Positions 1-64,000 of a DNA stretch of 64,000 nucleotides are shown piece by piece (the first letter of the stretch is position 1; every line of letters begins with the position of its first letter). The stretch is from Deltaproteobacteria bacterium (lineage in GTDB: Bacteria; Desulfobacterota; Dissulfuribacteria; Dissulfuribacterales; UBA3076). The stretch is from assembly GCA_018399745.1 (NCBI GenBank), contig JAGYNZ010000011.1, positions 1 through 64,000 on the forward strand, read 5' to 3'. The translations under genes and the position numbers were made by a program. Below the pieces are notes generated by a model. It searched no databases and was not told the DNA's origin. It was given only the letters and a program-made list of their open reading frames with translations.

Positions 1-2
1 TG

Positions 3-809
3 TCAAGAAACTTATTAAGGTTTGGCAGAGAGACTGCAGGCAGAAGACTGAGCGGCGCTGAAATAAATAAAAAAGGCGCTACTTCTTCTGTTTCTACAGG
101 GATACAGAGTGAAAACAGGAATTCCAGCCGCACCTCGGTGTTTGTTGGGCATCATAAAAGTGAAACGAAGAGCTGGAACAGTTTAAGAGAAGTCGAAATA
201 AAAGAATTGGTGGGTGACCGAAGGACAGAGACTTTAAATAAAGGAATCAGATCTTTAGATAATTTAATCAATGACAGTTTGCCCAGTGGAAGAACTCAGC
301 ATAACATTTCTCATGTCGTAAGTAATGTACCTGTGGAAGTCAATAAAGGCGACATTAAACCTCAGATCTTGATCAAACAGATTGTAGCGAGCGCAGGTGG
401 AAAGTTATTGAACGGGATGGGGGGAAGGGTGAAGATCTCATTAAATCCACCTCATTTGGGTACCTTACGTATGGACATAGTTCTTAACGACAATAAAGTT
501 CAGGTTATCCTACAGGTGGAAAATGATCAAGTCAGGAATGTATTGCAACTGAATGTGGAACAACTAAAGAATTCGCTTCATAGCCATGGATTAATTGTAG
601 ACAATGTTAATGTATTTCTTCAGGAAAAATCAGGCAATACTAACTACGGATTCGGACCGAATGCTTATCTATTGAAAGAAGATAGGAACGGAGGAAAGAA
701 TGGAGAGGATAAAAGGGACGAACAAGATTTTTTGAGTCTTAATTCATCAATACTAGAAGAGAACGAAGCATATCCGCAGACAGATGGACATATCAGCCTG
801 TTTGCTTGA
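3..809 (+). CDS. fliK: Flagellar hook-length control protein FliK, C-terminal part (5' truncated by window)
   Basis: The reading frame is open from base 3 with no stop before 809, so the gene begins upstream of the window; the GTG at 138 is only an internal codon. The region from about 405 to 640 encodes the FliK C-terminal domain (Flg_hook type), recognisable by the stretch VKISLNPPHLGTL followed by an alternating hydrophobic pattern. FliK measures hook length and makes the export gate subunit FlhB switch from rod/hook to filament substrates. The low-complexity, polar region before this domain and the acidic tail fit the family. It lies 28 bp before flgD, the usual fliK-flgD-flgE order. A second FliK-like gene occurs at 17772. 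Confidence 0.85.
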   Translation, partial: SRNLLRFGRETAGRRLSGAEINKKGATSSVSTGIQSENRNSSRTSVFVGHHKSETKSWNSLREVEIKELVGDRRTETLNKGIRSLDNLINDSLPSGRTQHNISHVVSNVPVEVNKGDIKPQILIKQIVASAGGKLLNGMGGRVKISLNPPHLGTLRMDIVLNDNKVQVILQVENDQVRNVLQLNVEQLKNSLHSHGLIVDNVNVFLQEKSGNTNYGFGPNAYLLKEDRNGGKNGEDKRDEQDFLSLNSSILEENEAYPQTDGHISLFA

Positions 810-837
810 TTTATAAATTTACAAGGAGGGAAGTTAA

Positions 838-1479
838 GTGACTGTTATCGGAGCGGTTAGCTATACGAATTCGCAAAATGTTATTCAAGAAAACACATTA
901 GGTAAAGATGATTTTTTCAAGATGTTGCTGGCCCAGATTCAGAATCAGGATCCTCTCAATCCTATGGATGGAACAGATTTCGCGACTCAGCTTGCTCAAT
1001 TCTCCAGTCTTGAGAGGCTTGGCGATATAAATGCTCAGATGGAAACCATGAATCTTTATCAGTCCTCTATAAATAATGCCCAATCACTAAATTTGATTGG
1101 TAAAGAGGTTATGGCAACAGGTAATGTCGTCAAAGTAGAGGGTGAATCTGCTGGTCTTACTTATAATCTATCAGGAGATGCCGAGAAAGTCAGTATCAAG
1201 ATCTATGATGAGGCCGGCGATCTTATAAATACTCTTGATTTCGGAAATCAAAAAGAGGGCAGGAATTCAGTGATCTGGGACTGTAATGGGGTGTCAGAGG
1301 GTAAATACACTTTTGATGTATGTGCAGTCGATGATAACGGTGGGGAAATCAATGTTGATACGATAATAACAGGGTTTGTAACAGGGATTACCTTCAAGAA
1401 CAACACATCTTTTCTCGCTGTTAACGGACAGGATATCGCTTTTGGCGATTTAATTTCAGTTAATGACATAGAAGGTTAA
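838..1479 (+). CDS. flgD: Flagellar hook capping protein FlgD
   Basis: 213 aa, GTG start at 838 behind a strong Shine-Dalgarno (AAGGAGGG at about 822-829). The N-terminal third carries the FlgD signature: GKDDFFKMLLAQIQNQDPLNP, then a TDFATQLAQFSSLE block (about residues 22-60). The C-terminal half looks like the beta-rich FlgD_ig and Tudor-like region. FlgD is exported early, caps the growing hook and allows FlgE to polymerise. It is placed between fliK and flgE as in most proteobacterial flagellar clusters. Length is near the family norm and nothing is missing. Confidence 0.95.
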   Translation: MTVIGAVSYTNSQNVIQENTLGKDDFFKMLLAQIQNQDPLNPMDGTDFATQLAQFSSLERLGDINAQMETMNLYQSSINNAQSLNLIGKEVMATGNVVKVEGESAGLTYNLSGDAEKVSIKIYDEAGDLINTLDFGNQKEGRNSVIWDCNGVSEGKYTFDVCAVDDNGGEINVDTIITGFVTGITFKNNTSFLAVNGQDIAFGDLISVNDIEG

Positions 1480-1510
1480 CAAAGGAAGAAATAATAGGGG
1501 GATATTGAAA

Positions 1511-2776
1511 ATGTCAAGTTCATTATGGTCAGGAATATCAGGTTTGAATGCCAGCGGCCGGCAGATGGATGTAATCGGCAATAATATAGCAAATGTCAAT
1601 ACAGTAGGATTTAAGGCCGGGGCTACAGTCTTTGGTGACATTTTAAGCCAGAGTATTTCTGGAAGCTCAATGCAGATAGGCCGTGGTGTGGGGGTAACAG
1701 CGGTTCCGACCCTGTTCGGGCAGGGTTCTTTTTCCAGCACACAGAGTGTTACTGATCTCGCAATAGATGGGGATGGCTTTTTTATGGTTAATAATTCCGA
1801 TGGTGCCACCTATTATACCAGAGCGGGTATGTTTAATATGGGTGAAGGCGGGTATTTAAGAGACGTAAATGGATATAAGGTTCAAGGATATCTGTATGAA
1901 GCCGGTGTCAATACAAATGCAATTGGGGACATCTCTTTGTCTGGTATCCAATCAGACCCGTCAGCCACTGCTGAGTTTTCAATAGGTGCGAATCTTGATT
2001 CGAATGCCATAGCAGGCGATATATTTGTTTCGGCACAGACAGTCTACGACTCATTGGGTGGTGCCCATACCCTGAAAATTGAATTTACGAAGACCGCAAA
2101 TGCACGTGAATGGGAGTGTCACGCCTACTTGGAACAGGATGGTGTATATACGGAATCTGATACTGTTCCCGCTGCAACATTAACATTTGAAGCCGATGGA
2201 ACCTTAGATATCACTCTTCCTGCACATCAGGATGCCGTATTAAATTTCAACACCTTTCAGAGTACCCTTCCTACAGAGGCCGAGATCGGTACTGGTGGAA
2301 CCAATGATATTACATGGGCTATAGCTGGAGATGCCTCAACATCCGTTACTCCGGAGATAATGACAGGGTATGCCAGTCCCTCATCTAACAGGTCACTTGT
2401 CAGTGATGGTTGGGCCTCTGGTGAACTGCAGAGTCTGTCAATTGGAAACGATGGTGTCATTGACGGTTTTTTCACAAACGGACAGTCTATGGCAATAGGA
2501 CAAATTGCTCTGGCGAAATTTACAAATACATCGGGATTGCAAAAGATGGGATCCAGTCTATTTGCGGCCACAGTGAATTCGGGTGATGCGCTTGTAAATA
2601 AACCAGGGGCTGGCGGGTTGGGTGGGATCACCCCCAACTCACTTGAGATGTCGAACGCCGATATAGCTACAGAATTTATCAATATGATTACTGCCCAAAA
2701 GGCGTATCAGGCCAGCGCTAAGGTCGTAACAACTACTGATTCAATGCTGTCCGAACTTATGAATATTAAGAGGTAA
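1511..2776 (+). CDS. flgE: Flagellar hook protein FlgE
   Basis: 421 aa from ATG 1511. An in-frame TTG at 1505 exists, but the GGGGG run at 1497-1501 is correctly spaced only for 1511, and the protein then begins MSSSLWSGISGLNASGRQM like other FlgE proteins. The N-terminal flagellar rod motif NNIANVNTVGFK and the C-terminal helix ending in TTDSMLSELMNIKR are both present. The middle is the variable hook-surface region. FlgE forms the curved hook between rod and filament and is exported under FlgD. It is the last gene of this transcript; hairpins at 2865 and 3139 follow. Confidence 0.95.
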   Translation: MSSSLWSGISGLNASGRQMDVIGNNIANVNTVGFKAGATVFGDILSQSISGSSMQIGRGVGVTAVPTLFGQGSFSSTQSVTDLAIDGDGFFMVNNSDGATYYTRAGMFNMGEGGYLRDVNGYKVQGYLYEAGVNTNAIGDISLSGIQSDPSATAEFSIGANLDSNAIAGDIFVSAQTVYDSLGGAHTLKIEFTKTANAREWECHAYLEQDGVYTESDTVPAATLTFEADGTLDITLPAHQDAVLNFNTFQSTLPTEAEIGTGGTNDITWAIAGDASTSVTPEIMTGYASPSSNRSLVSDGWASGELQSLSIGNDGVIDGFFTNGQSMAIGQIALAKFTNTSGLQKMGSSLFAATVNSGDALVNKPGAGGLGGITPNSLEMSNADIATEFINMITAQKAYQASAKVVTTTDSMLSELMNIKR

Positions 2777-2864
2777 TATGTATTAGGATCAGAAATTTAG
2801 CATCAGGACTCTTTGTCTCTCCTTTCTCATATTTATTCAGTTAATTATATGTTTTGGATTGGTG

Positions 2865-2933
2865 ACATGGAGCTTACAGGATGAGCAGTTTCAACTCGGC
2901 GACTCCGTAAGCCCCATGTCCGCTTTCTTTTTT
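2865..2933 (+). terminator. Long imperfect hairpin with T-rich tail after flgE
   Basis: ACATGGAGCTTAC (2865-2877) pairs with GTAAGCCCCATGT (2907-2919) in 12 of 13 positions with one A-C mismatch. The loop of about 29 nt can itself pair weakly (GAG with CTC). A run of mostly T lies at 2924-2932. It could be an extended terminator for the flgE transcript or a structured 3' RNA. The long loop is not typical of simple terminators. Confidence 0.5.
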
Positions 2934-3138
2934 ACTGAATATGTAGTTGTAATCGTCAAATTAATGACGACTTGTCAAGAATCCTTTGTTTTTGCCTTAA
3001 ATCAAAATTATTCAATAGTCCATTGAGTGCTTGTGAGTGCCATGGTTTTTAGCGAATACAACAATATAAAGTTTGCTTGTAACTGTTCTGGTTTCATAAT
3101 TCAAGGTTATACCTGCTGTATAATGAATTTGCGCCTTC

Positions 3139-3170
3139 AGGCCGAAGTCGCTAGTAGACTTGGCCTTTTT
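3139..3170 (+). terminator. Intrinsic terminator upstream of motA promoter
   Basis: AGGCCGAAGTC (3139-3149) pairs with GACTTGGCCT (3157-3166) with one bulged G and a 7-nt loop, followed by a T run. This is a classic rho-independent terminator and separates the flgE transcript from the motA promoter at 3285. Confidence 0.8.
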
Positions 3171-3284
3171 GTTACATTATAGACCTCGCGAGCCAACCTC
3201 CAGTCACACCGCCATATCTTATGCTTGCGCCGGAGTTGGACAGATAGGATCTCAGTAAACCGTGAACCCCTGTACGTTTACGTT

Positions 3285-3300
3285 TGGTATAGTATTTGCT
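3285..3300 (+). promoter_or_regulatory. Sigma-54 type promoter for motA operon
   Basis: TGGTATAGTATTTGCT has GG and GC separated by exactly 10 bases, with the TTGC -12 block typical of RpoN promoters. It sits about 100 bp before motA with no other gene between. RpoN control of middle flagellar genes is established in many polarly flagellated proteobacteria. The -24 block is imperfect (TGGTAT rather than TGGCAC). Confidence 0.65.
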
Positions 3301-3399
3301 CTTCTCAAAAAACCAGATAGCCGGGGTGATGGTGCGGCAGGGATATGCCCTAACCCCTGAATTTCTGAATCTATGAATCCTGATATGGTGATCTATTAA

Positions 3400-4161
3400 A
3401 TGGATCTGGGAACACTTTTAGGAATTGTAAGTGGTTTTGGCCTTGTGATCATTGCCATGAGTATGGGCGGCGGACTGGGTGCATTCATAAACGTACCATC
3501 TTTAATGATTGTATGTGGTGGTACTATGGGCGCTGTATTAATCAATTATCCTATCTCGGACGTCCTTGGGGTAATAAAAGTAGCGAAAAACGCATTTTTT
3601 AGTGAAAAGGTAAAGACTGAAAATATTATCCAGAAGTTGGTAGAGATGTCAAAAGTATCCCGACGCGAAGGGATATTAGGTTTAGAGAAGACGGTGAAAG
3701 ATATCGATGACCCTTTTTTCGCTAAGGGATTAACATTGATGATAGATGGTATTGAATCATCCAAACTATCCGAGCTGCTTGATACGGAAGTTGAGTACAT
3801 TGAGGAGAGGCATAGATTGGGTGCAGAGATATTTATGACAATGGGAAATTTTGCACCAGCCATGGGTATGATAGGTACATTGATCGGACTGGTAAAGATG
3901 TTGATGCAAATGGATGATCCGAGCTCGATAGGTCCGGCTATGGCAGTGGCCCTTATTACCACCTTTTATGGCGTTATTTTAGCAAATTTGGTCTTTCTTC
4001 CTATTTCCGGCAAATTAAGGACGCGGAGTGCCCAAGAACTCGCTGCGAAACAATTAATTATGAGTGGCATTCTATCTGTACAGTCAGGAGATAATCCAAG
4101 GATGTTAGAACAGAAGCTTCATTCATTTGTATCCCCGAAGGAAAGGAAGACGGTTTTTTAG
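3400..4161 (+). CDS. motA: Flagellar stator subunit MotA/PomA (first set)
   Basis: 253 aa. Hydrophobic segments lie near residues 1-22, 30-50, 148-170 and 182-203, with a cytoplasmic loop between the second and third containing the charged stretch SRREG (87-91) expected to face FliG. The conserved third and fourth helix motifs are APAMGMIGTLIGLV (152-165) and TTFYGVILAN (187-196). MotA forms the ring of the ion-driven stator that turns the rotor. It is followed 2 bp later by two consecutive motB-type genes, so this single MotA may pair with either or both. A second motA is at 36906-37763. Confidence 0.93.
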   Translation: MDLGTLLGIVSGFGLVIIAMSMGGGLGAFINVPSLMIVCGGTMGAVLINYPISDVLGVIKVAKNAFFSEKVKTENIIQKLVEMSKVSRREGILGLEKTVKDIDDPFFAKGLTLMIDGIESSKLSELLDTEVEYIEERHRLGAEIFMTMGNFAPAMGMIGTLIGLVKMLMQMDDPSSIGPAMAVALITTFYGVILANLVFLPISGKLRTRSAQELAAKQLIMSGILSVQSGDNPRMLEQKLHSFVSPKERKTVF

Positions 4162-4163
4162 GA

Positions 4164-4931
4164 ATGGGTTATGGATCCGATAAAAAGAAAAGGGGAAAAG
4201 AGGTATCTGCTGCTGGGTGGGAGTCAATATATTGTTCTCTCGTGCTGATCTTGGTGGCCTTTTTCGCCTTACTCGTATCTTATTCAACTATTGATGGTGG
4301 GAAAGTAACAAACTTTAAACGTGGATATGAGGGGTCATTAACCAAGTATAGTAGAGGTTTGTCCGCTAATCGTATGGTAGAAAATCCAGTATACACTGGC
4401 GGTACCGGTATACAGCCATCTATATCAGGTATTACAGAAACTGAGAAAGCTTCTATTGCATCAGTTATGCAATCATTAAAAGAATATTACAAAAAGATGG
4501 GATTAGGTGAATCTGTTAATATAGAGTGGACTCATGAAGGGTTTAAGGTTAATTTTGCAACCAATATATTGTTTGCCCCAGGACTCTCTACGGTGAATAG
4601 AGAGGCATATCCTTATCTTGATCAAATAATTACAGTAGCACTAAAAAATCCTTTTTTTATAAGAATCGAAGGGCATACCGATGACGTTCCGATAAATACT
4701 CCTGAATTTCCATCAAATTGGGAATTATCAACTGCCCGCTCGGTAAATGTCCTGCGATATTTTCTTAAAAATAAAATTCATGCGGAGAGATTAGCTGCCG
4801 TTGGATTCAGCCAATATCATCCTGTCAAAGCTAATGATACGTCTGAGGGCAGGCAGGAAAACCGCAGGGTTGAGATCTGCTTTCAGTTGCAGAAAGAACA
4901 AGGATTGAATTTATATCAGGGTATTAATTGA
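4164..4931 (+). CDS. MotB-like stator protein lacking the ion-binding aspartate
   Basis: 255 aa. A single N-terminal membrane helix (about residues 19-41) is followed by a linker and an OmpA/MotB peptidoglycan-binding domain with intact EGHTDD, NWELSTAR and NRRVE motifs (about 165-245). Aligning the helix to the next gene by the shared W..., FF and S.S positions puts Ser25 (TCT codon) where MotB has its essential ion-carrying Asp; no acidic residue lies inside the helix, only Glu20 at its edge. The gene starts 2 bp after motA, and its stop overlaps the TTG start of the true motB. It could be an accessory or regulatory stator subunit that anchors to the wall but does not conduct ions. Confidence 0.85.
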   Translation: MGYGSDKKKRGKEVSAAGWESIYCSLVLILVAFFALLVSYSTIDGGKVTNFKRGYEGSLTKYSRGLSANRMVENPVYTGGTGIQPSISGITETEKASIASVMQSLKEYYKKMGLGESVNIEWTHEGFKVNFATNILFAPGLSTVNREAYPYLDQIITVALKNPFFIRIEGHTDDVPINTPEFPSNWELSTARSVNVLRYFLKNKIHAERLAAVGFSQYHPVKANDTSEGRQENRRVEICFQLQKEQGLNLYQGIN

Positions 4932-5614
4932 AGAAGAATTCTAAAGAAGCAAGAGGGAAGGGCGGTAATTGGTTAGCTACCTTTAATGATATGGTTACTC
5001 TTCTTCTTACATTCTTTGTTTTAGTCCTTTCAATGTCGAAACTTGACGTGGCCAAAGTTAAAGAAGCCGTTTATGCAATAAATGATGCCTTCGGAATGCT
5101 AAGTTCTAACTCAATAGGTGAGATAAAGGCCTTCGAGCCCTTTGTTATTCCAATCAATAGCAGGCGCTCAGGTTTAAACGAAAAAAGAAGAGAATTAGCC
5201 GAGCACATAGACAGAATAGGCAATATGAATGCAAAGGTAATTGAAGGAGGAATTTCCATTATTCTCAAGGAAAAGTTATTTTTCAAAACAGGTATGTCCG
5301 AAATTGAAGAGAAAAATTATCCTGCTCTTAAAAATTTGTCTTCTATTCTTCAAAAGACTGACTGTCAAATAAGGGTGGAAGGGCATACAGATGATATACC
5401 TATAGACAACAAACGTTTTTCGTCTAACTGGGAACTTTCAGTGGCTCGAGCTGTGAACGTTGTTAAATATTTAATTTCTAAAGGCAATATCTCTCCAGCA
5501 AGGCTGTCTGCATCGGGTTATGGGGATTCAAGACCCCTTTATCCAAATGTGAGTGACCATAACAGGGAACTCAACAGAAGGGTGGGTATAATTTTGACTA
5601 TAAGCGAAAATTAA
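4928..5614 (+). CDS. motB: Flagellar stator subunit MotB (canonical Asp present)
   Basis: 228 aa from a TTG start at 4928 that overlaps the previous stop (TTGA). The N-terminus reads GNWLATFNDMVTLLLTFFVL, with Asp21 in the position of the ion-binding aspartate at the start of the only membrane helix. The C-terminal OmpA-like domain has EGHTDDIPI, NWELSVAR and NRRVG. MotB anchors the stator to peptidoglycan and carries the ion pathway together with MotA. The tight motA-motB-motB spacing suggests translational coupling of all three. Proton or sodium specificity cannot be read with confidence. Confidence 0.93.
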   Translation: MKKNSKEARGKGGNWLATFNDMVTLLLTFFVLVLSMSKLDVAKVKEAVYAINDAFGMLSSNSIGEIKAFEPFVIPINSRRSGLNEKRRELAEHIDRIGNMNAKVIEGGISIILKEKLFFKTGMSEIEEKNYPALKNLSSILQKTDCQIRVEGHTDDIPIDNKRFSSNWELSVARAVNVVKYLISKGNISPARLSASGYGDSRPLYPNVSDHNRELNRRVGIILTISEN

Positions 5615-5626
5615 TAAGGGAATTCA

Positions 5627-6124
5627 ATGGCTGAAGAAGAGATCAAAGAAGAAGCCGCTGTTGCGGAAATGGATTCAAAGAAAATTTCGCCGCTACGGAA
5701 ATGGATTATAATCTCCCTCGTGGTTGTGTTTTTGGGTGCCGTCGGTTCCGGAGGTTGGTGGTACTATAGGACCCACTTTTCCGAGCCTGCCGAAAAGGAA
5801 GTTGAACAAACGGTTGATGTGAAGAAGGGCATCTGGCCCATGGATAGCATTATCGTAAATTTGATGGATAACAATGGCGAAAGGTATTTGAAGATCACAA
5901 TCCAATTAGAAACCTCTAATGAAGATTGTATTCAGGAATTAGATTCATTAAAGCCGGAAATAATGGATGGTCTTTTGGATCTTCTTTCTTCAAAAGAATA
6001 CATACAAATAGTAGGTTTTGAGGGAAAACAACGTCTTAGAGATGAAATTGCCATACGCGTGAATAACTATCTTGACAAAGGTCAAATTACAAAAGTTTAC
6101 TTTACCGAATTTATTATACAATAG
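5627..6124 (+). CDS. fliL: Flagellar basal body-associated protein FliL
   Basis: 165 aa. A short acidic cytoplasmic N-terminus is followed by one membrane helix (about residues 25-47) and a periplasmic domain containing VNLMDNNGERYLKITIQLE, typical of FliL. The C-terminus ends in a beta strand VYFTEFIIQ as in the family. FliL surrounds or stabilises the stator near MotB. It lies 12 bp after motB and 31 bp before fliM, the standard order. Confidence 0.92.
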   Translation: MAEEEIKEEAAVAEMDSKKISPLRKWIIISLVVVFLGAVGSGGWWYYRTHFSEPAEKEVEQTVDVKKGIWPMDSIIVNLMDNNGERYLKITIQLETSNEDCIQELDSLKPEIMDGLLDLLSSKEYIQIVGFEGKQRLRDEIAIRVNNYLDKGQITKVYFTEFIIQ

Positions 6125-6155
6125 GGTCCAGTAAAATCCCAATCGGAGCTCATAA

Positions 6156-7133
6156 ATGTCCCAGATATTATCACAGGAAGAGGTAAACGCTCTCTTAAAC
6201 GGGATATCAGGAGGAGAGGTTGAAACTGAACAAGAGGAACTCCCTGATGCTTCAGCAACTCAAACTTACGATTTGACCAGCCAAGGTAAAGTCGTAAGAG
6301 AGAGGATGCCGGTCCTGGAGATGATAACTGAAAAGTTCGCCCGAATGTTTGGGACTACTTTATCATCTTTGTTGAAAAAGATCATCAATGTGAATGTCAT
6401 GCGTGTGGATATGCTCAAGTATGGTGAATTTATGAAAGGTATTCCTTTGCCTGCAAGCTTTCATATTTTCAGAATGGATCCCTTAGGGGGCAGTTCAGTA
6501 TTTATCGTTGAATCACAACTCATATTTGCATTTGTTGATATTATGTTCGGCGGATCTGGACGGGAGACATTTAAGATCGAGGGAAGAAATTTTACAACTA
6601 TAGAAAACAATATCATAAAAAGGGTTATTTTGAGTTCGTTGTCTGATTTTCAGACTGTATGGAAACCAATTATAGATCTCGATGTTATCTATCTGAGATC
6701 TGAAATTAATCCCCAATTCGCACAAATCATGGCATCCACTGATGTTGCGGTTGTTATAAATCTTGAGATCGATTTGGGTTTTTCTACCGGCACAATAACT
6801 TTATGTATGCCTTATTCAATGATAGAGCCAATCAAGGAAAAACTACATGGAGCTTATCAGGATGAAACACTAAGGAGCAATAAGGAGTGGGTCTCTAGAC
6901 TTGAACATGGTCTTAAATTATCAGAGGTGGATATGATCGTCGAGTTGGGCAGAACAGAGCTTACAGGAAGAGAGATTATAGGCTTGAAGAATGGTGATGT
7001 GATTCCCTTGGATCATTGCTACACTGATGATCTGGATATTTATATAGAAGATAAGATTAAATTTAGGGGAAAACCAGGAATATATAAAGGTAATCAGGCA
7101 GTCGAGATATCAGAGTTTACTATTATGCATTAA
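6156..7133 (+). CDS. fliM: Flagellar motor switch protein FliM
   Basis: 325 aa. The first residues MSQILSQEEVNALLNGI match the conserved N-terminal peptide that binds phosphorylated CheY, so a chemotaxis system probably exists elsewhere in this genome. The middle CheC-like domain (about 40-230) and the C-terminal SPOA domain (about 240-320, VELGRTELTGREIIGLKNGDV) are complete. FliM forms the C-ring wall and couples CheY binding to rotation switching. It is followed by fliN 13 bp later. Confidence 0.95.
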   Translation: MSQILSQEEVNALLNGISGGEVETEQEELPDASATQTYDLTSQGKVVRERMPVLEMITEKFARMFGTTLSSLLKKIINVNVMRVDMLKYGEFMKGIPLPASFHIFRMDPLGGSSVFIVESQLIFAFVDIMFGGSGRETFKIEGRNFTTIENNIIKRVILSSLSDFQTVWKPIIDLDVIYLRSEINPQFAQIMASTDVAVVINLEIDLGFSTGTITLCMPYSMIEPIKEKLHGAYQDETLRSNKEWVSRLEHGLKLSEVDMIVELGRTELTGREIIGLKNGDVIPLDHCYTDDLDIYIEDKIKFRGKPGIYKGNQAVEISEFTIMH

Positions 7134-7146
7134 AAGGTGCGCCTAT

Positions 7147-7575
7147 ATGGAACAGAATGACTTAATTGAAGAAGTAAAAGAGACAAAACCGGATGAAGAT
7201 CTTGGCTGGGAAGATGTTCAGAATGAACTGGAAGAGGCGAAGCGGTCAACTGCGGAAAATGAGGCCAGCGCAGTCAAATTTGAAAAGATAAAAAAAAGTG
7301 ATCCAAACGGGTCATCACTGGATTTGGACTTCATTTTAGACATTCCTATCACAGTGACTGTTGAGTTGGGCAGAGGCAAAATGTTGATAGGGAAACTTCT
7401 TCAGTTGGGACAAGGTTCAGTTGTGGAGTTAACGAAACTTGCAGGTGAACCAATGGATGTTTTTGCAAATAATAGGTTGATTGCTAAGGGAGAAGTGATT
7501 GTAATTAATGAAAAATTTGGAGTTAGATTGACTGATGTTATTTCTACGGCTGAGAGAATTAACAAACTTAAATAA
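7147..7575 (+). CDS. fliN: Flagellar motor switch protein FliN
   Basis: 142 aa. An acidic, poorly conserved N-terminal extension of about 60 residues precedes a SPOA domain with the FliN hallmark DFILDIPITVTVELGRGKM and a conserved GEVIVINEKFGVRLTDV near the end. FliN forms the base of the C-ring with FliM and also helps dock export substrates. The length is typical of proteins with an extended N-terminus. It lies between fliM and fliO. Confidence 0.95.
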   Translation: MEQNDLIEEVKETKPDEDLGWEDVQNELEEAKRSTAENEASAVKFEKIKKSDPNGSSLDLDFILDIPITVTVELGRGKMLIGKLLQLGQGSVVELTKLAGEPMDVFANNRLIAKGEVIVINEKFGVRLTDVISTAERINKLK

Positions 7576-7673
7576 TGAAAAAAGTCTACGACTTGAATCA
7601 GGGAATCTGAATCAAAAGAGGTCCCAAGATACTATTTCTCATTTTAGCTAATCATATAAAAATTTGATATATA

Positions 7674-8060
7674 ATGAACTCACCAGATTTGATTCCATCT
7701 TTTTTGAAAATGATATCGGCTCTTGCCATTACATTGGGTATCATGCTTATAACTATATATCTGCTCAAAAAAGCTATAAAGAGAACAGGAGTAATAAATG
7801 ATGGGTTTATAAAAATTTTGTCTACTAAATATTTGGGACCTAAGAACAGTATCATGCTAATCGATATATTAGGGGATATTTTGGTAATTGGTGTCTCGAG
7901 TAATCAGATATCTTTATTGACAAAAATCGCAGATGATGACTCACTTGAAAAACTAAACAGTATCCACGTAAAAGGAGATAAAAATCCTCCTTTTTCTGAT
8001 TATTTAATGCGTTATAAGACGAAAATATTTTCCCGTAGTCCATTTTATGAAAAGGAATGA
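7674..8060 (+). CDS. fliO: Flagellar biosynthesis protein FliO
   Basis: 128 aa. One membrane helix (about residues 10-28) is followed by a basic motif KKAIKRTG and a small cytoplasmic domain with KILSTKYLGPKNSIMLIDILGDILVIGVS, the FliO core. FliO is an assembly factor for the FliP pore of the flagellar export gate. It starts 98 bp after fliN in a gap without clear signals, and its last four bases overlap the ATG of fliP (ATGA), indicating coupled translation. Confidence 0.88.
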   Translation: MNSPDLIPSFLKMISALAITLGIMLITIYLLKKAIKRTGVINDGFIKILSTKYLGPKNSIMLIDILGDILVIGVSSNQISLLTKIADDDSLEKLNSIHVKGDKNPPFSDYLMRYKTKIFSRSPFYEKE

Positions 8061-8848
8061 AAGGGGAAATGTATAAGCGCTCAGAAAACAAATGGAAGTT
8101 ATGTCTCATATGCATATTAATAATTTCCGGAATCTTTTTTTTTGCATATCCTGTATGGTGCCAATCCTTATCTATCCCGCCATTAAATGTGACCGTTGAT
8201 GATAGTCTCAATGAATCTGGTAAGTTAGCAACACTTTTACAGTTATTATTTGCCCTGACAATATTATCTCTTGCCCCGGCAATACTCATAATGTTGACGT
8301 CATTTACCAGAATTGTTGTAGTTCTTTCCCTTTTAAGACATGCTTTGGGCACACAGCAGATGCCCGCAAATCAGATCATTGTCGGATTATCCCTCTTTTT
8401 GACCTTTTTTATTATGACCCCTGTCTGGAACAAGGTAAATCATCAAGCATTGCAGCCTTATATAAATGAACGGATATCGGCTAAAGAGGCCTTTGATGAG
8501 ACATCTCAGGCCATGAAAAACTTTATGTTAAAGCAGACGAGAGAGAAAGATATCGGCTTATTTGTGAAAATTTCAAGAGGAGAGAGACCTGACACACCGG
8601 ATGATATAGGTTTATCAGTATTAATACCTTCTTTTATAATTAGTGAACTGAAGACTGCTTTCCAGATTGGTTTTATAATTTATTTACCTTTTTTGATACT
8701 GGATATGGTTGTCGCCAGTGTACTCTTGTCAATGGGAATGATGATGGTCCCACCCGTCATGATAAGTCTGCCATTTAAATTGCTGCTTTTTGTACTAGCC
8801 GATGGGTGGTATTTAATAGTTGGTTCATTAGTAAGCAGCTTTGCTTGA
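8057..8848 (+). CDS. fliP: Flagellar export gate protein FliP
   Basis: 263 aa. An N-terminal cleavable-type signal peptide (hydrophobic core LCLICILIISGIFFFAYPVW) is followed by the FliP domain. Recognisable motifs are LTSFTRIVVVLSLLRHALGTQQ and, near the C-terminus, LSMGMMMVPPVMISLPFKLLLF. FliP forms the FliP5-FliQ4-FliR1 export pore inside the MS ring. The gene overlaps fliO by 4 bp and is followed by fliQ after 63 bp. Confidence 0.96.
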   Translation: MKGEMYKRSENKWKLCLICILIISGIFFFAYPVWCQSLSIPPLNVTVDDSLNESGKLATLLQLLFALTILSLAPAILIMLTSFTRIVVVLSLLRHALGTQQMPANQIIVGLSLFLTFFIMTPVWNKVNHQALQPYINERISAKEAFDETSQAMKNFMLKQTREKDIGLFVKISRGERPDTPDDIGLSVLIPSFIISELKTAFQIGFIIYLPFLILDMVVASVLLSMGMMMVPPVMISLPFKLLLFVLADGWYLIVGSLVSSFA

Positions 8849-8911
8849 AGATAAAGTATCATTTTTCCCATAAGAAGGTATGCACATCGAGAAAACAGAA
8901 GGGGGCAAATA

Positions 8912-9181
8912 GTGAACACCGATTTGGTTATCGGGATAGCAGGTGAAGCCATAAAAGTTACTCTATTGCTTTCTGCTCCCATGCTTATTGTTGGTCTTAT
9001 TGTTGGTCTTATTGTCAGTATATTCCAAGCTGTTACCCAGATTCAGGAAATGACACTAACATTTGTTCCCAAAATAATAGCTGTTATGGTTGCACTTATG
9101 ATCGCACTTCCATGGATGATCAATATCATGGTTAGTTATACACAGAGACTCTTTTCATCTATACCCATATATATCAGGTAA
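8912..9181 (+). CDS. fliQ: Flagellar export gate protein FliQ
   Basis: 89 aa from GTG 8912, preceded by GGGGG at about 8902-8906. Two long membrane helices fit the FliQ family, with GLIVGLIVSIFQAVTQIQEMTLTFVPKI in the loop region and a second helix ending PWMINIMV. FliQ wraps the FliP-FliR pore. Length is exactly typical. A 149-bp gap without recognisable sites separates it from fliR. Confidence 0.95.
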   Translation: MNTDLVIGIAGEAIKVTLLLSAPMLIVGLIVGLIVSIFQAVTQIQEMTLTFVPKIIAVMVALMIALPWMINIMVSYTQRLFSSIPIYIR

Positions 9182-9330
9182 ACATTCAGTATTAGCAGCA
9201 AAATTTCCGCGATAACAGGGAGTCAGGCTGAATCTTCCTCAAGTGAGCTGAGTGAATATATTGTCTCAGATTTACTGCTGAAGTCCTTTTGCGAATAAAT
9301 TGTAAATGGCGATTTTGAAACGAGTTTTTG

Positions 9331-10101
9331 ATGGATATTTCTCAAATAACTGCTGAACAACTGCAGCTCTTCATATTTATTTTACTACGAGTGAGTGCTA
9401 TGGTGGTTACTATTCCAATTTTTGGGAATAGAAATGTTCCAGTAAGGGCAAAGGGGGGACTGTCTTTGATGATAGCTTTTCTCCTTTTTCCTTTCATTAA
9501 ATTTCATCTTCCACCTCTTGAGATTTTTTCATTAATATTGGGAATGCTAGGAGAAGTTATTATTGGAATTATTATAGGATTTGCAGGTAGATTGGCCTTT
9601 GCTGGTGTACAAATTGCAGGTCAGCTTATAGGTTTTCAAATGGGTTTTGCTGTTGTGAACGTGTTTGATCCTATAACAAGTGAACAAGTTTCAATTATAG
9701 CTCAATTTCAGTATCTCATTGCAATGTTAATTTTTCTTGCTGTTGATGGTCACCACGTTTTTTTGTTTGCTATCGCAGAAAGCTATAGAATTATTTTGCC
9801 CTTTGATTTTTGCTTTTCAGTAGAATTAATGCAGTCAATTGTAGAAATTTCAAAGGATATTTTTATTATCGCAGTCAAGATAGGTGCTCCAGTTATTACT
9901 GCGTTATTGATGACAAGTATTGGATTCGGATTAATTGCCAGGACTGTTCCACAAATTAACATACTTATTGTCGGATTTCCTCTAAAGATAGCTATAGGGC
10001 TTATTGGTATAGGATTAAGTCTTCCCCTCTTTACGAAGATAATGGGTAGAGTTTTTTTAGCTTACGAAGTTAAGTTAAATATGCTTTTCCATCTGATGTG
10101 A
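9331..10101 (+). CDS. fliR: Flagellar export gate protein FliR
   Basis: 256 aa from ATG 9331; the adjacent in-frame TTG at 9328 is less likely. It has about six hydrophobic segments, an early LRVSAMVVTIPIFGNRNVPVRAK motif and GFAVVNVFDPITSEQVSII, all typical of FliR. FliR completes the export pore with FliP and FliQ and contacts FlhB. Unlike the gaps between fliP, fliQ and fliR, the gap to flhB downstream is over 300 bp and contains inverted repeats. Confidence 0.94.
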   Translation: MDISQITAEQLQLFIFILLRVSAMVVTIPIFGNRNVPVRAKGGLSLMIAFLLFPFIKFHLPPLEIFSLILGMLGEVIIGIIIGFAGRLAFAGVQIAGQLIGFQMGFAVVNVFDPITSEQVSIIAQFQYLIAMLIFLAVDGHHVFLFAIAESYRIILPFDFCFSVELMQSIVEISKDIFIIAVKIGAPVITALLMTSIGFGLIARTVPQINILIVGFPLKIAIGLIGIGLSLPLFTKIMGRVFLAYEVKLNMLFHLM

Positions 10102-10423
10102 GAATAGGGCGTACTTAATTTACAGTCTACACTTTTTCCGGAAAAAAAGTGCATTATTCATCAGTGCCAAAATACAAGATCAAAACGTAAATCAAGTTTT
10201 GACTTTTCGTGGAGGATTTTCAGGATGTCTGTTTTTTTGACACAGGCGTCATTAAATGGTTGGTTTAAACAAAAGGCCGAATTTTTCTCAATTTTAGTCG
10301 GTATTTATTAATATATCGAGGTTATCCTGGTTTTTAAATCCAAAATTCAAAAATTAAGAATAAAATTGTGTCTGAATTGGTGTTTACGTTCAGACATCAG
10401 TGTGTGCTTTAAGGGTTTTTAAT
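10102..10423. other. fliR-flhB gap with two short inverted repeats
   Basis: No coding frame is credible. Two hairpin-forming repeats are visible: CACTTTTT / AAAAAGTG at 10130-10151, centred on CCGGAA, and a perfect 8-bp pair TGTCTGAA (10369-10376) / TTCAGACA (10389-10396) just 27 bp before flhB. No sigma-54 or sigma-28 promoter with correct spacing was found. The second repeat could influence flhB translation or bind a regulator. Confidence 0.5.
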
Positions 10424-11485
10424 ATGGCTGAGCAAAGGTCAGATCAAGAAAGAACTGAAAAGGCAACACCTAAGAAGAGACAGGAAGCAAGGAAAAAGGG
10501 ACAGGTTGCAAAGAGTCAGGAACTTGCATCTGTGGCAGTTTTGTTGGCCTGTTTAGGAGTTTTTTATTTTGGTTCCTACTATATGATCGGAAAGATGCTA
10601 AATGTTATGAGACAGTTATTTGTTGAATCTGTTCAATTCAACATTGATTGTAACAATATTCAGCATTTTCTAGTCGGTTTTGCAAATGAAATTTTTGGTT
10701 TACTTTTTCCCCTCTTTTTGGCGGTTTTTTCTATTGCTTTGCTTGTCAACTATTTTCAGGTAGGTTTTGTACTTTCTACAGACTCAATACAACCTAAATT
10801 ATCCAAGATTAACCCTATTAACGGATTCCAGAGGCTTTTTTCTATGAAGTCTCTTGTAGAACTTATTAAGAATGTATTTAAAATTTTGATAATTGTTTCT
10901 CTTGTTTATATAACAATTAAAGGAGAAATAGAAAATTTTATTCCTTTGTCAGAACAAAGTGTAGGTGAAATATTAGTCTATATTGGTAAACTTGCATTTA
11001 AGATTGTTTTTAGAACTTGTTTGTTACTTATTATTCTCGCAATATTTGATTATTTATATCAAAGATGGGAATACGAAAAAAATCTAAAGATGTCGAAACA
11101 GGAAGTAAAGGATGAGTTTAAACAAACTGAAGGGGACCCAATTATAAGAGCGAGGATTAAACGCCTTCAGAGGGAGGCGGCCAGAAAAAGGATGATGGCC
11201 AGTGTTCCAAAAGCAGATGTAGTTATAACCAACCCGACACATCTTGCAGTGGCTATCCACTATGATCAATCCAGGATGTCTGCGCCGAAGGTAGTTGCAA
11301 AAGGTAGAGGTCATATCGCCGAAAAGATAAAGCAAATCGCCACGGAAAACAGAGTGACTATTGTTGAAGACAGACCTCTGGCACAGATATTGTATAAAAT
11401 GGTGGACGTGGATGAGGTAATACCAACAAATTTGTATAAGGCGGTCGCAGAAGTAATGGCTTTTGTTTACAGCATGAGACGATGA
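10424..11485 (+). CDS. flhB: Flagellar export switch protein FlhB
   Basis: 353 aa from ATG 10424; an in-frame GTG lies 24 bp upstream but only this start gives the family N-terminus MAEQRSDQERTEKATPKKRQ. Four membrane helices are followed by a cytoplasmic domain containing the self-cleavage motif NPTH (N270-H273) in ITNPTHLAVAIHYD. FlhB cleaves itself after the Asn and changes export specificity when signalled by FliK. The C-terminal half is closely mirrored by the small gene at 18953 (flhX). Confidence 0.96.
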   Translation: MAEQRSDQERTEKATPKKRQEARKKGQVAKSQELASVAVLLACLGVFYFGSYYMIGKMLNVMRQLFVESVQFNIDCNNIQHFLVGFANEIFGLLFPLFLAVFSIALLVNYFQVGFVLSTDSIQPKLSKINPINGFQRLFSMKSLVELIKNVFKILIIVSLVYITIKGEIENFIPLSEQSVGEILVYIGKLAFKIVFRTCLLLIILAIFDYLYQRWEYEKNLKMSKQEVKDEFKQTEGDPIIRARIKRLQREAARKRMMASVPKADVVITNPTHLAVAIHYDQSRMSAPKVVAKGRGHIAEKIKQIATENRVTIVEDRPLAQILYKMVDVDEVIPTNLYKAVAEVMAFVYSMRR

Positions 11486-11509
11486 TGAGACCGCAAGACG
11501 TTTCGATCA

Positions 11510-11659
11510 AGATTTGCTTTAAGTCTCCAAGATCCAGGGCGCAGAATTTTTCAAGAATGGGACTTACTTGTCTGTTGCCGTGACTTTTCGCTATGCAAAA
11601 TGCACAAGGCAGACTGGAAAATGAAAAACGCCGCGAGTTGATTTTATTTAGCCAGATCA
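11510..11659. repeat. Degenerate copy of dispersed palindromic repeat (copy D)
   Basis: The flhB-flhA gap contains two arms resembling the palindrome at 58239-58364. The left arm GATTTGCTTTAAG...CCAGGGCGCAGAA matches the inverted right arm of that copy. The right arm AACGCCGCGAGTTG...GCCAGATCA matches its inverted left arm. Similarity is clear in order and spacing but diverged, so this is the weakest of the four copies. Confidence 0.45.
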
Positions 11660-11697
11660 GTTTACAGGCTTTAGCTTTCGTTGAGTAAGAATAAAAA

Positions 11698-13797
11698 ATG
11701 GCAGATTCCTATGTAAAGACCAGTGGTTTTAACGATATCTTTAAGGGCAGTGATATTATAATGGCCGTAGGAGTAGTGGGTATACTTCTTATCATGATGA
11801 TACCTCTTAGTCCCTTAATACTTGATGTTCTTCTCTCCTTTAATATAACATTTTCATTATCAATAATGTTAGTCTCTATGCATATATTAAAGCCTTTAGA
11901 CTTTTCTGTTTTTCCATCTATTCTGCTTATTGCCACATTGTTTCGTTTATCTCTTAATGTTGCTTCTACGCGTCTCATACTTCTGCACGGTAATGAAGGT
12001 TTAGGCTCAGCAGGCCAGGTTATCAAGGCCTTTGGTCACTTTGTTGTTAGTGGCAATTTTGTCGTTGGGTTCATAGTCTTTTTGGTGCTTGTCTTGATTA
12101 ATTTTATTGTAATAACTAAAGGCGCTACAAGGATAGCTGAGGTGGCGGCGAGGTTCACACTGGATGCAATGCCAGGGAAACAGATGAGCATCGATGCTGA
12201 TCTTAACGCAGGACTCATTACAGATGCGGACGCGAGAATAAGACGAACCGAAGTTGAACGGGAAGCCAATTTTTATGGTGCAATGGATGGAGCCAGCAAG
12301 TTTGTGAGGGGAGATGCAATAGCCGGAATTGTCATAACGTTGATAAACATCTTGGGCGGTCTGATTGTTGGCGTTTTACAGCAAGGTATGCCCGTATTGG
12401 ATGCGGCGCATACCTATACCATTCTTACCGTAGGTGATGGTCTTGTGACCCAGATCCCGGCCCTGATTGTATCTACTGCTGCCGGTATGCTTGTGACTCG
12501 GTCAACGGCTTCATCTGACCTGAGTGAGGAGGTAGGAACTCAACTTTTTTCCCAGCCAAAGGTGATCGCTTCAACTTCCGTTATGCTTTTTATATTCGGC
12601 TTGATTCCAGGTATGCCCAAGTTATCCTTTTGGATTATCTCTCTCGCCTTGGCAGTTTTTGCATATACATTATTTATTAAATCATCACGAGAAATCAAAG
12701 AAACAAAAGCGGTAGTAAAATCTCAACATTCAAAAGAAGAACCTGTCGAGTCCCTTTTGTCCCTTGACCTTTTGGGGCTTGACGTAGGATATAGCCTGAT
12801 ACCCTTTGTAGATGAGGCGCAGGGAGGAGAGATACTAGAACGAATCAGGGGCCTGAGAAGACAGCTGGCTATTGATTTGGGCTTCGTCGTAGGAGCTATA
12901 CATATTAGAGATGATCTCCAATTAAAGCCTAATGAATATATTATTAAACTAAAGGGAATTGACGTAGCCAAAGGCGAGATAATGTTAGGTCATTATCTTG
13001 CGATTACTAATGGGGATGAACATATAAAGATAAATGGTATAGAGACAAAAGAACCGGCCTTTGGCCTACCAGCAGTCTGGATAGATGTAAAAGAAAAAGA
13101 AAGCATTCAGGCAAAGGGCATTGTTGTTGTCGACCCCGCTACTGTTATCTCAACTCACTTAGCTGAAGTGATAAAAACACATGCACATGAATTGCTAGAT
13201 AGACAAAGTGTTCAATCTTTAGTAGAAAATTTTGCAATTAATCATCCTAAACTTGTACAGGAACTTATCCCGGACATAATTCCTCTTGGTACACTGCAAA
13301 AGGTGTTGCAAAATCTTTTAAAAGAACGGATTTCTATCCGTGACTTACTCACGATTTTAGAGACACTGGCCGATTATGTACCTATAACAAAAGATGTTCA
13401 TGTATTAATTGGTCATGTAAGACAGGCATTATCAAGAGCTATAACAAAACAATACGAAGATGAAGATGGAAATATAACTGTTATTATGGTTTCTCCTGAT
13501 ATTGAAGATAATATTGCAAAATCTGTTCAGCATACTGAACATGAGTCATTTGTTATGGTTGATCCTGATATCATACATAAGATTGTCAATAATTTCCAGA
13601 AATTTGTCAAAATTTTTACCGATAGAGGACAAGAACCAATTATCCTTTGTTCACCCAATACAAGAATATACTTAAGAAAAATTTTAGAAAAATTTTTCCC
13701 TAATATAACTGTTATTTCATATAATGAAATTACAAATGATACAAATATCAAATCCCTGGGTATGTTGGTATTGAAAGATGCAGATCAAAAGATATGA
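11698..13797 (+). CDS. flhA: Flagellar export gate protein FlhA
   Basis: 699 aa, the normal length. The N-terminal half has about eight membrane helices and the conserved cytoplasmic loop AMPGKQMSIDADLNAGLI followed by ADARIRRTEVEREANFYGAMDGASKFVRGDAIAG, both diagnostic of the FHIPEP family. The C-terminal cytoplasmic domain (about residues 340-699) docks chaperone-substrate complexes and forms the nonameric ring of the export gate. The start ATG 11698 has only a weak ribosome site. Its 3' end overlaps flhF by 20 bp. Confidence 0.96.
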   Translation: MADSYVKTSGFNDIFKGSDIIMAVGVVGILLIMMIPLSPLILDVLLSFNITFSLSIMLVSMHILKPLDFSVFPSILLIATLFRLSLNVASTRLILLHGNEGLGSAGQVIKAFGHFVVSGNFVVGFIVFLVLVLINFIVITKGATRIAEVAARFTLDAMPGKQMSIDADLNAGLITDADARIRRTEVEREANFYGAMDGASKFVRGDAIAGIVITLINILGGLIVGVLQQGMPVLDAAHTYTILTVGDGLVTQIPALIVSTAAGMLVTRSTASSDLSEEVGTQLFSQPKVIASTSVMLFIFGLIPGMPKLSFWIISLALAVFAYTLFIKSSREIKETKAVVKSQHSKEEPVESLLSLDLLGLDVGYSLIPFVDEAQGGEILERIRGLRRQLAIDLGFVVGAIHIRDDLQLKPNEYIIKLKGIDVAKGEIMLGHYLAITNGDEHIKINGIETKEPAFGLPAVWIDVKEKESIQAKGIVVVDPATVISTHLAEVIKTHAHELLDRQSVQSLVENFAINHPKLVQELIPDIIPLGTLQKVLQNLLKERISIRDLLTILETLADYVPITKDVHVLIGHVRQALSRAITKQYEDEDGNITVIMVSPDIEDNIAKSVQHTEHESFVMVDPDIIHKIVNNFQKFVKIFTDRGQEPIILCSPNTRIYLRKILEKFFPNITVISYNEITNDTNIKSLGMLVLKDADQKI

Positions 13798-14956
13798 AGC
13801 ATTGAGCATAAATGAGGGCATGGCAAAGATCAAAGATGAACTGGGCCCTAATGCCATAATTCTTTCTAATAAGAGGCTGAAGGGGAAAAGGGGCTCTTTT
13901 GTGGAGATGATTGCGGCTAGGGATAAGTGTTGTACATCTATGTCAAATCTAAACAATATAAAGGACAAAAGTAGTGAACTATCTATTCTAAACAGTGACG
14001 AAGTATTTTTTCCTTTCAGAACAGAAATAGATCAATTAAAAGTACTTATAATGGATACTAGAAAGAAGGCTGATATCCAATGTGAGTTGACGGAATTAAA
14101 GGAGACCTTGAATACATTATTTGATATGCTTGGTATACAAAAAAATGGGAATGTTTCTTCACATTTATCAAAAATTTATTATCATTTTATTTCAATTGGA
14201 ATATCAAGACAGAGCGCTTTTCAAATAGTAGAAGAATTAAAGAATAATTATTCTCAGAAAGATTTAGAAGATTATAATAATCTGCTCAAAATTGCAGAGG
14301 GAATTATAGAGAGATCTATTGCTACATTTTATAAAGATATAACAAAAAAGAGAGTTATTAGCTTTGTTGGTCCAGCGGGATCAGGAAAGACAACAACGTT
14401 GGCAAAACTTGCGGCGCAATATTTGTTTGGTGATAAATTGGATATCGGAATTTTAACAACAGATACATATAGAATAGGTGCTACGGAGCAACTAAGAATA
14501 TATGCCGATATAATGGGACTTCCTCTAAAACTTATTTGTAAGAAAGAGGAATTCAAGGAAAGTTTAGATGAGTTTGGTGAAAAGGATATTATACTTATAG
14601 ATACACCAGGTAAATCATATAGAGATGAAAATTACTTGCTGGGACTAAAGGAACTCTTTACGGTAGAGTCATCCATTGAAAAAAATCTTATTCTAGATAT
14701 AACGGCAAATCGGGAAAATATGATAGAAACGGCAGAAAAATTCGGTATCATAGACTATGATAATATAATATTTACAAAGTTAGATGAGGCTAATAATTTT
14801 GGCCCAATTTATAATATTATTGATTACGCTGGCAAGCCAGTATTTTATATTACAAATGGCCAAAATGTTCCACAAGATCTTGAGGAAGTAGGTCCTGGTA
14901 GGCTGGCAAGACTAATAGTTAAAAATACTATGGTCACTATGGATTCGCGGTCTTAA
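13778..14956 (+). CDS. flhF: Flagellar SRP-family GTPase FlhF
   Basis: 392 aa. The N-terminal region MQIKRYEALSINEGMAKIK and ELGPNAIILSNK is typical of FlhF. After a variable linker comes the SRP GTPase domain: P-loop GPAGSGKTTT (G198-T207), DTYRIGATEQL (G2/G3 region), DTPGKS and TKLDEANNFG. FlhF localises the first flagellar components to the pole in polarly flagellated bacteria. It begins inside flhA (20-bp overlap) and is followed by flhG, its partner ATPase. Confidence 0.95.
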   Translation: MQIKRYEALSINEGMAKIKDELGPNAIILSNKRLKGKRGSFVEMIAARDKCCTSMSNLNNIKDKSSELSILNSDEVFFPFRTEIDQLKVLIMDTRKKADIQCELTELKETLNTLFDMLGIQKNGNVSSHLSKIYYHFISIGISRQSAFQIVEELKNNYSQKDLEDYNNLLKIAEGIIERSIATFYKDITKKRVISFVGPAGSGKTTTLAKLAAQYLFGDKLDIGILTTDTYRIGATEQLRIYADIMGLPLKLICKKEEFKESLDEFGEKDIILIDTPGKSYRDENYLLGLKELFTVESSIEKNLILDITANRENMIETAEKFGIIDYDNIIFTKLDEANNFGPIYNIIDYAGKPVFYITNGQNVPQDLEEVGPGRLARLIVKNTMVTMDSRS

Positions 14957-14979
14957 GGATTGAAAAGAGAGGTGTCCGG

Positions 14980-15879
14980 GTGGATCAGGCTGAATTGTTG
15001 AGAGCAATGAAGGGGATGTATAGGGATTATTGTGGCATAGGTCTTAGAAACAGGCAGAAAAAACGTGATAAAGATATTAGAGTTATCGCTATAACCAGTG
15101 GCAAGGGTGGTGTTGGTAAAACCAATATAGCGGCCAATTTTGCTTACATTTTTTCAAAGATGGGGCAAAGAGTTTTACTGCTTGATGCAGATACAGGGCT
15201 CGCCAACATAGATGTTATTTTAGGTATTGCTCCAGAATACAGCCTTTTTCATGTCCTCCACGGTGAAAAAACATTATCGCAGGTCACAGTACAGGGCCCA
15301 GGTGGTATCAAGATTTTGCCAGCGACTTCGGGGATTCAGGAGATGGCAGAGTTATCAGGAGACCAAAAGCTCACCCTGTTGAAGGAGTTAGATGGTTTTA
15401 TCGAAGATCTGGATTTTGTGTTTATCGATACGGCCGCAGGAATAGCTGAAAATGTCATGTATTTTAACATGCTGGCAGAGGAGATGATTGTAGTCGTTTC
15501 TCCTGAGCCTACTTCACTTACAGATGCATATGCTTTAATCAAATTACTTTACCATAGCTATGGAGCAAAACGTTTCAAGTTACTTGTTAACATGGTGACA
15601 GGTCCCGGCGAGGCTAAGGATGTTTATGGGAGATTGAACAATGCAACAGATCATTTTTTAAATCTTTCTATCGAATACTTAGGATATATCCTTTGTGACA
15701 AGACTGTTCATGAAGCCGTAAAACAGCAGACCATGCTGGTACAATTTTCGCCCCATTCTAAGGCGAGCGAATGTCTATTTATGGTTGCCGAAAAATTATA
15801 TCAAGAGCGGCCGGAAGATTGTGAAAGCAGAACTGCTAAGATTCTTGGCGTTACAAATGCTGAGCGTTACAAATGCTGA
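14980..15879 (+). CDS. flhG: MinD-like ATPase FlhG (FleN/YlxH)
   Basis: 299 aa from GTG 14980 with GAGAGG 7 bp upstream. The start MDQAELLRAMKGMY matches the short activating N-terminal motif of FlhG (DQA.LR). The deviant Walker A motif SGKGGVGKT spans about residues 40-48, followed by LLLDADTGLANIDVILG. FlhG counters FlhF and limits flagellar number, and in several bacteria acts on the RpoN activator. The last 16 bases are a duplicated copy of the preceding 16, which moved the stop codon and gave the unusual tail ERYKC. Confidence 0.94.
   Translation: MDQAELLRAMKGMYRDYCGIGLRNRQKKRDKDIRVIAITSGKGGVGKTNIAANFAYIFSKMGQRVLLLDADTGLANIDVILGIAPEYSLFHVLHGEKTLSQVTVQGPGGIKILPATSGIQEMAELSGDQKLTLLKELDGFIEDLDFVFIDTAAGIAENVMYFNMLAEEMIVVVSPEPTSLTDAYALIKLLYHSYGAKRFKLLVNMVTGPGEAKDVYGRLNNATDHFLNLSIEYLGYILCDKTVHEAVKQQTMLVQFSPHSKASECLFMVAEKLYQERPEDCESRTAKILGVTNAERYKC
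15848..15879 (+). repeat. Perfect 16-bp tandem duplication at the flhG/fliA junction
   Basis: GCGTTACAAATGCTGA occurs at 15848-15863 and again immediately at 15864-15879. Because 16 is not a multiple of 3, the second copy is read in another frame and ends flhG with TGA at 15877. Removing one copy would give ...TNADRYE and a stop at the TGA inside ATGAGTGA, overlapping the fliA start at 15885. Confidence 0.95.
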
Positions 15880-15884
15880 CAGGT

Positions 15885-16610
15885 ATGAGTGATAAAAAAA
15901 GGCGAGATGAAATAATAATTCAATATACGCCCCTGGTTAAGAATGTTGCCGAGCGAATTGTCTCGCGATTACCGAATCATGTGAATAAAGATGATTTAAT
16001 CAGTGTTGGTATAATAGGATTGATATCCGCCCTAAAGAAATTTGACGAAACGAAGAATGTACCATTTGCAACATATGCCAGGCTTAGGATTCAGGGAGCT
16101 ATTTTAGATGAATTGAGGTCAAGAGATTATGTCTCTAGGTCAGCTAGAAATAAGGCTGGAAAGCTAGAGAAGGCCTTTTCGACTTTACAGGGGAAGCTCG
16201 AACGATATCCAACGGATGAAGAAGTATCAGATTTTCTCGGCATATCAGTTAATGAATATTATAAGCTTCTTGATGAAACAAGAGGAGTTTACATTTTGAG
16301 TACTGACAATTTATCCCCTGATTATTGTGAGAAGTATTGCACATACGATATTTTAGAGAAAATGAATCAAAGCAATCCTTATTCTATTCTAGCACATAAT
16401 GAGCTGAAAAAAATATTAAAGAGTTCCATAGATTCCTTATCACTCAAAGAAAGATTAGTTTTATCATTATATTATTATGAAGAATTAACATTAAAGGAAA
16501 TAGGGATAGTAATGGAATTAACTGAGTCAAGAATTTGTCAAATTCATTCTCAGGCAATCTTAAAATTAAAGAGTAGATTAAAACAAGATAGATATGATAA
16601 ATTTGTTTAA
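15885..16610 (+). CDS. fliA: Flagellar sigma factor FliA (sigma-28)
   Basis: 241 aa from ATG 15885 (MSDKKRRDEIIIQYTPLVK); an upstream in-frame ATG at 15873 lies within the 16-bp duplication and is probably spurious. Sigma-70 regions 2 (VAERIVSRLPNHVNKDDLISVGIIGLI), 3 (VSRSARNKAGKLEKAF) and 4 (LSLYYYEELTLKEIG...SRICQIHSQAI) are all present. FliA transcribes late flagellar genes. Matching promoters precede flgM, fliD and fliC in this window. FlgM (24498) is its anti-sigma factor. It follows flhG directly, as in many flhF-flhG-fliA clusters. Confidence 0.95.
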   Translation: MSDKKRRDEIIIQYTPLVKNVAERIVSRLPNHVNKDDLISVGIIGLISALKKFDETKNVPFATYARLRIQGAILDELRSRDYVSRSARNKAGKLEKAFSTLQGKLERYPTDEEVSDFLGISVNEYYKLLDETRGVYILSTDNLSPDYCEKYCTYDILEKMNQSNPYSILAHNELKKILKSSIDSLSLKERLVLSLYYYEELTLKEIGIVMELTESRICQIHSQAILKLKSRLKQDRYDKFV

Positions 16611-16647
16611 TTACCATAAATATACATATCTGAGTATAGAATAAAAA

Positions 16648-16953
16648 ATGAGAAAGATAAATTTTATAATATTTTTCTTTTTTACTATGGTCATTTTATC
16701 ATATAGTTATGCTATTACACCAGAACAGGTGATTGCATTGAAGAAAGCTGGAGTAAGTGATAAAACAATCCAAATAATGTTAGAGCAGGAGAAAGAGCAT
16801 ACAAAAGTAGTTAAAGATGGAGAAGGTAATGTATATATTATTTACTCTACAGGGCAGCCAAAACAAGAAAATAGGACAAATATTACGGAGGAAGAAAAGT
16901 TAGAAAAGGCGTGGAAGTTGCTAGAGAATATCATAATTGATAAAAGGAACTAA
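16648..16953 (+). CDS. Small secreted protein of unknown function
   Basis: 101 aa, not recognised. It has a clear N-terminal signal peptide (hydrophobic core FIIFFFFTMVILSYSYA, likely cut after the Ala near residue 22). The mature part begins with ITPEQVIALKKAGVSDKTIQIMLEQE, a short helical repeat-like module, then a turn GEGNVYIIYST and a charged helix. It sits 37 bp after fliA and shares its strand and spacing with the flagellar operon, so an envelope role connected with motility is plausible but unproven. Confidence 0.7.
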   Translation: MRKINFIIFFFFTMVILSYSYAITPEQVIALKKAGVSDKTIQIMLEQEKEHTKVVKDGEGNVYIIYSTGQPKQENRTNITEEEKLEKAWKLLENIIIDKRN

Positions 16954-17004
16954 TTATAAAATAGTTATATTTTAGCTTTTTATTCGAAAAGAGGTGTTAG
17001 AGCT

Positions 17005-17325
17005 ATGCTTAGATCTGTTGATGTACAGCAAATAATACTACAATCAAATAGTGTTGAGCGAGTTCATCAGGTGCAGCAACAGCATCCGGATTTGCAGCAA
17101 AAATACTTTGCAGATCAATTAAATAAGGAAAAGTCTTTATTGAAGGAAAAAGTCAAAGATCTTGAAGAAAGTGAACGACTTTTAATTAAAGAGGAAGATG
17201 GACAATCCAGGAGGGAAAGGGATCCTAAAGGCGGCAAACAAAAAAGAGAAAAAGAAGATGCTTCCGGTGTCGGCAATGATATACCTGACGATGGGGCCAG
17301 GATAAGGGTAGACATAAAGGTATAA
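17005..17325 (+). CDS. Small charged helical protein of unknown function
   Basis: 106 aa with no signal peptide or membrane segment. The first half is rich in Gln, Leu and charged residues and looks like a coiled coil (about residues 5-62). The second half is a Lys/Arg/Glu/Gly-rich tail ending RIRVDIKV. The start ATG 17005 is preceded by GAGGTG at about 16991. It is separated by 1 bp from the next gene. Its position inside the flagellar operon suggests a minor flagellar or chaperone-like role; I do not recognise the family. Confidence 0.65.
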   Translation: MLRSVDVQQIILQSNSVERVHQVQQQHPDLQQKYFADQLNKEKSLLKEKVKDLEESERLLIKEEDGQSRRERDPKGGKQKREKEDASGVGNDIPDDGARIRVDIKV

Positions 17326-17326
17326 G

Positions 17327-17785
17327 ATGACTGTAGAGTTATTGCCAGCGGTCCAGATTTTTGCGGATTTAGTCCTATTTTTTGCCATTATATTTTTGAT
17401 TAGAATAGTAAACCGAGAAATAAAAAAGAGGTCATGTGAAATAGATGCGGAACTTTTACCTGAACTCAAGAAGTTGATAGCAGATTCTCAGAATTCTGCT
17501 GATTATCTGTTGCAAACTGTAAATGAGGGCAGAAAATCTTTAAAAGAGACAGCATATGCCCTGGACGAAAAAGAGAAGAGGTTAAGATTTCTTTTAGAAG
17601 AGTCAGACAGCAGGATTAAGGAAATGAAATTGGGCGATTCAAACCGTAGAGAAAAGTATGAAGAGGTCAGAAAGTTGGCCAAACAGGGTCTGAGTGAGAA
17701 AGAGATCGCGCATATGTTTAACCTGACAGAGGGAGAGATTTGCCTTATTTTAAACCTTGATCGCAAAAAGAATGAAAACGTCTAA
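17327..17785 (+). CDS. DUF2802-like membrane-anchored coiled-coil protein
   Basis: 152 aa. One N-terminal membrane helix (about residues 7-26, FADLVLFFAIIFLI) is followed by a long charged coiled coil (about 30-110) and a C-terminal helix-turn-helix-like segment VRKLAKQGLSEKEIAHMFNLTEGEICLIL. This arrangement matches DUF2802 proteins found beside flagellar or chemotaxis genes in proteobacteria. Function is unknown. It overlaps the following FliK-like gene by 14 bp, so the two are probably co-translated. Confidence 0.7.
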   Translation: MTVELLPAVQIFADLVLFFAIIFLIRIVNREIKKRSCEIDAELLPELKKLIADSQNSADYLLQTVNEGRKSLKETAYALDEKEKRLRFLLEESDSRIKEMKLGDSNRREKYEEVRKLAKQGLSEKEIAHMFNLTEGEICLILNLDRKKNENV

Positions 17786-18926
17786 CATCAGTAATATCAT
17801 TCACCCCGATGTGATGTCACAGACCAAGTCCCCTATAACAGATTCACAAAAAGAATTTTTTCTACCTCCTCTTTCTGTTAATGAAATTATAGAAGCGGAC
17901 GTATTGGAAAGAGTTGGCGATAGAAGGTTACTAATCGTACTTAAAAAGGCAAAGATTTTAGCGGATTCCAGGATACCGCTTCGGGGCGGTGAAAAAATTA
18001 CGGTAAAAGTTGAGCAACTACATCCCAGGGTTGTTCTTCGTTTTATGCAAAATGAAAAAAAAACAGAATATTCAAAGCTCTCTGATTATCTGAGATACTA
18101 TCGTTCGAATCCAAAGGTACTCTATGATCTATTTATGAAGCTCGACAAGGTATTCAATCAAGAAAATCTGGGGGAGCCAGTATCACATCTGGGAAAAGAA
18201 AATATAGAGAATGTACAGAAAATATTAGAATCTTTAATGATTTCTAAAGAAAGTCTCAATGATAAGCTTTTTTTAAAGAACTATTTATACAAATTCGGAT
18301 ATTTATTGGAAAAAGGGATTAAAGATTCGGCAGGGAGGGGTATCACGAAGGCTGCGAATTTTAATGATTCTTCTCAGAATCTTAAAGCACTTTTGATAAA
18401 GATGTCTGATAGGCTGAGACTCTTTACGGAAAACAGAGGTCTCCCAGCTACAGAAAAGCTTTCTGGTTTTATTAACTCGTCAATAAAGACGATCGAATCT
18501 CATCAAGTGATAAATTATCTGTTTCAGGAACATGAAGGCAAGTATCTGTTTCAGATTCCTATATTGTTTCCGGAGAAGATGGGATGGGCGGAGATTTTTA
18601 TTAAATTTGAAAACAAGAATTCAGAAGGCAGGGATCAGCAAAAGCAAAAGCGTGTTATGTTTCTATTGAATATGGATGCATTGGGTGACATTATTGTTGA
18701 AGCGAAAATTATGCAAAAGAATATTGGCTGTATTTTGAAATGCAAGCATAATGAATTACGTAATTTTATATTGCCTTTTTTTGATGAATTGCGCGCGAAA
18801 CTTAAGGATTTGGAATATAAGGTAGACTACCTTGAATGTATCGTAGATACGGATATTTTAGAAGGTGATCAATATTGTGATTTTCATGACTTGTTGGCGC
18901 AAGAAAAGATAGATCTTTTAGTATAG
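17772..18926 (+). CDS. FliK-like hook-length control paralogue (YlqG type)
   Basis: 384 aa from ATG 17772; an in-frame TTG at 17757 would only lengthen the overlap with the upstream gene. The N-terminal part (about 30-100) has a beta-rich domain with LLIVLKKAKILADSRIPLRGGEKITVKVEQLHPRVVLRF, and the C-terminal part (about 245-384) resembles the FliK C-terminal fold with LNMDALGDIIVEAKI. Placement directly before flhX mirrors the ylqG-ylqH pair of Bacillus. It may be an additional switch or length protein. Primary similarity is low, so the family call rests partly on context. Confidence 0.6.
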   Translation: MKTSNISNIIHPDVMSQTKSPITDSQKEFFLPPLSVNEIIEADVLERVGDRRLLIVLKKAKILADSRIPLRGGEKITVKVEQLHPRVVLRFMQNEKKTEYSKLSDYLRYYRSNPKVLYDLFMKLDKVFNQENLGEPVSHLGKENIENVQKILESLMISKESLNDKLFLKNYLYKFGYLLEKGIKDSAGRGITKAANFNDSSQNLKALLIKMSDRLRLFTENRGLPATEKLSGFINSSIKTIESHQVINYLFQEHEGKYLFQIPILFPEKMGWAEIFIKFENKNSEGRDQQKQKRVMFLLNMDALGDIIVEAKIMQKNIGCILKCKHNELRNFILPFFDELRAKLKDLEYKVDYLECIVDTDILEGDQYCDFHDLLAQEKIDLLV

Positions 18927-18952
18927 TTATTTTGGAAAGATAAGCTATTTTC

Positions 18953-19237
18953 ATGAACAGACATAAGAAAAAAAATACTATAGCGGCTACTATAGAATAT
19001 GATAACAAAAGGGACGCAGCGCCAAAAGTAACTGCTAAAGGAAGGGGGTTAGTAGCTGAAAAGATTATAAAAGTGGCTATGGAGCATAATATACCTATAA
19101 AGAGAGATCCTGCCCTGGTACAAATTTTAAGCCGTCTTGATATCGATGAACAAATTCCTTCTGAGCTTTATAAGGCTATTGCTGAAATACTGGCTTTTGT
19201 TTATTCAGTCAATGAGCAATATAGAGAAAGACATTAA
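18953..19237 (+). CDS. flhX: FlhX: FlhB C-terminal domain homologue (YlqH type)
   Basis: 94 aa. It aligns along its length with the post-cleavage part of FlhB: AATIEYDNKRDAAPKVTAKGRGLVAEKI corresponds to VAIHYDQSRMSAPKVVAKGRGHIAEKI, and both end in a helix LYKA.AE..AFVYS. The NPTH cleavage site and membrane domain are absent. In Salmonella, FlhX-type proteins can partly replace the cleaved FlhB tail in the export gate. It follows the FliK-like gene by 26 bp and ends this gene run. Confidence 0.9.
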   Translation: MNRHKKKNTIAATIEYDNKRDAAPKVTAKGRGLVAEKIIKVAMEHNIPIKRDPALVQILSRLDIDEQIPSELYKAIAEILAFVYSVNEQYRERH

Positions 19238-19380
19238 AATAAAAGAGAGATTTTTTTGTGCCGACTTCACAGGATGAGGTCTTGATAAATATGCATATCC
19301 TTGATCCTTTACATCGGAAAAAATTGCCTATGAGAACAAAACTGCCTATCTATTAAGATGATTGCAAAACCTCGAATTTT

Positions 19381-19411
19381 TTCTTAAGGTCCGGGAAAAA
19401 TTACTTAAGAA
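19381..19411. promoter_or_regulatory. Candidate activator site: perfect inverted repeat TTCTTAAG/CTTAAGAA
   Basis: TTCTTAAG (19381-19388) and CTTAAGAA (19404-19411) are exact inverted copies separated by 15 bases. The pair lies about 125-155 bp upstream of the sigma-54 type promoter, the normal distance for an enhancer-binding activator such as FleQ/FlrC-type proteins. Function is inferred from position only. Confidence 0.4.
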
Positions 19412-19534
19412 TCTCAATTATCATAGTCTTTTAGGTTTCTACGATAAAGCTCTGATTCAACAAGGGCGCAACATCTGTTTCTTGTTCAGGATGCTTCCCT
19501 GTCTTAATTTCCTTATCAGATAGATTAACTGTTC

Positions 19535-19550
19535 TGGCATATAAGTTGCT
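19535..19550 (+). promoter_or_regulatory. Sigma-54 type promoter for flgF operon
   Basis: TGGCATATAAGTTGCT matches the RpoN consensus closely (TGGCA, then TTGC), with GG and GC exactly 10 bases apart. A transcript would start near 19561, leaving a short leader with AAAAGGTGAG before flgF ATG 19576. This is the better of the two sigma-54 candidates in the window. Confidence 0.8.
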
Positions 19551-19575
19551 TCGTACTCTAGAAAAGGTGAGATCT

Positions 19576-20283
19576 ATGGGCAACAATATTAGTATAATAG
19601 CACATGAATGTCTCAGGCATATTAACCGGCTTGATAGTGTTACGAATAATATGGCCAACGTTGACACCCCTGGGTTTAAAGCAGAGGAGCTGTATCTTTT
19701 GAGAGGAGGTTCCGAAGGGGTTTCAGGTGAATCCCAGCTCAGGCAGATAATGGTTACCAATTATTCGCCGGGAGTTATTCAGAAAACCGATAATGTCCTG
19801 GATTTGGCCATACAAGGAGAGGGATTTTTTGTTGTGCAAACAAAAAATGGCCTTGCCTATACGAGAGACGGGAGATTTACACTTAATGAAAAACGGCAAC
19901 TGGTTACACAAGAAGGTAATTGTGTACTCGGCAGGTCAGGGAAAATTGTTATTACAGCAGATAATGTCCAGATCAGTGAAAATGGCGTTATAAATATAGA
20001 TGGTGATGAAGTTGATACATTGAAAATTGTAGATTTTCGTAACTTGTCTGACCTCCGTAAGATTGGAAAGGGCCTTTACCAGGATCCGAATGGATCGGCA
20101 GAGCCAAGCATAAGAAAGAATCCGGAGATTCAATCGGGATATCTAGAGCTTTCCAATGTTCAGGCCATAAGAGAAATGGTGGAGATGATTAATATACAGC
20201 GTTCTTTCGAATCATACCAGAAAGTAATGCAAACCATACAGGACCAAGACAAATTATCAACGAACCGTGTTGGAAAACTATAG
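19576..20283 (+). CDS. flgF: Flagellar proximal rod protein FlgF
   Basis: 235 aa from ATG 19576 behind AAAAGGTGAG. The N-terminal rod motif reads LDSVTNNMANVDTPGFKAEE, and the C-terminal helix ends MVEMINIQRSFESYQKVMQTIQDQD, as in the FlgBCFG family. FlgF is a rod component exported through the type III apparatus. It is the first gene after the sigma-54 type promoter and is followed by flgG 19 bp downstream. Confidence 0.93.
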   Translation: MGNNISIIAHECLRHINRLDSVTNNMANVDTPGFKAEELYLLRGGSEGVSGESQLRQIMVTNYSPGVIQKTDNVLDLAIQGEGFFVVQTKNGLAYTRDGRFTLNEKRQLVTQEGNCVLGRSGKIVITADNVQISENGVINIDGDEVDTLKIVDFRNLSDLRKIGKGLYQDPNGSAEPSIRKNPEIQSGYLELSNVQAIREMVEMINIQRSFESYQKVMQTIQDQDKLSTNRVGKL

Positions 20284-20302
20284 TGAATAAAGGGGAATAG
20301 AT

Positions 20303-21085
20303 ATGATAAGGGCCTTATGGACAGCTGCTACCGGTATGCAGGCGCAGCAGATGAATCAGGATGTCGTGGCCAATAACCTGGCTAATATCAATACGGTAGG
20401 ATTTAAAAAGTCGAGGGCGGAATTTCAGGACCTCATGTATCAGATCCTTTTGAAATCAGGCGCGGAGACATCTGCAGGCGATCAACTGCCTATAGGCATT
20501 GAAATCGGTATGGGAGTGAAGCCTGTATCCGTTCAAAAAATGTTTTCCCAGGGAGACTATCAGCAATCCGAAAATGCTTTTGACTGGGCGATTGAAGGGG
20601 AAGGTTTTTTTCAATTAGATGATAACGGTCGTACCGTCTATACAAGAGCAGGCAATTTTAAGATAGATATGGATGGATCTATCTGTAATTCTAATGGACT
20701 CAAGTTAATACCAGAGATAACGATACCTGCAGAGACAGTTAATTTCAGTGTCGATAGCGGTGGAACATGGACGGCAACAGATGAGCTTGGTTATTCCATA
20801 GCAAGCGGCAGACTTGAACTGGCTAATTTTTTGAACCCGGCGGGTTTGACAAGTCTGGGCAGAAATCTCTACGATGTCACGGAGGGTTCCGGTGAAGCGA
20901 TAACAGGGAATCCGGGCGAGGATGGACTGGGTACCATCTCACAACATTTTCTTGAGATGTCAAATGTAAATGCAGTTGATGAGATGGTTAAAATGATTGT
21001 GGGCCAGAGGGCTTACGAGATAAACTCTAAAGCTATCCAAACAGCGGATTCTATGCTGCAGATGATTAATAATCTCAAGAGATAA
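20303..21085 (+). CDS. flgG: Flagellar distal rod protein FlgG
   Basis: 260 aa, the usual length. The protein starts MIRALWTAATGMQAQQMNQD and contains NNLANINTVGFKKSRAEFQDL, the FlgG signature. The C-terminal motif EMVKMIVGQRAYEINSKAIQTADSMLQ is complete. A ribosome site (AAAGGGGAA) precedes ATG 20303. FlgG forms the distal rod passing through the P and L rings, whose genes follow. Confidence 0.96.
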   Translation: MIRALWTAATGMQAQQMNQDVVANNLANINTVGFKKSRAEFQDLMYQILLKSGAETSAGDQLPIGIEIGMGVKPVSVQKMFSQGDYQQSENAFDWAIEGEGFFQLDDNGRTVYTRAGNFKIDMDGSICNSNGLKLIPEITIPAETVNFSVDSGGTWTATDELGYSIASGRLELANFLNPAGLTSLGRNLYDVTEGSGEAITGNPGEDGLGTISQHFLEMSNVNAVDEMVKMIVGQRAYEINSKAIQTADSMLQMINNLKR

Positions 21086-21119
21086 CAATATAATCAATTT
21101 TATATACAAGAACAGATAA

Positions 21120-21866
21120 ATGAAAAAAGCAAAAAAAAGAGATAGTTCTCCACTTATATTAAGCACTATATCCTTGATCGTTTTCACGTTATTTATAAGC
21201 AATTCTTTATATGCATTGCCAGTAACAAAGATAAGTAAAAATGAAATAAAGAGTATGATTATTAATCATATTAATGCCAACATGCCCTGGCCCAAAGGGA
21301 GTGTGCGAATTGAATTCTTTTCTCAACTGTCTGAGATCGATGTTCCGGCAAATGACATTACATGTCGGGTTGTAAGCATGAGAGGCGAAGATTTTATCGG
21401 GTATTCTAATTTTGCCATTAGATTTTATGATAAAAAGGTTTTCCTTAAAGAGGAGACGTTCAGAGTAAGAATAGAAGTGCTGAGAGATATGGCTGTAAGC
21501 ACAGGATATCTGGCCAAAGGCACTAACATCAGCAGGGATGATGTCAAGCTGGTGAAAAAATGGTTCGATCGTATATCTCCAAGTATCATTACAGATATAG
21601 AAGACGTGGTGGGTAAAAGACTCCGTACTACTATAAAACACTCAGATACTATGATAACCAGAAATATATTGATGGAACCAGTAATGATAAAGAGGGGAAA
21701 GCTGGTCAGAATCGTGCTTGAAAAAGGTCCGATCAAGATTACGACAGTTGGTTTGTCAGAGCAGAATGGGGCATTTGGTGACATTATCAAGGTCAAAAAC
21801 ATATCATCAAAAAATGTCATTTATGCCAGGGTAATGGGGAGTTCTCTGGTTCAGGTAGAATTTTAA
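21120..21866 (+). CDS. flgA: Flagellar P-ring assembly chaperone FlgA
   Basis: 248 aa. A Lys-rich N-terminus and hydrophobic stretch (about residues 11-36, ending at SLYA) form a signal peptide. The C-terminal SAF-type domain contains MAVSTGYLAKGTNISRDDVKLVKKWFD and VVGKRLRTTIKHSDTM, and ends with NISSKNVIYARVMGSSLVQV. FlgA binds FlgI in the periplasm and promotes P-ring formation. It sits between flgG and flgH, the normal deltaproteobacterial order. Confidence 0.92.
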   Translation: MKKAKKRDSSPLILSTISLIVFTLFISNSLYALPVTKISKNEIKSMIINHINANMPWPKGSVRIEFFSQLSEIDVPANDITCRVVSMRGEDFIGYSNFAIRFYDKKVFLKEETFRVRIEVLRDMAVSTGYLAKGTNISRDDVKLVKKWFDRISPSIITDIEDVVGKRLRTTIKHSDTMITRNILMEPVMIKRGKLVRIVLEKGPIKITTVGLSEQNGAFGDIIKVKNISSKNVIYARVMGSSLVQVEF

Positions 21867-21967
21867 GTTAGCGTGATTACTCAGGTGACCATGCCGAAGT
21901 TAATAAAAGTGCTGACAATTAATCATTGGTCTCAATTTTCAGCCCAGACACCTAAAGGATTATTACC

Positions 21968-22723
21968 GTGTTTAATATTCAAGACGGGCTTCTAAGGCAA
22001 ACCGGCCTTTTCCCCATCTTTTTTGTTATGTGTTTCTTGATCGGATGTGCGTCAAATCCTAAGGCAATAAAAATGGATCAACCGGCTCCCCCTGCCAAAC
22101 CTAAGGAAGTAAAAATGCCTTCATCGCATGCCCCCGGGAGCATATGGCCCGGTGAGACCAGGGCCAACTCACTCTTTACAGACAATAAGGCCAGATATGT
22201 AAACGATGTCGTTACAATAGTTATAGACGAGAGTTCAACAGGCGGAAATAGCGCAGACACAAAAACCAGCAAGGATGCCAGCCTCTCCGCTGGGATAACA
22301 TCCTTCTTGGGACTGGAGAAATTTATCGCCAGAAGGAATAAAGATCTCACAGATGGAGATATATTTACAGGGGGCTCTGAACCCTCAATCAAGATTGCGG
22401 GTAGTTCTAAAAATAGTCTTGCAGGCAAGGGTGCAACGAGTCGTGATGGCACATTAAAGGCTAAGATAACCGCAAGGGTCATAGAGGTCCTTGAAAATAG
22501 AAATCTGGTCATAGAGGGAAGAAGACAGCTAATGGTAAACGCCGAGAATCAGTATATTGTTATTACCGGTATAATCAGGCCTGAAGACATAACATCTGAT
22601 AATATGATATCGTCGCAGTACGTTGCTGACGCCCGGATCGTTTATACAGGCAATGGTGTAATAAATGACAAGATGAGGCCTGGTTGGCTTACTCGAACCA
22701 TCGATTGGACCTGGCCCTTTTAG
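21968..22723 (+). CDS. flgH: Flagellar L-ring lipoprotein FlgH
   Basis: 251 aa from GTG 21968 with AAAGGA 8 bp upstream. A lipoprotein signal peptide ends in LIGCASN, with the lipid-bearing Cys near residue 27. The mature protein has PGSIWPGETRANSLFTDNKARYVNDVVTIVI, and later VIEVLENRNLVIEGRRQLMVNAENQYIVITGIIRPEDI, both characteristic of FlgH. It forms the outer-membrane L ring, confirming a Gram-negative envelope. The flgI frame begins just downstream. Confidence 0.95.
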   Translation: MFNIQDGLLRQTGLFPIFFVMCFLIGCASNPKAIKMDQPAPPAKPKEVKMPSSHAPGSIWPGETRANSLFTDNKARYVNDVVTIVIDESSTGGNSADTKTSKDASLSAGITSFLGLEKFIARRNKDLTDGDIFTGGSEPSIKIAGSSKNSLAGKGATSRDGTLKAKITARVIEVLENRNLVIEGRRQLMVNAENQYIVITGIIRPEDITSDNMISSQYVADARIVYTGNGVINDKMRPGWLTRTIDWTWPF

Positions 22724-22749
22724 AAATTCAGACCTGTAACCAATTGCTC

Positions 22750-23925
22750 ATGAAGACAGAAAAACTGCTTAAATATATTATGGTTTATTTCGTGGTTGCA
22801 CTTGTTGCCGTATCCCATGCCTATGGTGCCAGGATAAAGGATATCGCCAGTATCGGAGGGGTTAGAGATAACCAGCTTTATGGCTATGGATTGGTCGTAG
22901 GTCTGGATGGAACCGGCGATAGTGTAAAGAATGGCTTTACAGATCAGACCCTTGCAAACATGTTGACCAGGCAGGGATTGGCCATGAAGAATAAAACATC
23001 CTCCCTTAAGGCGGACAATGTGGCGGCAGTCATGGTCACTGCCAAGTTGCCCCCCTTTGCCAAGATAGGAACAAGGGTAGATGTTATGGTTTCTTCTATT
23101 GGTGATGCGGACAGCCTTCTCGGCGGTACCCTTCCTATGACGTCACTTATAGGAGCTGACGGCAGAGTTTATGCCACGGCACAGGGCCCGCTTGTTATTG
23201 GTGGTTTTTCTGCTGTGGGGAGCAGCGCAAAAGCAACCAAGAACCATACTACAGTTGGACGTATCTCAAACGGCGCCAGTGTGGAGAGAGAATTAAATTA
23301 TGATTTTGATAAAAAGAGGGAATTTACTTTAAATCTTCATAATCCTGATTTTACAACATGTGAGAGAATGGCAAAGATTATTAGATCACAGGTACCTGAT
23401 ATTAAAGCAGAATTTATTGATTCCAGTTCTATCGCTGTATACATAAAAGATTCTTTTAATAAAAATATTGTAGACCTCATCTCTGTTGTTGAAAATTTAG
23501 ATGTTCCAGTTGATTCAACCGCCGTTGTGGTTATGAATGAAAAGACAGGGACCATTGTTATGGGAGAGAATGTCAGGATATCCACAGTGGCCGTAGCTCA
23601 TGGGAATTTGAGTATCCATATAAGAGAGGACAAAGAGGTGTCTCAGCCGCTTCCTTTCTCACCTGCTCCGCCCTTTGGCAGTAGTCCGGCTAATGTTGGG
23701 GATGGTGTTACATTAGCCCCGGGTGGCCAGACAGTTGTTACAACTCAGACATCCGTTGATGTTGCCGAGGAGAAAAAGAAATTAATGGTAGTTCCTCATG
23801 GCGTGACCATACAGGAGGTTGTCAATGCCCTTAATACGATTGGTGTTTCGTCCAGAGATCTAATCGATATATTACAGACCATTAAGGCCGCTGGAGTTCT
23901 TCAGGCGGAATTGAAAATAATATAA
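22750..23925 (+). CDS. flgI: Flagellar P-ring protein FlgI
   Basis: 391 aa if translation starts at ATG 22750, which gives a proper Sec signal peptide (hydrophobic core YIMVYFVVALVAVSHAYGA). An in-frame TTG at 22684 would add a non-family N-terminus overlapping flgH. Motifs ARIKDIASIGGVRDNQLYGYGLVVGLDGTGD and VPVDSTAVVVMNEKTGTIVMGENVRI are diagnostic. FlgI builds the peptidoglycan-level P ring with help from FlgA. No strong ribosome site was found for either start. Confidence 0.94.
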   Translation: MKTEKLLKYIMVYFVVALVAVSHAYGARIKDIASIGGVRDNQLYGYGLVVGLDGTGDSVKNGFTDQTLANMLTRQGLAMKNKTSSLKADNVAAVMVTAKLPPFAKIGTRVDVMVSSIGDADSLLGGTLPMTSLIGADGRVYATAQGPLVIGGFSAVGSSAKATKNHTTVGRISNGASVERELNYDFDKKREFTLNLHNPDFTTCERMAKIIRSQVPDIKAEFIDSSSIAVYIKDSFNKNIVDLISVVENLDVPVDSTAVVVMNEKTGTIVMGENVRISTVAVAHGNLSIHIREDKEVSQPLPFSPAPPFGSSPANVGDGVTLAPGGQTVVTTQTSVDVAEEKKKLMVVPHGVTIQEVVNALNTIGVSSRDLIDILQTIKAAGVLQAELKII

Positions 23926-23980
23926 AAAAATAAGCCAATTTCAAGACCCGGAAATTTTAGGTTGGCAGCAGGTTTTGCAA

Positions 23981-24328
23981 ATGGTTCAGAGGAAAAATGT
24001 AATGGATCCTTTAATCTTTAACGGACGTTTGAATATAGAGGGAAGCGTTGTTGATAAAACGCAAAAGGGGGGGCTTTCAGGAGATAAGGACCTGAAGAGT
24101 GCAGTTGCAGATTTTGAATCAATTTTTATTTATTATATGCTGCAAACACTTAGGAAGACGGTCCCTAAAGATGGGCTTTTTTCTCAAAAAACTTCCTCTA
24201 TGGATACTTATAATATGATACTTGATCAGAAGTTTGCAGAAGACATGGCATCAAAGGGAGAGGGTATAGGTCTTCAAAAGATGCTTTTATATCAATTTGA
24301 TAAGTCGCATTACTCCAATGATACATAG
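23981..24328 (+). CDS. flgJ: Rod-binding protein FlgJ (N-terminal domain only)
   Basis: 115 aa from ATG 23981 (TTG 23975 also in frame). The sequence DLKSAVADFESIFIYYMLQTLRKTVPKDGLF and the tail QKFAEDMASKGEGIGLQKMLLYQF match the FlgJ rod-binding domain. The C-terminal muramidase domain of enterobacterial FlgJ is absent, so a separate lytic enzyme is probably used for rod penetration. This single-domain form is common outside the Enterobacteria. It closes the flgFGAHIJ run. Confidence 0.9.
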   Translation: MVQRKNVMDPLIFNGRLNIEGSVVDKTQKGGLSGDKDLKSAVADFESIFIYYMLQTLRKTVPKDGLFSQKTSSMDTYNMILDQKFAEDMASKGEGIGLQKMLLYQFDKSHYSNDT

Positions 24329-24433
24329 GGTCTGAATAATTCTTCCCCGGCCAGGAGTTTGGATACAGCCTTTGCTATGTGTCTGGAGAACTTGTTACAG
24401 GGAAGTCTTCCTGTCCTAAAGTACACTAATGAT

Positions 24434-24461
24434 TAAAGTTTTAGTGTAAAGTGACCGATAT
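24434..24461 (+). promoter_or_regulatory. Sigma-28 (FliA) promoter for flgM
   Basis: TAAAGTTT (24434-24441) and GACCGATAT (24453-24461) match the FliA consensus TAAA...GCCGATAA, with one extra base in the -10 block. The promoter lies 37 bp before the flgM GTG. Late expression of flgM by FliA is well known and gives feedback on sigma-28 activity. Confidence 0.8.
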
Positions 24462-24497
24462 TCTTATATAGAAGAAAGTAAGAAGGAGGCACAGCCT

Positions 24498-24794
24498 GTG
24501 AAGATTTCCGAGATCAATAACGAGTTTATTAAGCAGTATAAGATAAATGAGCAGCCGAGCTCAGTGCCCAAAAATCAAATAAATGATAATGTAGTTCTTG
24601 AAGAGAAGGTCAGTATATCTTCCATATCAAGAGACATTAAGCTGGCTCAAAAAGCCATTGCAGAGCTTCCGGATATTCGGGAAGAAAAGGTCCGAGGATT
24701 GAAGGAGCAAATTGAACAGGGAACTTACATCGTGAGCGGAGAAAAGATTGCTGAAAAGATATTCAGTGATTTCTCTTTTGATATTATGTTTTAA
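24498..24794 (+). CDS. flgM: Anti-sigma-28 factor FlgM
   Basis: 98 aa from GTG 24498 behind a strong AAGGAGGC (24483-24490). The C-terminal half contains DKVSIS-like EKVSISSISRDIKLAQKAIAELPDIREEKVRGLKEQIEQGTYIVSGEKIAEKI, the conserved FlgM core that binds FliA. FlgM is itself exported through the finished hook, which frees FliA. It has its own FliA-type promoter and is followed by flgN after a 191-bp AT-rich gap with no clear sites. Confidence 0.93.
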   Translation: MKISEINNEFIKQYKINEQPSSVPKNQINDNVVLEEKVSISSISRDIKLAQKAIAELPDIREEKVRGLKEQIEQGTYIVSGEKIAEKIFSDFSFDIMF

Positions 24795-24985
24795 ATATCA
24801 GTCAAAAATGGCTTAATTTATTAATTATATTGTTCAGTTTTTTAAGTGGTTAGTATATATGTTTATTGTATTTAGTATCAAAAAAGTCATTTTACCTCTT
24901 CTCAGCTTCTTATTTTCTGTAAGTTTTTTATATAGATGTTAGCCTTAGATTCTATTTTGGCGAAGTTATACAACAGGGCATTGAG

Positions 24986-25498
24986 ATGAATAACGAATTA
25001 AAATCTCTATACGATTCTTTATTGTATGTATTAAAAAATGAAATGGAGGTTTATGGAGAACTCCACAAGCTTTTTATGAATGAGCAAGCGCTTCTCGTAA
25101 AGTCTTCCATAGATGATCTGCATGAAAACAGTTCTAAAAAAGAGACCTGTGTTTTAAAGGCTAAAATGCTGGAAGAGGTGAGGACTAACTTGGCTGAAAA
25201 GATTTTCAGGCTTCTCGATATTGATGAGAAGGATGTCAATCTTTCAGGATTATTGTGCTATGCGGATGGCGCTCAAAGACAAAAGTTAACGGAGTGTCAA
25301 TTAAATCTACGCTATCTCTTGAATGAAATTAATAAACTAAACAAAAAAAATAAATTATTGCTGGATTCTTCTCTTGTCTATGTACAAAGATCTATTGATT
25401 TTCTGAATCAACTCATATGCCCTAATTCAGGTTATCTAAATACCGGAAAACTAAGATCAAACGATATTAACGGAAGAGTTATATGTTGGGAAGGATAG
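24986..25498 (+). CDS. flgN: Flagellar chaperone FlgN
   Basis: 170 aa, almost entirely helical and charged, with the FlgN pattern LYDSLLYVLKNEMEVYGELHKLFMNEQALLVKSSIDDL at the N-terminus, followed by ETCVLKAKMLEE. FlgN binds the hook-filament junction proteins FlgK and FlgL before export. The adjacent flgK gene begins 4 bp after its stop, supporting the call. No membrane or signal segment is present. Confidence 0.88.
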   Translation: MNNELKSLYDSLLYVLKNEMEVYGELHKLFMNEQALLVKSSIDDLHENSSKKETCVLKAKMLEEVRTNLAEKIFRLLDIDEKDVNLSGLLCYADGAQRQKLTECQLNLRYLLNEINKLNKKNKLLLDSSLVYVQRSIDFLNQLICPNSGYLNTGKLRSNDINGRVICWEG

Positions 25499-25502
25499 AG
25501 AA

Positions 25503-26885
25503 ATGTCTAGTATCAGTTTGTTAAATACTGCTAGAGAAGGATTATCAAGCCATCAGACTGCGATAAATTTAACTGGAAGCAATATTACCAACGTTAATAC
25601 ACCAGGATATACAAGGCAGGTGGCTGTATTTAGTTCGCTGGGTTGCGTTAATGTAGGGGCAGGTCAAGTCCAGCTCGGCGTCGAGATAGAAAAAATAGGG
25701 AGAGTTTATGACAGGTTTCTTGGAGTCCAAATTAATGATAAAATGAACGATTTGGGCTACAGCAAAGCGAAGAAGGGAATACTTGAAAAGGTTGAAATCA
25801 TTTTTAATGAAAGTGATGGTGACGGTATCAGCGAACTGTTAGATAAGTTCTGGAGTTCCTGGGAGGATCTTTCAGCGAATCCCTCTGGCATTGTTGAACG
25901 ACACGCCCTGGTCTCAGCTGCTCAGAATTTGGCCTCTGTATTTCGTTCAAGCAGTGATGAGCTCGTTTCTGTGCAAAATGATGCAAATACAGAAATATCC
26001 GGCTTAATAGGTCAGGCTAACAGTTATATGTCAGATATAGCCGATTTAAACATGAAAATCGGGGCTATGAGAACAGGCAAGGGTGATGCAAATAATCTTA
26101 GAGATAAGAGAGATGAGGCCTTAAAGGGGCTGGCTGAGATTTTTGATTTTCAGTACCTGGAGGATTCAAATGGTGCAATAAATGTTTTTTTGCCTAATGG
26201 TATGCCTCTTGTAATGGGCGACAGGATCTGGGAATTGGATGTGGAGCCTAATCCTGCCAATTCTTCTTTTTACGATGTTGTTTTTAAGGATGACACGACA
26301 GCAGTGCTTCATGATACGGTAACAAAAGGCAAGCTGGCTGGATTTTTAGAGATTCGTGATACCAAAATAGCAAATTATTTAGATGATCTCAATAGTTTAG
26401 CCGCTTCTATCATTGCCGAAGTCAATAATCGACATCAATTGGGCTATGATATGGGTCAGAATCTGGGTGGGGGCTTTTTTGAACCAGCTACAGAGGCTGA
26501 AAATATGCGCGTTAGTTCTGATATCTTAGAAGATGTAAATAAAATAGCTGCCTCAGAGACAGTTAACGGTGACGGCGGCAACGCCGAGCTTATCGGGGCC
26601 TTCAAAGACGGACTTTTCATGAATAGCGGTACCTCGACCTTCAATGATTATTATGCCTCTTTTGTAGGAAAGGTTGGTCAGGATCTTGCGGGAGAGGAGA
26701 GGGGGCTTGATCATCATACAAATCTCATGAATCAGTTGGTAAACAAAAGAGAGGGCATATCCGGCGTGTCGATCGATGAAGAAATGACGAATCTTATAAA
26801 GTATCAATTCGGCTATAATTCGGCAGCCAGGCTCTGCAATGTTGCAGATGAGTTAATAGATACCTTATTGAATCTGGTACGATAA
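25503..26885 (+). CDS. flgK: Hook-filament junction protein FlgK (HAP1)
   Basis: 460 aa. It begins MSSISLLNTAREGLSSHQTAINLTG with the rod-family motif SNITNVNTPGYTRQ, includes SYMSDIADLNMKIGAMRTGKGDANNLRDKRDEAL, and ends in the conserved YNSAARLCNVADELIDTLLNLVR helix. FlgK is the first hook-associated protein between hook and filament. It is placed between its chaperone gene flgN and flgL. Confidence 0.95.
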   Translation: MSSISLLNTAREGLSSHQTAINLTGSNITNVNTPGYTRQVAVFSSLGCVNVGAGQVQLGVEIEKIGRVYDRFLGVQINDKMNDLGYSKAKKGILEKVEIIFNESDGDGISELLDKFWSSWEDLSANPSGIVERHALVSAAQNLASVFRSSSDELVSVQNDANTEISGLIGQANSYMSDIADLNMKIGAMRTGKGDANNLRDKRDEALKGLAEIFDFQYLEDSNGAINVFLPNGMPLVMGDRIWELDVEPNPANSSFYDVVFKDDTTAVLHDTVTKGKLAGFLEIRDTKIANYLDDLNSLAASIIAEVNNRHQLGYDMGQNLGGGFFEPATEAENMRVSSDILEDVNKIAASETVNGDGGNAELIGAFKDGLFMNSGTSTFNDYYASFVGKVGQDLAGEERGLDHHTNLMNQLVNKREGISGVSIDEEMTNLIKYQFGYNSAARLCNVADELIDTLLNLVR

Positions 26886-26929
26886 AATGAAAAACAGGAG
26901 ACCTGAAGCAGTTTAAGAGGGGTTGTCTT

Positions 26930-28399
26930 ATGGCAATACGTGTATCAGAAAACATGAAGTTCAATACCATGGTCAACAACCTGTTTCGGGTTCAAGACAG
27001 CTATAATGAAATTATGGAGAAGATGGCCACTCAAAAAAGGATCAACAGGCCATCGGACGATCCTATCGGCATGAGTCGAGTGCTGAGTCTTCGAAAGTCC
27101 AAGGCATCTGTTGAGCAGTACAGCCGGAATATTGATAATTGTAATTCCTGGATTGAGATTACCGAATCAAAGCTAAACAGCGTTAATGAACTCTTAATTG
27201 ATGCCAAAGAAATAGCTATTGCCCAGTCAACGGCAACCGCTTCGGCCGAGACACGAAACATATCGGCTGTAGCTGTACAACAGATTATAGATGAAATGCT
27301 TTCCCTCGCCAATTCAAAATATGGGGATCGTTATCTTTTTTCAGGAACCAGGATGGACGAAGCCCCTTTTTTATCCAGCTATACAGACAGCAGCAGAATA
27401 GGTAATTTTATTGCAGCCGATGACAATGCCTTTGATGGAGATGTAACAGCCGGCGGGACTTATACAGGCGCTCCTTATGTTGTGAGGATCGTTGCAGGCG
27501 GGGCCTTGGGTGAGGCAACATATGAGGTCTCTGACGATGGCGGAAGTACCTGGGGCCCCTCGTCAACAATCCCTGCCTCAGGGGCGATTTCGCTGCCTGG
27601 CGGACTTGACATGACTTTTCATGATAACGGGGCAAATCAACTCGAGACGGGTAATACCTTTGCCTTATGTACAGTTAAAACAGCCGAGGATAATGCCTTT
27701 GACGGGGAGGTGACTGCCAGTGGCAGTTATACAGGTTCTCAAAACAAGACCTATGCGGTGAAGATTGTAGATTCCGGCTCATTTGCCGACGCAACTTACC
27801 GGGTCTCCAGTGATGGCGGAAAGACCTGGGGCAGCCTGGCGACTGACCTGGATACAGGAACGATTAACCTGGGTGAGGGAATAGACGTGACCTTTACCGC
27901 AGGAACGACTGATTTGACTGCGAACGACATCTTTTATGTCAATGCATTTTCCCCTGGTTATTATAACGGCAACAATGAAGAATTTTCTATTACTATAGGC
28001 AGAGACACGTCTTTTAACTATTCTATTTCAGGGGAATCGATTTTTACAGACAAAACAGGAGGGAATGTAGATATATTTAAGGTCCTCAACGATTTGAAAG
28101 ATTCCCTGGAGGCCAATGACCCTGATGGTGTTGCAGCTCAATTGGAGAACATTGAAAATGCATCAGGACAGGTGAATGAAAACATTGCCAGATGCGGCAC
28201 AAGGATGAATCGTCTGGAAATAGCAGAAAACAACATGGCAGATCTTGAATATAATCTAACCAGGCTTATTTCTGATACGGAGGATGCGGATATTACTGAA
28301 ATTGCCACGGAGCTGGCCATGAAAGAGATTACCTTAAAGGCAGCTTATGCAATGGCATCAGAGATGGGAGGTCTTACAATACTCGATTTTCTTAAATAA
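26930..28399 (+). CDS. flgL: Hook-filament junction protein FlgL (HAP3) with duplicated inserted domain
   Basis: 489 aa, considerably longer than the common size of about 300. The flagellin-like N-terminus ([19 protein letters not shown], residues 4-22) and C-terminus ([22 protein letters not shown]) are complete. Between them, two tandem units of about 85 residues (164-247 and 253-337) share DNAFDG(D/E)VTA.G.YTG, AT(Y)..S.DGG.TWG and a GLDMTF / GIDVTF strand. They appear to be a recently duplicated beta-rich surface domain. The gene is 44 bp after flgK and 11 bp before csrA. Confidence 0.93.
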
Positions 28400-28410
28400 G
28401 TGGGAGAAAA

Positions 28411-28662
28411 ATGCTGATCCTGACAAGGAAGTTAGGCGAAACAATCAGAATAGCCGATGACATCAAGATTACTTTTTTAGAGGTTAAGGGCAGACAGCTG
28501 AGGATAGGGATAGATGCCCCGAAACATATCTCTGTTCATCGTGAGGAAGTTTACCAAATGATTCAAAAACAGAATATTCTGGCGGCAGAATATGACAGCC
28601 CTGGGGACAATAAATTATCTCATATATGGAATAGATTAATCCAGGAAAAGGAGAAACTTTAG
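28411..28662 (+). CDS. csrA: Post-transcriptional regulator CsrA
   Basis: 83 aa. It starts [20 protein letters not shown] and contains [19 protein letters not shown], including the RNA-binding strand and the Arg in HREE, as in all CsrA proteins; the tail is about 20 residues longer than the commonest forms. CsrA binds GGA motifs in mRNA leaders and blocks ribosome access. The adjacent gene encodes its antagonist FliW, and two CsrA-type sites are visible in the fliC leader (36741-36780). Its stop shares one base with the fliW start. Confidence 0.95.
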
Positions 28663-29150
28663 TGAGGCTTGCCACTATCCGCTTCGGAGAAATCGATATA
28701 GATGAATCCAAGGCCATTTTGTTCAAAGCAGGTATATTGGGTTTTGAACATTTAAAGAGATATGTATTTCTACTGCAGGATAAAGGGGTTTTATTCTGGT
28801 GGCTTCAATCTGTTGATGATGGTTCAGTAGCCTTTGTTGTTACCAATCCCTTTGTTATTAAACCGGACTATAAACCGGTTATTCAGGATAATGATTTAGA
28901 ATTGCTCCAAGCAGAATCGCCTCAGGATATATTTCTGATGTCAATTGTAACGATTCGTCCTGATCCATTTAAGGTAACAGCAAATCTGAGGGCTCCAATC
29001 GTAATAAATTCAAAAAATAAACTGGCGAAACAGATTATCCTTGATAGACCGGATTATCCTATCCAATATTCCATAATGGATAATAAGCTGATTTTAGGAG
29101 AGGAATTTTACAGGGAAGAAGAGATGATCGCTTCTGCTCTGGCCATATAA
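28662..29150 (+). CDS. fliW: Flagellar assembly factor FliW
   Basis: 162 aa from GTG 28662, overlapping the csrA stop by one base and preceded by AAAGGAGAAA. The motifs ILGFEHLKRYVFL, FWWLQSVDDGSVAFVVTNPF and NLRAPIVINSKNKLAKQIILD are typical of FliW. FliW binds either flagellin or CsrA; when cytoplasmic flagellin is low it sequesters CsrA and allows fliC translation. The csrA-fliW coupling and the sites in the fliC leader support that circuit here. Confidence 0.95.
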   Translation: MRLATIRFGEIDIDESKAILFKAGILGFEHLKRYVFLLQDKGVLFWWLQSVDDGSVAFVVTNPFVIKPDYKPVIQDNDLELLQAESPQDIFLMSIVTIRPDPFKVTANLRAPIVINSKNKLAKQIILDRPDYPIQYSIMDNKLILGEEFYREEEMIASALAI

Positions 29151-29551
29151 ATGGGCGGTCCAAACGATTCCCTCCTGATCATTTGATTATGATGTACAAA
29201 GGCCCCTGGGGCATCAGGCCAAGGGCCTGGCCGGGGCGCTGCTTACTCCTGCCAGCAGCTGTTCTATAGGACCATTATTCTGATGATTCAATCTATTCAG
29301 GGACATCCCTCATCAAATTCGCACAGCCGTCAATCAGTCGAATCCTGACGGATCAAGGACTGCCAGAACGCCTTTACTCCTCCCTGAGAATCTGCAGATA
29401 GAGAAAACAATAAGGTAAATCAAGATTTCAGTTTAATCATAGCAATGAAATTTTGTGGGAATACTATTAAAAATATTTCAGAGAAAGATCTCTTAACCAG
29501 TCAAGTCCCAATGTTCGGCAATATAGCAGACAGCACAGGATCGTCAAGGAA
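29151..29551. other. Gap after fliW with a GC-rich hairpin
   Basis: About 400 bases with no credible gene. A GC-rich imperfect palindrome lies at 29202-29236, including CAGGCC / GGCCTG at 29215-29229 inside GCCCCTGG / CCGGGGC arms. It lacks a T run, so it is not a standard terminator. No known promoter class with correct spacing was recognised. This gap begins the accessory segment between fliW and flaG. Confidence 0.5.
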
Positions 29552-30106
29552 ATGGCAGAAGTCAATAAGCCAATGTCGAATATCGGCTTCAGGCTAATGA
29601 AGCTCATATTCAAGGTTCGCGATTTTCTAGCACCTCGTTTGGATGTCTTAAAGGAAGCGGAAATACAATGCGGATTCTCCGTACTCGATTTCGGCTGCGG
29701 CCCTGGGAGTTACGTTGCACCACTCGTGGAAATGGTGGGGCCTTCCGGCAGGATTTATGCCCTCGATATACATCCCATTGCTGCTCAAGAGATCGAGAGG
29801 ATGGCGAAAAGCAAAGGGTTTGAGAACATCTTGACCATCGAGTCTGGTTGTCGCACAGGGCTCCCGGACAATAGTGTGGACACGGTCCTGTTGTATGATG
29901 TATTCCATAATCTTGTCTGCCCGGATGAAGTCCTGCGAGAAATCCACAGGGTGCTGAAAGATGACGGGACATTGTCTTTCAGCGACCACCATATGAAAGA
30001 GGAAGAGGTGCTCACCGGGGTGACTGGCTCTGGTATATTCAGATTTGTGAGAAAGGGCAGAAAGACATACAGTTTCGCGAAAGCAAATTATCAGACGAAG
30101 TTTTAA
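29552..30106 (+). CDS. Class I SAM-dependent methyltransferase
   Basis: 184 aa. The SAM-binding motif VLDFGCGPGSYV (about residues 45-56) is followed by IYALDIHPIA (motif II), LPDNSVDTVLLYDVFHNL and LREIHRVLKDDGTLSFSDHHM (motifs IV and V). It is a small methyltransferase-11/UbiE-like domain protein with no added domain to show its substrate. The C-terminal KGRKTYSFAK is typical of a close subgroup in anaerobes. It is not a flagellar gene and sits in an accessory insert between fliW and flaG. Confidence 0.8.
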   Translation: MAEVNKPMSNIGFRLMKLIFKVRDFLAPRLDVLKEAEIQCGFSVLDFGCGPGSYVAPLVEMVGPSGRIYALDIHPIAAQEIERMAKSKGFENILTIESGCRTGLPDNSVDTVLLYDVFHNLVCPDEVLREIHRVLKDDGTLSFSDHHMKEEEVLTGVTGSGIFRFVRKGRKTYSFAKANYQTKF

Positions 30107-30413
30107 AACATCGCCGAACGAGACGCGGCCATGGCAATAGCCGCACCTGCTCCGCTTTGATTAAGCAGGCAGGTAATACTGTTATGAAATATAAAAAGAA
30201 TTCTAAATTTTCCTTTCTGATTTTATTGGTCTTATCTTCATAATATTAAATAAAAAATACCGTTACTTTGATTTTTTCATTAAATCCGTGCATGGATTTT
30301 TGTGATTTGCAGTATTCTTAAAAAAAGTAGAGTCAGGTTAATATATGAGGAAGGTTTAGGTGAACCTTTCAGATACTGGATAAAGAGAAAATTTTTGGAG
30401 AAAATAAAAAATC
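30107..30413. other. Gap between methyltransferases with several hairpins
   Basis: About 300 AT-rich bases without a gene. Short inverted repeats include GCGGC / GCCGC (30125-30144), CCTGCT / AGCAGG (30146-30169), AAATCC / GGATTT followed by T's (30282-30301), and AAGGTT / AACCTT (30351-30368). The first pair of hairpins directly follows the upstream methyltransferase. None is strong enough to call a terminator or riboswitch. Confidence 0.45.
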
Positions 30414-31187
30414 ATGGTTGATGAAAATAGATCAATTCACGAGTTTGATTTTAAATTAATCTGCGAATATTTTTCGGGCATGGAACGACAAGGGCCCGGG
30501 AGCCCCGAAGTAACTATTAAAGCCTTGAGCTTTATTGATAATCTGACAAACGAATCAAAAATTGCTGATATAGGCTGTGGCACCGGTGGTCAGACTGTGG
30601 TGATGGCCGAACATACGTCAGGACATATTACCGGCATTGATTTGTTTGCCGACTTTATAGATATTTTAAATGCTAATATCAAGAGGCTGAATCTCCAGAA
30701 TAGAGTGGATGGTGTTGTTGGTTCAATGGACAATCTTTCTTTTCAAAACGAAGAGCTAGATTTAATCTGGTCGGAAGGGGCAATCTATAATATCGGGTTT
30801 GAACGGGGCATGAAGGAATGGCATAAATTCCTGAAAAAAGGTGGTTTTATTGCCGTTTCAGAAGCTTCCTGGTTCACTGAAAAGCGGCCTGCCGAAATCG
30901 ATAGGTTTTGGAAAGATGCTTATCCGGAGATGGGCATCATTTCAGATAAAGTCAAACAGATGGAAAAAGCCGGATATGTTCCAGTGGCTACTTTTGTCTT
31001 ACCTGAAAACTGCTGGACTGAACATTTTTATGCTCCGCAGGCTTTAGCCCAGGAAAATTTTCTGAAAAAATATGCAGGCAATAAAAACGCCGAAGATCTG
31101 GTGAAGAATGAAAGACATGAAGCCGAATTATATTATAAATATAAAGAGTTTTACGGATATGTATTCTACATAGGGAAAAAATTCTAG
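30414..31187 (+). CDS. Class I SAM-dependent methyltransferase
   Basis: 257 aa. Motif I is [13 protein letters not shown] (about 48-60), motif [14 protein letters not shown], then [34 protein letters not shown] and a [10 protein letters not shown] strand. The longer C-terminal part with EHFYAPQ and a Tyr-rich end [15 protein letters not shown] is complete. It resembles small-molecule methyltransferases of the methyltransferase-11 group; the substrate is unknown. Its stop lies about 10 bases before a truncated higB fragment. Confidence 0.8.
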
Positions 31188-31197
31188 ATCGACTCAA

Positions 31198-31362
31198 AGT
31201 GCAAATGAAGTGAAAGACATGAACTATCCCGATTCAAATCTTCATAAATTAACAGGAGATAAAAAAGATCAATATGCAGTAAAAGTTTCAGGAAACTGGA
31301 GAATATTTTTTGAGTTCTTTGATGGAGATGCCTATGTCGTCGATTATGATGATTATCATTAA
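31198..31362 (+). pseudogene. higB: Truncated HigB/RelE-family toxin remnant
   Basis: Only the C-terminal half of a HigB toxin remains. From ATG 31219 the frame encodes 47 residues MNYPDSNLHKLTGDKKDQYA, then VKVSGNWRIFFEFFDGDAYVVDYDDYH, which matches the conserved end of HigB (LH.LKGD...V.VSGNWR..F.F..GDAY.VDY.DYH). The preceding codons (SANEVKD) also fit the family, but the first 40-50 residues are missing and the upstream methyltransferase ends at 31187. The toxin is therefore very likely inactive. It lies 12 bp before higA, the normal HigBA order. Confidence 0.85.
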
Positions 31363-31374
31363 AGATTTGATATT

Positions 31375-31773
31375 ATGAATAAAATGAACCCTAAACCAAC
31401 ACATCCCGGCCGAATTATTCAGGAGCACTATTTAAAGTCATTGTACATAACAGTCACAGAAATGTCTTCAATCCTCAGTGTGTCCAGAAAAACGCTATCA
31501 AAAATCATAAACGGAAGAGGATCTATAACCCCTGATATGGCTCTTCGACTGGGGAGAGTCTTTGATACTACACCTGAATTATGGATGAATTTGCAAAAAA
31601 ATTATGATTTATGGCAAGCCAAGCATAGGTCAGAAGATTGGAAAAAAGTTAAGCCCCTCTCGTCAAAACAACTTTATGCAAATATTCAAAAAACAGCGAA
31701 TAACCCAATGAACCAGACGGGTCATAAAACCGCTTGTCTGGTTATCGGAAATGTTGAACGGCAAGCATTCTAG
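31375..31773 (+). CDS. higA: HigA-family antitoxin (orphan)
   Basis: 132 aa. The XRE-type helix-turn-helix domain runs from THPGRIIQEHYLKS to RVFDTTPELWMNLQKNYDLWQ (about residues 8-82), exactly the HigA pattern. The usual protein ends soon after EDWKKVKPL; the last 30 residues here are encoded by an attC-like hairpin at 31698-31759 and have no HigA character. With the toxin truncated, this is an orphan antitoxin or DNA-binding relic. It may still bind its own upstream region. Confidence 0.9.
   Translation: MNKMNPKPTHPGRIIQEHYLKSLYITVTEMSSILSVSRKTLSKIINGRGSITPDMALRLGRVFDTTPELWMNLQKNYDLWQAKHRSEDWKKVKPLSSKQLYANIQKTANNPMNQTGHKTACLVIGNVERQAF
31698..31759 (+). other. attC-like integron recombination site at the 3' end of higA
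   Basis: GAATAAC (31698-31704) and GTTGAAC (31753-31759) occupy the R'' and R' box positions, the latter fitting GTTRRRY. Inner boxes AACCAGAC (31711-31718) and GTCTGGTT (31736-31743) are perfect inverted copies. The total of 62 bp, the boxes with spacers and the overlap with the end of the cassette ORF match attC architecture. The R'' box is imperfect (AAT instead of YYY), so a decayed site or a coincidental hairpin cannot be excluded. Confidence 0.5.
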
Positions 31774-31973
31774 AATTATTTTTTACCAAGACTTTCGGGC
31801 AGGCTTATGGCTTCAGGGATATGGAGTATTTCAGACTCCGGCTGTATCATATCTCTACTAAGAGATAGGCGTTGACCGGATGGACGGAAAGGCATAAATA
31901 TTTTGGGATAATCAAGACCTGTTATACAGATGCAACGTCAAATTTTCTGTTTCAGACAATAATGACAGAGTTT

Positions 31974-32327
31974 TTAGACTTTTTTGTCGAAAAGTATACC
32001 TATCATCTCGTCAATTTTGGCAGCCAGGTCCAGTATTTGTTCCGGCGGAATCTGTCTTATAAGTTTTCCGGTTTCCTGTTCGGTCACATTTACCATAGTA
32101 CGGCCTGTTTCCTCGTGCATTAAAAATTGAAGATTTATGTCATGCATTATATGTATATTTTGCTGTATCTGATTCAATAAGGATGATGAGACCTCAGCAG
32201 CCTGCGTCTGCTTTTTAATTGGCTCATTCTGATCAGATAAGGTCTTTCGGGGCTTGGCCACGAGAGAATCTGTGCTATCCCTCACTGGAATGCCATAGCT
32301 GATGTTTTTTACATTTTCTACCATCAT
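31974..32327 (-). CDS. flaG: FlaG family flagellar protein
   Basis: 117 aa on the minus strand, with GGAG about 9 bp before two adjacent ATGs. The C-terminal half LQFLMHEETGRTMVNVTEQETGKLIRQIPPEQILDLAAKIDEMIGI is the FlaG domain; the N-terminal part is variable and polar. FlaG affects filament length in several polarly flagellated bacteria. It is the last gene of the minus-strand fliD-fliT-fliS-flaG group. Confidence 0.93.
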   Translation of the reverse strand: MMVENVKNISYGIPVRDSTDSLVAKPRKTLSDQNEPIKKQTQAAEVSSSLLNQIQQNIHIMHDINLQFLMHEETGRTMVNVTEQETGKLIRQIPPEQILDLAAKIDEMIGILFDKKV

Positions 32328-32466
32328 TTTATTTTACTCCTTTTTTATCTATTGGCAGTAGCTGGGCGGCGATATTCCCTTCAGCCTCAGGTCTTGACGA
32401 TGCTTAGGCAAAATATATGTAGATTCAAGATTCTTAATCATGATTTTACGCATATTTACATAAGCT

Positions 32467-32910
32467 TCAGACTGCCAGACAAAACCCCTTCTGTGTTTCG
32501 TATTTCTCGACCTCAGGATAAAAAGGCACTTCAGAGTTTTCTTTATTCAATGCTCCTTCGAATCCGTCTTTAAGTTCAGTGATAAGGGTTTCCACCTCAT
32601 CCAGGGCCTCGGTATTACTATCTATATTTGCAACGGTCAGCCGGCTCATCATGTACTGGTACAGTCTGGAGAGATTTTCAGCCAGAGGGCCTCCATTTTC
32701 CCTGTCCAGAGCGCAGTCAAGCTCTGTAAGGATCGCCATGATCTTTGAGATGTTCTCGCCCTTTATTTTGGGACTTTGCTCTTCAATCCCTGTGCGTGCA
32801 AATCTAACAAATTTGAGCGCACCGTCATAAAGCATCAATAAGACCTTGTCTTTCCTGTCAGTTATATGGATCATTGAATTATTATAGGCTGTGTAAGCAC
32901 TGCCTGTCAT
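32467..32910 (-). CDS. fliS: Flagellin chaperone FliS
   Basis: 147 aa with GGAGAA upstream of ATG 32910. It is an all-helical protein with KDKVLLMLYDGALKFVRFARTGIEE, ENISKIMAILTELDCALDRENGG and LSRLYQYMMSRLTVANI, all conserved in FliS. FliS binds the flagellin C-terminus before export and prevents early polymerisation. Its neighbours fliD, a FliT-like gene and flaG are the usual late-gene set. Confidence 0.94.
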   Translation of the reverse strand: MTGSAYTAYNNSMIHITDRKDKVLLMLYDGALKFVRFARTGIEEQSPKIKGENISKIMAILTELDCALDRENGGPLAENLSRLYQYMMSRLTVANIDSNTEALDEVETLITELKDGFEGALNKENSEVPFYPEVEKYETQKGFCLAV

Positions 32911-32925
32911 AATGAGTTCTCCTTT

Positions 32926-33273
32926 TTAAATTTCAGAATGCGGTGTCGCGATACCTCGGTATTGATCGTTTTTGGTATAGGCAGCCGAGGCCTTTTTTTT
33001 CTTTTCAAACATTACGAGCTGTTGGCTCAGCTCATCCAGATATTTGCCGATTTCCGCAGCGACCTCGTTAACCTGTGCACGTGCCTTTTCTACCAGATCC
33101 AGCAGATCAGTATCCTGGCTCAGGCCTTTCTGCTCGAGCTTATTCATTACATTCCTGTGTTCTTCGGCCAACTCCATGAACGTTTGCGCATCGTCCTGAC
33201 CAAGGGCCGCCTTTACTCTGGCATTAAGATTAAGAAGGCGCGTGTACAAAATTTTATATGTCTCAGGTTGCAA
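32926..33273 (-). CDS. FliT-like flagellar chaperone
   Basis: 115 aa from a TTG start at 33273, supported by GAGGGGAG 6 bases upstream. It is wholly helical: YKILYTRLLNLNARVKAAL, then FMELAEEHRNVMNKLEQKGL and a long final helix. Size, helix content and position between fliD and fliS match FliT, the FliD chaperone, but sequence conservation is weak in this family. The last about 20 residues are polar and probably unstructured. Confidence 0.6.
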   Translation of the reverse strand: MQPETYKILYTRLLNLNARVKAALGQDDAQTFMELAEEHRNVMNKLEQKGLSQDTDLLDLVEKARAQVNEVAAEIGKYLDELSQQLVMFEKKKKASAAYTKNDQYRGIATPHSEI

Positions 33274-33391
33274 TGCTTACTCCCCTCTTCTGTTATTTCC
33301 GATTTGTTCTCCGTGTTATTGTTTAATATATTTTAATGGTCGGCGTATTTTGGGGTCTTTATCACATGAGCCACTTTTTATACGCAGGTAT

Positions 33392-34807
33392 TTATCGGTT
33401 TGATATGTAATTATTCAGATTCTGCAATCCCACGATCTGCTGACTCAAATAATCTCCGGTGGTCTGATATTCGGCAAGGAGTAATTCCAAAGCATTGAAT
33501 TGGGCCCTGATACGTGTTTCCCATGCGGAATTTCGCAACTCTATACGTTCAACCTGGTCCTCGATATTATCTATGCTGTTTTGGATGCCATCTGTCCTTG
33601 CAGCCAGTGTTCCCGATCTGGAATCAAGTATCGCATCCAGCGCATTCACCATGCGTACGGCAAAACCTTCAGAGCCTTCTGTCGACTGGGTGAAAAACTG
33701 GAGTACATCGTCAAAATGATCATCAAGCATACTGTTAAGGGTTGAAGAATCGACCTCCAACCGGCCTTCTGTATTCAGGGCAATGCCAAGATCAGCCAGC
33801 CGGTTGAATGATTCAATCCCGGGAACTGTATATTTTATCAAGTTCTTGAGACTGTTGCGCATTCTGTTTGTGGTGGCATCACCAAGCAAAACGGCGGCGG
33901 TCTGGGTGTCAGGGTCATAGCTCTGGTATTTCTCAAACAAATCGCGCGATTCATTGTATGCGCTGACAAAAGAGCTGATTTTAGAGACGATTGCCGATGT
34001 GTCTCGACTTACTGTCAGAAGAGCCTCGTTATCAGTGGCGGGCGCTGATTCAAGGGTAATAGTTACGCCCTGGATTACGTCATCTATGATGTTTGTATCT
34101 CTGCTGATGTTGGATACACCATCCACGGTGATCATGGAGTTCTCGGCGTTCTGGGTATTGTTGAGATTTTTGGTATCGCCCGACGCCTCATAGACCAGCC
34201 TGGAGAGACCGTTCATATCCGTGCTGTCTCCATCGTCGTCCGTTACCGTTACATCTATGAGATTCGCAGCCCCTGTCTCCTCGCCGGTCAGGGCCAAAAA
34301 GTAATTTGTACCGTCAAAGACAACCGCTGCATTCACGCCGGCATCAGCATCATGTATTGCCTGGGCCACATCTGTTATCGTATCCGTGCCGGACACAGAA
34401 ATATCCACGGCATCTGCATCACCAAATCTCAGATGGATGGTCCCCCCGCCTACCGCTTCTGCCTCCGTAAAAGCCCCACTCGTGAGCTTATGAACTTTAG
34501 CCATGTTCTGCACCACAATGTTGTACGAACCTGCTGTGGCATTTTCATTCGCAGACACACTAAAAAGCTCGGTATCCCCCGAAATGGCAGAAAAATTGAT
34601 GAGATCGCTCACAGAATCAAGACCTTCCATGGCTGATTTGAGGCTGTTCAGCACAGACTGTATGCTTCCATAGGCGGAGAGTTCAACCTGATAACCTGCC
34701 TCCTTCTGTTGGAGTCTGATAATGGGTTTCTGCTGCAAAGCCATGAGCTGGTCAATTATACCGTTGGTATCAAGACCAGACATAAGGCCCCCGACTGAAA
34801 TAGACAT
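33392..34807 (-). CDS. fliD: Flagellar filament cap protein FliD (HAP2)
   Basis: 471 aa. The N-terminus SVGGLMSGLDTNGIIDQLMALQQKPI and the C-terminal coiled segment RIELRNSAWETRIRAQFNALELLLAEY with QIVGLQNLNNYIS match FliD. FliD caps the filament and allows flagellin insertion. A FliA-type promoter lies 94 bp upstream of the ATG (34901-34927), and AAGGGGAG precedes the start. The fliT-like, fliS and flaG genes follow in the same direction. Confidence 0.94.
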   Translation of the reverse strand: MSISVGGLMSGLDTNGIIDQLMALQQKPIIRLQQKEAGYQVELSAYGSIQSVLNSLKSAMEGLDSVSDLINFSAISGDTELFSVSANENATAGSYNIVVQNMAKVHKLTSGAFTEAEAVGGGTIHLRFGDADAVDISVSGTDTITDVAQAIHDADAGVNAAVVFDGTNYFLALTGEETGAANLIDVTVTDDDGDSTDMNGLSRLVYEASGDTKNLNNTQNAENSMITVDGVSNISRDTNIIDDVIQGVTITLESAPATDNEALLTVSRDTSAIVSKISSFVSAYNESRDLFEKYQSYDPDTQTAAVLLGDATTNRMRNSLKNLIKYTVPGIESFNRLADLGIALNTEGRLEVDSSTLNSMLDDHFDDVLQFFTQSTEGSEGFAVRMVNALDAILDSRSGTLAARTDGIQNSIDNIEDQVERIELRNSAWETRIRAQFNALELLLAEYQTTGDYLSQQIVGLQNLNNYISNR

Positions 34808-34900
34808 AATAACTCCCCTTTTTATTTTAGGAGACTTAGCCCCAGGCAGTCCGATTTTTTCTGGTGGCTTACACCTTACTTGCTTTTTTCCTAATATTAA

Positions 34901-34927
34901 TTATCGGCAATTTTTCAAAAAACTTGA
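34901..34927 (-). promoter_or_regulatory. Sigma-28 (FliA) promoter for fliD
   Basis: On the minus strand TCAAG is followed, with the canonical spacing of 15 from TCAA, by a perfect GCCGATAA -10 element. The same TCAAG -35 form and spacing occurs in front of fliC. Confidence 0.85.
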
Positions 34928-35130
34928 GTCTTCAGGAACGAATTTTCTTAAATAAATGACTGGATATATTGGATTTTTTAGTACAGAAACTAAAGACATA
35001 TGGTACTGGGAAAAGAGTACCAAGCTGGAACATGGAATCTGTTATGAAGTTTAAGGCGATGCCTGTTTCTAAATTGTAATAGCGCCTGGTAAAATTATAC
35101 CAGAATTTCCAGTAGGGATTTTTCCTGTCT

Positions 35131-35164
35131 AAAAATACCCCGCTTCCGTTTTCAGAAAGCGGGG
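35131..35164 (-). terminator. Intrinsic terminator of fliC
   Basis: Reading the minus strand, CCCCGCTT pairs with AAGCGGGG around an 11-nt loop and is followed by TATTTTT. It lies 68 bp past the fliC stop. The perfect GC-rich 8-bp stem and T run are a strong rho-independent signal. Confidence 0.88.
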
Positions 35165-35232
35165 GTTTGGTTTAAGATTTTTTGTCTGCTTCCAGCTTAC
35201 AGCCTTCCGCCTTCAAACTATTACCTGACCGA

Positions 35233-36732
35233 CTACTGAAGCAGACTGAGCACCGCCTGCGGCAGCATGTTGGCCTGGGCCAGCATGGCAACACCTGCCT
35301 GTTGCAGGACCTGGGCCTTGGTCAGTTCAGCAGTTTCGGCCGCGAAGTCCGCATCCATGATCCGGGAACGGGCGGCAGCAACATTTTCCGAGACACTCTG
35401 CAGGTTTGCTATAGTGGATTCAAACCGATTCTGAATGGAGCCAAGATCACCACGAACCGTGTCAATTTTTGTTAAGGCGGCATCAATGATGCTTATAGCG
35501 GTATTTGCACCTGAGACAAGTGAAATATCAATTGAATTGACCGCAGCAGTAGTGGCCGTACCCATAGTACCGGCATCTTCGTCGAATATCGAGCCCGCAC
35601 CCGCGGCTATACTAGAAGTCGCTGAAAAAGAATCAGTGGAAGTAAGGGTCACGTCTCCACTTACGGTAGTGCAATGATCTCCAGCAAGCGTCCCCGTCAC
35701 AGTTACAGCAGCAGCAGAAGATCCGGCAACGTCTACTGTTCCATCTGCGCTATGGATGAACGTGTCTATGAAAATATCTTTACCATCGCTCTGTGTAAGT
35801 GTGAGTTTAGTAGTATCAGTAGCGTTAATTGCCGCTGAAATACCGGTTTGACCGCTTTTATCATTTATCGCTGCAACAACGGATGTTAAATCAGCGGTAG
35901 TGGCTCCGGTGACGCTGATTGCCGTCAGATCGGTTTTTGCACTTCCAAGGTTAAAAGTTATATCTCCATTATCACTGAGGGCTTCAATGGTTGCAGTGGT
36001 AGTTGCCGAAGCGCTTACGCCTGTGCTTGCTGATTCTTCATTTATAGCTCCTGCAATCTGCTGTGCACTCCATCCAGCTGTAACACTTACGGTCTCACTG
36101 TTATTACCATTGATGGTCAGGGTTTGTGTCGCAATGGTATTGTCCTGTAAATCTGCATGTGCAGTACCAGCAGTTCCAGTTCCTTGATTTGCATCATCAG
36201 TTGTTCCAACATAGGAATACATTGCTAAGTCAGAACCTGAAACACTGGTGATTGACATGCTGATTGTCTGATTAGCCTCTGAGCCTACCTGGAAAGATTT
36301 GTTTTGAAAAGACCCGTCCAAGACAGCCAATCCATTAAATGTGGTCGTACTTGCAATACGATCCAATTCCTGCTGCAACTGATTGACCTCAGCCTGCAGA
36401 GAGGCGCGGTCCGTGCCGGAATTGCTGGCATTAGCTGATTGGATGGACAGTTCTCGCATACGCTGTAAAAGGTTTGTAGATTCCTGTAAGGCCCCTTCAG
36501 CCAGCTGTGCAACTGAAATTCCGTCATTGGCATTTCTTACAGCCTGATTAAGCCCGCGAATTTGAGATCCCATGCGGTTTGAGATAGCCAGCCCGGCGGC
36601 ATCATCCTTGGCGCTGTTAATGCGAAGACCGGACGAAAGCCTGGCCAGAGACTGGTTTAGTGTACCCTGGGTTTTTCCCAGGTTTCTCTGGGCGTTAAGG
36701 GCCGCGATGTTGGTGTTGATTGACATTGCCAT
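35233..36732 (-). CDS. fliC: Flagellin FliC
   Basis: 499 aa. The conserved N-terminal D0/D1 region ([19 protein letters not shown] ... [20 protein letters not shown]) and C-terminal D1/D0 region ([45 protein letters not shown]) are complete. The variable centre (about 170-400) is Thr/Ala/Gly-rich and holds two related units ending [15 protein letters not shown] and [15 protein letters not shown], as in Flagellin_IN repeats. The start is preceded by AAGGAGG. A FliA-type promoter, two CsrA-type sites and a terminator frame the gene, so it is a single-gene transcript. Confidence 0.97.
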
Positions 36733-36740
36733 GGTTTTAA

Positions 36741-36750
36741 TCCTCCTTGA
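36741..36750 (-). promoter_or_regulatory. CsrA-type site overlapping fliC Shine-Dalgarno
   Basis: Minus-strand TCAAGGAGGA contains the CsrA core CARGGA and is at the same time the fliC ribosome binding site, 9 bases from the ATG. Binding here would block translation directly. It pairs with the hairpin-loop site about 25 bases upstream. Confidence 0.7.
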
Positions 36751-36766
36751 AATTTGTTTTTGTTTC

Positions 36767-36780
36767 GGGCATCCTTGCCC
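36767..36780 (-). promoter_or_regulatory. CsrA-type hairpin site in fliC leader
   Basis: On the minus strand GGGCAAGGATGCCC forms a 5-bp stem (GGGCA / TGCCC) presenting AGGA in the loop. CAAGGATG closely fits the CsrA consensus ACARGGAUGU, which prefers exactly this loop placement. Together with the site over the Shine-Dalgarno it resembles the two-site leader of Bacillus hag. Confidence 0.75.
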
Positions 36781-36865
36781 TTTGTTTTAATTTGTTCTGT
36801 GTTTTCGGACCTGTTAGTTTTTTTATCACCCCTTTATGGTCCTGATTTTTTTGCAGTCATAGTTT

Positions 36866-36892
36866 ATATCGGCATAAAGGCCGAAAACTTGA
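36866..36892 (-). promoter_or_regulatory. Sigma-28 (FliA) promoter for fliC
   Basis: On the minus strand TCAAG is followed, after the correct spacing of 15 from TCAA, by GCCGATAT. It begins about 14 bases after the stop of the upstream motA gene and gives a fliC leader of roughly 125 nt, long enough to hold the CsrA sites. Confidence 0.85.
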
Positions 36893-36905
36893 GCAAAAAT
36901 ACAGA

Positions 36906-37763
36906 TCATTTGGAAACAGGCTGCAGAATGCGGCTTTCCGTCGAGGCTGATTGAACGGCTTCCGGCTTTATCTTGAAACGTTCCTGAATACGTTTTGCAG
37001 ATATGATTCTGCCCTTGCGGGACGAGGGGGTTAAAAAAGATTTCAACTTCATCTCAAGTACCCTGGGGTTCAATTCGCTTTCAATGGCACTGACCCCTTC
37101 GAGGATGATTTTTTGCAGGAGCAATTCGTGATCTGTCCTTTCGCGCATATGGGCTGCAAACGGGAGAAGAAACAGATTTGCAAACACCACCCCGTATAGG
37201 GTAGAGGTAAGGGCGACAGGTATTGCAGTAATGATCACGGAGACATCACCCGGGCTGGCGAGCATGCCGATGAGTCCCACGACGCTGCCGACGAGTCCGA
37301 AAGAGGGACATATCTCTGCAAGCGTTCTGAGAACTCGTTCGGATTCCTCCCTTCGTATTTTGAAAAAATACATTTCCGTATTCAGAATCTCCGTAATCTG
37401 TGCCTTTGTGTAGCCGTCTACCAGAAATCCGAGGGCCCGTCTCAGGAAGATGATAGACGTTTCATCTTCATCCTCCTGGAGGGATAGGATGCCCTTGAGC
37501 CTGCTCTTTACAGAAAGGTCTACGAGGATTTCCACGATGTCTTCAGGTGTTTTTATCCTGGTCCGGTAGGAAGCAAGCAAGACCTTAAGGACAATGGAGA
37601 GGCGTTCTGTGCGAAAACTGAGAAAGGCTGCTCCAAACGTGCCGCCCAGCACGATAAAAAGTGCGGCTATATTAAAATAGAGTCCCATATTGCCATTAAC
37701 GGCGAATCCGAATGCAATAAGCAGGGCACAGATTCCCAGTCCAATAACCGTTCTTTGTTCCAC
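36906..37763 (-). CDS. motA: Flagellar stator subunit MotA/PomA (second set)
   Basis: 285 aa from GTG 37763. Four hydrophobic segments are present, with LFIVLGGTFGAAFLSF early, a charged cytoplasmic loop (SVKSRLKGILSLQ), then CPSFGLVGSVVGLIGMLASPGDVSVI and VALTSTLYGVVFANLFLLPFA. The C-terminal tail of about 40 basic residues is longer than in the first MotA. It starts 18 bp after its partner motB (37782). This is an independent stator set and could differ in ion use or in expression from the set at 3400. Confidence 0.92.
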   Translation of the reverse strand: MEQRTVIGLGICALLIAFGFAVNGNMGLYFNIAALFIVLGGTFGAAFLSFRTERLSIVLKVLLASYRTRIKTPEDIVEILVDLSVKSRLKGILSLQEDEDETSIIFLRRALGFLVDGYTKAQITEILNTEMYFFKIRREESERVLRTLAEICPSFGLVGSVVGLIGMLASPGDVSVIITAIPVALTSTLYGVVFANLFLLPFAAHMRERTDHELLLQKIILEGVSAIESELNPRVLEMKLKSFLTPSSRKGRIISAKRIQERFKIKPEAVQSASTESRILQPVSK

Positions 37764-37781
37764 CTTCCTGCTACTCCTTTC

Positions 37782-38732
37782 TTATAATATGGAACTGTAA
37801 ATTCCAGATGTATCTGGAACAGCGTAGGGCTTTTCTTTGGTCATAATGATTTCGACACGCCTGTTTGCGGCACGATTTTCCGGACCGTGATTTGCCTTAA
37901 TGGGTTGATAAAAGGCGTGTCCGCTGACAAACAATTTTTCTGCCGGGATATGCATATCTTCAATAAGAAATCGCGCGACCCGGCAGGCGCGCATGGTTGA
38001 AAGCTCCCAGTTAGAGGGAAACTGTTCAGTATGAATAGGCAGGTCATCAGTGTGTCCTACCAGATTCAACATGTAAGGCGTATTGCGAAGTATTTCAGCG
38101 ATTTTTTGAAGAGACGCTTTGGCCTCTTCTCGAAGCTCCGCCTTACCTGTATCGAATAAGAAGTCGCCCCTGAGAATAATCCGTACCGCTTTGTCCTGGA
38201 CCAGGTTTACAGAAGCGAATGGATGCAATTTTTCCATATCCAGTGTCTCCCTGCTCAGATCATATACCTTCTGGATTAGATCTTCCTCATGTTCCGGCTG
38301 TATCTTATCTATATCTACGGGAAAGGTTTTCTCCGGAACGGCTTGGGTTGAAATGATTTCATCTGTTTGCAAATCGGTGAAAGGGGTGTGATAGACATAC
38401 ATCACGGCAAAAAGGATGAACATCATCATCATGAGATCAGACCAAGGGATAGACCAGTGAAGTGTCCTGGCCATTTTTCCGCCAAAAAGGAAATTGTCAC
38501 TGCCACTGCTCGAAAGGCCTGCAAAGGCTGACCCTGCAGCCAATTCAAATCCATCGTTTAGAGGGGAAAAATGGGGTTCGGGCATCTCTGAGCCCACACC
38601 TTTTTTACTGGAGAAGAAAATTTCGTCCAGTTCTTCTGTCCCCTTATGGCAGCAGGATTGAGATGTCAGGACAGAATTGCTGATAGGTGTGTCTTCTTTG
38701 TTCTCTTTCAATGTCTTTCCAGTCTGAATCAT
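37782..38732 (-). CDS. motB: Flagellar stator subunit MotB/PomB with long N-terminal extension (second set)
   Basis: 316 aa from ATG 38732, which has AGG about 7 bases upstream; an ATG at 38789 is in frame but lacks a ribosome site. The membrane helix LHWSIPWSDLMMMMFILFAVM has Asp99 in the ion-binding position. The OmpA-like domain has VGHTDDLPIH, NWELSTMRA and NRRVEIIM. About 90 polar residues precede the helix, where MotB usually has 20-30; this stretch contains Cys-Cys and many Ser/Glu and has no recognised domain. It is co-directional with motA 18 bp later. Confidence 0.88.
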   Translation of the reverse strand: MIQTGKTLKENKEDTPISNSVLTSQSCCHKGTEELDEIFFSSKKGVGSEMPEPHFSPLNDGFELAAGSAFAGLSSSGSDNFLFGGKMARTLHWSIPWSDLMMMMFILFAVMYVYHTPFTDLQTDEIISTQAVPEKTFPVDIDKIQPEHEEDLIQKVYDLSRETLDMEKLHPFASVNLVQDKAVRIILRGDFLFDTGKAELREEAKASLQKIAEILRNTPYMLNLVGHTDDLPIHTEQFPSNWELSTMRACRVARFLIEDMHIPAEKLFVSGHAFYQPIKANHGPENRAANRRVEIIMTKEKPYAVPDTSGIYSSIL

Positions 38733-39090
38733 CTCTGTACCTTTTATTCCGCAGTTTTTCTGTATCACCACGTTGTAAGCCAAATTCATGCCAACAGGTA
38801 AAAATTTTATAACCCGCTGAAAATTAACAGAATGTTGGGGAATGTGACTTGCGGTACCTCTGGAGAAGGAAATATTTTCCGGGTTCTGCTCCTGTTCCCG
38901 GAAATACCCACGAGACCTTTTTTTCGCAACGTATGTTATAAACTGAAGTATGACAGTGTTGTGCTGAAAATTTTGTTATTGAAAAGAGATCAAGAACGAC
39001 CTGAAACTGCAATGTATTTTTACGTGTCCGGTTATACGGAAGAGGTCGTCATTTCTTGACCCATTTCAGCCCTCAACGTATAGTCTCTGT
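38733..39090. other. Divergent gap between motB and rnr
   Basis: About 360 bases between divergent genes. A strong sigma-70 type promoter for rnr ends it (39056-39084). No sigma-54 or sigma-28 promoter for the minus-strand stator pair could be recognised. Small frames here lack ribosome sites and family features. Confidence 0.55.
39056..39084 (+). promoter_or_regulatory. Sigma-70 type promoter at rnr
   Basis: TTGACC (39056-39061), exactly 17 bases, then TATAGT (39079-39084). The rnr ATG is at 39091, only 7 bases after the -10 box, where transcription should start. No Shine-Dalgarno lies between, so the message may be leaderless. Confidence 0.75.
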
Positions 39091-41238
39091 ATGTCAGAAA
39101 AACGAAGAAAAAGATCCAGTCAGAAATACAAGAAACTGCCCCCGCTTTCTCCTGAATTTATCCTGATGGTAATGCGCAATGCAGGGCGTCCCCTTTATCT
39201 GCGAGAGATAATACATTTATCTCACCTGAGGCCGGAAGAAAGGAATAAGGCAAGGGCCATAGTGGCCGGCCTTGTTCGTGAAGGCAAATTAGTCCTGCTT
39301 AAGGGCAACAGGTACGGCATCTCCGACCTTATGAAACTGGTTACCGGAAGATTGTCAGTCCACCCGGACGGTTTTGGCTTTGTGCAACCAGAGAAAGAGA
39401 AAGGCGACGACGTGTTCATCCCCGCGCGCGGTCTCAAGGGTGCTGTTCACGGTGACCATGTCGTGGCAAGGGTGGAAAAGACCAGTGAAAAAGGCATTGA
39501 AGGTTCTATACTAAGAGTGCTTGAACGGGGCATTGATCGTGTCGTAGGGACATTTCAGCAAGGTAAAAGTCTATCAACTGTGATTCCTGAAGATAACAGG
39601 CTGCTCTATGAAATACTGGTTCCTCATCAATATAAAATGAATGCCCGGAACGGCCAGGTGGTGCTGGCGGAAATTGAACGATTTTCTTCGGAGGGAAGGA
39701 ATCCTGAGGGACGGGTTGTGGAGGTACTTGGAGATCCTGACGACATGGGCGTGCAGACTAATATAGTTATACACAAACACGGTCTTCCACACATCTTCCC
39801 ACCTGACGTCATTGCTCAGGCGGATGCACTACCCCGGGCCGTTATTCCGGAAGATATCCAGGGCCGTAAGGATCTCCGTGAACTGCCGCTTGTAACAATA
39901 GACGGGGAGCAGGCAAGGGACTTTGATGATGCCGTATTTGTAAAGAAGACCCGTTCAGGCTTTGTCCTTACTGTAGCCATTGCCGATGTAAGTCATTATG
40001 TGCCTGACAATAGCCCTATCGATCAGACAGGCATTGAGCGAGGCACAAGTGTCTATTTTCCAAATGCCGTACTGCCCATGCTTCCCGAGACACTGTCCAA
40101 CCACTTGTGCAGCCTGATTCCCGGGGAAGACCGTCTCGCGGTCGTAGTCAATATTTCTTTTGACAGGGATGCAAATGTCAGGCGCACCGGCTTTTTCAAG
40201 GCCGTTATCAAGAGCCATTGCAGGTTCACTTATAAAGAAGTGCGGTGCATACTTGCCAACAAAGACAAGGATCTGATTGCCAAAAACAGAAAACATATTA
40301 AGCATTTGAAATGGATGGTAGAGCTGGCAGAGGCCCTTAGCGTTAGACGCCGCCAAAGAGGCAGTATCGACTTTGATCTTCCAGAGCCTGAAATGATCCT
40401 GGGAATCAGGGGGAACCTGGAAGAAATCGTCCGGCGGGAAAGAAATATAGCCCATCGTATCATCGAAGAATTCATGATAGCTGCAAACGAGGCGGTTGCA
40501 CTCTTTTTAACCAGAAAAGACATACCGGCATTGTACCGTGTTCATGAGTTACCGGCACGGGATAAAGTAAAGGAGCTTGCAGGCTTTGCCCGGATCCTGG
40601 GAATGAATATAAAAATGCCAGAGGAAATAAGCCCGAAATGGTGTCAGAAAGTGCTCAAAGAGGCATCAGACAAGCCATATGAGTATATAGTAAATACCGT
40701 ACTGCTCAGGACTATGAAACAGGCAGTATATTCATTTCACAATATCGGCCATTTCGGCTTGGCATCACCTACTTATTTGCACTTCACGTCGCCGATTCGC
40801 CGTTACCCTGACTTGATAGTCCACAGGATCTTGAAAACGAATATGAAACGCACAAGAAAACGCCCTGTTTACACGGCAGAGCAGATGGAAACCCTGGGAC
40901 AGCATTGTTCGGTTCGGGAGAGGGGGGCCATGGAGGCAGAAAGAGAAATGTTCGACCGTCTCAAGGTCCGTTTCATGGCAGACAAAATCGGTGAAGTGTA
41001 TGAAGGCATAATATCCGGGGTGATCTCCTTTGGTTTTTTTGTTGAACTCAAGGACATGTTTATATCCGGCGCTGTTCGCCTGGTAGATATAGCGGATGAT
41101 TATTATGTGCTTGATCAGGAAAAACAGCGCCTTGTGGGACAAAGGACACACAGGATCTTTCATTTAGGACAAACGGTGAGGGTCAGGGTTAAGGCAGTCA
41201 ATGTCGCCCGAATGCAGATAAATTTTGAAATTGTTTAA
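39091..41238 (+). CDS. rnr: Ribonuclease R
   Basis: 715 aa. A basic N-terminus (KRRKRSSQKYKK) precedes a winged-helix-like segment and cold-shock OB domains (GRLSVHPDGFGFVQPE). The RNB catalytic domain begins near residue 265, with the metal-binding DGEQARDFDDAV (D271-D280), and includes HFTSPIRRYPDLIVHR. An S1 domain closes the protein (EGIISGVISFGFFVELKDMFISGAV). RNase R degrades structured RNA 3' to 5' and helps RNA quality control. Translation appears to start at or next to the predicted transcription start. ligA follows after 74 bp. Confidence 0.95.
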   Translation: MSEKRRKRSSQKYKKLPPLSPEFILMVMRNAGRPLYLREIIHLSHLRPEERNKARAIVAGLVREGKLVLLKGNRYGISDLMKLVTGRLSVHPDGFGFVQPEKEKGDDVFIPARGLKGAVHGDHVVARVEKTSEKGIEGSILRVLERGIDRVVGTFQQGKSLSTVIPEDNRLLYEILVPHQYKMNARNGQVVLAEIERFSSEGRNPEGRVVEVLGDPDDMGVQTNIVIHKHGLPHIFPPDVIAQADALPRAVIPEDIQGRKDLRELPLVTIDGEQARDFDDAVFVKKTRSGFVLTVAIADVSHYVPDNSPIDQTGIERGTSVYFPNAVLPMLPETLSNHLCSLIPGEDRLAVVVNISFDRDANVRRTGFFKAVIKSHCRFTYKEVRCILANKDKDLIAKNRKHIKHLKWMVELAEALSVRRRQRGSIDFDLPEPEMILGIRGNLEEIVRRERNIAHRIIEEFMIAANEAVALFLTRKDIPALYRVHELPARDKVKELAGFARILGMNIKMPEEISPKWCQKVLKEASDKPYEYIVNTVLLRTMKQAVYSFHNIGHFGLASPTYLHFTSPIRRYPDLIVHRILKTNMKRTRKRPVYTAEQMETLGQHCSVRERGAMEAEREMFDRLKVRFMADKIGEVYEGIISGVISFGFFVELKDMFISGAVRLVDIADDYYVLDQEKQRLVGQRTHRIFHLGQTVRVRVKAVNVARMQINFEIV

Positions 41239-41306
41239 TCTGCACTGGTCCAGAGCTCATTTTTTCTTGAGCGAAATCAGCTGTTAATGCGAGAGTCCTG
41301 AAATAA

Positions 41307-43367
<2,061 letters not shown>

Positions 43368-43395
43368 GTTATCTGGAAGTTACCAGGTAAATTCT

Positions 43396-44115
43396 TTACA
43401 TGCGTCGTGCTGCGCGCTTTTTAGTCAGATTTCTCAACTTCCGCTCTGCAGATACCTCCGGCAACAACTGAAAAAGCTTCAAAAAAATGATACCGAAAAA
43501 AAATCCACCAATGTGTGCCCACCAGGCAATACCGCCAAGCTGAGCTGAAAAAGCTGCGTTGAAAAACTGAAAAAAAATCCAGAACCCAAGGAACAGGAAG
43601 GCGGGGATTTCTATGAAGTGCAAAAAGAAAAAGATAGGTACCAGGGTCAGGACTTTAGCTCTGGGGTAGAGCAGAAAATATGCCCCCATAACACCGGCAA
43701 TGGCGCCGCTTGCTCCTATAGTTGGTATTTGAGACGTCCAGTTGAGAAACAGATGTGAGATCCCTGAAGTTAATCCACACAGTAAATAGAAAGCGAGATA
43801 GCGTAAATGCCCCAGACGATCTTCTACGTTGTCACCAAAGATATACAGAAACCACATATTACCCAAAAGATGGAAAAAACCGCCGTGTAAAAACATGAAG
43901 GTAAGAAAGGCGATTGCTTGCTGAAAATTTGTGAAGTGAGCCGAAATCTGGGGTTCGGAATAACGAGCAGGCACAAGTCCATGGGTAAAAACAAATTCGT
44001 TAATATGATGTCCCTGTGATTGCTCTACAAAAAAAACCAGAATATTGAGCGTAATAAGGAGATAGTTGACGATTGGATAGGTTTCCGACCGGATGGTATC
44101 TCGAATAGGTATCAT
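43396..44115 (-). CDS. Rhomboid family intramembrane serine protease
   Basis: 239 aa with about six to seven membrane segments. The catalytic serine is in GASGAIAG (Ser136) and the histidine in AHIGGFFFG (His201); HLLGNMWFLYIFGDNVEDRLG carries the conserved loop Asn and the L1/TM2 pattern. The protein has the compact bacterial rhomboid layout with a basic tail. Its substrate cannot be inferred. It is downstream of an orphan binding-protein gene on the same strand. Confidence 0.93.
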   Translation of the reverse strand: MIPIRDTIRSETYPIVNYLLITLNILVFFVEQSQGHHINEFVFTHGLVPARYSEPQISAHFTNFQQAIAFLTFMFLHGGFFHLLGNMWFLYIFGDNVEDRLGHLRYLAFYLLCGLTSGISHLFLNWTSQIPTIGASGAIAGVMGAYFLLYPRAKVLTLVPIFFFLHFIEIPAFLFLGFWIFFQFFNAAFSAQLGGIAWWAHIGGFFFGIIFLKLFQLLPEVSAERKLRNLTKKRAARRM

Positions 44116-44196
44116 AGTGTCACAAAATTATCAATTAATGTGTGTATATATAGTAAATTGGCACGCTTTAAAGTGCATTTCCGTGTTTTGGTAATT

Positions 44197-45072
44197 CTAA
44201 ACAAGGTGCGGCAGAAAACCGTATTTCTTATAGATATTTTGGGCAGATGATGAAGTTATGAAATCCAAAAACATTTCAGCGCTATCCTGGTGTGGGGCAT
44301 TTTTTAATTTGCATATATAATAGTTTGTTTTATCTCTCTGGTCGAGTTTTTTACCAGGTTCAATAACATCAAATGCTAGACCGGATGACTTAGCATGTAT
44401 CACTTCAGTGGCCCATACAGGTCCAACGTCGACGGTCTTTTTTGAAATACGTAATGGGGTCTCTCTGTGATGAACAAGCGTGAAAATTGTCGTCCCTTCA
44501 GCACGTTTTTCTTCCATTATACGATGAACTAACCTGTCCCCGCCGGCCTGTCTGTACATTTCCATAATTAAGAGAGCAATATCTTCATTTTCCGGGTCAG
44601 GCTGAGAGATGCGTATATCATCCCGCGCCAGATCTTTCACAGAACTTATCCCTGCCGGATTTCCTTTCACAACCATCAAGGTCAATCTGTTATGAAGATA
44701 TAGATGATAGTCTTTCTTATTGATATGGCCGGACTCTTCCAGTATGTTCATTGCTTTTTCGTTTACTGAAGTGTAGATATCCGGATAAATATCCAGTACT
44801 TTATCAGCAAAGACGGCGCCATGGGATAAGATCTGCTTCAGCTCAAGTCCCGGGGGGAGGGTTTCGTAGAAAATTCTCTTAATATACGGGTATTTCTTTT
44901 GAAAAGCGGAGACGATCTCTTTCATTGCCATGAATTGATTCCCTGCCATAAAAAGTACAAGATCAGTTGAATCCGAAACTTCCAGATTATGAAGATCATT
45001 CGACCGGTCAGATGGAATTACAGGAAAGGTTTTTTCATTCATAAAGCAGCTATTAATTTGAGAAAAAATCAC
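44197..45072 (-). CDS. Periplasmic-binding-protein-like domain without signal peptide (ModA-like)
   Basis: 291 aa from GTG 45072; ATG 45042 (residue 11) is an equally possible start. The fold resembles type 2 solute-binding proteins of the molybdate/tungstate group: TDLVLFMAGNQFMAMKEIVSAFQKKYP, LMVVKGNPAGISSVKDLARDDIRISQPDPE and a C-terminal SSAQNIYKKYGFL. No hydrophobic signal sequence exists, and a stop codon lies seven codons upstream of the GTG in frame. No ABC permease or ATPase is adjacent. It may be cytoplasmic, perhaps a ligand sensor. The ligand is unknown. Confidence 0.75.
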   Translation of the reverse strand: MIFSQINSCFMNEKTFPVIPSDRSNDLHNLEVSDSTDLVLFMAGNQFMAMKEIVSAFQKKYPYIKRIFYETLPPGLELKQILSHGAVFADKVLDIYPDIYTSVNEKAMNILEESGHINKKDYHLYLHNRLTLMVVKGNPAGISSVKDLARDDIRISQPDPENEDIALLIMEMYRQAGGDRLVHRIMEEKRAEGTTIFTLVHHRETPLRISKKTVDVGPVWATEVIHAKSSGLAFDVIEPGKKLDQRDKTNYYICKLKNAPHQDSAEMFLDFITSSSAQNIYKKYGFLPHLV

Positions 45073-45210
45073 AAATTGTAAATTGAACGTTCAAAAGGAC
45101 CTCTTGTGCCATATCACGAAATTCGTGTACTCCTGGTATTAAACATAGAAATTATTTTAATTTCAATAGAATAAAAAATACGAGAAAATAATCAAGGAGC
45201 TATATCCGCC

Positions 45211-46017
45211 ATGGCAGATATCAGACAGCTCAGGAAATGTTTCATGGCTGTAGATGTTGGAAACACTCATACCGTAATTGGTCTTTTCCAGGATGAACAC
45301 TTTATTAAAGCTTGGCGAATACGTACGGATAGAGAAGCCACTTCTGATGAACTTGCAGCAACTCTGGACCAGTTATGCCGACTCGCTGAAATAGAACTAA
45401 GAGATATCTGTGACGTGGTAATATCCTGTGTCGTGCCTCCCTTAATACATAGCTGGGAAGAACTGACCCTCCATTATATGAAAAAAAAGGCCCTTGTCGT
45501 ACAGAAAGATGTGACTGTCGGAATGCCCATCCTTTACAAGCGCCCCTATGAAGTGGGCGCAGATCGGCTCGTAAACTCTCTGGCTGCATACTCAAGGTAT
45601 AAAGATGCAGTAATTATAGTCGATTATGGGACAGCAACCACTTTCGACTGTGTATCATCAAAGGGTGAATACCTGGGAGGTTCTATAGCTCCCGGTTTAA
45701 TCCTGGCGGCGGAGGCCCTTTTTAAAGGTACATCACGACTCCCAAGGGTAGAACTTTTTACCAAACCTGAAACAGCTTTGGGACAGGATACCGCCTCGGC
45801 GATTAAGGCCGGTATCATCTATGGATTTGCCGGTCTTACAGACGGAATCATAAGGCGCCTCTTTGCGGAATTTGCGATAAAGCCGAGGGTGGTTGCTACT
45901 GGGGGACTGGCGCCGATAATAGCCCCACATTGCAATTTAATAGAGGCAGTGCTTCCACACCTTGTCTTGGAGGGTTTGTTGTTAATTTATAAGAGGTTCA
46001 AGTCTTCTGGTAATTAA
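45211..46017 (+). CDS. coaX: Type III pantothenate kinase CoaX
   Basis: 268 aa with AAGGAG upstream of ATG 45211. Motifs are AVDVGNTHTVIGLF (ATP-binding), GADRLVNSLAAYSRY, IVDYGTATTFDCVSSKGEYLGGSIAPGL and a final VATGGLAPII. CoaX phosphorylates pantothenate in the first committed step of coenzyme A synthesis. It stands alone between divergent and convergent minus-strand genes. No associated birA gene is in the window. Confidence 0.94.
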   Translation: MADIRQLRKCFMAVDVGNTHTVIGLFQDEHFIKAWRIRTDREATSDELAATLDQLCRLAEIELRDICDVVISCVVPPLIHSWEELTLHYMKKKALVVQKDVTVGMPILYKRPYEVGADRLVNSLAAYSRYKDAVIIVDYGTATTFDCVSSKGEYLGGSIAPGLILAAEALFKGTSRLPRVELFTKPETALGQDTASAIKAGIIYGFAGLTDGIIRRLFAEFAIKPRVVATGGLAPIIAPHCNLIEAVLPHLVLEGLLLIYKRFKSSGN

Positions 46018-46119
46018 TATCTTGTTTCTGAATCCCGTGTTTTTTTGTAGCAGAACATCTTCAAATTAATTTGATTTTGAGTCGCCTGAAGCGAACTGAA
46101 GCGCCTTAAGCTCTGGGCC

Positions 46120-47409
46120 TCAATTTTGGGATTCAAGCACCTGTAGCAAGACATCTGTTTGTTTTGTAGCGACCCCTCTGGCAAGATCTTCAAGGGCCCT
46201 TTTGCCCTTTCCGCCCCGTTCTTCCCTTTTTAAGGGTTCTCGAAATAAAAAGTCCACCGCCTTTGCCAGGTCTTCCCCATTGTTAACCTCTTGACCTCCA
46301 CCATGGGACTCAAGGGTTATCCTTGCCTCTTCAAAATTGTCCGTATGAGGACCATAAATAACAGGACAGCCCCAAGCAGCGGGCTCCAACAGATTCTGCC
46401 CCCCTTTTGGTACCAGAGACCCCCCTACAAAGGCTGCAGTAGCCAAACCATAGAGATCAAAAAGCGGGCCTATTACATCCACTATTACAAGCCTTGCGGT
46501 CCGTTTCTGATTTACCTCCAGTTCGCTCCAAAGCTGGTATGATATGCCCTTCTTGTTTAACAGGTTTATAATAGAAGATACCTTTTTCAAATGCCTCGGC
46601 ACTAAAAAGAAAATCATATCAGACCAGCGTGGCTGCAGTAAATTGTACGTCTTTATTAATTCTTTTCCCTCGTCCCCTCTCAAACTTCCCGCAACCAGAA
46701 CTTTAATCGAATCTTTAATTTTAAGGCGATTGCGAAGGCTGATTACACGATCATGATCAGGTCTGGACAGAAGACCCTCGAACTTTGCATTTCCTGTGAC
46801 CTGTATTCTGTCCAAGGGAGCCCCAAGTGCAGCCAGCCGGTTTGCGTGGATATCGGAAATGGCGCAAATCTTTGAAAAACCTGCGAGCAGGGGTCTGGTG
46901 ATCGAGAGTAGTCTCAAATACCGTGGAAAAGACTTGGCTGAGATACGGCCATTTAAGAGCACGGTTTTGCCCCCGAATTGCCTAACCGCGCTGATAAGAT
47001 TGGGCCAAAGTTCGGTTTCAAGACAGGCATATACTTTGGGGTGGAGCTCAGTTGCCATTCTGCGGACTATCTGAGGAAAATCAAGAGGATAGGGAATAAC
47101 TGAGCAACGGGTACCCAAGGAGGATAATGCCCTGGCGAAGCCAGCCGGCGTGGTAACTGATATAAGAATTTTTAATCCCGGTGCCTGACGGTCAATGGCT
47201 TGGACCAATGCCTCCGCTACGGCCACCTCCCCCACTGAAACTGCCTGGAGCCATAAATCCTGAGGACCGGTTGCAGCAATATAATGAGGTATGTGTCCCA
47301 GCCGACCCGACCACATTCCGTTGTTTCCCTCCAGCGTGGACCACAATTCCAGAAAGGGCCTGGATATGGCATATGCGCACCCGGTCATCTTCTCATACAG
47401 GCTGATCAT
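46120..47409 (-). CDS. waaA: 3-deoxy-D-manno-octulosonic acid (Kdo) transferase WaaA
   Basis: 429 aa. The N-terminal glycosyltransferase domain has WLQAVSVGEVAVAEAL, LISVTTPAGFARA, and the signature ACLETELWPNLISAVRQFGGKTVLLNGRIS. The C-terminal nucleotide-sugar domain has AFVGGSLVPKGGQNLLEPAAWGCPVIYGPHTDNF. WaaA adds Kdo to lipid A at the inner membrane. It is the last gene of the minus-strand run with other LPS core genes, but a 111-bp gap separates it from rlmB. Confidence 0.95.
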   Translation of the reverse strand: MISLYEKMTGCAYAISRPFLELWSTLEGNNGMWSGRLGHIPHYIAATGPQDLWLQAVSVGEVAVAEALVQAIDRQAPGLKILISVTTPAGFARALSSLGTRCSVIPYPLDFPQIVRRMATELHPKVYACLETELWPNLISAVRQFGGKTVLLNGRISAKSFPRYLRLLSITRPLLAGFSKICAISDIHANRLAALGAPLDRIQVTGNAKFEGLLSRPDHDRVISLRNRLKIKDSIKVLVAGSLRGDEGKELIKTYNLLQPRWSDMIFFLVPRHLKKVSSIINLLNKKGISYQLWSELEVNQKRTARLVIVDVIGPLFDLYGLATAAFVGGSLVPKGGQNLLEPAAWGCPVIYGPHTDNFEEARITLESHGGGQEVNNGEDLAKAVDFLFREPLKREERGGKGKRALEDLARGVATKQTDVLLQVLESQN

Positions 47410-47520
47410 ATCATAACCACCTTATGCCAGTACAATCCGGCGAGTACTTGGCTTCTTCTGGCAATTTAAAAAATTTATTGACACGGATTCCAGCTTAATC
47501 TATGCCTAAAAAATATTATA

Positions 47521-48279
47521 CTATTTTAGATTGCGCTGCCTTGCAATCTCATATAAGGCTATGCTGGCGGCAGAGGCAACATTCATGGAAGCGACAGGGC
47601 CAAAATGAGGAATTCTCACAAGTAAGTCACACGTCTTCTTGACCAGACGGTGCAGTCCCTTCCCTTCTGCACCAACCACCAGAGCTAAAGGACTATTTAA
47701 ATTCGAGTCCCAGAGCTGGTGCTCGCCGTCAGGGCTTAAGCCTGCTATCCAGAGTCCTAATTCCTTAAGCTGTCTCATGGCGGTTACCAAATTTCCTACC
47801 TGGCATACCTTTATATGAAATAGTGCACCAGAAGATGATTTTGCTACTGCTCCGGTAATCCTGCTGGTCCTGCGACTGGGGAGCAAAACCGCCTGAGCAC
47901 CCATGGCAACCGCAGAACGTATAATCGACCCCACATTCTGTGGATCTGTTACTTGATCACATAGTATTACTAACGGACTTTTGTTTCTCCAATACATTGG
48001 CAGACTTAAAAAGTCAATAGACCAAACAGGTCTTACCAGGGCAGCAATTCCCTGATGTACAATCCCGGCAGGAACACCGGCACTTTCAAGGCGTTCTGTA
48101 CGTTTAACAACAACCGCCTGTCGCTTCGCCATACTTAGCAGGCTGGCCTGTGCTTTTTTCTTGCCAAAGGATGGATGGACAAAGATCTCCTGACAATCAT
48201 AAGAATAAAGCTCTAAAAATTCTCTTACTGGATGTATGCCCCAGATTATTATAGATTTACTTTTTGAACTGGGAATCAT
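47521..48279 (-). CDS. rlmB: TrmH/SpoU-family rRNA methyltransferase RlmB
   Basis: 252 aa. It begins with a small substrate-binding domain (WGIHPVREFLE) and has the three SpoU motifs: DPQNVGSIIRSAVAMGAQAVLL, LALVVGAEGKGLHRLVKKTCD and RIPHFGPVASMNVASAASIALYE. RlmB-type enzymes make 2'-O-methylguanosine in 23S rRNA; the exact target nucleotide is inferred from the family. It follows gmk on the minus strand. Confidence 0.9.
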   Translation of the reverse strand: MIPSSKSKSIIIWGIHPVREFLELYSYDCQEIFVHPSFGKKKAQASLLSMAKRQAVVVKRTERLESAGVPAGIVHQGIAALVRPVWSIDFLSLPMYWRNKSPLVILCDQVTDPQNVGSIIRSAVAMGAQAVLLPSRRTSRITGAVAKSSSGALFHIKVCQVGNLVTAMRQLKELGLWIAGLSPDGEHQLWDSNLNSPLALVVGAEGKGLHRLVKKTCDLLVRIPHFGPVASMNVASAASIALYEIARQRNLK

Positions 48280-48367
48280 ACTAAATAATAGGCGTCCACA
48301 GATTTAGGGTTAACGAATCAAAAATTCAAATTTTTGACCAACCTTGCGTCTTTTAATGAGTGAAAGG

Positions 48368-48997
48368 TTATGAAGACTTCAGGGGCGGAACGAGGTTCTG
48401 CCTTGTCAAGGTCCTGGGAGTTTTACATCTCTGGGCGATCACGATGGATTTTAGGTCCTCAGTGGCCCTTGAAATGTCGTCATTTATCACAGCGAAGTCA
48501 TATTCATATACTGCCTCCAGCTCTGATTTTGCGCTGGCCATCCGGAATTTCAACTTTGAGTATTCCTCAGTCCCTCTAGTTTTGAGCCGTTCCTCTAATT
48601 CCGACCACGACGGAGGCAGTAAAAAGATAAGAATGGCTCCTTGTAATCGTTCGTGAACCTGTCTGGCACCCTGTACATCTATATCCAGCAGAACATCTTT
48701 TCCCCGCTCAAGACTTGACAGCACCTCTGATTTCCTTGTTCCATAAAAATTGTCATATACCCGCGCCCATTCAAGAAAGTCATCGGCAGAGATCATTTCC
48801 TTGAATCTCCTGCGCGAAACAAAGTAATAGTCTACCCCATCAAATTCCCCTTGCCTGGAATTACGCGTCGTATATGAAACAGAAAAAGAAATTCCCGAAA
48901 CCCGTTCAATCAATCTGCGGCATAAAGTAGTTTTTCCCGTCCCTGATGGGGCAGAAATCACAAATAAATTTCCCTGTTCCATTGATTTGTTATGCAA
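48368..48997 (-). CDS. gmk: Guanylate kinase
   Basis: 209 aa. The P-loop is SAPSGTGKTTL (residues 15-25), followed by SVSYTTRNSRQGEFDGVDYYFVS (GMP-binding) and EWARVYDNFYGT; VLLDIDVQGARQV completes the kinase pattern. It converts GMP to GDP. Its ATG is adjacent to the remA stop (48998), and yicC lies upstream, the same yicC-remA-gmk order seen in Firmicutes. The rpoZ gene that often follows gmk is absent here. Confidence 0.96.
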   Translation of the reverse strand: MHNKSMEQGNLFVISAPSGTGKTTLCRRLIERVSGISFSVSYTTRNSRQGEFDGVDYYFVSRRRFKEMISADDFLEWARVYDNFYGTRKSEVLSSLERGKDVLLDIDVQGARQVHERLQGAILIFLLPPSWSELEERLKTRGTEEYSKLKFRMASAKSELEAVYEYDFAVINDDISRATEDLKSIVIAQRCKTPRTLTRQNLVPPLKSS

Positions 48998-49282
48998 TCA
49001 GTATTTTGGATCTTTCTCTTCTGATTTGGTCAATACGTCTGTGCTGAGTCTTTGAGAAACTGTTTCGGCCTGTATAGCAGAGAGTATAATATGGTTGCTG
49101 TCTGTTATAATTATGGAACGAGTTCTACGACCTTGACTTGCGTCAATAAGGCGGCTATTGACCTTTGCTTCCTCTCTCAAACGTTTCATGGGAGCAGATG
49201 ATGGATTGACTATGGCAACAACTCTTTCAGCCACTATTGTATTTCCAAAACCAATATTAAGCAGTTTACATCTACAGCTCAT
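48998..49282 (-). CDS. remA: RemA/DUF370 family protein
   Basis: 94 aa. The sequence [69 protein letters not shown] is the DUF370/RemA core. In Bacillus RemA is a DNA-binding regulator of matrix genes; in Gram-negative bacteria its role is largely unknown. Its tail of about 15 charged residues is not conserved. The neighbouring yicC and gmk match the conserved context. Confidence 0.92.
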
Positions 49283-49305
49283 ATTTTGCTCTCCTTATCA
49301 AGTTT

Positions 49306-50187
49306 CTATACTACATTTTGGACCTGCTCGCGCATCTTTTCCAATTCACCCTTGATCTCAACGACTGAACAGGAAATTATGGAGTCAGATGACTTGGAGG
49401 CCATGGTATTGACCTCTCTGAATAACTCTTGGAGTAAAAAATCCATTTTTCTGCCAATTGCGCCCTCTTTAACAAAAAACCTTCTAAATTGCTCTATATG
49501 GCTAAGAGACCGAACTATCTCTTCTGTAATATCCAATTTGTCAGCAAGTATTGCCAATTCTTGAATCAAACGTCCCTCATCTACTGGCACATCTTTTAAA
49601 ATCGACTGAATTCTCTCCTTGAGCTCTTGTTGGGCCGCATTGAGACGCTCTTCCGTCCGCTTTGATATGTCTTCAACCCATTGTTCAACCTGGGAAAGCC
49701 TTGATTTCAAATCCTTCTCCAGGGTGGCTCCCTCAGTGACTGACATTCCTACAGCCTTGTCGAGCAATTCCTCTAATTGAACTTTTATTCTTTCCCATGC
49801 CTTTTCCGTATCTGGTCCCTGTTCTTGAACAGTGATAACGTCTTTTAAGGAACACAAAAGAGTCGGAAGATCCATCGTGCACTCTAAACCAAGACCTTCA
49901 GCCAACGACCTGACTGTATTCAGATAGGAACGTCCAAGATCCAGGTCGGGCTTGAAGACAGGCCTTTGTGCATCACTACCTTCATGCTGTATGCTCAGAT
50001 CAACGCGACCGCGTATCATCCTCTCATGCACCAATTTTTTAATGCGGTCTTCAATGGGATTCATCCACCTGGGTAACCTGAGATGTATATCACAAAACCT
50101 TCCATTCACAGACTTCAGCTCTAACACGGAAGACCATGCATCCTCGGCATATTCAACGCGTGCATATGTCGTCATACTGCGTAACAT
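49306..50187 (-). CDS. yicC: YicC family protein
   Basis: 293 aa. The start MLRSMTTYARVEY and LELKSVNGRFCDIHLRLPRWMNPIEDRIKKLV define the YicC N-terminal domain; the C-terminal DUF1732 part includes GRKMDFLLQELFREVNTMASKSSD and VVEIKGELEKMREQVQNV. YicC proteins have been linked to RNA degradation. The gene is preceded by a degenerate palindromic repeat (50202-50330) and followed by remA and gmk. Confidence 0.93.
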   Translation of the reverse strand: MLRSMTTYARVEYAEDAWSSVLELKSVNGRFCDIHLRLPRWMNPIEDRIKKLVHERMIRGRVDLSIQHEGSDAQRPVFKPDLDLGRSYLNTVRSLAEGLGLECTMDLPTLLCSLKDVITVQEQGPDTEKAWERIKVQLEELLDKAVGMSVTEGATLEKDLKSRLSQVEQWVEDISKRTEERLNAAQQELKERIQSILKDVPVDEGRLIQELAILADKLDITEEIVRSLSHIEQFRRFFVKEGAIGRKMDFLLQELFREVNTMASKSSDSIISCSVVEIKGELEKMREQVQNVV

Positions 50188-50201
50188 CTCATCACCATTT
50201 T

Positions 50202-50330
50202 TGATTCTGTTTAAAATATTCCATGTACCACCGCGTTATTTTGATTTCCTTATTGTTACAAGGTACGCTCAATAATTCTCGTTTTTCAAAAATCTCGCAC
50301 TTCGCATTTGTAACATCTGGAGCGGAATCT
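50202..50330. repeat. Dispersed palindromic repeat (copy A, degenerate)
   Basis: The left end TGATTCTGTTTAAAA and the right end AGCGGAATC resemble the terminal arms of the copy at 58239. An internal CAAAAATCTCGCACTTCGCAT matches GAAAATCTTGCGCCTTGCAT in the copy at 51959. It fills most of the gap between yicC and the DUF4416 gene. Confidence 0.6.
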
Positions 50331-50361
50331 TGTTTCAGAACTTTTTGTGGGGTCATCATTT

Positions 50362-50937
50362 CTATATTTGATTGGTTGAAACGCCCGAAGTTATTTTACT
50401 GTTTCGGGCAATTGTCTCGCTGATCACTTTCAGATAAGCTTTTCTTACATTGTTCCAGAACACTATCACCTCTTTCGATGCATAGTCAGGGTATGTCCAT
50501 GGTAAAGTCATAAAAGAATCTTTCCTGTATATTAATGTCAGATTTGCAAATACGCCACGGCCAAGGTAAATCCGGTGGGAAAAATTTTTGCCTGTGGCAA
50601 GCACAAGACGTTCAGCAGTTAGAATGCCGGGATCAATATTTGCTTGCCTTTTTCCTTCCAGGCTGAATTCCTGTTCCAGCTTATTAGTGGCGTATTTAAT
50701 ATCCACTAAGGCATCTTGAGACACCAATTCTGCAAAGCTGATGAATATCCTCTTGAGACTGCTCCCAAACTCTGGCTCATAGTAGGAAGTAATGTCGAAC
50801 GGAATGACAGGACTCTTAAAATCAGTATTGCCGTATGTACCATGCAGGGCATCAACCACTCTATTTATTAGCCCTTCTTGCTGAGAGAATATACTACAAA
50901 CCAGCTTGGCTGGCGGCGGAGTCTGTAATATGCTCAT
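50362..50937 (-). CDS. DUF4416 family protein
   Basis: 191 aa. Motifs PPPAKLVCSIFSQQEGLINR, PFDITSYYEPEFG, KRIFISFAELVSQDALVDIK, RQANIDPGILTAERLVLATGKNFSHRIYL and TYPDYASKEVIVFWNNVRKAYL are typical of DUF4416, a family of unknown function common in deltaproteobacteria and thermophilic anaerobes. No catalytic residues are known. It sits between rfaE1 and yicC. Confidence 0.88.
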   Translation of the reverse strand: MSILQTPPPAKLVCSIFSQQEGLINRVVDALHGTYGNTDFKSPVIPFDITSYYEPEFGSSLKRIFISFAELVSQDALVDIKYATNKLEQEFSLEGKRQANIDPGILTAERLVLATGKNFSHRIYLGRGVFANLTLIYRKDSFMTLPWTYPDYASKEVIVFWNNVRKAYLKVISETIARNSKITSGVSTNQI

Positions 50938-50969
50938 TATACGAGTTCTGCTGGGTGCTACTCATCCCT

Positions 50970-51950
50970 TTATTTCTCCAATATCTCCATGATCTCTTCA
51001 GGAGCCACGGTAGCAGTTCCGATCTTTCCAACAACGATACCCGCGGCAATATTTGCTAAACAGGCCGCTTGAGTGAAACTGAGTCCATTAACTATTCCCA
51101 AGGCCATGGTTGCTATGACCGTATCCCCCGCACCTGTAACGTCAAATACCTCACGTGCCATAGTCGGTATTGTAAATAATCCGTTTTCTTTTTGCCAGAG
51201 AGCCATACCTTGCGATCCCAGCGTAATAAGTACGGCCTCTGTCCCCATTCTTTCCTGAATCTTTTGTGCAGCCCGACTCAGGGTTTCTGCATCCCTGATT
51301 TCAAGACCAGCCATTGCCTCTGCCTCTTGCCGATTTGGAGTCAACAGCGTCACTCCATGGTAGAGGTGGCTATGAGCAGGCTTAGGATCTACTAAAAGCG
51401 GAATGCCTCTCTTGCTCGAGATTTTTTTTAATTCAGTCATGAAGAGATCAGAAACTACGCCTTTGGCATAGTCAGACACAATAATTCCGTCAATTCCAGG
51501 GGTCAGTACTTCAAAGGTCCTGGTCAGGGCCTTTATTGATGAATCGTTTAAGGAGTTATTGTTTTCCCTGTCAACTCTCACTACCTGCTGGCCCCTGGCG
51601 ATTATCCTGGTCTTAATCGTGGTAGGGCGTATGCCATCAATAACAGAGGTCACATCTATACCCATAGAACTGGCGAGTTCCCGAAGGTTTTGGCCCATGG
51701 CATCTTTCCCGATCACACCTCCAAGTATCACAGGGCTGCCCAGGGCCCTGAGATTATTTGCCACATTTGCCGCACCTCCAAGTAGCATGGTCTCCTTCTG
51801 AACTTCCACAACAGGGACCGGTGCTTCAGGGGATATTCTCGACACATCACCCCAGACAAACTGGTCAAGCATGATATCTCCGGCCACCAGGAGACAAGAG
51901 GAATCAAATCGACGAATAGCTTCCTTAAGTATCTTTATGTGATTTTCCAT
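50970..51950 (-). CDS. rfaE1: D-glycero-beta-D-manno-heptose-7-phosphate kinase (RfaE1/HldE kinase domain)
   Basis: 326 aa from ATG 51950 (MENHIKILKEAIRRF); an in-frame TTG at 51971 would place the first codons inside the palindromic repeat at 51959-52083. The PfkB fold is clear: LVAGDIMLDQFVWGDVSRISPEAPVPVVEV, GGAANVANNLRALGSPV, and VFDVTGAGDTVIA with the catalytic Asp. The nucleotidyltransferase half of bifunctional HldE is missing, so this is the split form. It makes ADP-heptose precursor for LPS core together with GmhB (53363). Confidence 0.92.
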   Translation of the reverse strand: MENHIKILKEAIRRFDSSCLLVAGDIMLDQFVWGDVSRISPEAPVPVVEVQKETMLLGGAANVANNLRALGSPVILGGVIGKDAMGQNLRELASSMGIDVTSVIDGIRPTTIKTRIIARGQQVVRVDRENNNSLNDSSIKALTRTFEVLTPGIDGIIVSDYAKGVVSDLFMTELKKISSKRGIPLLVDPKPAHSHLYHGVTLLTPNRQEAEAMAGLEIRDAETLSRAAQKIQERMGTEAVLITLGSQGMALWQKENGLFTIPTMAREVFDVTGAGDTVIATMALGIVNGLSFTQAACLANIAAGIVVGKIGTATVAPEEIMEILEK

Positions 51951-51958
51951 TTCATTTT

Positions 51959-52083
51959 TGATGCCGCTCAAAATGCTCTATTCGCTGTGTTGATTTGATT
52001 CCCGTGCCACCTCTATGTAGGCCAGATATGTTTTTTTCCAGAAAATCTTGCGCCTTGCATCTGAAGCATTTTTAGTGAAATCC
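51959..52083. repeat. Dispersed palindromic repeat (copy B)
   Basis: Outer arms TGATGCCGCTCAAAATGCT (51959-51977) and AGCATTTTTAGTGAAATCC (52065-52083) are imperfect inverted copies. The inside right half GAAAATCTTGCGCCTTGCAT matches copies at 50202 and 58239. Length 125 bp is almost the same as copy C (126 bp). It lies between rfaE1 and the Trm112 gene and touches the rfaE1 start region. Confidence 0.75.
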
Positions 52084-52108
52084 TGTTTACCTGGTTTCAG
52101 CAGAAGAT

Positions 52109-52300
52109 TTATTTATTTCTTTTTACCGGATAAGGCTTGGCCTCATCTATCAACATAACCGGAATACCTTCCCGTATTTCATAGAGCAGGCTACATCTCT
52201 CGCAAATCAAGCCATCTTCATTTTCAGTAAGCCTCACGTCTCCCTTACACTTGGGACACGCAAGAATATTTAATAGTTCTGGACTAATTGATTTATTCAT
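52109..52300 (-). CDS. Trm112 family zinc-binding protein
   Basis: 63 aa. LLNILACPKCKGDVRL and LICERCSLLYEIREGIPVMLIDEA are the Trm112 signature, with zinc ligands C15, C18, C33 and C36. Small bacterial Trm112 proteins are often called YcaR or tetraacyldisaccharide kinase associates because they sit beside LPS genes. Its role here is unknown; it probably supports another enzyme. It is 25 bp after waaC. Confidence 0.9.
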   Translation of the reverse strand: MNKSISPELLNILACPKCKGDVRLTENEDGLICERCSLLYEIREGIPVMLIDEAKPYPVKRNK

Positions 52301-52325
52301 AACTTACCTCCAATCATCACATCAC

Positions 52326-53384
52326 TCAATCACCGGGTCTTCCAGTTTTTCTGATTTTTCCAACTGCCTTTATAACCTGTTCGGGAGAAATATCCACCAT
52401 GCATTTCGGTTCAGGGCAGTGACGTTTAAAACAGGGACTGCATTGAAGTCCCAATCTAATGACCTGTTGTTTTCTGCCAAAAGGACCTGTCCTCCATGGA
52501 GCAGTAGGCCCGAACAAAGCAACCACCGGGGCTCCAGTGGCCGCTGCCAGATGCATGGGACCTGTATCAGTACTTACCACGACTTCTGTTCTTTGATATA
52601 AGGCGGCAAGGGTCCTGAGGCTGGTCAGTCCAGTGAAGTCGATAACAGGATGCTTTGTGAACATTGCAATATCAGAGGCAAGGCCTTTATCGCCCGGCCC
52701 TCCAACTATGATGGCGGTCATATTCCAACGCTCGAAACAACAATCAGCTACCTCTGCAAAACCCCTTGGTGTCCATCTCTTTGTTTCCCAGGTAGCTCCA
52801 GGATTAAGGCAAAGTATGCGACTTTCTCCTGCGCCTGTATCCTTCAATAGTTGAGCCATCTTCTCTGTATCAGCCTTTCCGATGTCTAAGGGAAATTCAG
52901 GTTCCCTAACATCTGCATCAAGATAAGAAGTCAGCCTGAGATAGCGGAGTACTGCATGTTCATCAGGATCATAGCGTGGAAGCTTATCAGTGAGAAATAT
53001 AGAACTTCCCTCTCTACCTTTTGCAAAACCAAGCTTGCATTTACCTCGAGAAATGCCCGTCAATATGCCACTTTTTAACAAACCCTGAAAATCTATCACA
53101 ACATCGTAGCTTTGGTTGCGAAGATGATTAATAAAATTTCTGAGCTCTTTAATCAATCTCGGCCACTGTCTGAGATCGCCCCCCAGTTGTCCGAACCTGC
53201 GCCTGGGATAAATTATTACTTCATCAAGCATAGGATGAGGGCAAAGCAGGTCAGATGCCGCCTCATCTACCAACCAGCTCAAATGAGCATCGGGATATCT
53301 CTTGCGTAAAGCGGCAAGGGAGGGGAGTGTATGTACCACATCACCTATAGCGCTGAGTTTTATCAATAGTATTCGCATATCCAT
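52326..53384 (-). CDS. waaC: Lipopolysaccharide heptosyltransferase I (WaaC-like)
   Basis: 352 aa. It starts MRILLIKLSAIGDVVHTLPSLAALRKRYP, has DFQGLLKSGILTGIS and a C-terminal NPGATWETKRWTPRGFAEVA, STDTGPMHLAAATGAPVVALFGPTAPWRTGPF: a GT9 family heptosyltransferase. The early motifs fit WaaC better than WaaF. It adds the first heptose to Kdo. Its start overlaps gmhB by 22 bp, and a second GT9 gene (waaF) lies upstream. Confidence 0.85.
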   Translation of the reverse strand: MDMRILLIKLSAIGDVVHTLPSLAALRKRYPDAHLSWLVDEAASDLLCPHPMLDEVIIYPRRRFGQLGGDLRQWPRLIKELRNFINHLRNQSYDVVIDFQGLLKSGILTGISRGKCKLGFAKGREGSSIFLTDKLPRYDPDEHAVLRYLRLTSYLDADVREPEFPLDIGKADTEKMAQLLKDTGAGESRILCLNPGATWETKRWTPRGFAEVADCCFERWNMTAIIVGGPGDKGLASDIAMFTKHPVIDFTGLTSLRTLAALYQRTEVVVSTDTGPMHLAAATGAPVVALFGPTAPWRTGPFGRKQQVIRLGLQCSPCFKRHCPEPKCMVDISPEQVIKAVGKIRKTGRPGD

Positions 53385-53938
53385 GTACAGGCATCAAATA
53401 GATCCAAGGCAATGTGCGGCAACTTCTTCTTCTGATCAGGTAAAAGCCGTGAAAGGGTCTTCTTTCCATAGCCAGTCAAGACGAGTATGGGTTTCGCTCC
53501 TACATGCCACGCAATTTCTAAATCTCGAATGCTGTCTCCCACAACAAAAGATTTCTCTGGAATTATGCCTAATTCTTTTATGGCAAGATCTATCATGCCT
53601 GTAAATGGCTTACGACAATTACACTCTACCTTGTATTTTCCTTTTCCTTCAGTTGCATGATGCGGACAGTAATACCACCTGTCAACAGAGGCATTGCTTT
53701 TGGAAAGACGCCTCGCCATTTCTTCATGTACCTTCCTGACAAAAATTTCGTCGAAGAGGCCTCTGGCCACTCCGGATTGATTGGTTATTACAACAACTTT
53801 ATAGCCTGAATCATTAAGGAGACGAATAGCTGAGCCGGCCCCTTCTATCAGGGCCAGATCCTCTAATCGGCAAAGATAACCGACTTCTTCATTGATTGTC
53901 CCGTCCCTGTCGAGAAATACTGCTCTTCTAGTATTCAT
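53363..53938 (-). CDS. gmhB: D-glycero-D-manno-heptose-1,7-bisphosphate 7-phosphatase
   Basis: 191 aa HAD phosphatase. The nucleophile motif is FLDRDGTIN (Asp10 and Asp12), then VITNQSGVARG, a zinc site YYCPHH...CNCRKP, and VGDSIRDLEIAW. This matches GmhB, which makes heptose-1-phosphate for ADP-heptose. Both neighbours are heptosyltransferases and rfaE1 is nearby, so a near-complete heptose route is grouped here; gmhA, the nucleotidyltransferase and the epimerase are not in the window. Confidence 0.93.
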   Translation of the reverse strand: MNTRRAVFLDRDGTINEEVGYLCRLEDLALIEGAGSAIRLLNDSGYKVVVITNQSGVARGLFDEIFVRKVHEEMARRLSKSNASVDRWYYCPHHATEGKGKYKVECNCRKPFTGMIDLAIKELGIIPEKSFVVGDSIRDLEIAWHVGAKPILVLTGYGKKTLSRLLPDQKKKLPHIALDLFDACTWICEYY

Positions 53939-53957
53939 TGGTATACGCGTTCAACGG

Positions 53958-55091
53958 CTAATCTTTCCGGTTCAACTGTTGCAGACAGGCCTGCAGAACT
54001 TCCTCAACTTCAATCCCAAGCATGCAGCGAAAATCTGTGGGGCAACTGCGTTTAAGACATGGGCTGCATGGAAGTTCATGGCGAATTATGATATTATTGT
54101 TTGACCAGGGACCTGTGGTAACCGGATTTGTAGAACCAAAAATTGCAACCAAAGGAACTCCCAGGGCCGCTCCAACATGCATAAGACCGGAATCATTTGT
54201 CACGAGTAAATCGAGTTTTGATATAAGTCCTATGGCCTCAGCAAGGCTTGTCTTCCCAGCCAGATTGTGGCCCATTTTACCAATAGGACCACAAATATCT
54301 TCTACTGCGGACTTTTCCTTGCTGGTTCCAAAGACCAATATATGACAATCCTTGAAGTGCTGCACCAAAGCCTTTCCTAAATATGCAAATCTCTTAACCG
54401 GCCAGCATTTCGCTGGACCATATGCAGCACCTGGATTAAATCCTATGAGAAATGCCTTTTGATCTAAACCAATTTGACCAAGTATTCGCTGAACCCCTGA
54501 ATCCCCCTGGGCTGGGACCTTAAGAAATAGCTCGGCCATTTCCTTATGTCCACCTTCATTTGTTGAATGGGTGTTAGAATGAAAGTAATCTATATGATTA
54601 ATAAGATTCAGGTAATAGAATATTTCGTGTCTAGTCCTGCGATCCTCAGGTACTGATAGGGGGACGGTGAGAAACAGGCGTCTTGCTTCGGTAGCATAAC
54701 CCAAGCGTCTGGGTATGCGGGCAAGCCAAGTGATCATGGCTGACTCGAAGGAGTTTGGAAACAGGATAGCAAGATCAAATTTTTTATACTTGAGATACCT
54801 GGCAAATGTTATCTTTTCCAGGATTGAGCTATTACGTCCTTTACTGCTGTACGTTATAACTTCATTCACAGAAGGATTTCCAGAAAAGACAGATTTTACC
54901 CATTGCCTGCCTAGAACAGAAATGTGGGCATGGGGATAGTTTTTTCTAACTGCCATCACTGCGGGTGTAGTCATGATGGCATCTCCAATCCAATTGGTGG
55001 ATCTAATCAAAATCCGGGGATTTGCACCTAAATTATTTTCAGTTTTCAAAACTGTACCTGAGTCCCGTCCTTTTACCTGTTTAAATGCCAA
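53958..55091 (-). CDS. waaF: Lipopolysaccharide heptosyltransferase II (WaaF)
   Basis: 377 aa. Motifs NPRILIRSTNWIGDAIMTTPAVMAVRKNYPHA, IGFNPGAAYGPAKCWPVKRFAYLG and VTNDSGLMHVGAALGVPLVAIFGSTNPVTTGPW are characteristic of WaaF in the GT9 family. The Cys-rich end CSPCLKRSCPTDFRCMLGI is also typical. It adds the second heptose to LPS core. It is the first gene of the minus-strand LPS run, divergent from glnE across a 276-bp AT-rich gap. Confidence 0.93.
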   Translation of the reverse strand: MAFKQVKGRDSGTVLKTENNLGANPRILIRSTNWIGDAIMTTPAVMAVRKNYPHAHISVLGRQWVKSVFSGNPSVNEVITYSSKGRNSSILEKITFARYLKYKKFDLAILFPNSFESAMITWLARIPRRLGYATEARRLFLTVPLSVPEDRRTRHEIFYYLNLINHIDYFHSNTHSTNEGGHKEMAELFLKVPAQGDSGVQRILGQIGLDQKAFLIGFNPGAAYGPAKCWPVKRFAYLGKALVQHFKDCHILVFGTSKEKSAVEDICGPIGKMGHNLAGKTSLAEAIGLISKLDLLVTNDSGLMHVGAALGVPLVAIFGSTNPVTTGPWSNNNIIIRHELPCSPCLKRSCPTDFRCMLGIEVEEVLQACLQQLNRKD

Positions 55092-55367
55092 TCTCTATAG
55101 TATAGAAATAAAAGAGATGGCATCCTTCATTCGCCGGTTTATACTTTTTATAAAGAGAGTATGTATTATCGATTTAAGTGATGATGTCGAAATTGGAAAC
55201 TCGAAATTAGGTAAAACATCTATATATTAGCAATTTTCCTGATTTAGGCTTCAGGTTTCATTTTCAAAATTCAAGATAAGCAAAGTGTAAACTACTTTTA
55301 ACCTGTCGTGAAGGTTATCAACAAGACTGTAAGAACAATATACATTTGAGGAAGAATTTTAGAGAAA

Positions 55368-58241
55368 ATGCCGCCACATATACAACTATCTGAAAAACTT
55401 CTGTTAAAAGCTGATAATTGTTGGAAAAACTTTGCAGAGACCGCGCTTTCATTCGGTCTTACGGTTCCCGATGATCCACAGATAATAAATACTGCGAAAC
55501 AAGTGTGGGCCTTTAGTGAATTTGTCGCAAGGAATTGTTTCAAGGAACCAGGGTTGCTCCTGGATCTTTTGGAAAGCGGTGATCTCATAAATTCTTATAC
55601 TGATGGTAATTATGACCGAATAGTCAATAATGCAGTGAAAGAAGCCAGCGAGTATAAACAGCTTGCAATAGTTTTGCGTCGCCTGAGAAGGCGAGAGATG
55701 GTCAGGATAGCATGGAGAGACCTTGCTCAGCAGGCAGAACTCCAGGAGACGATGCAGGACCTTTCATCCCTGGCAGAGGCATGTCTAAAAGCTGCTCTCA
55801 ACCTCTTGCATCTCTGGCAGTGCCGGGAAATCGGCTATCCTGCAGACAAGGAAGGCAGGCCCCAATCCTTGGTTGTCCTCGGTATGGGCAAACTGGGAGC
55901 AAGAGAACTCAACTTTTCCTCGGACATCGACCTTATATTTACATATCCTGGGCCTGGACATACTGAAGATGGCCTAAAATCCGTCACTAACGAAGAATTT
56001 TTTACCAGGCTTTGCCGCAAATTAATAAGTGTTATAGGCGCGACTACCGCTGAGGGCATTGTATTTCGCATGGACACAAGGCTCAGACCATATGGTGAGA
56101 ATGGTCCCCTGGTTTTGAGCTTCGATGCAATGGAAGAATACTATCAAAGCCAGGGGAGGGAGTGGGAACGATACGCAATGGTCAAGGCCCGCCCCGTTGC
56201 CGGTGGCACAAATGGAGATGTACTGCTTGAAACATTAAGACCCTTTGTGTATCGCCGTTATCTGGACTATGGGGCTTTTGATTCCTTGAGGGAAATGAAA
56301 CAACTTATAGAGCAGGAGACGCGTAAGAAAGGACTGAAAGATAACATAAAGCTGGGCGCAGGGGGGATACGGGAGATCGAGTTTATAGGCCAGACCTTTC
56401 AACTCATAAGAGGTGGCACTATACCTGAACTCAGGCAAAGGAGCATCCTTCGAGTACTGGATTCCCTGGCTGCCCAAAAATTTTTGCCCAAAGACGTATG
56501 TAGTCAATTAAGAGATGCGTATATATTTCTACGCAAAACTGAACACCGTCTGCAGGAATACGCTGACCAACAGACACATAAGCTGCCCTCCGATTCCTTT
56601 TCTCAGGCCCGCCTCGCACTTTCTATGGGGTTTCAGAGCTGGAAAGAGTATGTGAATGTGCTTTTCAGACATATGGACACAGTTCACTATCATTTCAAGG
56701 GCCTTTTTTCCAGGGAAAGTACTAAAAATAAGGATGTAAAAAAACAGCTTTTGTCTGGCATTTGGTTTGGGACAGTCGATAAAGACCTTGCTGTAAAAAC
56801 CCTTCGGTCATTGGGTTTTGATAAAACCGATGAGACCTTGAGTTTTCTCAAAAGTCTAAAGAATTCCAGGACTAGCCTGAGCCTCAGTTCGTCGGGGCGA
56901 GACCGGCTGGATCGTCTGATCCCGCTTGTGCTTGAGGAGGCAGGGAGAACGGATCATCCGGATCTTGCTCTCAAAAGGACACTTGATCTTATAGAGGCAA
57001 TTGAGAGGCGGACTTGTTATCTGTCTCTTCTTCTGGAAAATCCTAATGCCCTGACACACCTGATAAGACTTTGTTCAAAAGGCGCATGGATAACGACGCT
57101 TTTATCAAAACAGCCTGTTCTTCTGGATGAACTAATTTCTCCAGTCACTCTTTATTCACCTCCTGACAGGTCAATTCTAAAAAAAGACATAAAAAAGATG
57201 CTCTCCAGAGTACCGTCGACCGACCTGGAGGAGCAGATGGATGCAATGAGGAGATTCAGACAGGCCAATATGCTGCGCGTAGCTGCGGCTGACATATCAG
57301 GGGCTCTATCTGGACATGAGGTGAGTCAACACCTTACGGACATTGCCGAGATAGTGATAGACAGGGTCCTTGTCCTTGCCCTGGAACATCTGATAGATCG
57401 ACACGGCGTGCCCATTTGTATATCAGATCAAGCTAGGGCAGAAAATTGTGGCTTTGCAGTTGTTGCCTATGGCAAACTTGGAGGAACTGAAATGGGCTAT
57501 AGTTCGGATCTTGATCTCGTTTTTCTCCATGACGCAAATGCGGGCCAAATGACAGCCGGCCCAAAGCCACTTGATAGCACTATGTTCTATACCCGCCTGG
57601 GACAACGAATTATTCATATTTTGACAATCCATACCAAGGCAGGAATCCTGTATGAAGTAGACATGCGCCTTCGTCCAAGCGGAGTATCAGGAGTCTTGGT
57701 AAGCAGTCTGGAGGCCTTTTCCCAATATCAAATGGACCAGGCCTGGGCTTGGGAACATCAGGCCCTTGTGAGGGCGAGAACGATTTCAGGTGATATCAGG
57801 ATTTGTAGAACGTTTAATGAACTGAGAAAAAAAATAATTGCCCAGCCCCGTGACACGGATATTTTAAGGCATTCCATCATCTCAATGAGAGACAGATTAA
57901 TAAGCCAATATGGGAACAGACGGCCCGGCAAATTTGACCTCAAATATGATTCTGGCGGGCTGACTGATATTGATTTTATTATTCAGTATATGGTATTGGC
58001 GAATGCTTTCCAGCATCCCGACTTGGCTGAATGGAGCAATAGCATCAGATTACTTGAGGTATTTGAACAGATAAACCTGATGCCAAAAAGTTATACAGAT
58101 ACCCTTTTAAGGGCGAATGTGAGCTACAGAAAAACAATAAACCGGCTCAGCCTCCAAGAAAGATCGACTTATGTGGAGGCTGACGATTTCAAGGACTTGA
58201 GGTCCGAGGTCATAGAAGTCTGGAATAAGGTTATGGAATGA
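55368..58241 (+). CDS. glnE: Bifunctional glutamine synthetase adenylyltransferase/deadenylase GlnE
   Basis: 957 aa with two nucleotidyltransferase halves. The N-terminal (deadenylase) site has GMGKLGARELNFSSDIDL from Gly172; the C-terminal (adenylase) site has YGKLGGTEMGYSSDLDL from about residue 701. Between them is the regulatory helical domain. GlnE adjusts glutamine synthetase activity to nitrogen supply through GlnB. The TGA stop (58239-58241) is also the first three bases of a palindromic repeat, so the C-terminus may have been set by its insertion. Confidence 0.95.
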   Translation: MPPHIQLSEKLLLKADNCWKNFAETALSFGLTVPDDPQIINTAKQVWAFSEFVARNCFKEPGLLLDLLESGDLINSYTDGNYDRIVNNAVKEASEYKQLAIVLRRLRRREMVRIAWRDLAQQAELQETMQDLSSLAEACLKAALNLLHLWQCREIGYPADKEGRPQSLVVLGMGKLGARELNFSSDIDLIFTYPGPGHTEDGLKSVTNEEFFTRLCRKLISVIGATTAEGIVFRMDTRLRPYGENGPLVLSFDAMEEYYQSQGREWERYAMVKARPVAGGTNGDVLLETLRPFVYRRYLDYGAFDSLREMKQLIEQETRKKGLKDNIKLGAGGIREIEFIGQTFQLIRGGTIPELRQRSILRVLDSLAAQKFLPKDVCSQLRDAYIFLRKTEHRLQEYADQQTHKLPSDSFSQARLALSMGFQSWKEYVNVLFRHMDTVHYHFKGLFSRESTKNKDVKKQLLSGIWFGTVDKDLAVKTLRSLGFDKTDETLSFLKSLKNSRTSLSLSSSGRDRLDRLIPLVLEEAGRTDHPDLALKRTLDLIEAIERRTCYLSLLLENPNALTHLIRLCSKGAWITTLLSKQPVLLDELISPVTLYSPPDRSILKKDIKKMLSRVPSTDLEEQMDAMRRFRQANMLRVAAADISGALSGHEVSQHLTDIAEIVIDRVLVLALEHLIDRHGVPICISDQARAENCGFAVVAYGKLGGTEMGYSSDLDLVFLHDANAGQMTAGPKPLDSTMFYTRLGQRIIHILTIHTKAGILYEVDMRLRPSGVSGVLVSSLEAFSQYQMDQAWAWEHQALVRARTISGDIRICRTFNELRKKIIAQPRDTDILRHSIISMRDRLISQYGNRRPGKFDLKYDSGGLTDIDFIIQYMVLANAFQHPDLAEWSNSIRLLEVFEQINLMPKSYTDTLLRANVSYRKTINRLSLQERSTYVEADDFKDLRSEVIEVWNKVME

Positions 58242-58364
58242 TTCCGCTGAAAAAACCCAATCTGTGGCGTTGCTTCAATTTTCCCCTCACTGCGATGTAC
58301 AATAAGTACATCTCATTCATGGAAAATTTTGCGTCTTACATCTCAGGCTTTTTGAGCGGAATCA
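58239..58364. repeat. Dispersed palindromic repeat (copy C, best preserved)
   Basis: TGATTCCGCTGAAAAA (58239-58254) is the inverted match of TTTTTGAGCGGAATCA (58349-58364) with one mismatch. Inner segments GCTTCAATTTTCC / GGAAAATTTTGC and the central GATGTAC / GTACATC (58294-58312) continue the pairing. The entire 126 bp could fold into one long hairpin. It begins in the glnE stop codon. Confidence 0.9.
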
Positions 58365-58374
58365 TGTTTTAGTA

Positions 58375-58415
58375 CCTTTGAACCCTGAACCTTTGAACCC
58401 TGAACCTTTGAACCC
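58375..58415. repeat. 15-bp tandem repeat upstream of the STT3 gene
   Basis: CCTTTGAACCCTGAA occurs twice in perfect tandem (58375-58389, 58390-58404), followed by a partial third unit CCTTTGAACCC. It lies just before the ribosome site of the next gene. Copy number probably varies between strains. Confidence 0.9.
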
Positions 58416-58430
58416 TTCAAGGAATATATA

Positions 58431-60659
58431 GTGGGCCGTAAAAGAAAAAGACCTTTAGCTAAAACAAAAAAGAAACCAACTCCTGGCACTGCCGTCCCAA
58501 CGACAAGCTCTAAGGGTATGGGATTGCGTGTTCGGGAGTGGGAAAGCACTGTAAAGGATAAGGTTAAACGCCTTACCCCATACCATCGATGGATAGAGGC
58601 CTTGGCACTTTTACTTATCCTGGGGGTGGGATTGCTTGTGCGCATAGAGGATATTCGGGACTGGAATGCCCATCCTGAGTTGGCCCTTTACAAGGGGGAG
58701 CCTCTGCTAACCACCTTTGATGGCTATTTCTATCTGACACTGGCAAAGGATCTGGCTGAAGGCACCTATACGCCCATAGACAGCAATCGTGATGTTCCAA
58801 GGGGTGTATCCAGGAATTTTCCACCACCGCTCATTTCCGTAATAGCCGCAGGCCTGGCCAAGATAACGCCCTTTTCCTTGAACTGGATTGGAGCGGTTCT
58901 ACCCGCATTACTTGGTCTTTTACTGGCCCTGCCTCTATATGCATTAGGACGTTTCTACGGAGGTCCGACCATGGGCCTCACTGCGGCGTTAATGGGACTG
59001 CTCTCACACTACTATGTCTATAGGAGCAGTTTAGGTTGGTTTGACACAGACTGCATGAACGTTACCTGGGCTACAGGGGCTGCCTATTGCTTTCTGCGGT
59101 TTGGCATTGAAGCCGGTCGGAAGCGTTATCTATATCTTGTTGGCGGCATGGCTGTTTTTTTGCTTTTCCTGTGGTGGTGGGATCAAACGCCTCAGGTAGC
59201 GACCGTTGTCTCGATGTTACCGTTGGCTATAGCACTGGTATTTTTTTATCGTCCCGGACGAAGAGAGGCATTTATCTTTTTGGGAGCAGCAGGACTGGGA
59301 ATCGGAGCTACGCTTCTGTGGATGGGATTGGATCTTCCGCTTAAGATTTTTAGAAATATTGTCACTGAATTTCACTACATATCTACCAAGGAGGTAGCAG
59401 ATATATGGCCTCCCATAGGGGCCACAATCTCAGAACAGGCCATACCATCACTCACCGAAATTGTCGCCAAGACAACTGACAGCCTGCCTGCCTTCATTGT
59501 GGCCGGCGCGGGTCTTGCGTGGCTGTTCTATCGCCGTCCCAAGGAGAGCCTATTTATCTCAGTGCCATTGATCCTGGCTGCATTGTCATTTTTTTTCGCC
59601 AAACGTTTCATGATCTTTTTGGCCCCTGTCACAGCCCTTGGGATAGGATACATGATATCCGAGATCTGGTACTGGCGTCGAAGATTTGCAGTGTTTTCCG
59701 TGTTAGCACCGGTTTTAGTAATATTTCTTGTCTGGCCGGCCCTTAGCAAGGACATGGCTAAGACCTTCTGGCCCAAAGAGCCTCCGCACCTTATCGCCGG
59801 GATGGATCTGGCATCAAAAGAAACGCCTAAAGATGCAGTGATCTGGGCGTGGTGGGACCATGGATATCCTCTTAATTACTGGGCCGAAAGGGGCACCGTG
59901 GGTGATGGTTCGTTACACGGCGGACATAGGTCATTTTATAATGGCCTACCCCTTGCCACGCACGACGAACGTCTGGCAGCCAACTTCATGCGGTTTTATG
60001 TCAGTTCCGGAATGGATGGTATTAGTAATGTTTACAAGGCCGTGGGCAATGACCCTGCCCGAGGTGTAGATCTTATTAAAAAAGTCCTTTCCGTTGGTCC
60101 TGAAAAGGCGAGAGAGTTGCTGGCTTCAGCCAAACTCTCGCCTGTAGGAGATTTGCAGGATGTGGATAATTGGCTTTGCTTCTTCTATCCTGAAAAGACA
60201 CGTCCTGTCTACCTCTTTCTTGACTGGCGGCTTACCGTCACCAGCTACTGGTGGTATTGGCTTGGTACGTGGGATGTGGAAAAGAGAGAAGGAATACACC
60301 CAGTGTACAAGGCCTTTTATAATGTGCATGAGGAAAACGGACATATAAGGGGAAGCGATGGGCTGGATATAGATATAGAAAAGGGGAATTTACGCACAGG
60401 CAATCGGATGATAGGTCTTACACATCTTGTTAAACGTGAGAAACAGAGGGTACTAACCAAAAGCTACCAAAGGGATCGTGGACTACATTTTGAGATGTGC
60501 CCTTCCAGGTTTGGGGCCCTGATGGACGTATACATTTCCGAGTCGGTTTTTAACAAATTGTTTTTAAGGTATACTTTTAATCCAAAGTACTTCAGGTCCG
60601 TAGCCACCAATTCCCCATCGTTTCAATTATGGGAAGTGCTGGGAGATAAGGTACAGTGA
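58431..60659 (+). CDS. STT3-type oligosaccharyltransferase (PglB/AglB family)
   Basis: 742 aa from GTG 58431 behind AAGGA. About 12 membrane segments span residues 50-435, followed by a soluble C-terminal domain. All catalytic motifs are visible: FDGYF (Asp97), GWFDTDCMN (Asp205, Asp207), TISE (332-335, the TIxE motif) and WWDHG (474-478, the WWDYG motif). The enzyme transfers a lipid-linked glycan to Asn of exported proteins on the outer face of the membrane. A basic N-terminal tail of about 45 residues is unusual. It overlaps the next glycosyltransferase by 4 bp. Confidence 0.93.
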   Translation: MGRKRKRPLAKTKKKPTPGTAVPTTSSKGMGLRVREWESTVKDKVKRLTPYHRWIEALALLLILGVGLLVRIEDIRDWNAHPELALYKGEPLLTTFDGYFYLTLAKDLAEGTYTPIDSNRDVPRGVSRNFPPPLISVIAAGLAKITPFSLNWIGAVLPALLGLLLALPLYALGRFYGGPTMGLTAALMGLLSHYYVYRSSLGWFDTDCMNVTWATGAAYCFLRFGIEAGRKRYLYLVGGMAVFLLFLWWWDQTPQVATVVSMLPLAIALVFFYRPGRREAFIFLGAAGLGIGATLLWMGLDLPLKIFRNIVTEFHYISTKEVADIWPPIGATISEQAIPSLTEIVAKTTDSLPAFIVAGAGLAWLFYRRPKESLFISVPLILAALSFFFAKRFMIFLAPVTALGIGYMISEIWYWRRRFAVFSVLAPVLVIFLVWPALSKDMAKTFWPKEPPHLIAGMDLASKETPKDAVIWAWWDHGYPLNYWAERGTVGDGSLHGGHRSFYNGLPLATHDERLAANFMRFYVSSGMDGISNVYKAVGNDPARGVDLIKKVLSVGPEKARELLASAKLSPVGDLQDVDNWLCFFYPEKTRPVYLFLDWRLTVTSYWWYWLGTWDVEKREGIHPVYKAFYNVHEENGHIRGSDGLDIDIEKGNLRTGNRMIGLTHLVKREKQRVLTKSYQRDRGLHFEMCPSRFGALMDVYISESVFNKLFLRYTFNPKYFRSVATNSPSFQLWEVLGDKVQ

Positions 60660-61504
60660 ACGTATCAATAGTTATACCTGCCTATAATGAAGAAGCCGTA
60701 ATTGGCCAGACAGTTGCTCGCATCCGTTCACTTTATCCCGATTTTGAGATTGTCGTAATTGACGACGGCAGCACTGACGATACTGCGCTTAAGGCCCGTG
60801 AGGCCGGGGCAAAGGTCTTTCAGCATCCTTATAACATCGGCAATGGGGCAGCAGTTAAGACAGGTATACGAAAAGCCTCTGGAGACGTAATAGTGCTGAT
60901 GGATGGAGACGGGCAACATGATCCGGCGGATATCGCAAGGCTTCTTGAGGAGTCGGGACATTACGACATGGTGGTTGGTACACGCCATGGCAGCAGTCAG
61001 GCCTCATTAGGGCGTAGAATAGCTAATTGGTTTTACAACAAACTGGCTTCTTACGTTGCCAAATATCCAATAAAGGATCTTACCTCCGGCTTCAGGGTCT
61101 TACATAAGGATACAGTAATAAAATTTCTTTATCTCTTTCCCAACACCTTTTCTTATCCGACAACCAGCACCCTCACCTATCTTCGAAGCGGCCATACCAT
61201 CAAGTACATTCCAATTTGTCAGCACAAGAGGATAGGTAAAAGCAAAATCAAGCTTTTAGAGGATGGTGCGAGGTTTATTCTCATTATATTACGCATTGCG
61301 ACACTGTTTTCGCCGATGCGAATTTTTTTACCGGTTAGTACCTTTTTTTTGCTCACCGGTCTAGGATATTACATGTATAGTTATTCAGTATATCAGCGTT
61401 TTACTAATATGTCGGCACTACTCCTAAGTGTTGGGATAATGGTCTTTCTGATGGGGCTCATTTCTGAACAGATTACCCAGATGCGCTACGATCGAGTAGA
61501 GTAG
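60656..61504 (+). CDS. GT2 polyprenyl-phosphate sugar synthase (DPM1/DolP-glucose synthase-like) with membrane tail
   Basis: 282 aa from GTG 60656, overlapping the STT3 stop (GTGA). The GT-A domain has SIVIPAYNEEAVIGQT, VVIDDGSTDDT, VLMDGDGQHDP (the DXD-type DGD) and DLTSGFRVLHKD. Two C-terminal membrane helices (about 215-240 and 250-270) follow. Such enzymes load a sugar onto polyprenyl phosphate, giving a membrane donor. The overlap implies it supplies or builds the lipid-linked substrate used by the STT3 protein. Confidence 0.9.
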   Translation: MNVSIVIPAYNEEAVIGQTVARIRSLYPDFEIVVIDDGSTDDTALKAREAGAKVFQHPYNIGNGAAVKTGIRKASGDVIVLMDGDGQHDPADIARLLEESGHYDMVVGTRHGSSQASLGRRIANWFYNKLASYVAKYPIKDLTSGFRVLHKDTVIKFLYLFPNTFSYPTTSTLTYLRSGHTIKYIPICQHKRIGKSKIKLLEDGARFILIILRIATLFSPMRIFLPVSTFFLLTGLGYYMYSYSVYQRFTNMSALLLSVGIMVFLMGLISEQITQMRYDRVE

Positions 61505-61610
61505 TGGGCAAAATCTCCTGTGTATTTTTGTACCTCATTATTTCTAAATATGCAGAAGCCTTTATATCGAATTCTATTTTCCCATACATGCATTATAAAG
61601 ATATTGAATT

Positions 61611-62780
61611 TTACATGATTTTGTAAACTTCGTTAACAAGATTATTTCCAATCTCTTTAAGAGAGAATATGCCTTTCCCTATCTGTCTTGCCCCTTCAGC
61701 AATCTTATTTCTTAAATTGCGGTTTGCCTTCAGGTATCTAATGGCCTCTGCAAGAGCCTCCGGATTCCCCGCGGGAATTAGATATGCGTTTTCCATGTGC
61801 CTGAACACCTCCCTGATAGCTGGTGTATCAGCCGTTATAAAAGGAACTCCTGCGGCGCAGATATCATAAACCTTGGACGGAACAACCCTTGCTGTCTTGG
61901 GTATAATCCCAAATATACCCAAGGATAAATCAAATGACCGGATATATGAGCCAAGATGATCCGTTGGAATCCAGTCTTGAAACGATATATTGGACAACCC
62001 CTTTGTTCGAGCCAAATTTTCCATATTTTTTCTAAGCTGTCCCGAACCTACCAAGGAAAAATGTATATCCGGATCGTTTGCCAGATATTGAATGGCGTTT
62101 AGTATTATATCAATTCCGTGAAGCGGAATATAGGTCCCGACAAAAAGAATTCTGAATGTTTCGTGAGAATCGATACGGGATGGATCAAAATTTTGATCAA
62201 TAGTAGATCCCACAAAGATCCTAACGACTTTTTCATGAGATAATCCATACTCCTTAATAAGGTATTTACAGTGTTCGTGCGTATCGAGCAGACATAAATC
62301 GGCATTTTGGCAACACGATCTTTCAAATCGGTGAAGCAATCGTGCAAACAGACTATCCGACTTCCACAGTCCTCTGTCATCAATCAACATCTCATAAAGC
62401 GGGATAAATACATCATAGACAAGGACAGACTGTCTATGGAAAAGAAAACGCAAAAACCGTGCTAAATGTATATGGAAATAACCTGGATGCCCTACAATTA
62501 TGGCATCCACATGCGAAGACCTCATAAATTTCCAGATCAGAGCTATAAAGCTCGCGATTAAGCCCAGAACAAAATATATAAACCCCAGGGGATTTTGGAC
62601 TATACTCATTCTTTTTTGGAATGAACCGGCAAGTTCGAAATGGGCCTCGACCACGTCTATACCATTTAGGCGCAAACCGTTAATTAGGTTGTTATTTCGC
62701 GGGTACTCGACCCCTTTGGAATAGATGCCGAAATAAAGAATTTTTAACGGAACAAGTCTGGTCTTTTTATATGTTGACAT
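61611..62780 (-). CDS. GT4-family glycosyltransferase
   Basis: 389 aa. The N-terminal GT-B half has LKILYFGIYSKGVEYPRNNNL and a membrane-associating segment FIYFVLGLIASFIALIWKFM (about 68-88). The C-terminal half has RILFVGTYIPLHGIDIILNAI, LVGSGQLRKNME and the donor-binding SLGIFGIIPKTARVVPSKVYDICAAGVPFITADTPAIREVF. The substrate is unknown; an envelope polysaccharide or lipid-linked glycan is likely given the STT3 gene nearby on the other strand. Confidence 0.85.
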   Translation of the reverse strand: MSTYKKTRLVPLKILYFGIYSKGVEYPRNNNLINGLRLNGIDVVEAHFELAGSFQKRMSIVQNPLGFIYFVLGLIASFIALIWKFMRSSHVDAIIVGHPGYFHIHLARFLRFLFHRQSVLVYDVFIPLYEMLIDDRGLWKSDSLFARLLHRFERSCCQNADLCLLDTHEHCKYLIKEYGLSHEKVVRIFVGSTIDQNFDPSRIDSHETFRILFVGTYIPLHGIDIILNAIQYLANDPDIHFSLVGSGQLRKNMENLARTKGLSNISFQDWIPTDHLGSYIRSFDLSLGIFGIIPKTARVVPSKVYDICAAGVPFITADTPAIREVFRHMENAYLIPAGNPEALAEAIRYLKANRNLRNKIAEGARQIGKGIFSLKEIGNNLVNEVYKIM

Positions 62781-62853
62781 GACACTTTTCGCCCGAATAT
62801 TGGCTCAAGTTAAACATATATTGGATAGGTATTATGCAAAAAATTGTTAACCA

Positions 62854-63993
62854 CTAAAGTGATTTTTCCAATGCGTTTAAAAGAAACTTTTCTGTTTCTC
62901 TTCCCATGGCATCAAAGGTAAAACGTTTTGCAGCAGCTTTTCCCCCTTGGCTTAAACGGTATGCAGTGTTCGGACTGGATGTAATTTTTGCGATAGCCAT
63001 TGCAAGACCTTTTTCGTCTTCAGGGTCAACAAAAAGTGCCTCTTTGCCGCCAACGAAAACTTCCTTTGCTCCTCCCATTGATGTTGCGATAATCGGCGTT
63101 CCGGCCCTCATGGCTTCCAAGTAAACCAGTCCGAAAGCTTCAGTGAGAGATGGAAGGACGAAAATATTTGCGCCGGTCATCATACCACGCACATGGTCAT
63201 TGGGCTGCGGACCGTGAAATTCAACTGACTTATCAATGCCGAGTTTGCGAGCCTGCCTGACAAGGTGGCCCTGATTACTATCTTTGCCTACAACGTGAAC
63301 TCGGATATCAGGAAACTGTGGCCGCAACTGAGCAGTAGCCTTTAACAGGGACGGAAGACCCTTGCGCTGGAAATTACTACCTACAAATAGTATTGCTGGT
63401 GAGCCACTCAATGGAATCGGATCAATCGGTAGCTGATCAGGAAGGCCAATGTAGATAAGAAATAATTTTTTTGGGTCTATACGATAATTATTAATCACTT
63501 TGCGACCAACATACTTACTATTGACGACAACTGAATCTAGACGACAGTACGTATGTCGTTCCAATGCACGAAGTAACCAGTAATAAAAACCCCGCCGATA
63601 CCGATCGGCAAAGATGTTACGGGAGAAATTTTCATCCATCCAGTCTAGTGCATAGGAATCGTTGATCATCCCTGTGATAGGAATTGGAGAATGACGAACG
63701 TACCATGCCTCCCTGGCATCTGTAAAATGAGCAATATCATATTTCATTGCCTCATTAGATAGAATCTTCGCAAATGAGGTTCCTAAACTTAACCATCCGC
63801 CAGGAGTTGGATCAAACCGGGAATGTGACACCGTAAGAATTCTCAAGTCAGGTATTTCAATGTCTTCACCTTCTGGGACCACCGCAGTAATTTGGTGTCC
63901 AAGATGTCTCAAACCATTAATCAGGGCATTAACATAGGTTCCGACTCCGCTGCGAAAAGCAGCGAGTTGCTGGGTAAAAAGAAGGATACGCAT
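62854..63993 (-). CDS. GT4-family glycosyltransferase
   Basis: 379 aa from ATG 63993 (an adjacent TTG lies at 63996); the gene is complete at the very end of the window. Motifs are QQLAAFRSGVGTYVNALINGLRHLGHQ, ILFVGSNFQRKGLPSLLKATAQL, VEFHGPQPNDHVRGMMTGANIFVLPSLTEAFGLVYLEAMRAGTPIIATSMGGAKEVF. This is a GT-B retaining glycosyltransferase similar to mannosyl- and galactosyltransferases of surface polysaccharide pathways. It is co-directional with the GT4 gene 73 bp downstream. Confidence 0.88.
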   Translation of the reverse strand: MRILLFTQQLAAFRSGVGTYVNALINGLRHLGHQITAVVPEGEDIEIPDLRILTVSHSRFDPTPGGWLSLGTSFAKILSNEAMKYDIAHFTDAREAWYVRHSPIPITGMINDSYALDWMDENFSRNIFADRYRRGFYYWLLRALERHTYCRLDSVVVNSKYVGRKVINNYRIDPKKLFLIYIGLPDQLPIDPIPLSGSPAILFVGSNFQRKGLPSLLKATAQLRPQFPDIRVHVVGKDSNQGHLVRQARKLGIDKSVEFHGPQPNDHVRGMMTGANIFVLPSLTEAFGLVYLEAMRAGTPIIATSMGGAKEVFVGGKEALFVDPEDEKGLAMAIAKITSSPNTAYRLSQGGKAAAKRFTFDAMGRETEKFLLNALEKSL

Positions 63994-64000
63994 CAATTTC

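Follow-up and report, generated by a model that had tools for sequence, protein, structure and literature searches.

The window, a stretch of 64,000 nucleotides from a contig of a Deltaproteobacteria bacterium, contains a flagellar stator cassette in which a single motA gene is followed by two motB-like genes, fliL, and fliM (Table 1). The first motB-like gene, hereafter motB*, begins 2 bp after motA and overlaps the second by 4 bp. Tight linkage of the first MotB with one motA and one normal motB is borne out; the first-pass annotation had read this spacing as a sign of fixed stoichiometry, which gene order alone does not show. The cassette MotA obtains its best NCBIfam score with PomA, at a value under that model's cut-off. 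The pore residues P153, T160, T187, T188, and P201 are present in the window and invariant in the MotA proteins of all 25 cassettes compared. Its PomA-like character suggests that the driving ion of the stator is probably Na+. A pattern search identifies four candidate sigma-54-like sites in the window, against 0.55 expected from shuffling. Besides the site upstream of motA, such sequences occur at 9603-9618 and 19535-19550, the latter just ahead of a flagellar rod/hook gene (19546).

Table 1. Coordinates of the stator cassette, its sequence features, and related loci in the window.
Feature	Position	Strand	Description and basis
sigma-54-type promoter-like site (TGGTATAGTATTTGCT)	3285..3300	+	Pattern search; ~100 bp upstream of motA
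motA	3400..4161	+	253 aa; Pfam MotA_ExbB 3e-30; PomA/MotP-like; sole MotA of the cassette
motB*	4164..4931	+	255 aa, ATG start; OmpA domain 1e-15; MotB paralogue without the ion-binding Asp
Predicted transmembrane helix, MotB* residues 17-42	4212..4289	+	AlphaFold2 model
Ser25 codon (TCT) at the ion-binding Asp position, MotB*	4236..4238	+	Alignment
OmpA-like peptidoglycan-binding domain, MotB* residues 119-245	4518..4898	+	Pfam OmpA, model, Foldseek, conserved motif
motB	4928..5614	+	228 aa, TTG start; Pfam MotB_plug 7e-16, OmpA 1e-19; Asp21 intact
Asp21 codon (GAT), ion-binding, second MotB	4988..4990	+	Alignment
fliL	5627..6124	+	Pfam FliL 2e-23; stator-associated; synteny
fliM, rotor switch protein	6156..7133	+	Synteny; continues the cluster
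Second, divergent motA/motB pair	36906-38789	-	MotA-like, MotA_ExbB 3e-17; window's genome

The two B subunits differ at the ion-binding site. When the first MotB (...GWESIYCSLVLILVAFFALLVSYS...) is aligned with the second (...NWLATFNDMVTLLLTFFVLVLSMS...), Ser25 of MotB* superimposes onto Asp21 of its partner and onto the Asp of all 25 single MotBs. This position is Asp in 22/22 second copies as well, and the 25 aligned first copies have Ser (nine), Ala (eight), Gly (five), Asn (one), or Asp (two). The window's MotB* is among the 23 of 25 first copies that lack the essential ion-binding Asp that marks membership in the MotB/PomB family. Because this family-defining residue is missing, we regard MotB* as a MotB-derived paralogue and not as a normal MotB. 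Alignment to the MotB families reveals no other Asp or Glu at the ion-binding position, and a shifted alignment that masks an Asp is ruled out by the same comparisons; the initial claim of a first MotB without the ion-binding Asp therefore survives its own proposed check. Its corollary, that the membrane helix contains no acidic residue, is correct for the ion site and incorrect for the cytoplasmic end of the predicted helix, where Glu20 is found five residues ahead of Ser25. Glu20 is no general substitute, since only 7/25 first copies (from the window and six relatives) have Glu at this position. Furthermore, a Thr or Ser three residues past the ion site is present in 25/25 single MotBs and 21/22 second copies; first copies mostly contain Leu, Ile, Met, or Val.

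The two Asp-bearing first copies have different settings. The first MotB of G412 (locus L195, 3352-4155) retains Asp and groups with the Asn-bearing copy of G266, a sister in which Asn may represent an intermediate state. In G144 (locus L196, 1933-2676, minus strand), the first MotB has Asp and its relatives are Asp-less, including one in the same genus. The helix region of the G144 first copy resembles that of its own second copy, with identities of up to 0.75 in 60-nt windows and ~0.25-0.5 elsewhere, and its Asp looks like the product of gene conversion from that second copy.

MotB* has one transmembrane helix, at its N-terminus, that contains the MotB FF motif (F34 in 25/25 and F33 in 23/25 first copies), and an OmpA-like peptidoglycan-binding domain. 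The latter retains D173, R192, and N233, in agreement with the first-pass description of an intact domain. T172 is found in 25/25 first copies versus 18/22 partners, and N224 in 25/25 versus 17/22. MotB_plug (PF13677) scores MotB* at 20.2 bits and the second MotB at 57.9 bits, with a cut-off of 24. The AlphaFold2 model of MotB* predicts helix 17-42 (pLDDT ~94 over residues 21-40), a second helix spanning residues 45-62, a low-confidence linker, and a high-confidence OmpA-like domain (pLDDT >90). Foldseek matches this model to MotS, a Desulfovibrio MotB-like protein, PomB, and MotB; the PDB relatives of MotB* are MotB, PomB, and MotS.

The order motA, Asp-less motB, Asp-bearing motB, fliL, fliM recurs across the sampled phylum, a group of sulfate-reducer relatives that we infer to be Desulfobacterota. 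The name follows from a Syntrophobacteria MAG in the phylum, locus L124, whose genome shares contig number, coordinates, and score with G080. At least 20 of the 395 genomes sampled, from 14 families, contain a first copy without the Asp, and all carrier counts for the cassette are lower bounds. motA is directly upstream of the first motB wherever this is visible, the context is a flagellar cluster, and fliL comes next in nearly every cassette with enough contig downstream. The search for motA-motB(Ser)-motB(Asp) triplets in related genomes that had been suggested at the outset is thus successful. For example, the congeners G003 and G006 encode the same Ser version of MotB* (76-77% identity), and the Asp-less cassette also appears in the MAGs L073 (Desulfobacterales) and L078 (Desulfobacteraceae). 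These recurrences rule out a cassette private to the window's genome. It is not a feature of the window's order either, because in the order-mates examined the stator genes are a normal motA-motB pair, with Asp in MotB and a MotA of another lineage. Among the draft genomes of genus g1 (G001-G007), only G003 and G006 have the cassette. The flagellar genes of this genus are patchy in these drafts, and flagellin is found in G002 only. A search of 148 genomes from the phylum of a Thermodesulfovibrionia MAG gave matches of at most 231 bits, with no tandem copies among them; most cassette members score 260-330 bits and those of family f48 225-228, so divergent copies in that phylum are possible. A plasmid search returned nothing close.

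The MotA proteins of all 25 cassettes form one clade apart from the MotA of pairs (SH-aLRT 90), and a tree of the periplasmic portion, with the helix excluded, places all 25 first MotBs in one clade with moderate support (80/73). With the helix included, the four f48 first copies fall beside their own second copies, and an ancient, single origin of the cassette in the phylum is therefore likely, though not proven. The nearest relatives of the window's cassette are those of G377 and G419 (L073), not those of the order-mates, which suggests horizontal acquisition. For the first MotB, dN/dS is 0.34-0.41 in congener pairs with the window and 0.55 for G003 versus G006; the congener values are 0.23 for the second MotB and 0.08-0.10 for MotA. 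Between close relatives, 21-25 of 27 helix residues are identical, above the OmpA domain or the linker. Against G377/G419, MotB* of the window matches at 22/27 helix positions, ~60% of the OmpA domain, and ~25% of the linker. These values indicate that motB* is under purifying selection and that the protein is constrained, its helix most of all. A pseudogene or sequencing artefact is ruled out by this selection and by the recurrence of the Asp-less state in independent genomes. Decay of the first gene in relatives, the other refuting outcome named at the outset, is not seen; the relatives have an intact, conserved gene.

The first MotB is always found beside the same MotA lineage, and an Asp-bearing MotB is present wherever the contig permits a view. 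In 10 genomes of 91-100% completeness (G066, G089, G112, G124, G172, G195, G309, G322, G358, and G377), no MotA besides that of the cassette was found by a MotA search (E <= 1e-10) combined with a MotA_N search, or by the MotA search alone for G322. The second MotB of G195 is beyond the contig end, and that of G089 is cut by it. These single-MotA genomes imply that MotB* either shares its MotA with the Asp-bearing MotB or uses no MotA.

We propose that MotB* pairs with MotB to make a heterodimeric axle within one MotA pentamer (MotA5:MotB*1:MotB1). Ions, probably Na+, would be carried by the MotB helix only, and the MotB* helix would serve as the non-conducting half of the coiled coil and as a second wall anchor. 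We give a MotA5 ring around such a heterodimer with one ion-binding Asp slightly less than an even chance. The wider reading, a natural flagellar stator whose heterodimeric MotB axle has one ion-binding helix, with five ions per revolution and a built-in asymmetry, is advanced tentatively. Sequence data favor mixed dimers without proving them. In support are the Asp-less states of the first copies set against the constant Asp of second copies and single MotBs, the retained FF motif in a helix that is the most conserved part of the protein, and dN/dS of 0.34-0.41. Furthermore, the sole MotA of 10 genomes shows that MotB* occurs together with just one type of MotA, and the distinct clades of cassette MotA and first MotB and the 2-bp/overlapping gene arrangement point in the same direction.

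Additional support comes from the predicted dimer interface, for which residues 24, 27, 31, 34, and 38 were taken from the coiled-coil register of E. coli MotB (PMC10659934). At position 38 (equivalent to E. coli W45), the mean volume is 120 Å³ in first copies, 175 in partners, and 179 in singles. Of 22 pairs, 21 combine a small residue in MotB* with a large one in its partner; only G144, whose first copy has Asp, departs from the pattern. Such small-large pairing fits knob-and-hole packing of a heterodimer; it is correlative and confounded by phylogeny, and could alternatively reflect relaxed packing in a protein of unrelated role.

Several observations argue against the heterodimer. MotB with Asp changed to Ala or Asn is non-functional and dominant negative on co-expression in E. 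coli, Salmonella, and probably P. aeruginosa (PMC12288467), and published models hold that a step requires both Asp residues to be protonated (PMC9389320, PMC10659934). Linker lengths of the two copies are uncorrelated (Spearman 0.13, p 0.57), and linker co-variation was dropped as a line of evidence for lack of signal. Finally, two first copies (G412 and G144) have Asp, and seven, the window's included, have Glu20.

Alternatively, MotB* may pair with itself inside a MotA pentamer, giving non-conducting units that occupy motor positions alongside MotA5:MotB2 and serve as a brake, clutch, or spacer, with the ratio of the two tuning torque. This reading is helped by the MotB helix signature and wall domain that MotB* retains and by the one MotA common to both B subunits, and Asp-less mutants do still join the motor, more weakly (PMC12288467, PMC11673145). 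We consider this unlikely: a homodimer would have a cavity where the MotB* helix places its small core residue, known motors show a dominant-negative effect of dead units, and a costly brake in nearly every cassette calls for a benefit, of which none is seen. Just as improbable in our estimation is a MotB* that resides outside the MotA channel as a membrane-tethered wall anchor or scaffold, recruiting or holding stators, perhaps with FliL, whose gene adjoins the cassette downstream. This role can be likened to that of the auxiliary periplasmic scaffolds that serve the stators in other motors, and conservation of the peptidoglycan-binding residues in MotB* equals or exceeds that in its partner. 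A scaffold could, however, do without the strongly conserved transmembrane helix and its channel-type FF motif. Still less probable is a part for MotB* in ion transfer through another group, either Glu20 or a site shared with MotA, which would create two unequal ion sites. Glu20 is well placed at the cytoplasmic helix end in the window and six relatives, and many copies have a polar Ser, Asn, Thr, or Cys near the site, but 18/25 first copies have no Glu at position 20 and several (Ala or Gly at 25, no acidic helix residue) offer no candidate group at all. Finally, a decaying, functionless duplicate is scarcely credible and refuted in the main: dN/dS is above that of motA (0.4 versus 0.1) and somewhat above that of motB, but frames are open in 14 families under purifying selection, with the peptidoglycan motif and helix conserved.

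In current models of 5:2 ion-driven motors, the work alternates between two identical Asp residues. The loss of Asp from the first MotB suggests a motor with half the usual number of ion-binding sites, and a MotB*:MotB axle, if real, contradicts models that require two alternating Asp residues. Five ions per turn, according to a review, demands an entirely new model. The choice between one and two Asp residues (5 versus 10 ions per turn) would become testable. Because the protein has persisted through the evolutionary loss of one Asp, with a single MotA retained in several genomes, the cassette provides a natural system for asking whether one ion site suffices and what the other B subunit does.

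The cassette resembles MotA5:MotB2 and PomA5:PomB2 in its MotA pore residues, its one-helix MotB with an OmpA-like wall domain, and its flagellar cluster. In those stators the B subunits are identical and all bear the essential Asp, whereas the cassette adds an Asp-less B subunit in the same operon. The nearest precedents are Aquifex motB1/motB2 and Myxococcus AglQ/AglS. The motA-motB1-motB2 operon of Aquifex aeolicus encodes two MotBs with 97% identity between their helices, and either one, as a chimera, is active with MotA in E. coli (PMC4525482). A related Aquificota locus (L144) also has Asp in both copies, in contrast to the first copy of the cassette, which is Asp-less in 23/25. The Myxococcus xanthus AglR-AglQ-AglS system combines one MotA with two MotB homologues, and whether these form heterodimers is an open question (PMC9389320). 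However, AglRQS is a gliding machine with a conserved Asp described in both AglQ and AglS (PMC9389320); the cassette is flagellar and its first copy Asp-less. Laboratory MotB variants D32A, D32N, and D33N (PMC12288467, PMC11673145) likewise place an Asp-less MotB beside a wild-type copy, but these are defective and dominant negative, whereas the natural MotB* is conserved, and in several genomes its gene accompanies the sole motA. A search of literature available without subscription found no natural Asp-less MotB in such a cassette, which is weak evidence of novelty.

The second stator locus of the window encodes a 335-aa MotB-like protein that has a long N-terminal extension and a helix (WSIPWSDLMMMMFILFAV) with Asp present, and shows no MotB_plug match. 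Homologues are found in the congeners G005 and G006. We also note two methyltransferase-like genes (29552-31187) between the fliW-like (28662) and fliD-like (33392) genes of the flagellar cluster.
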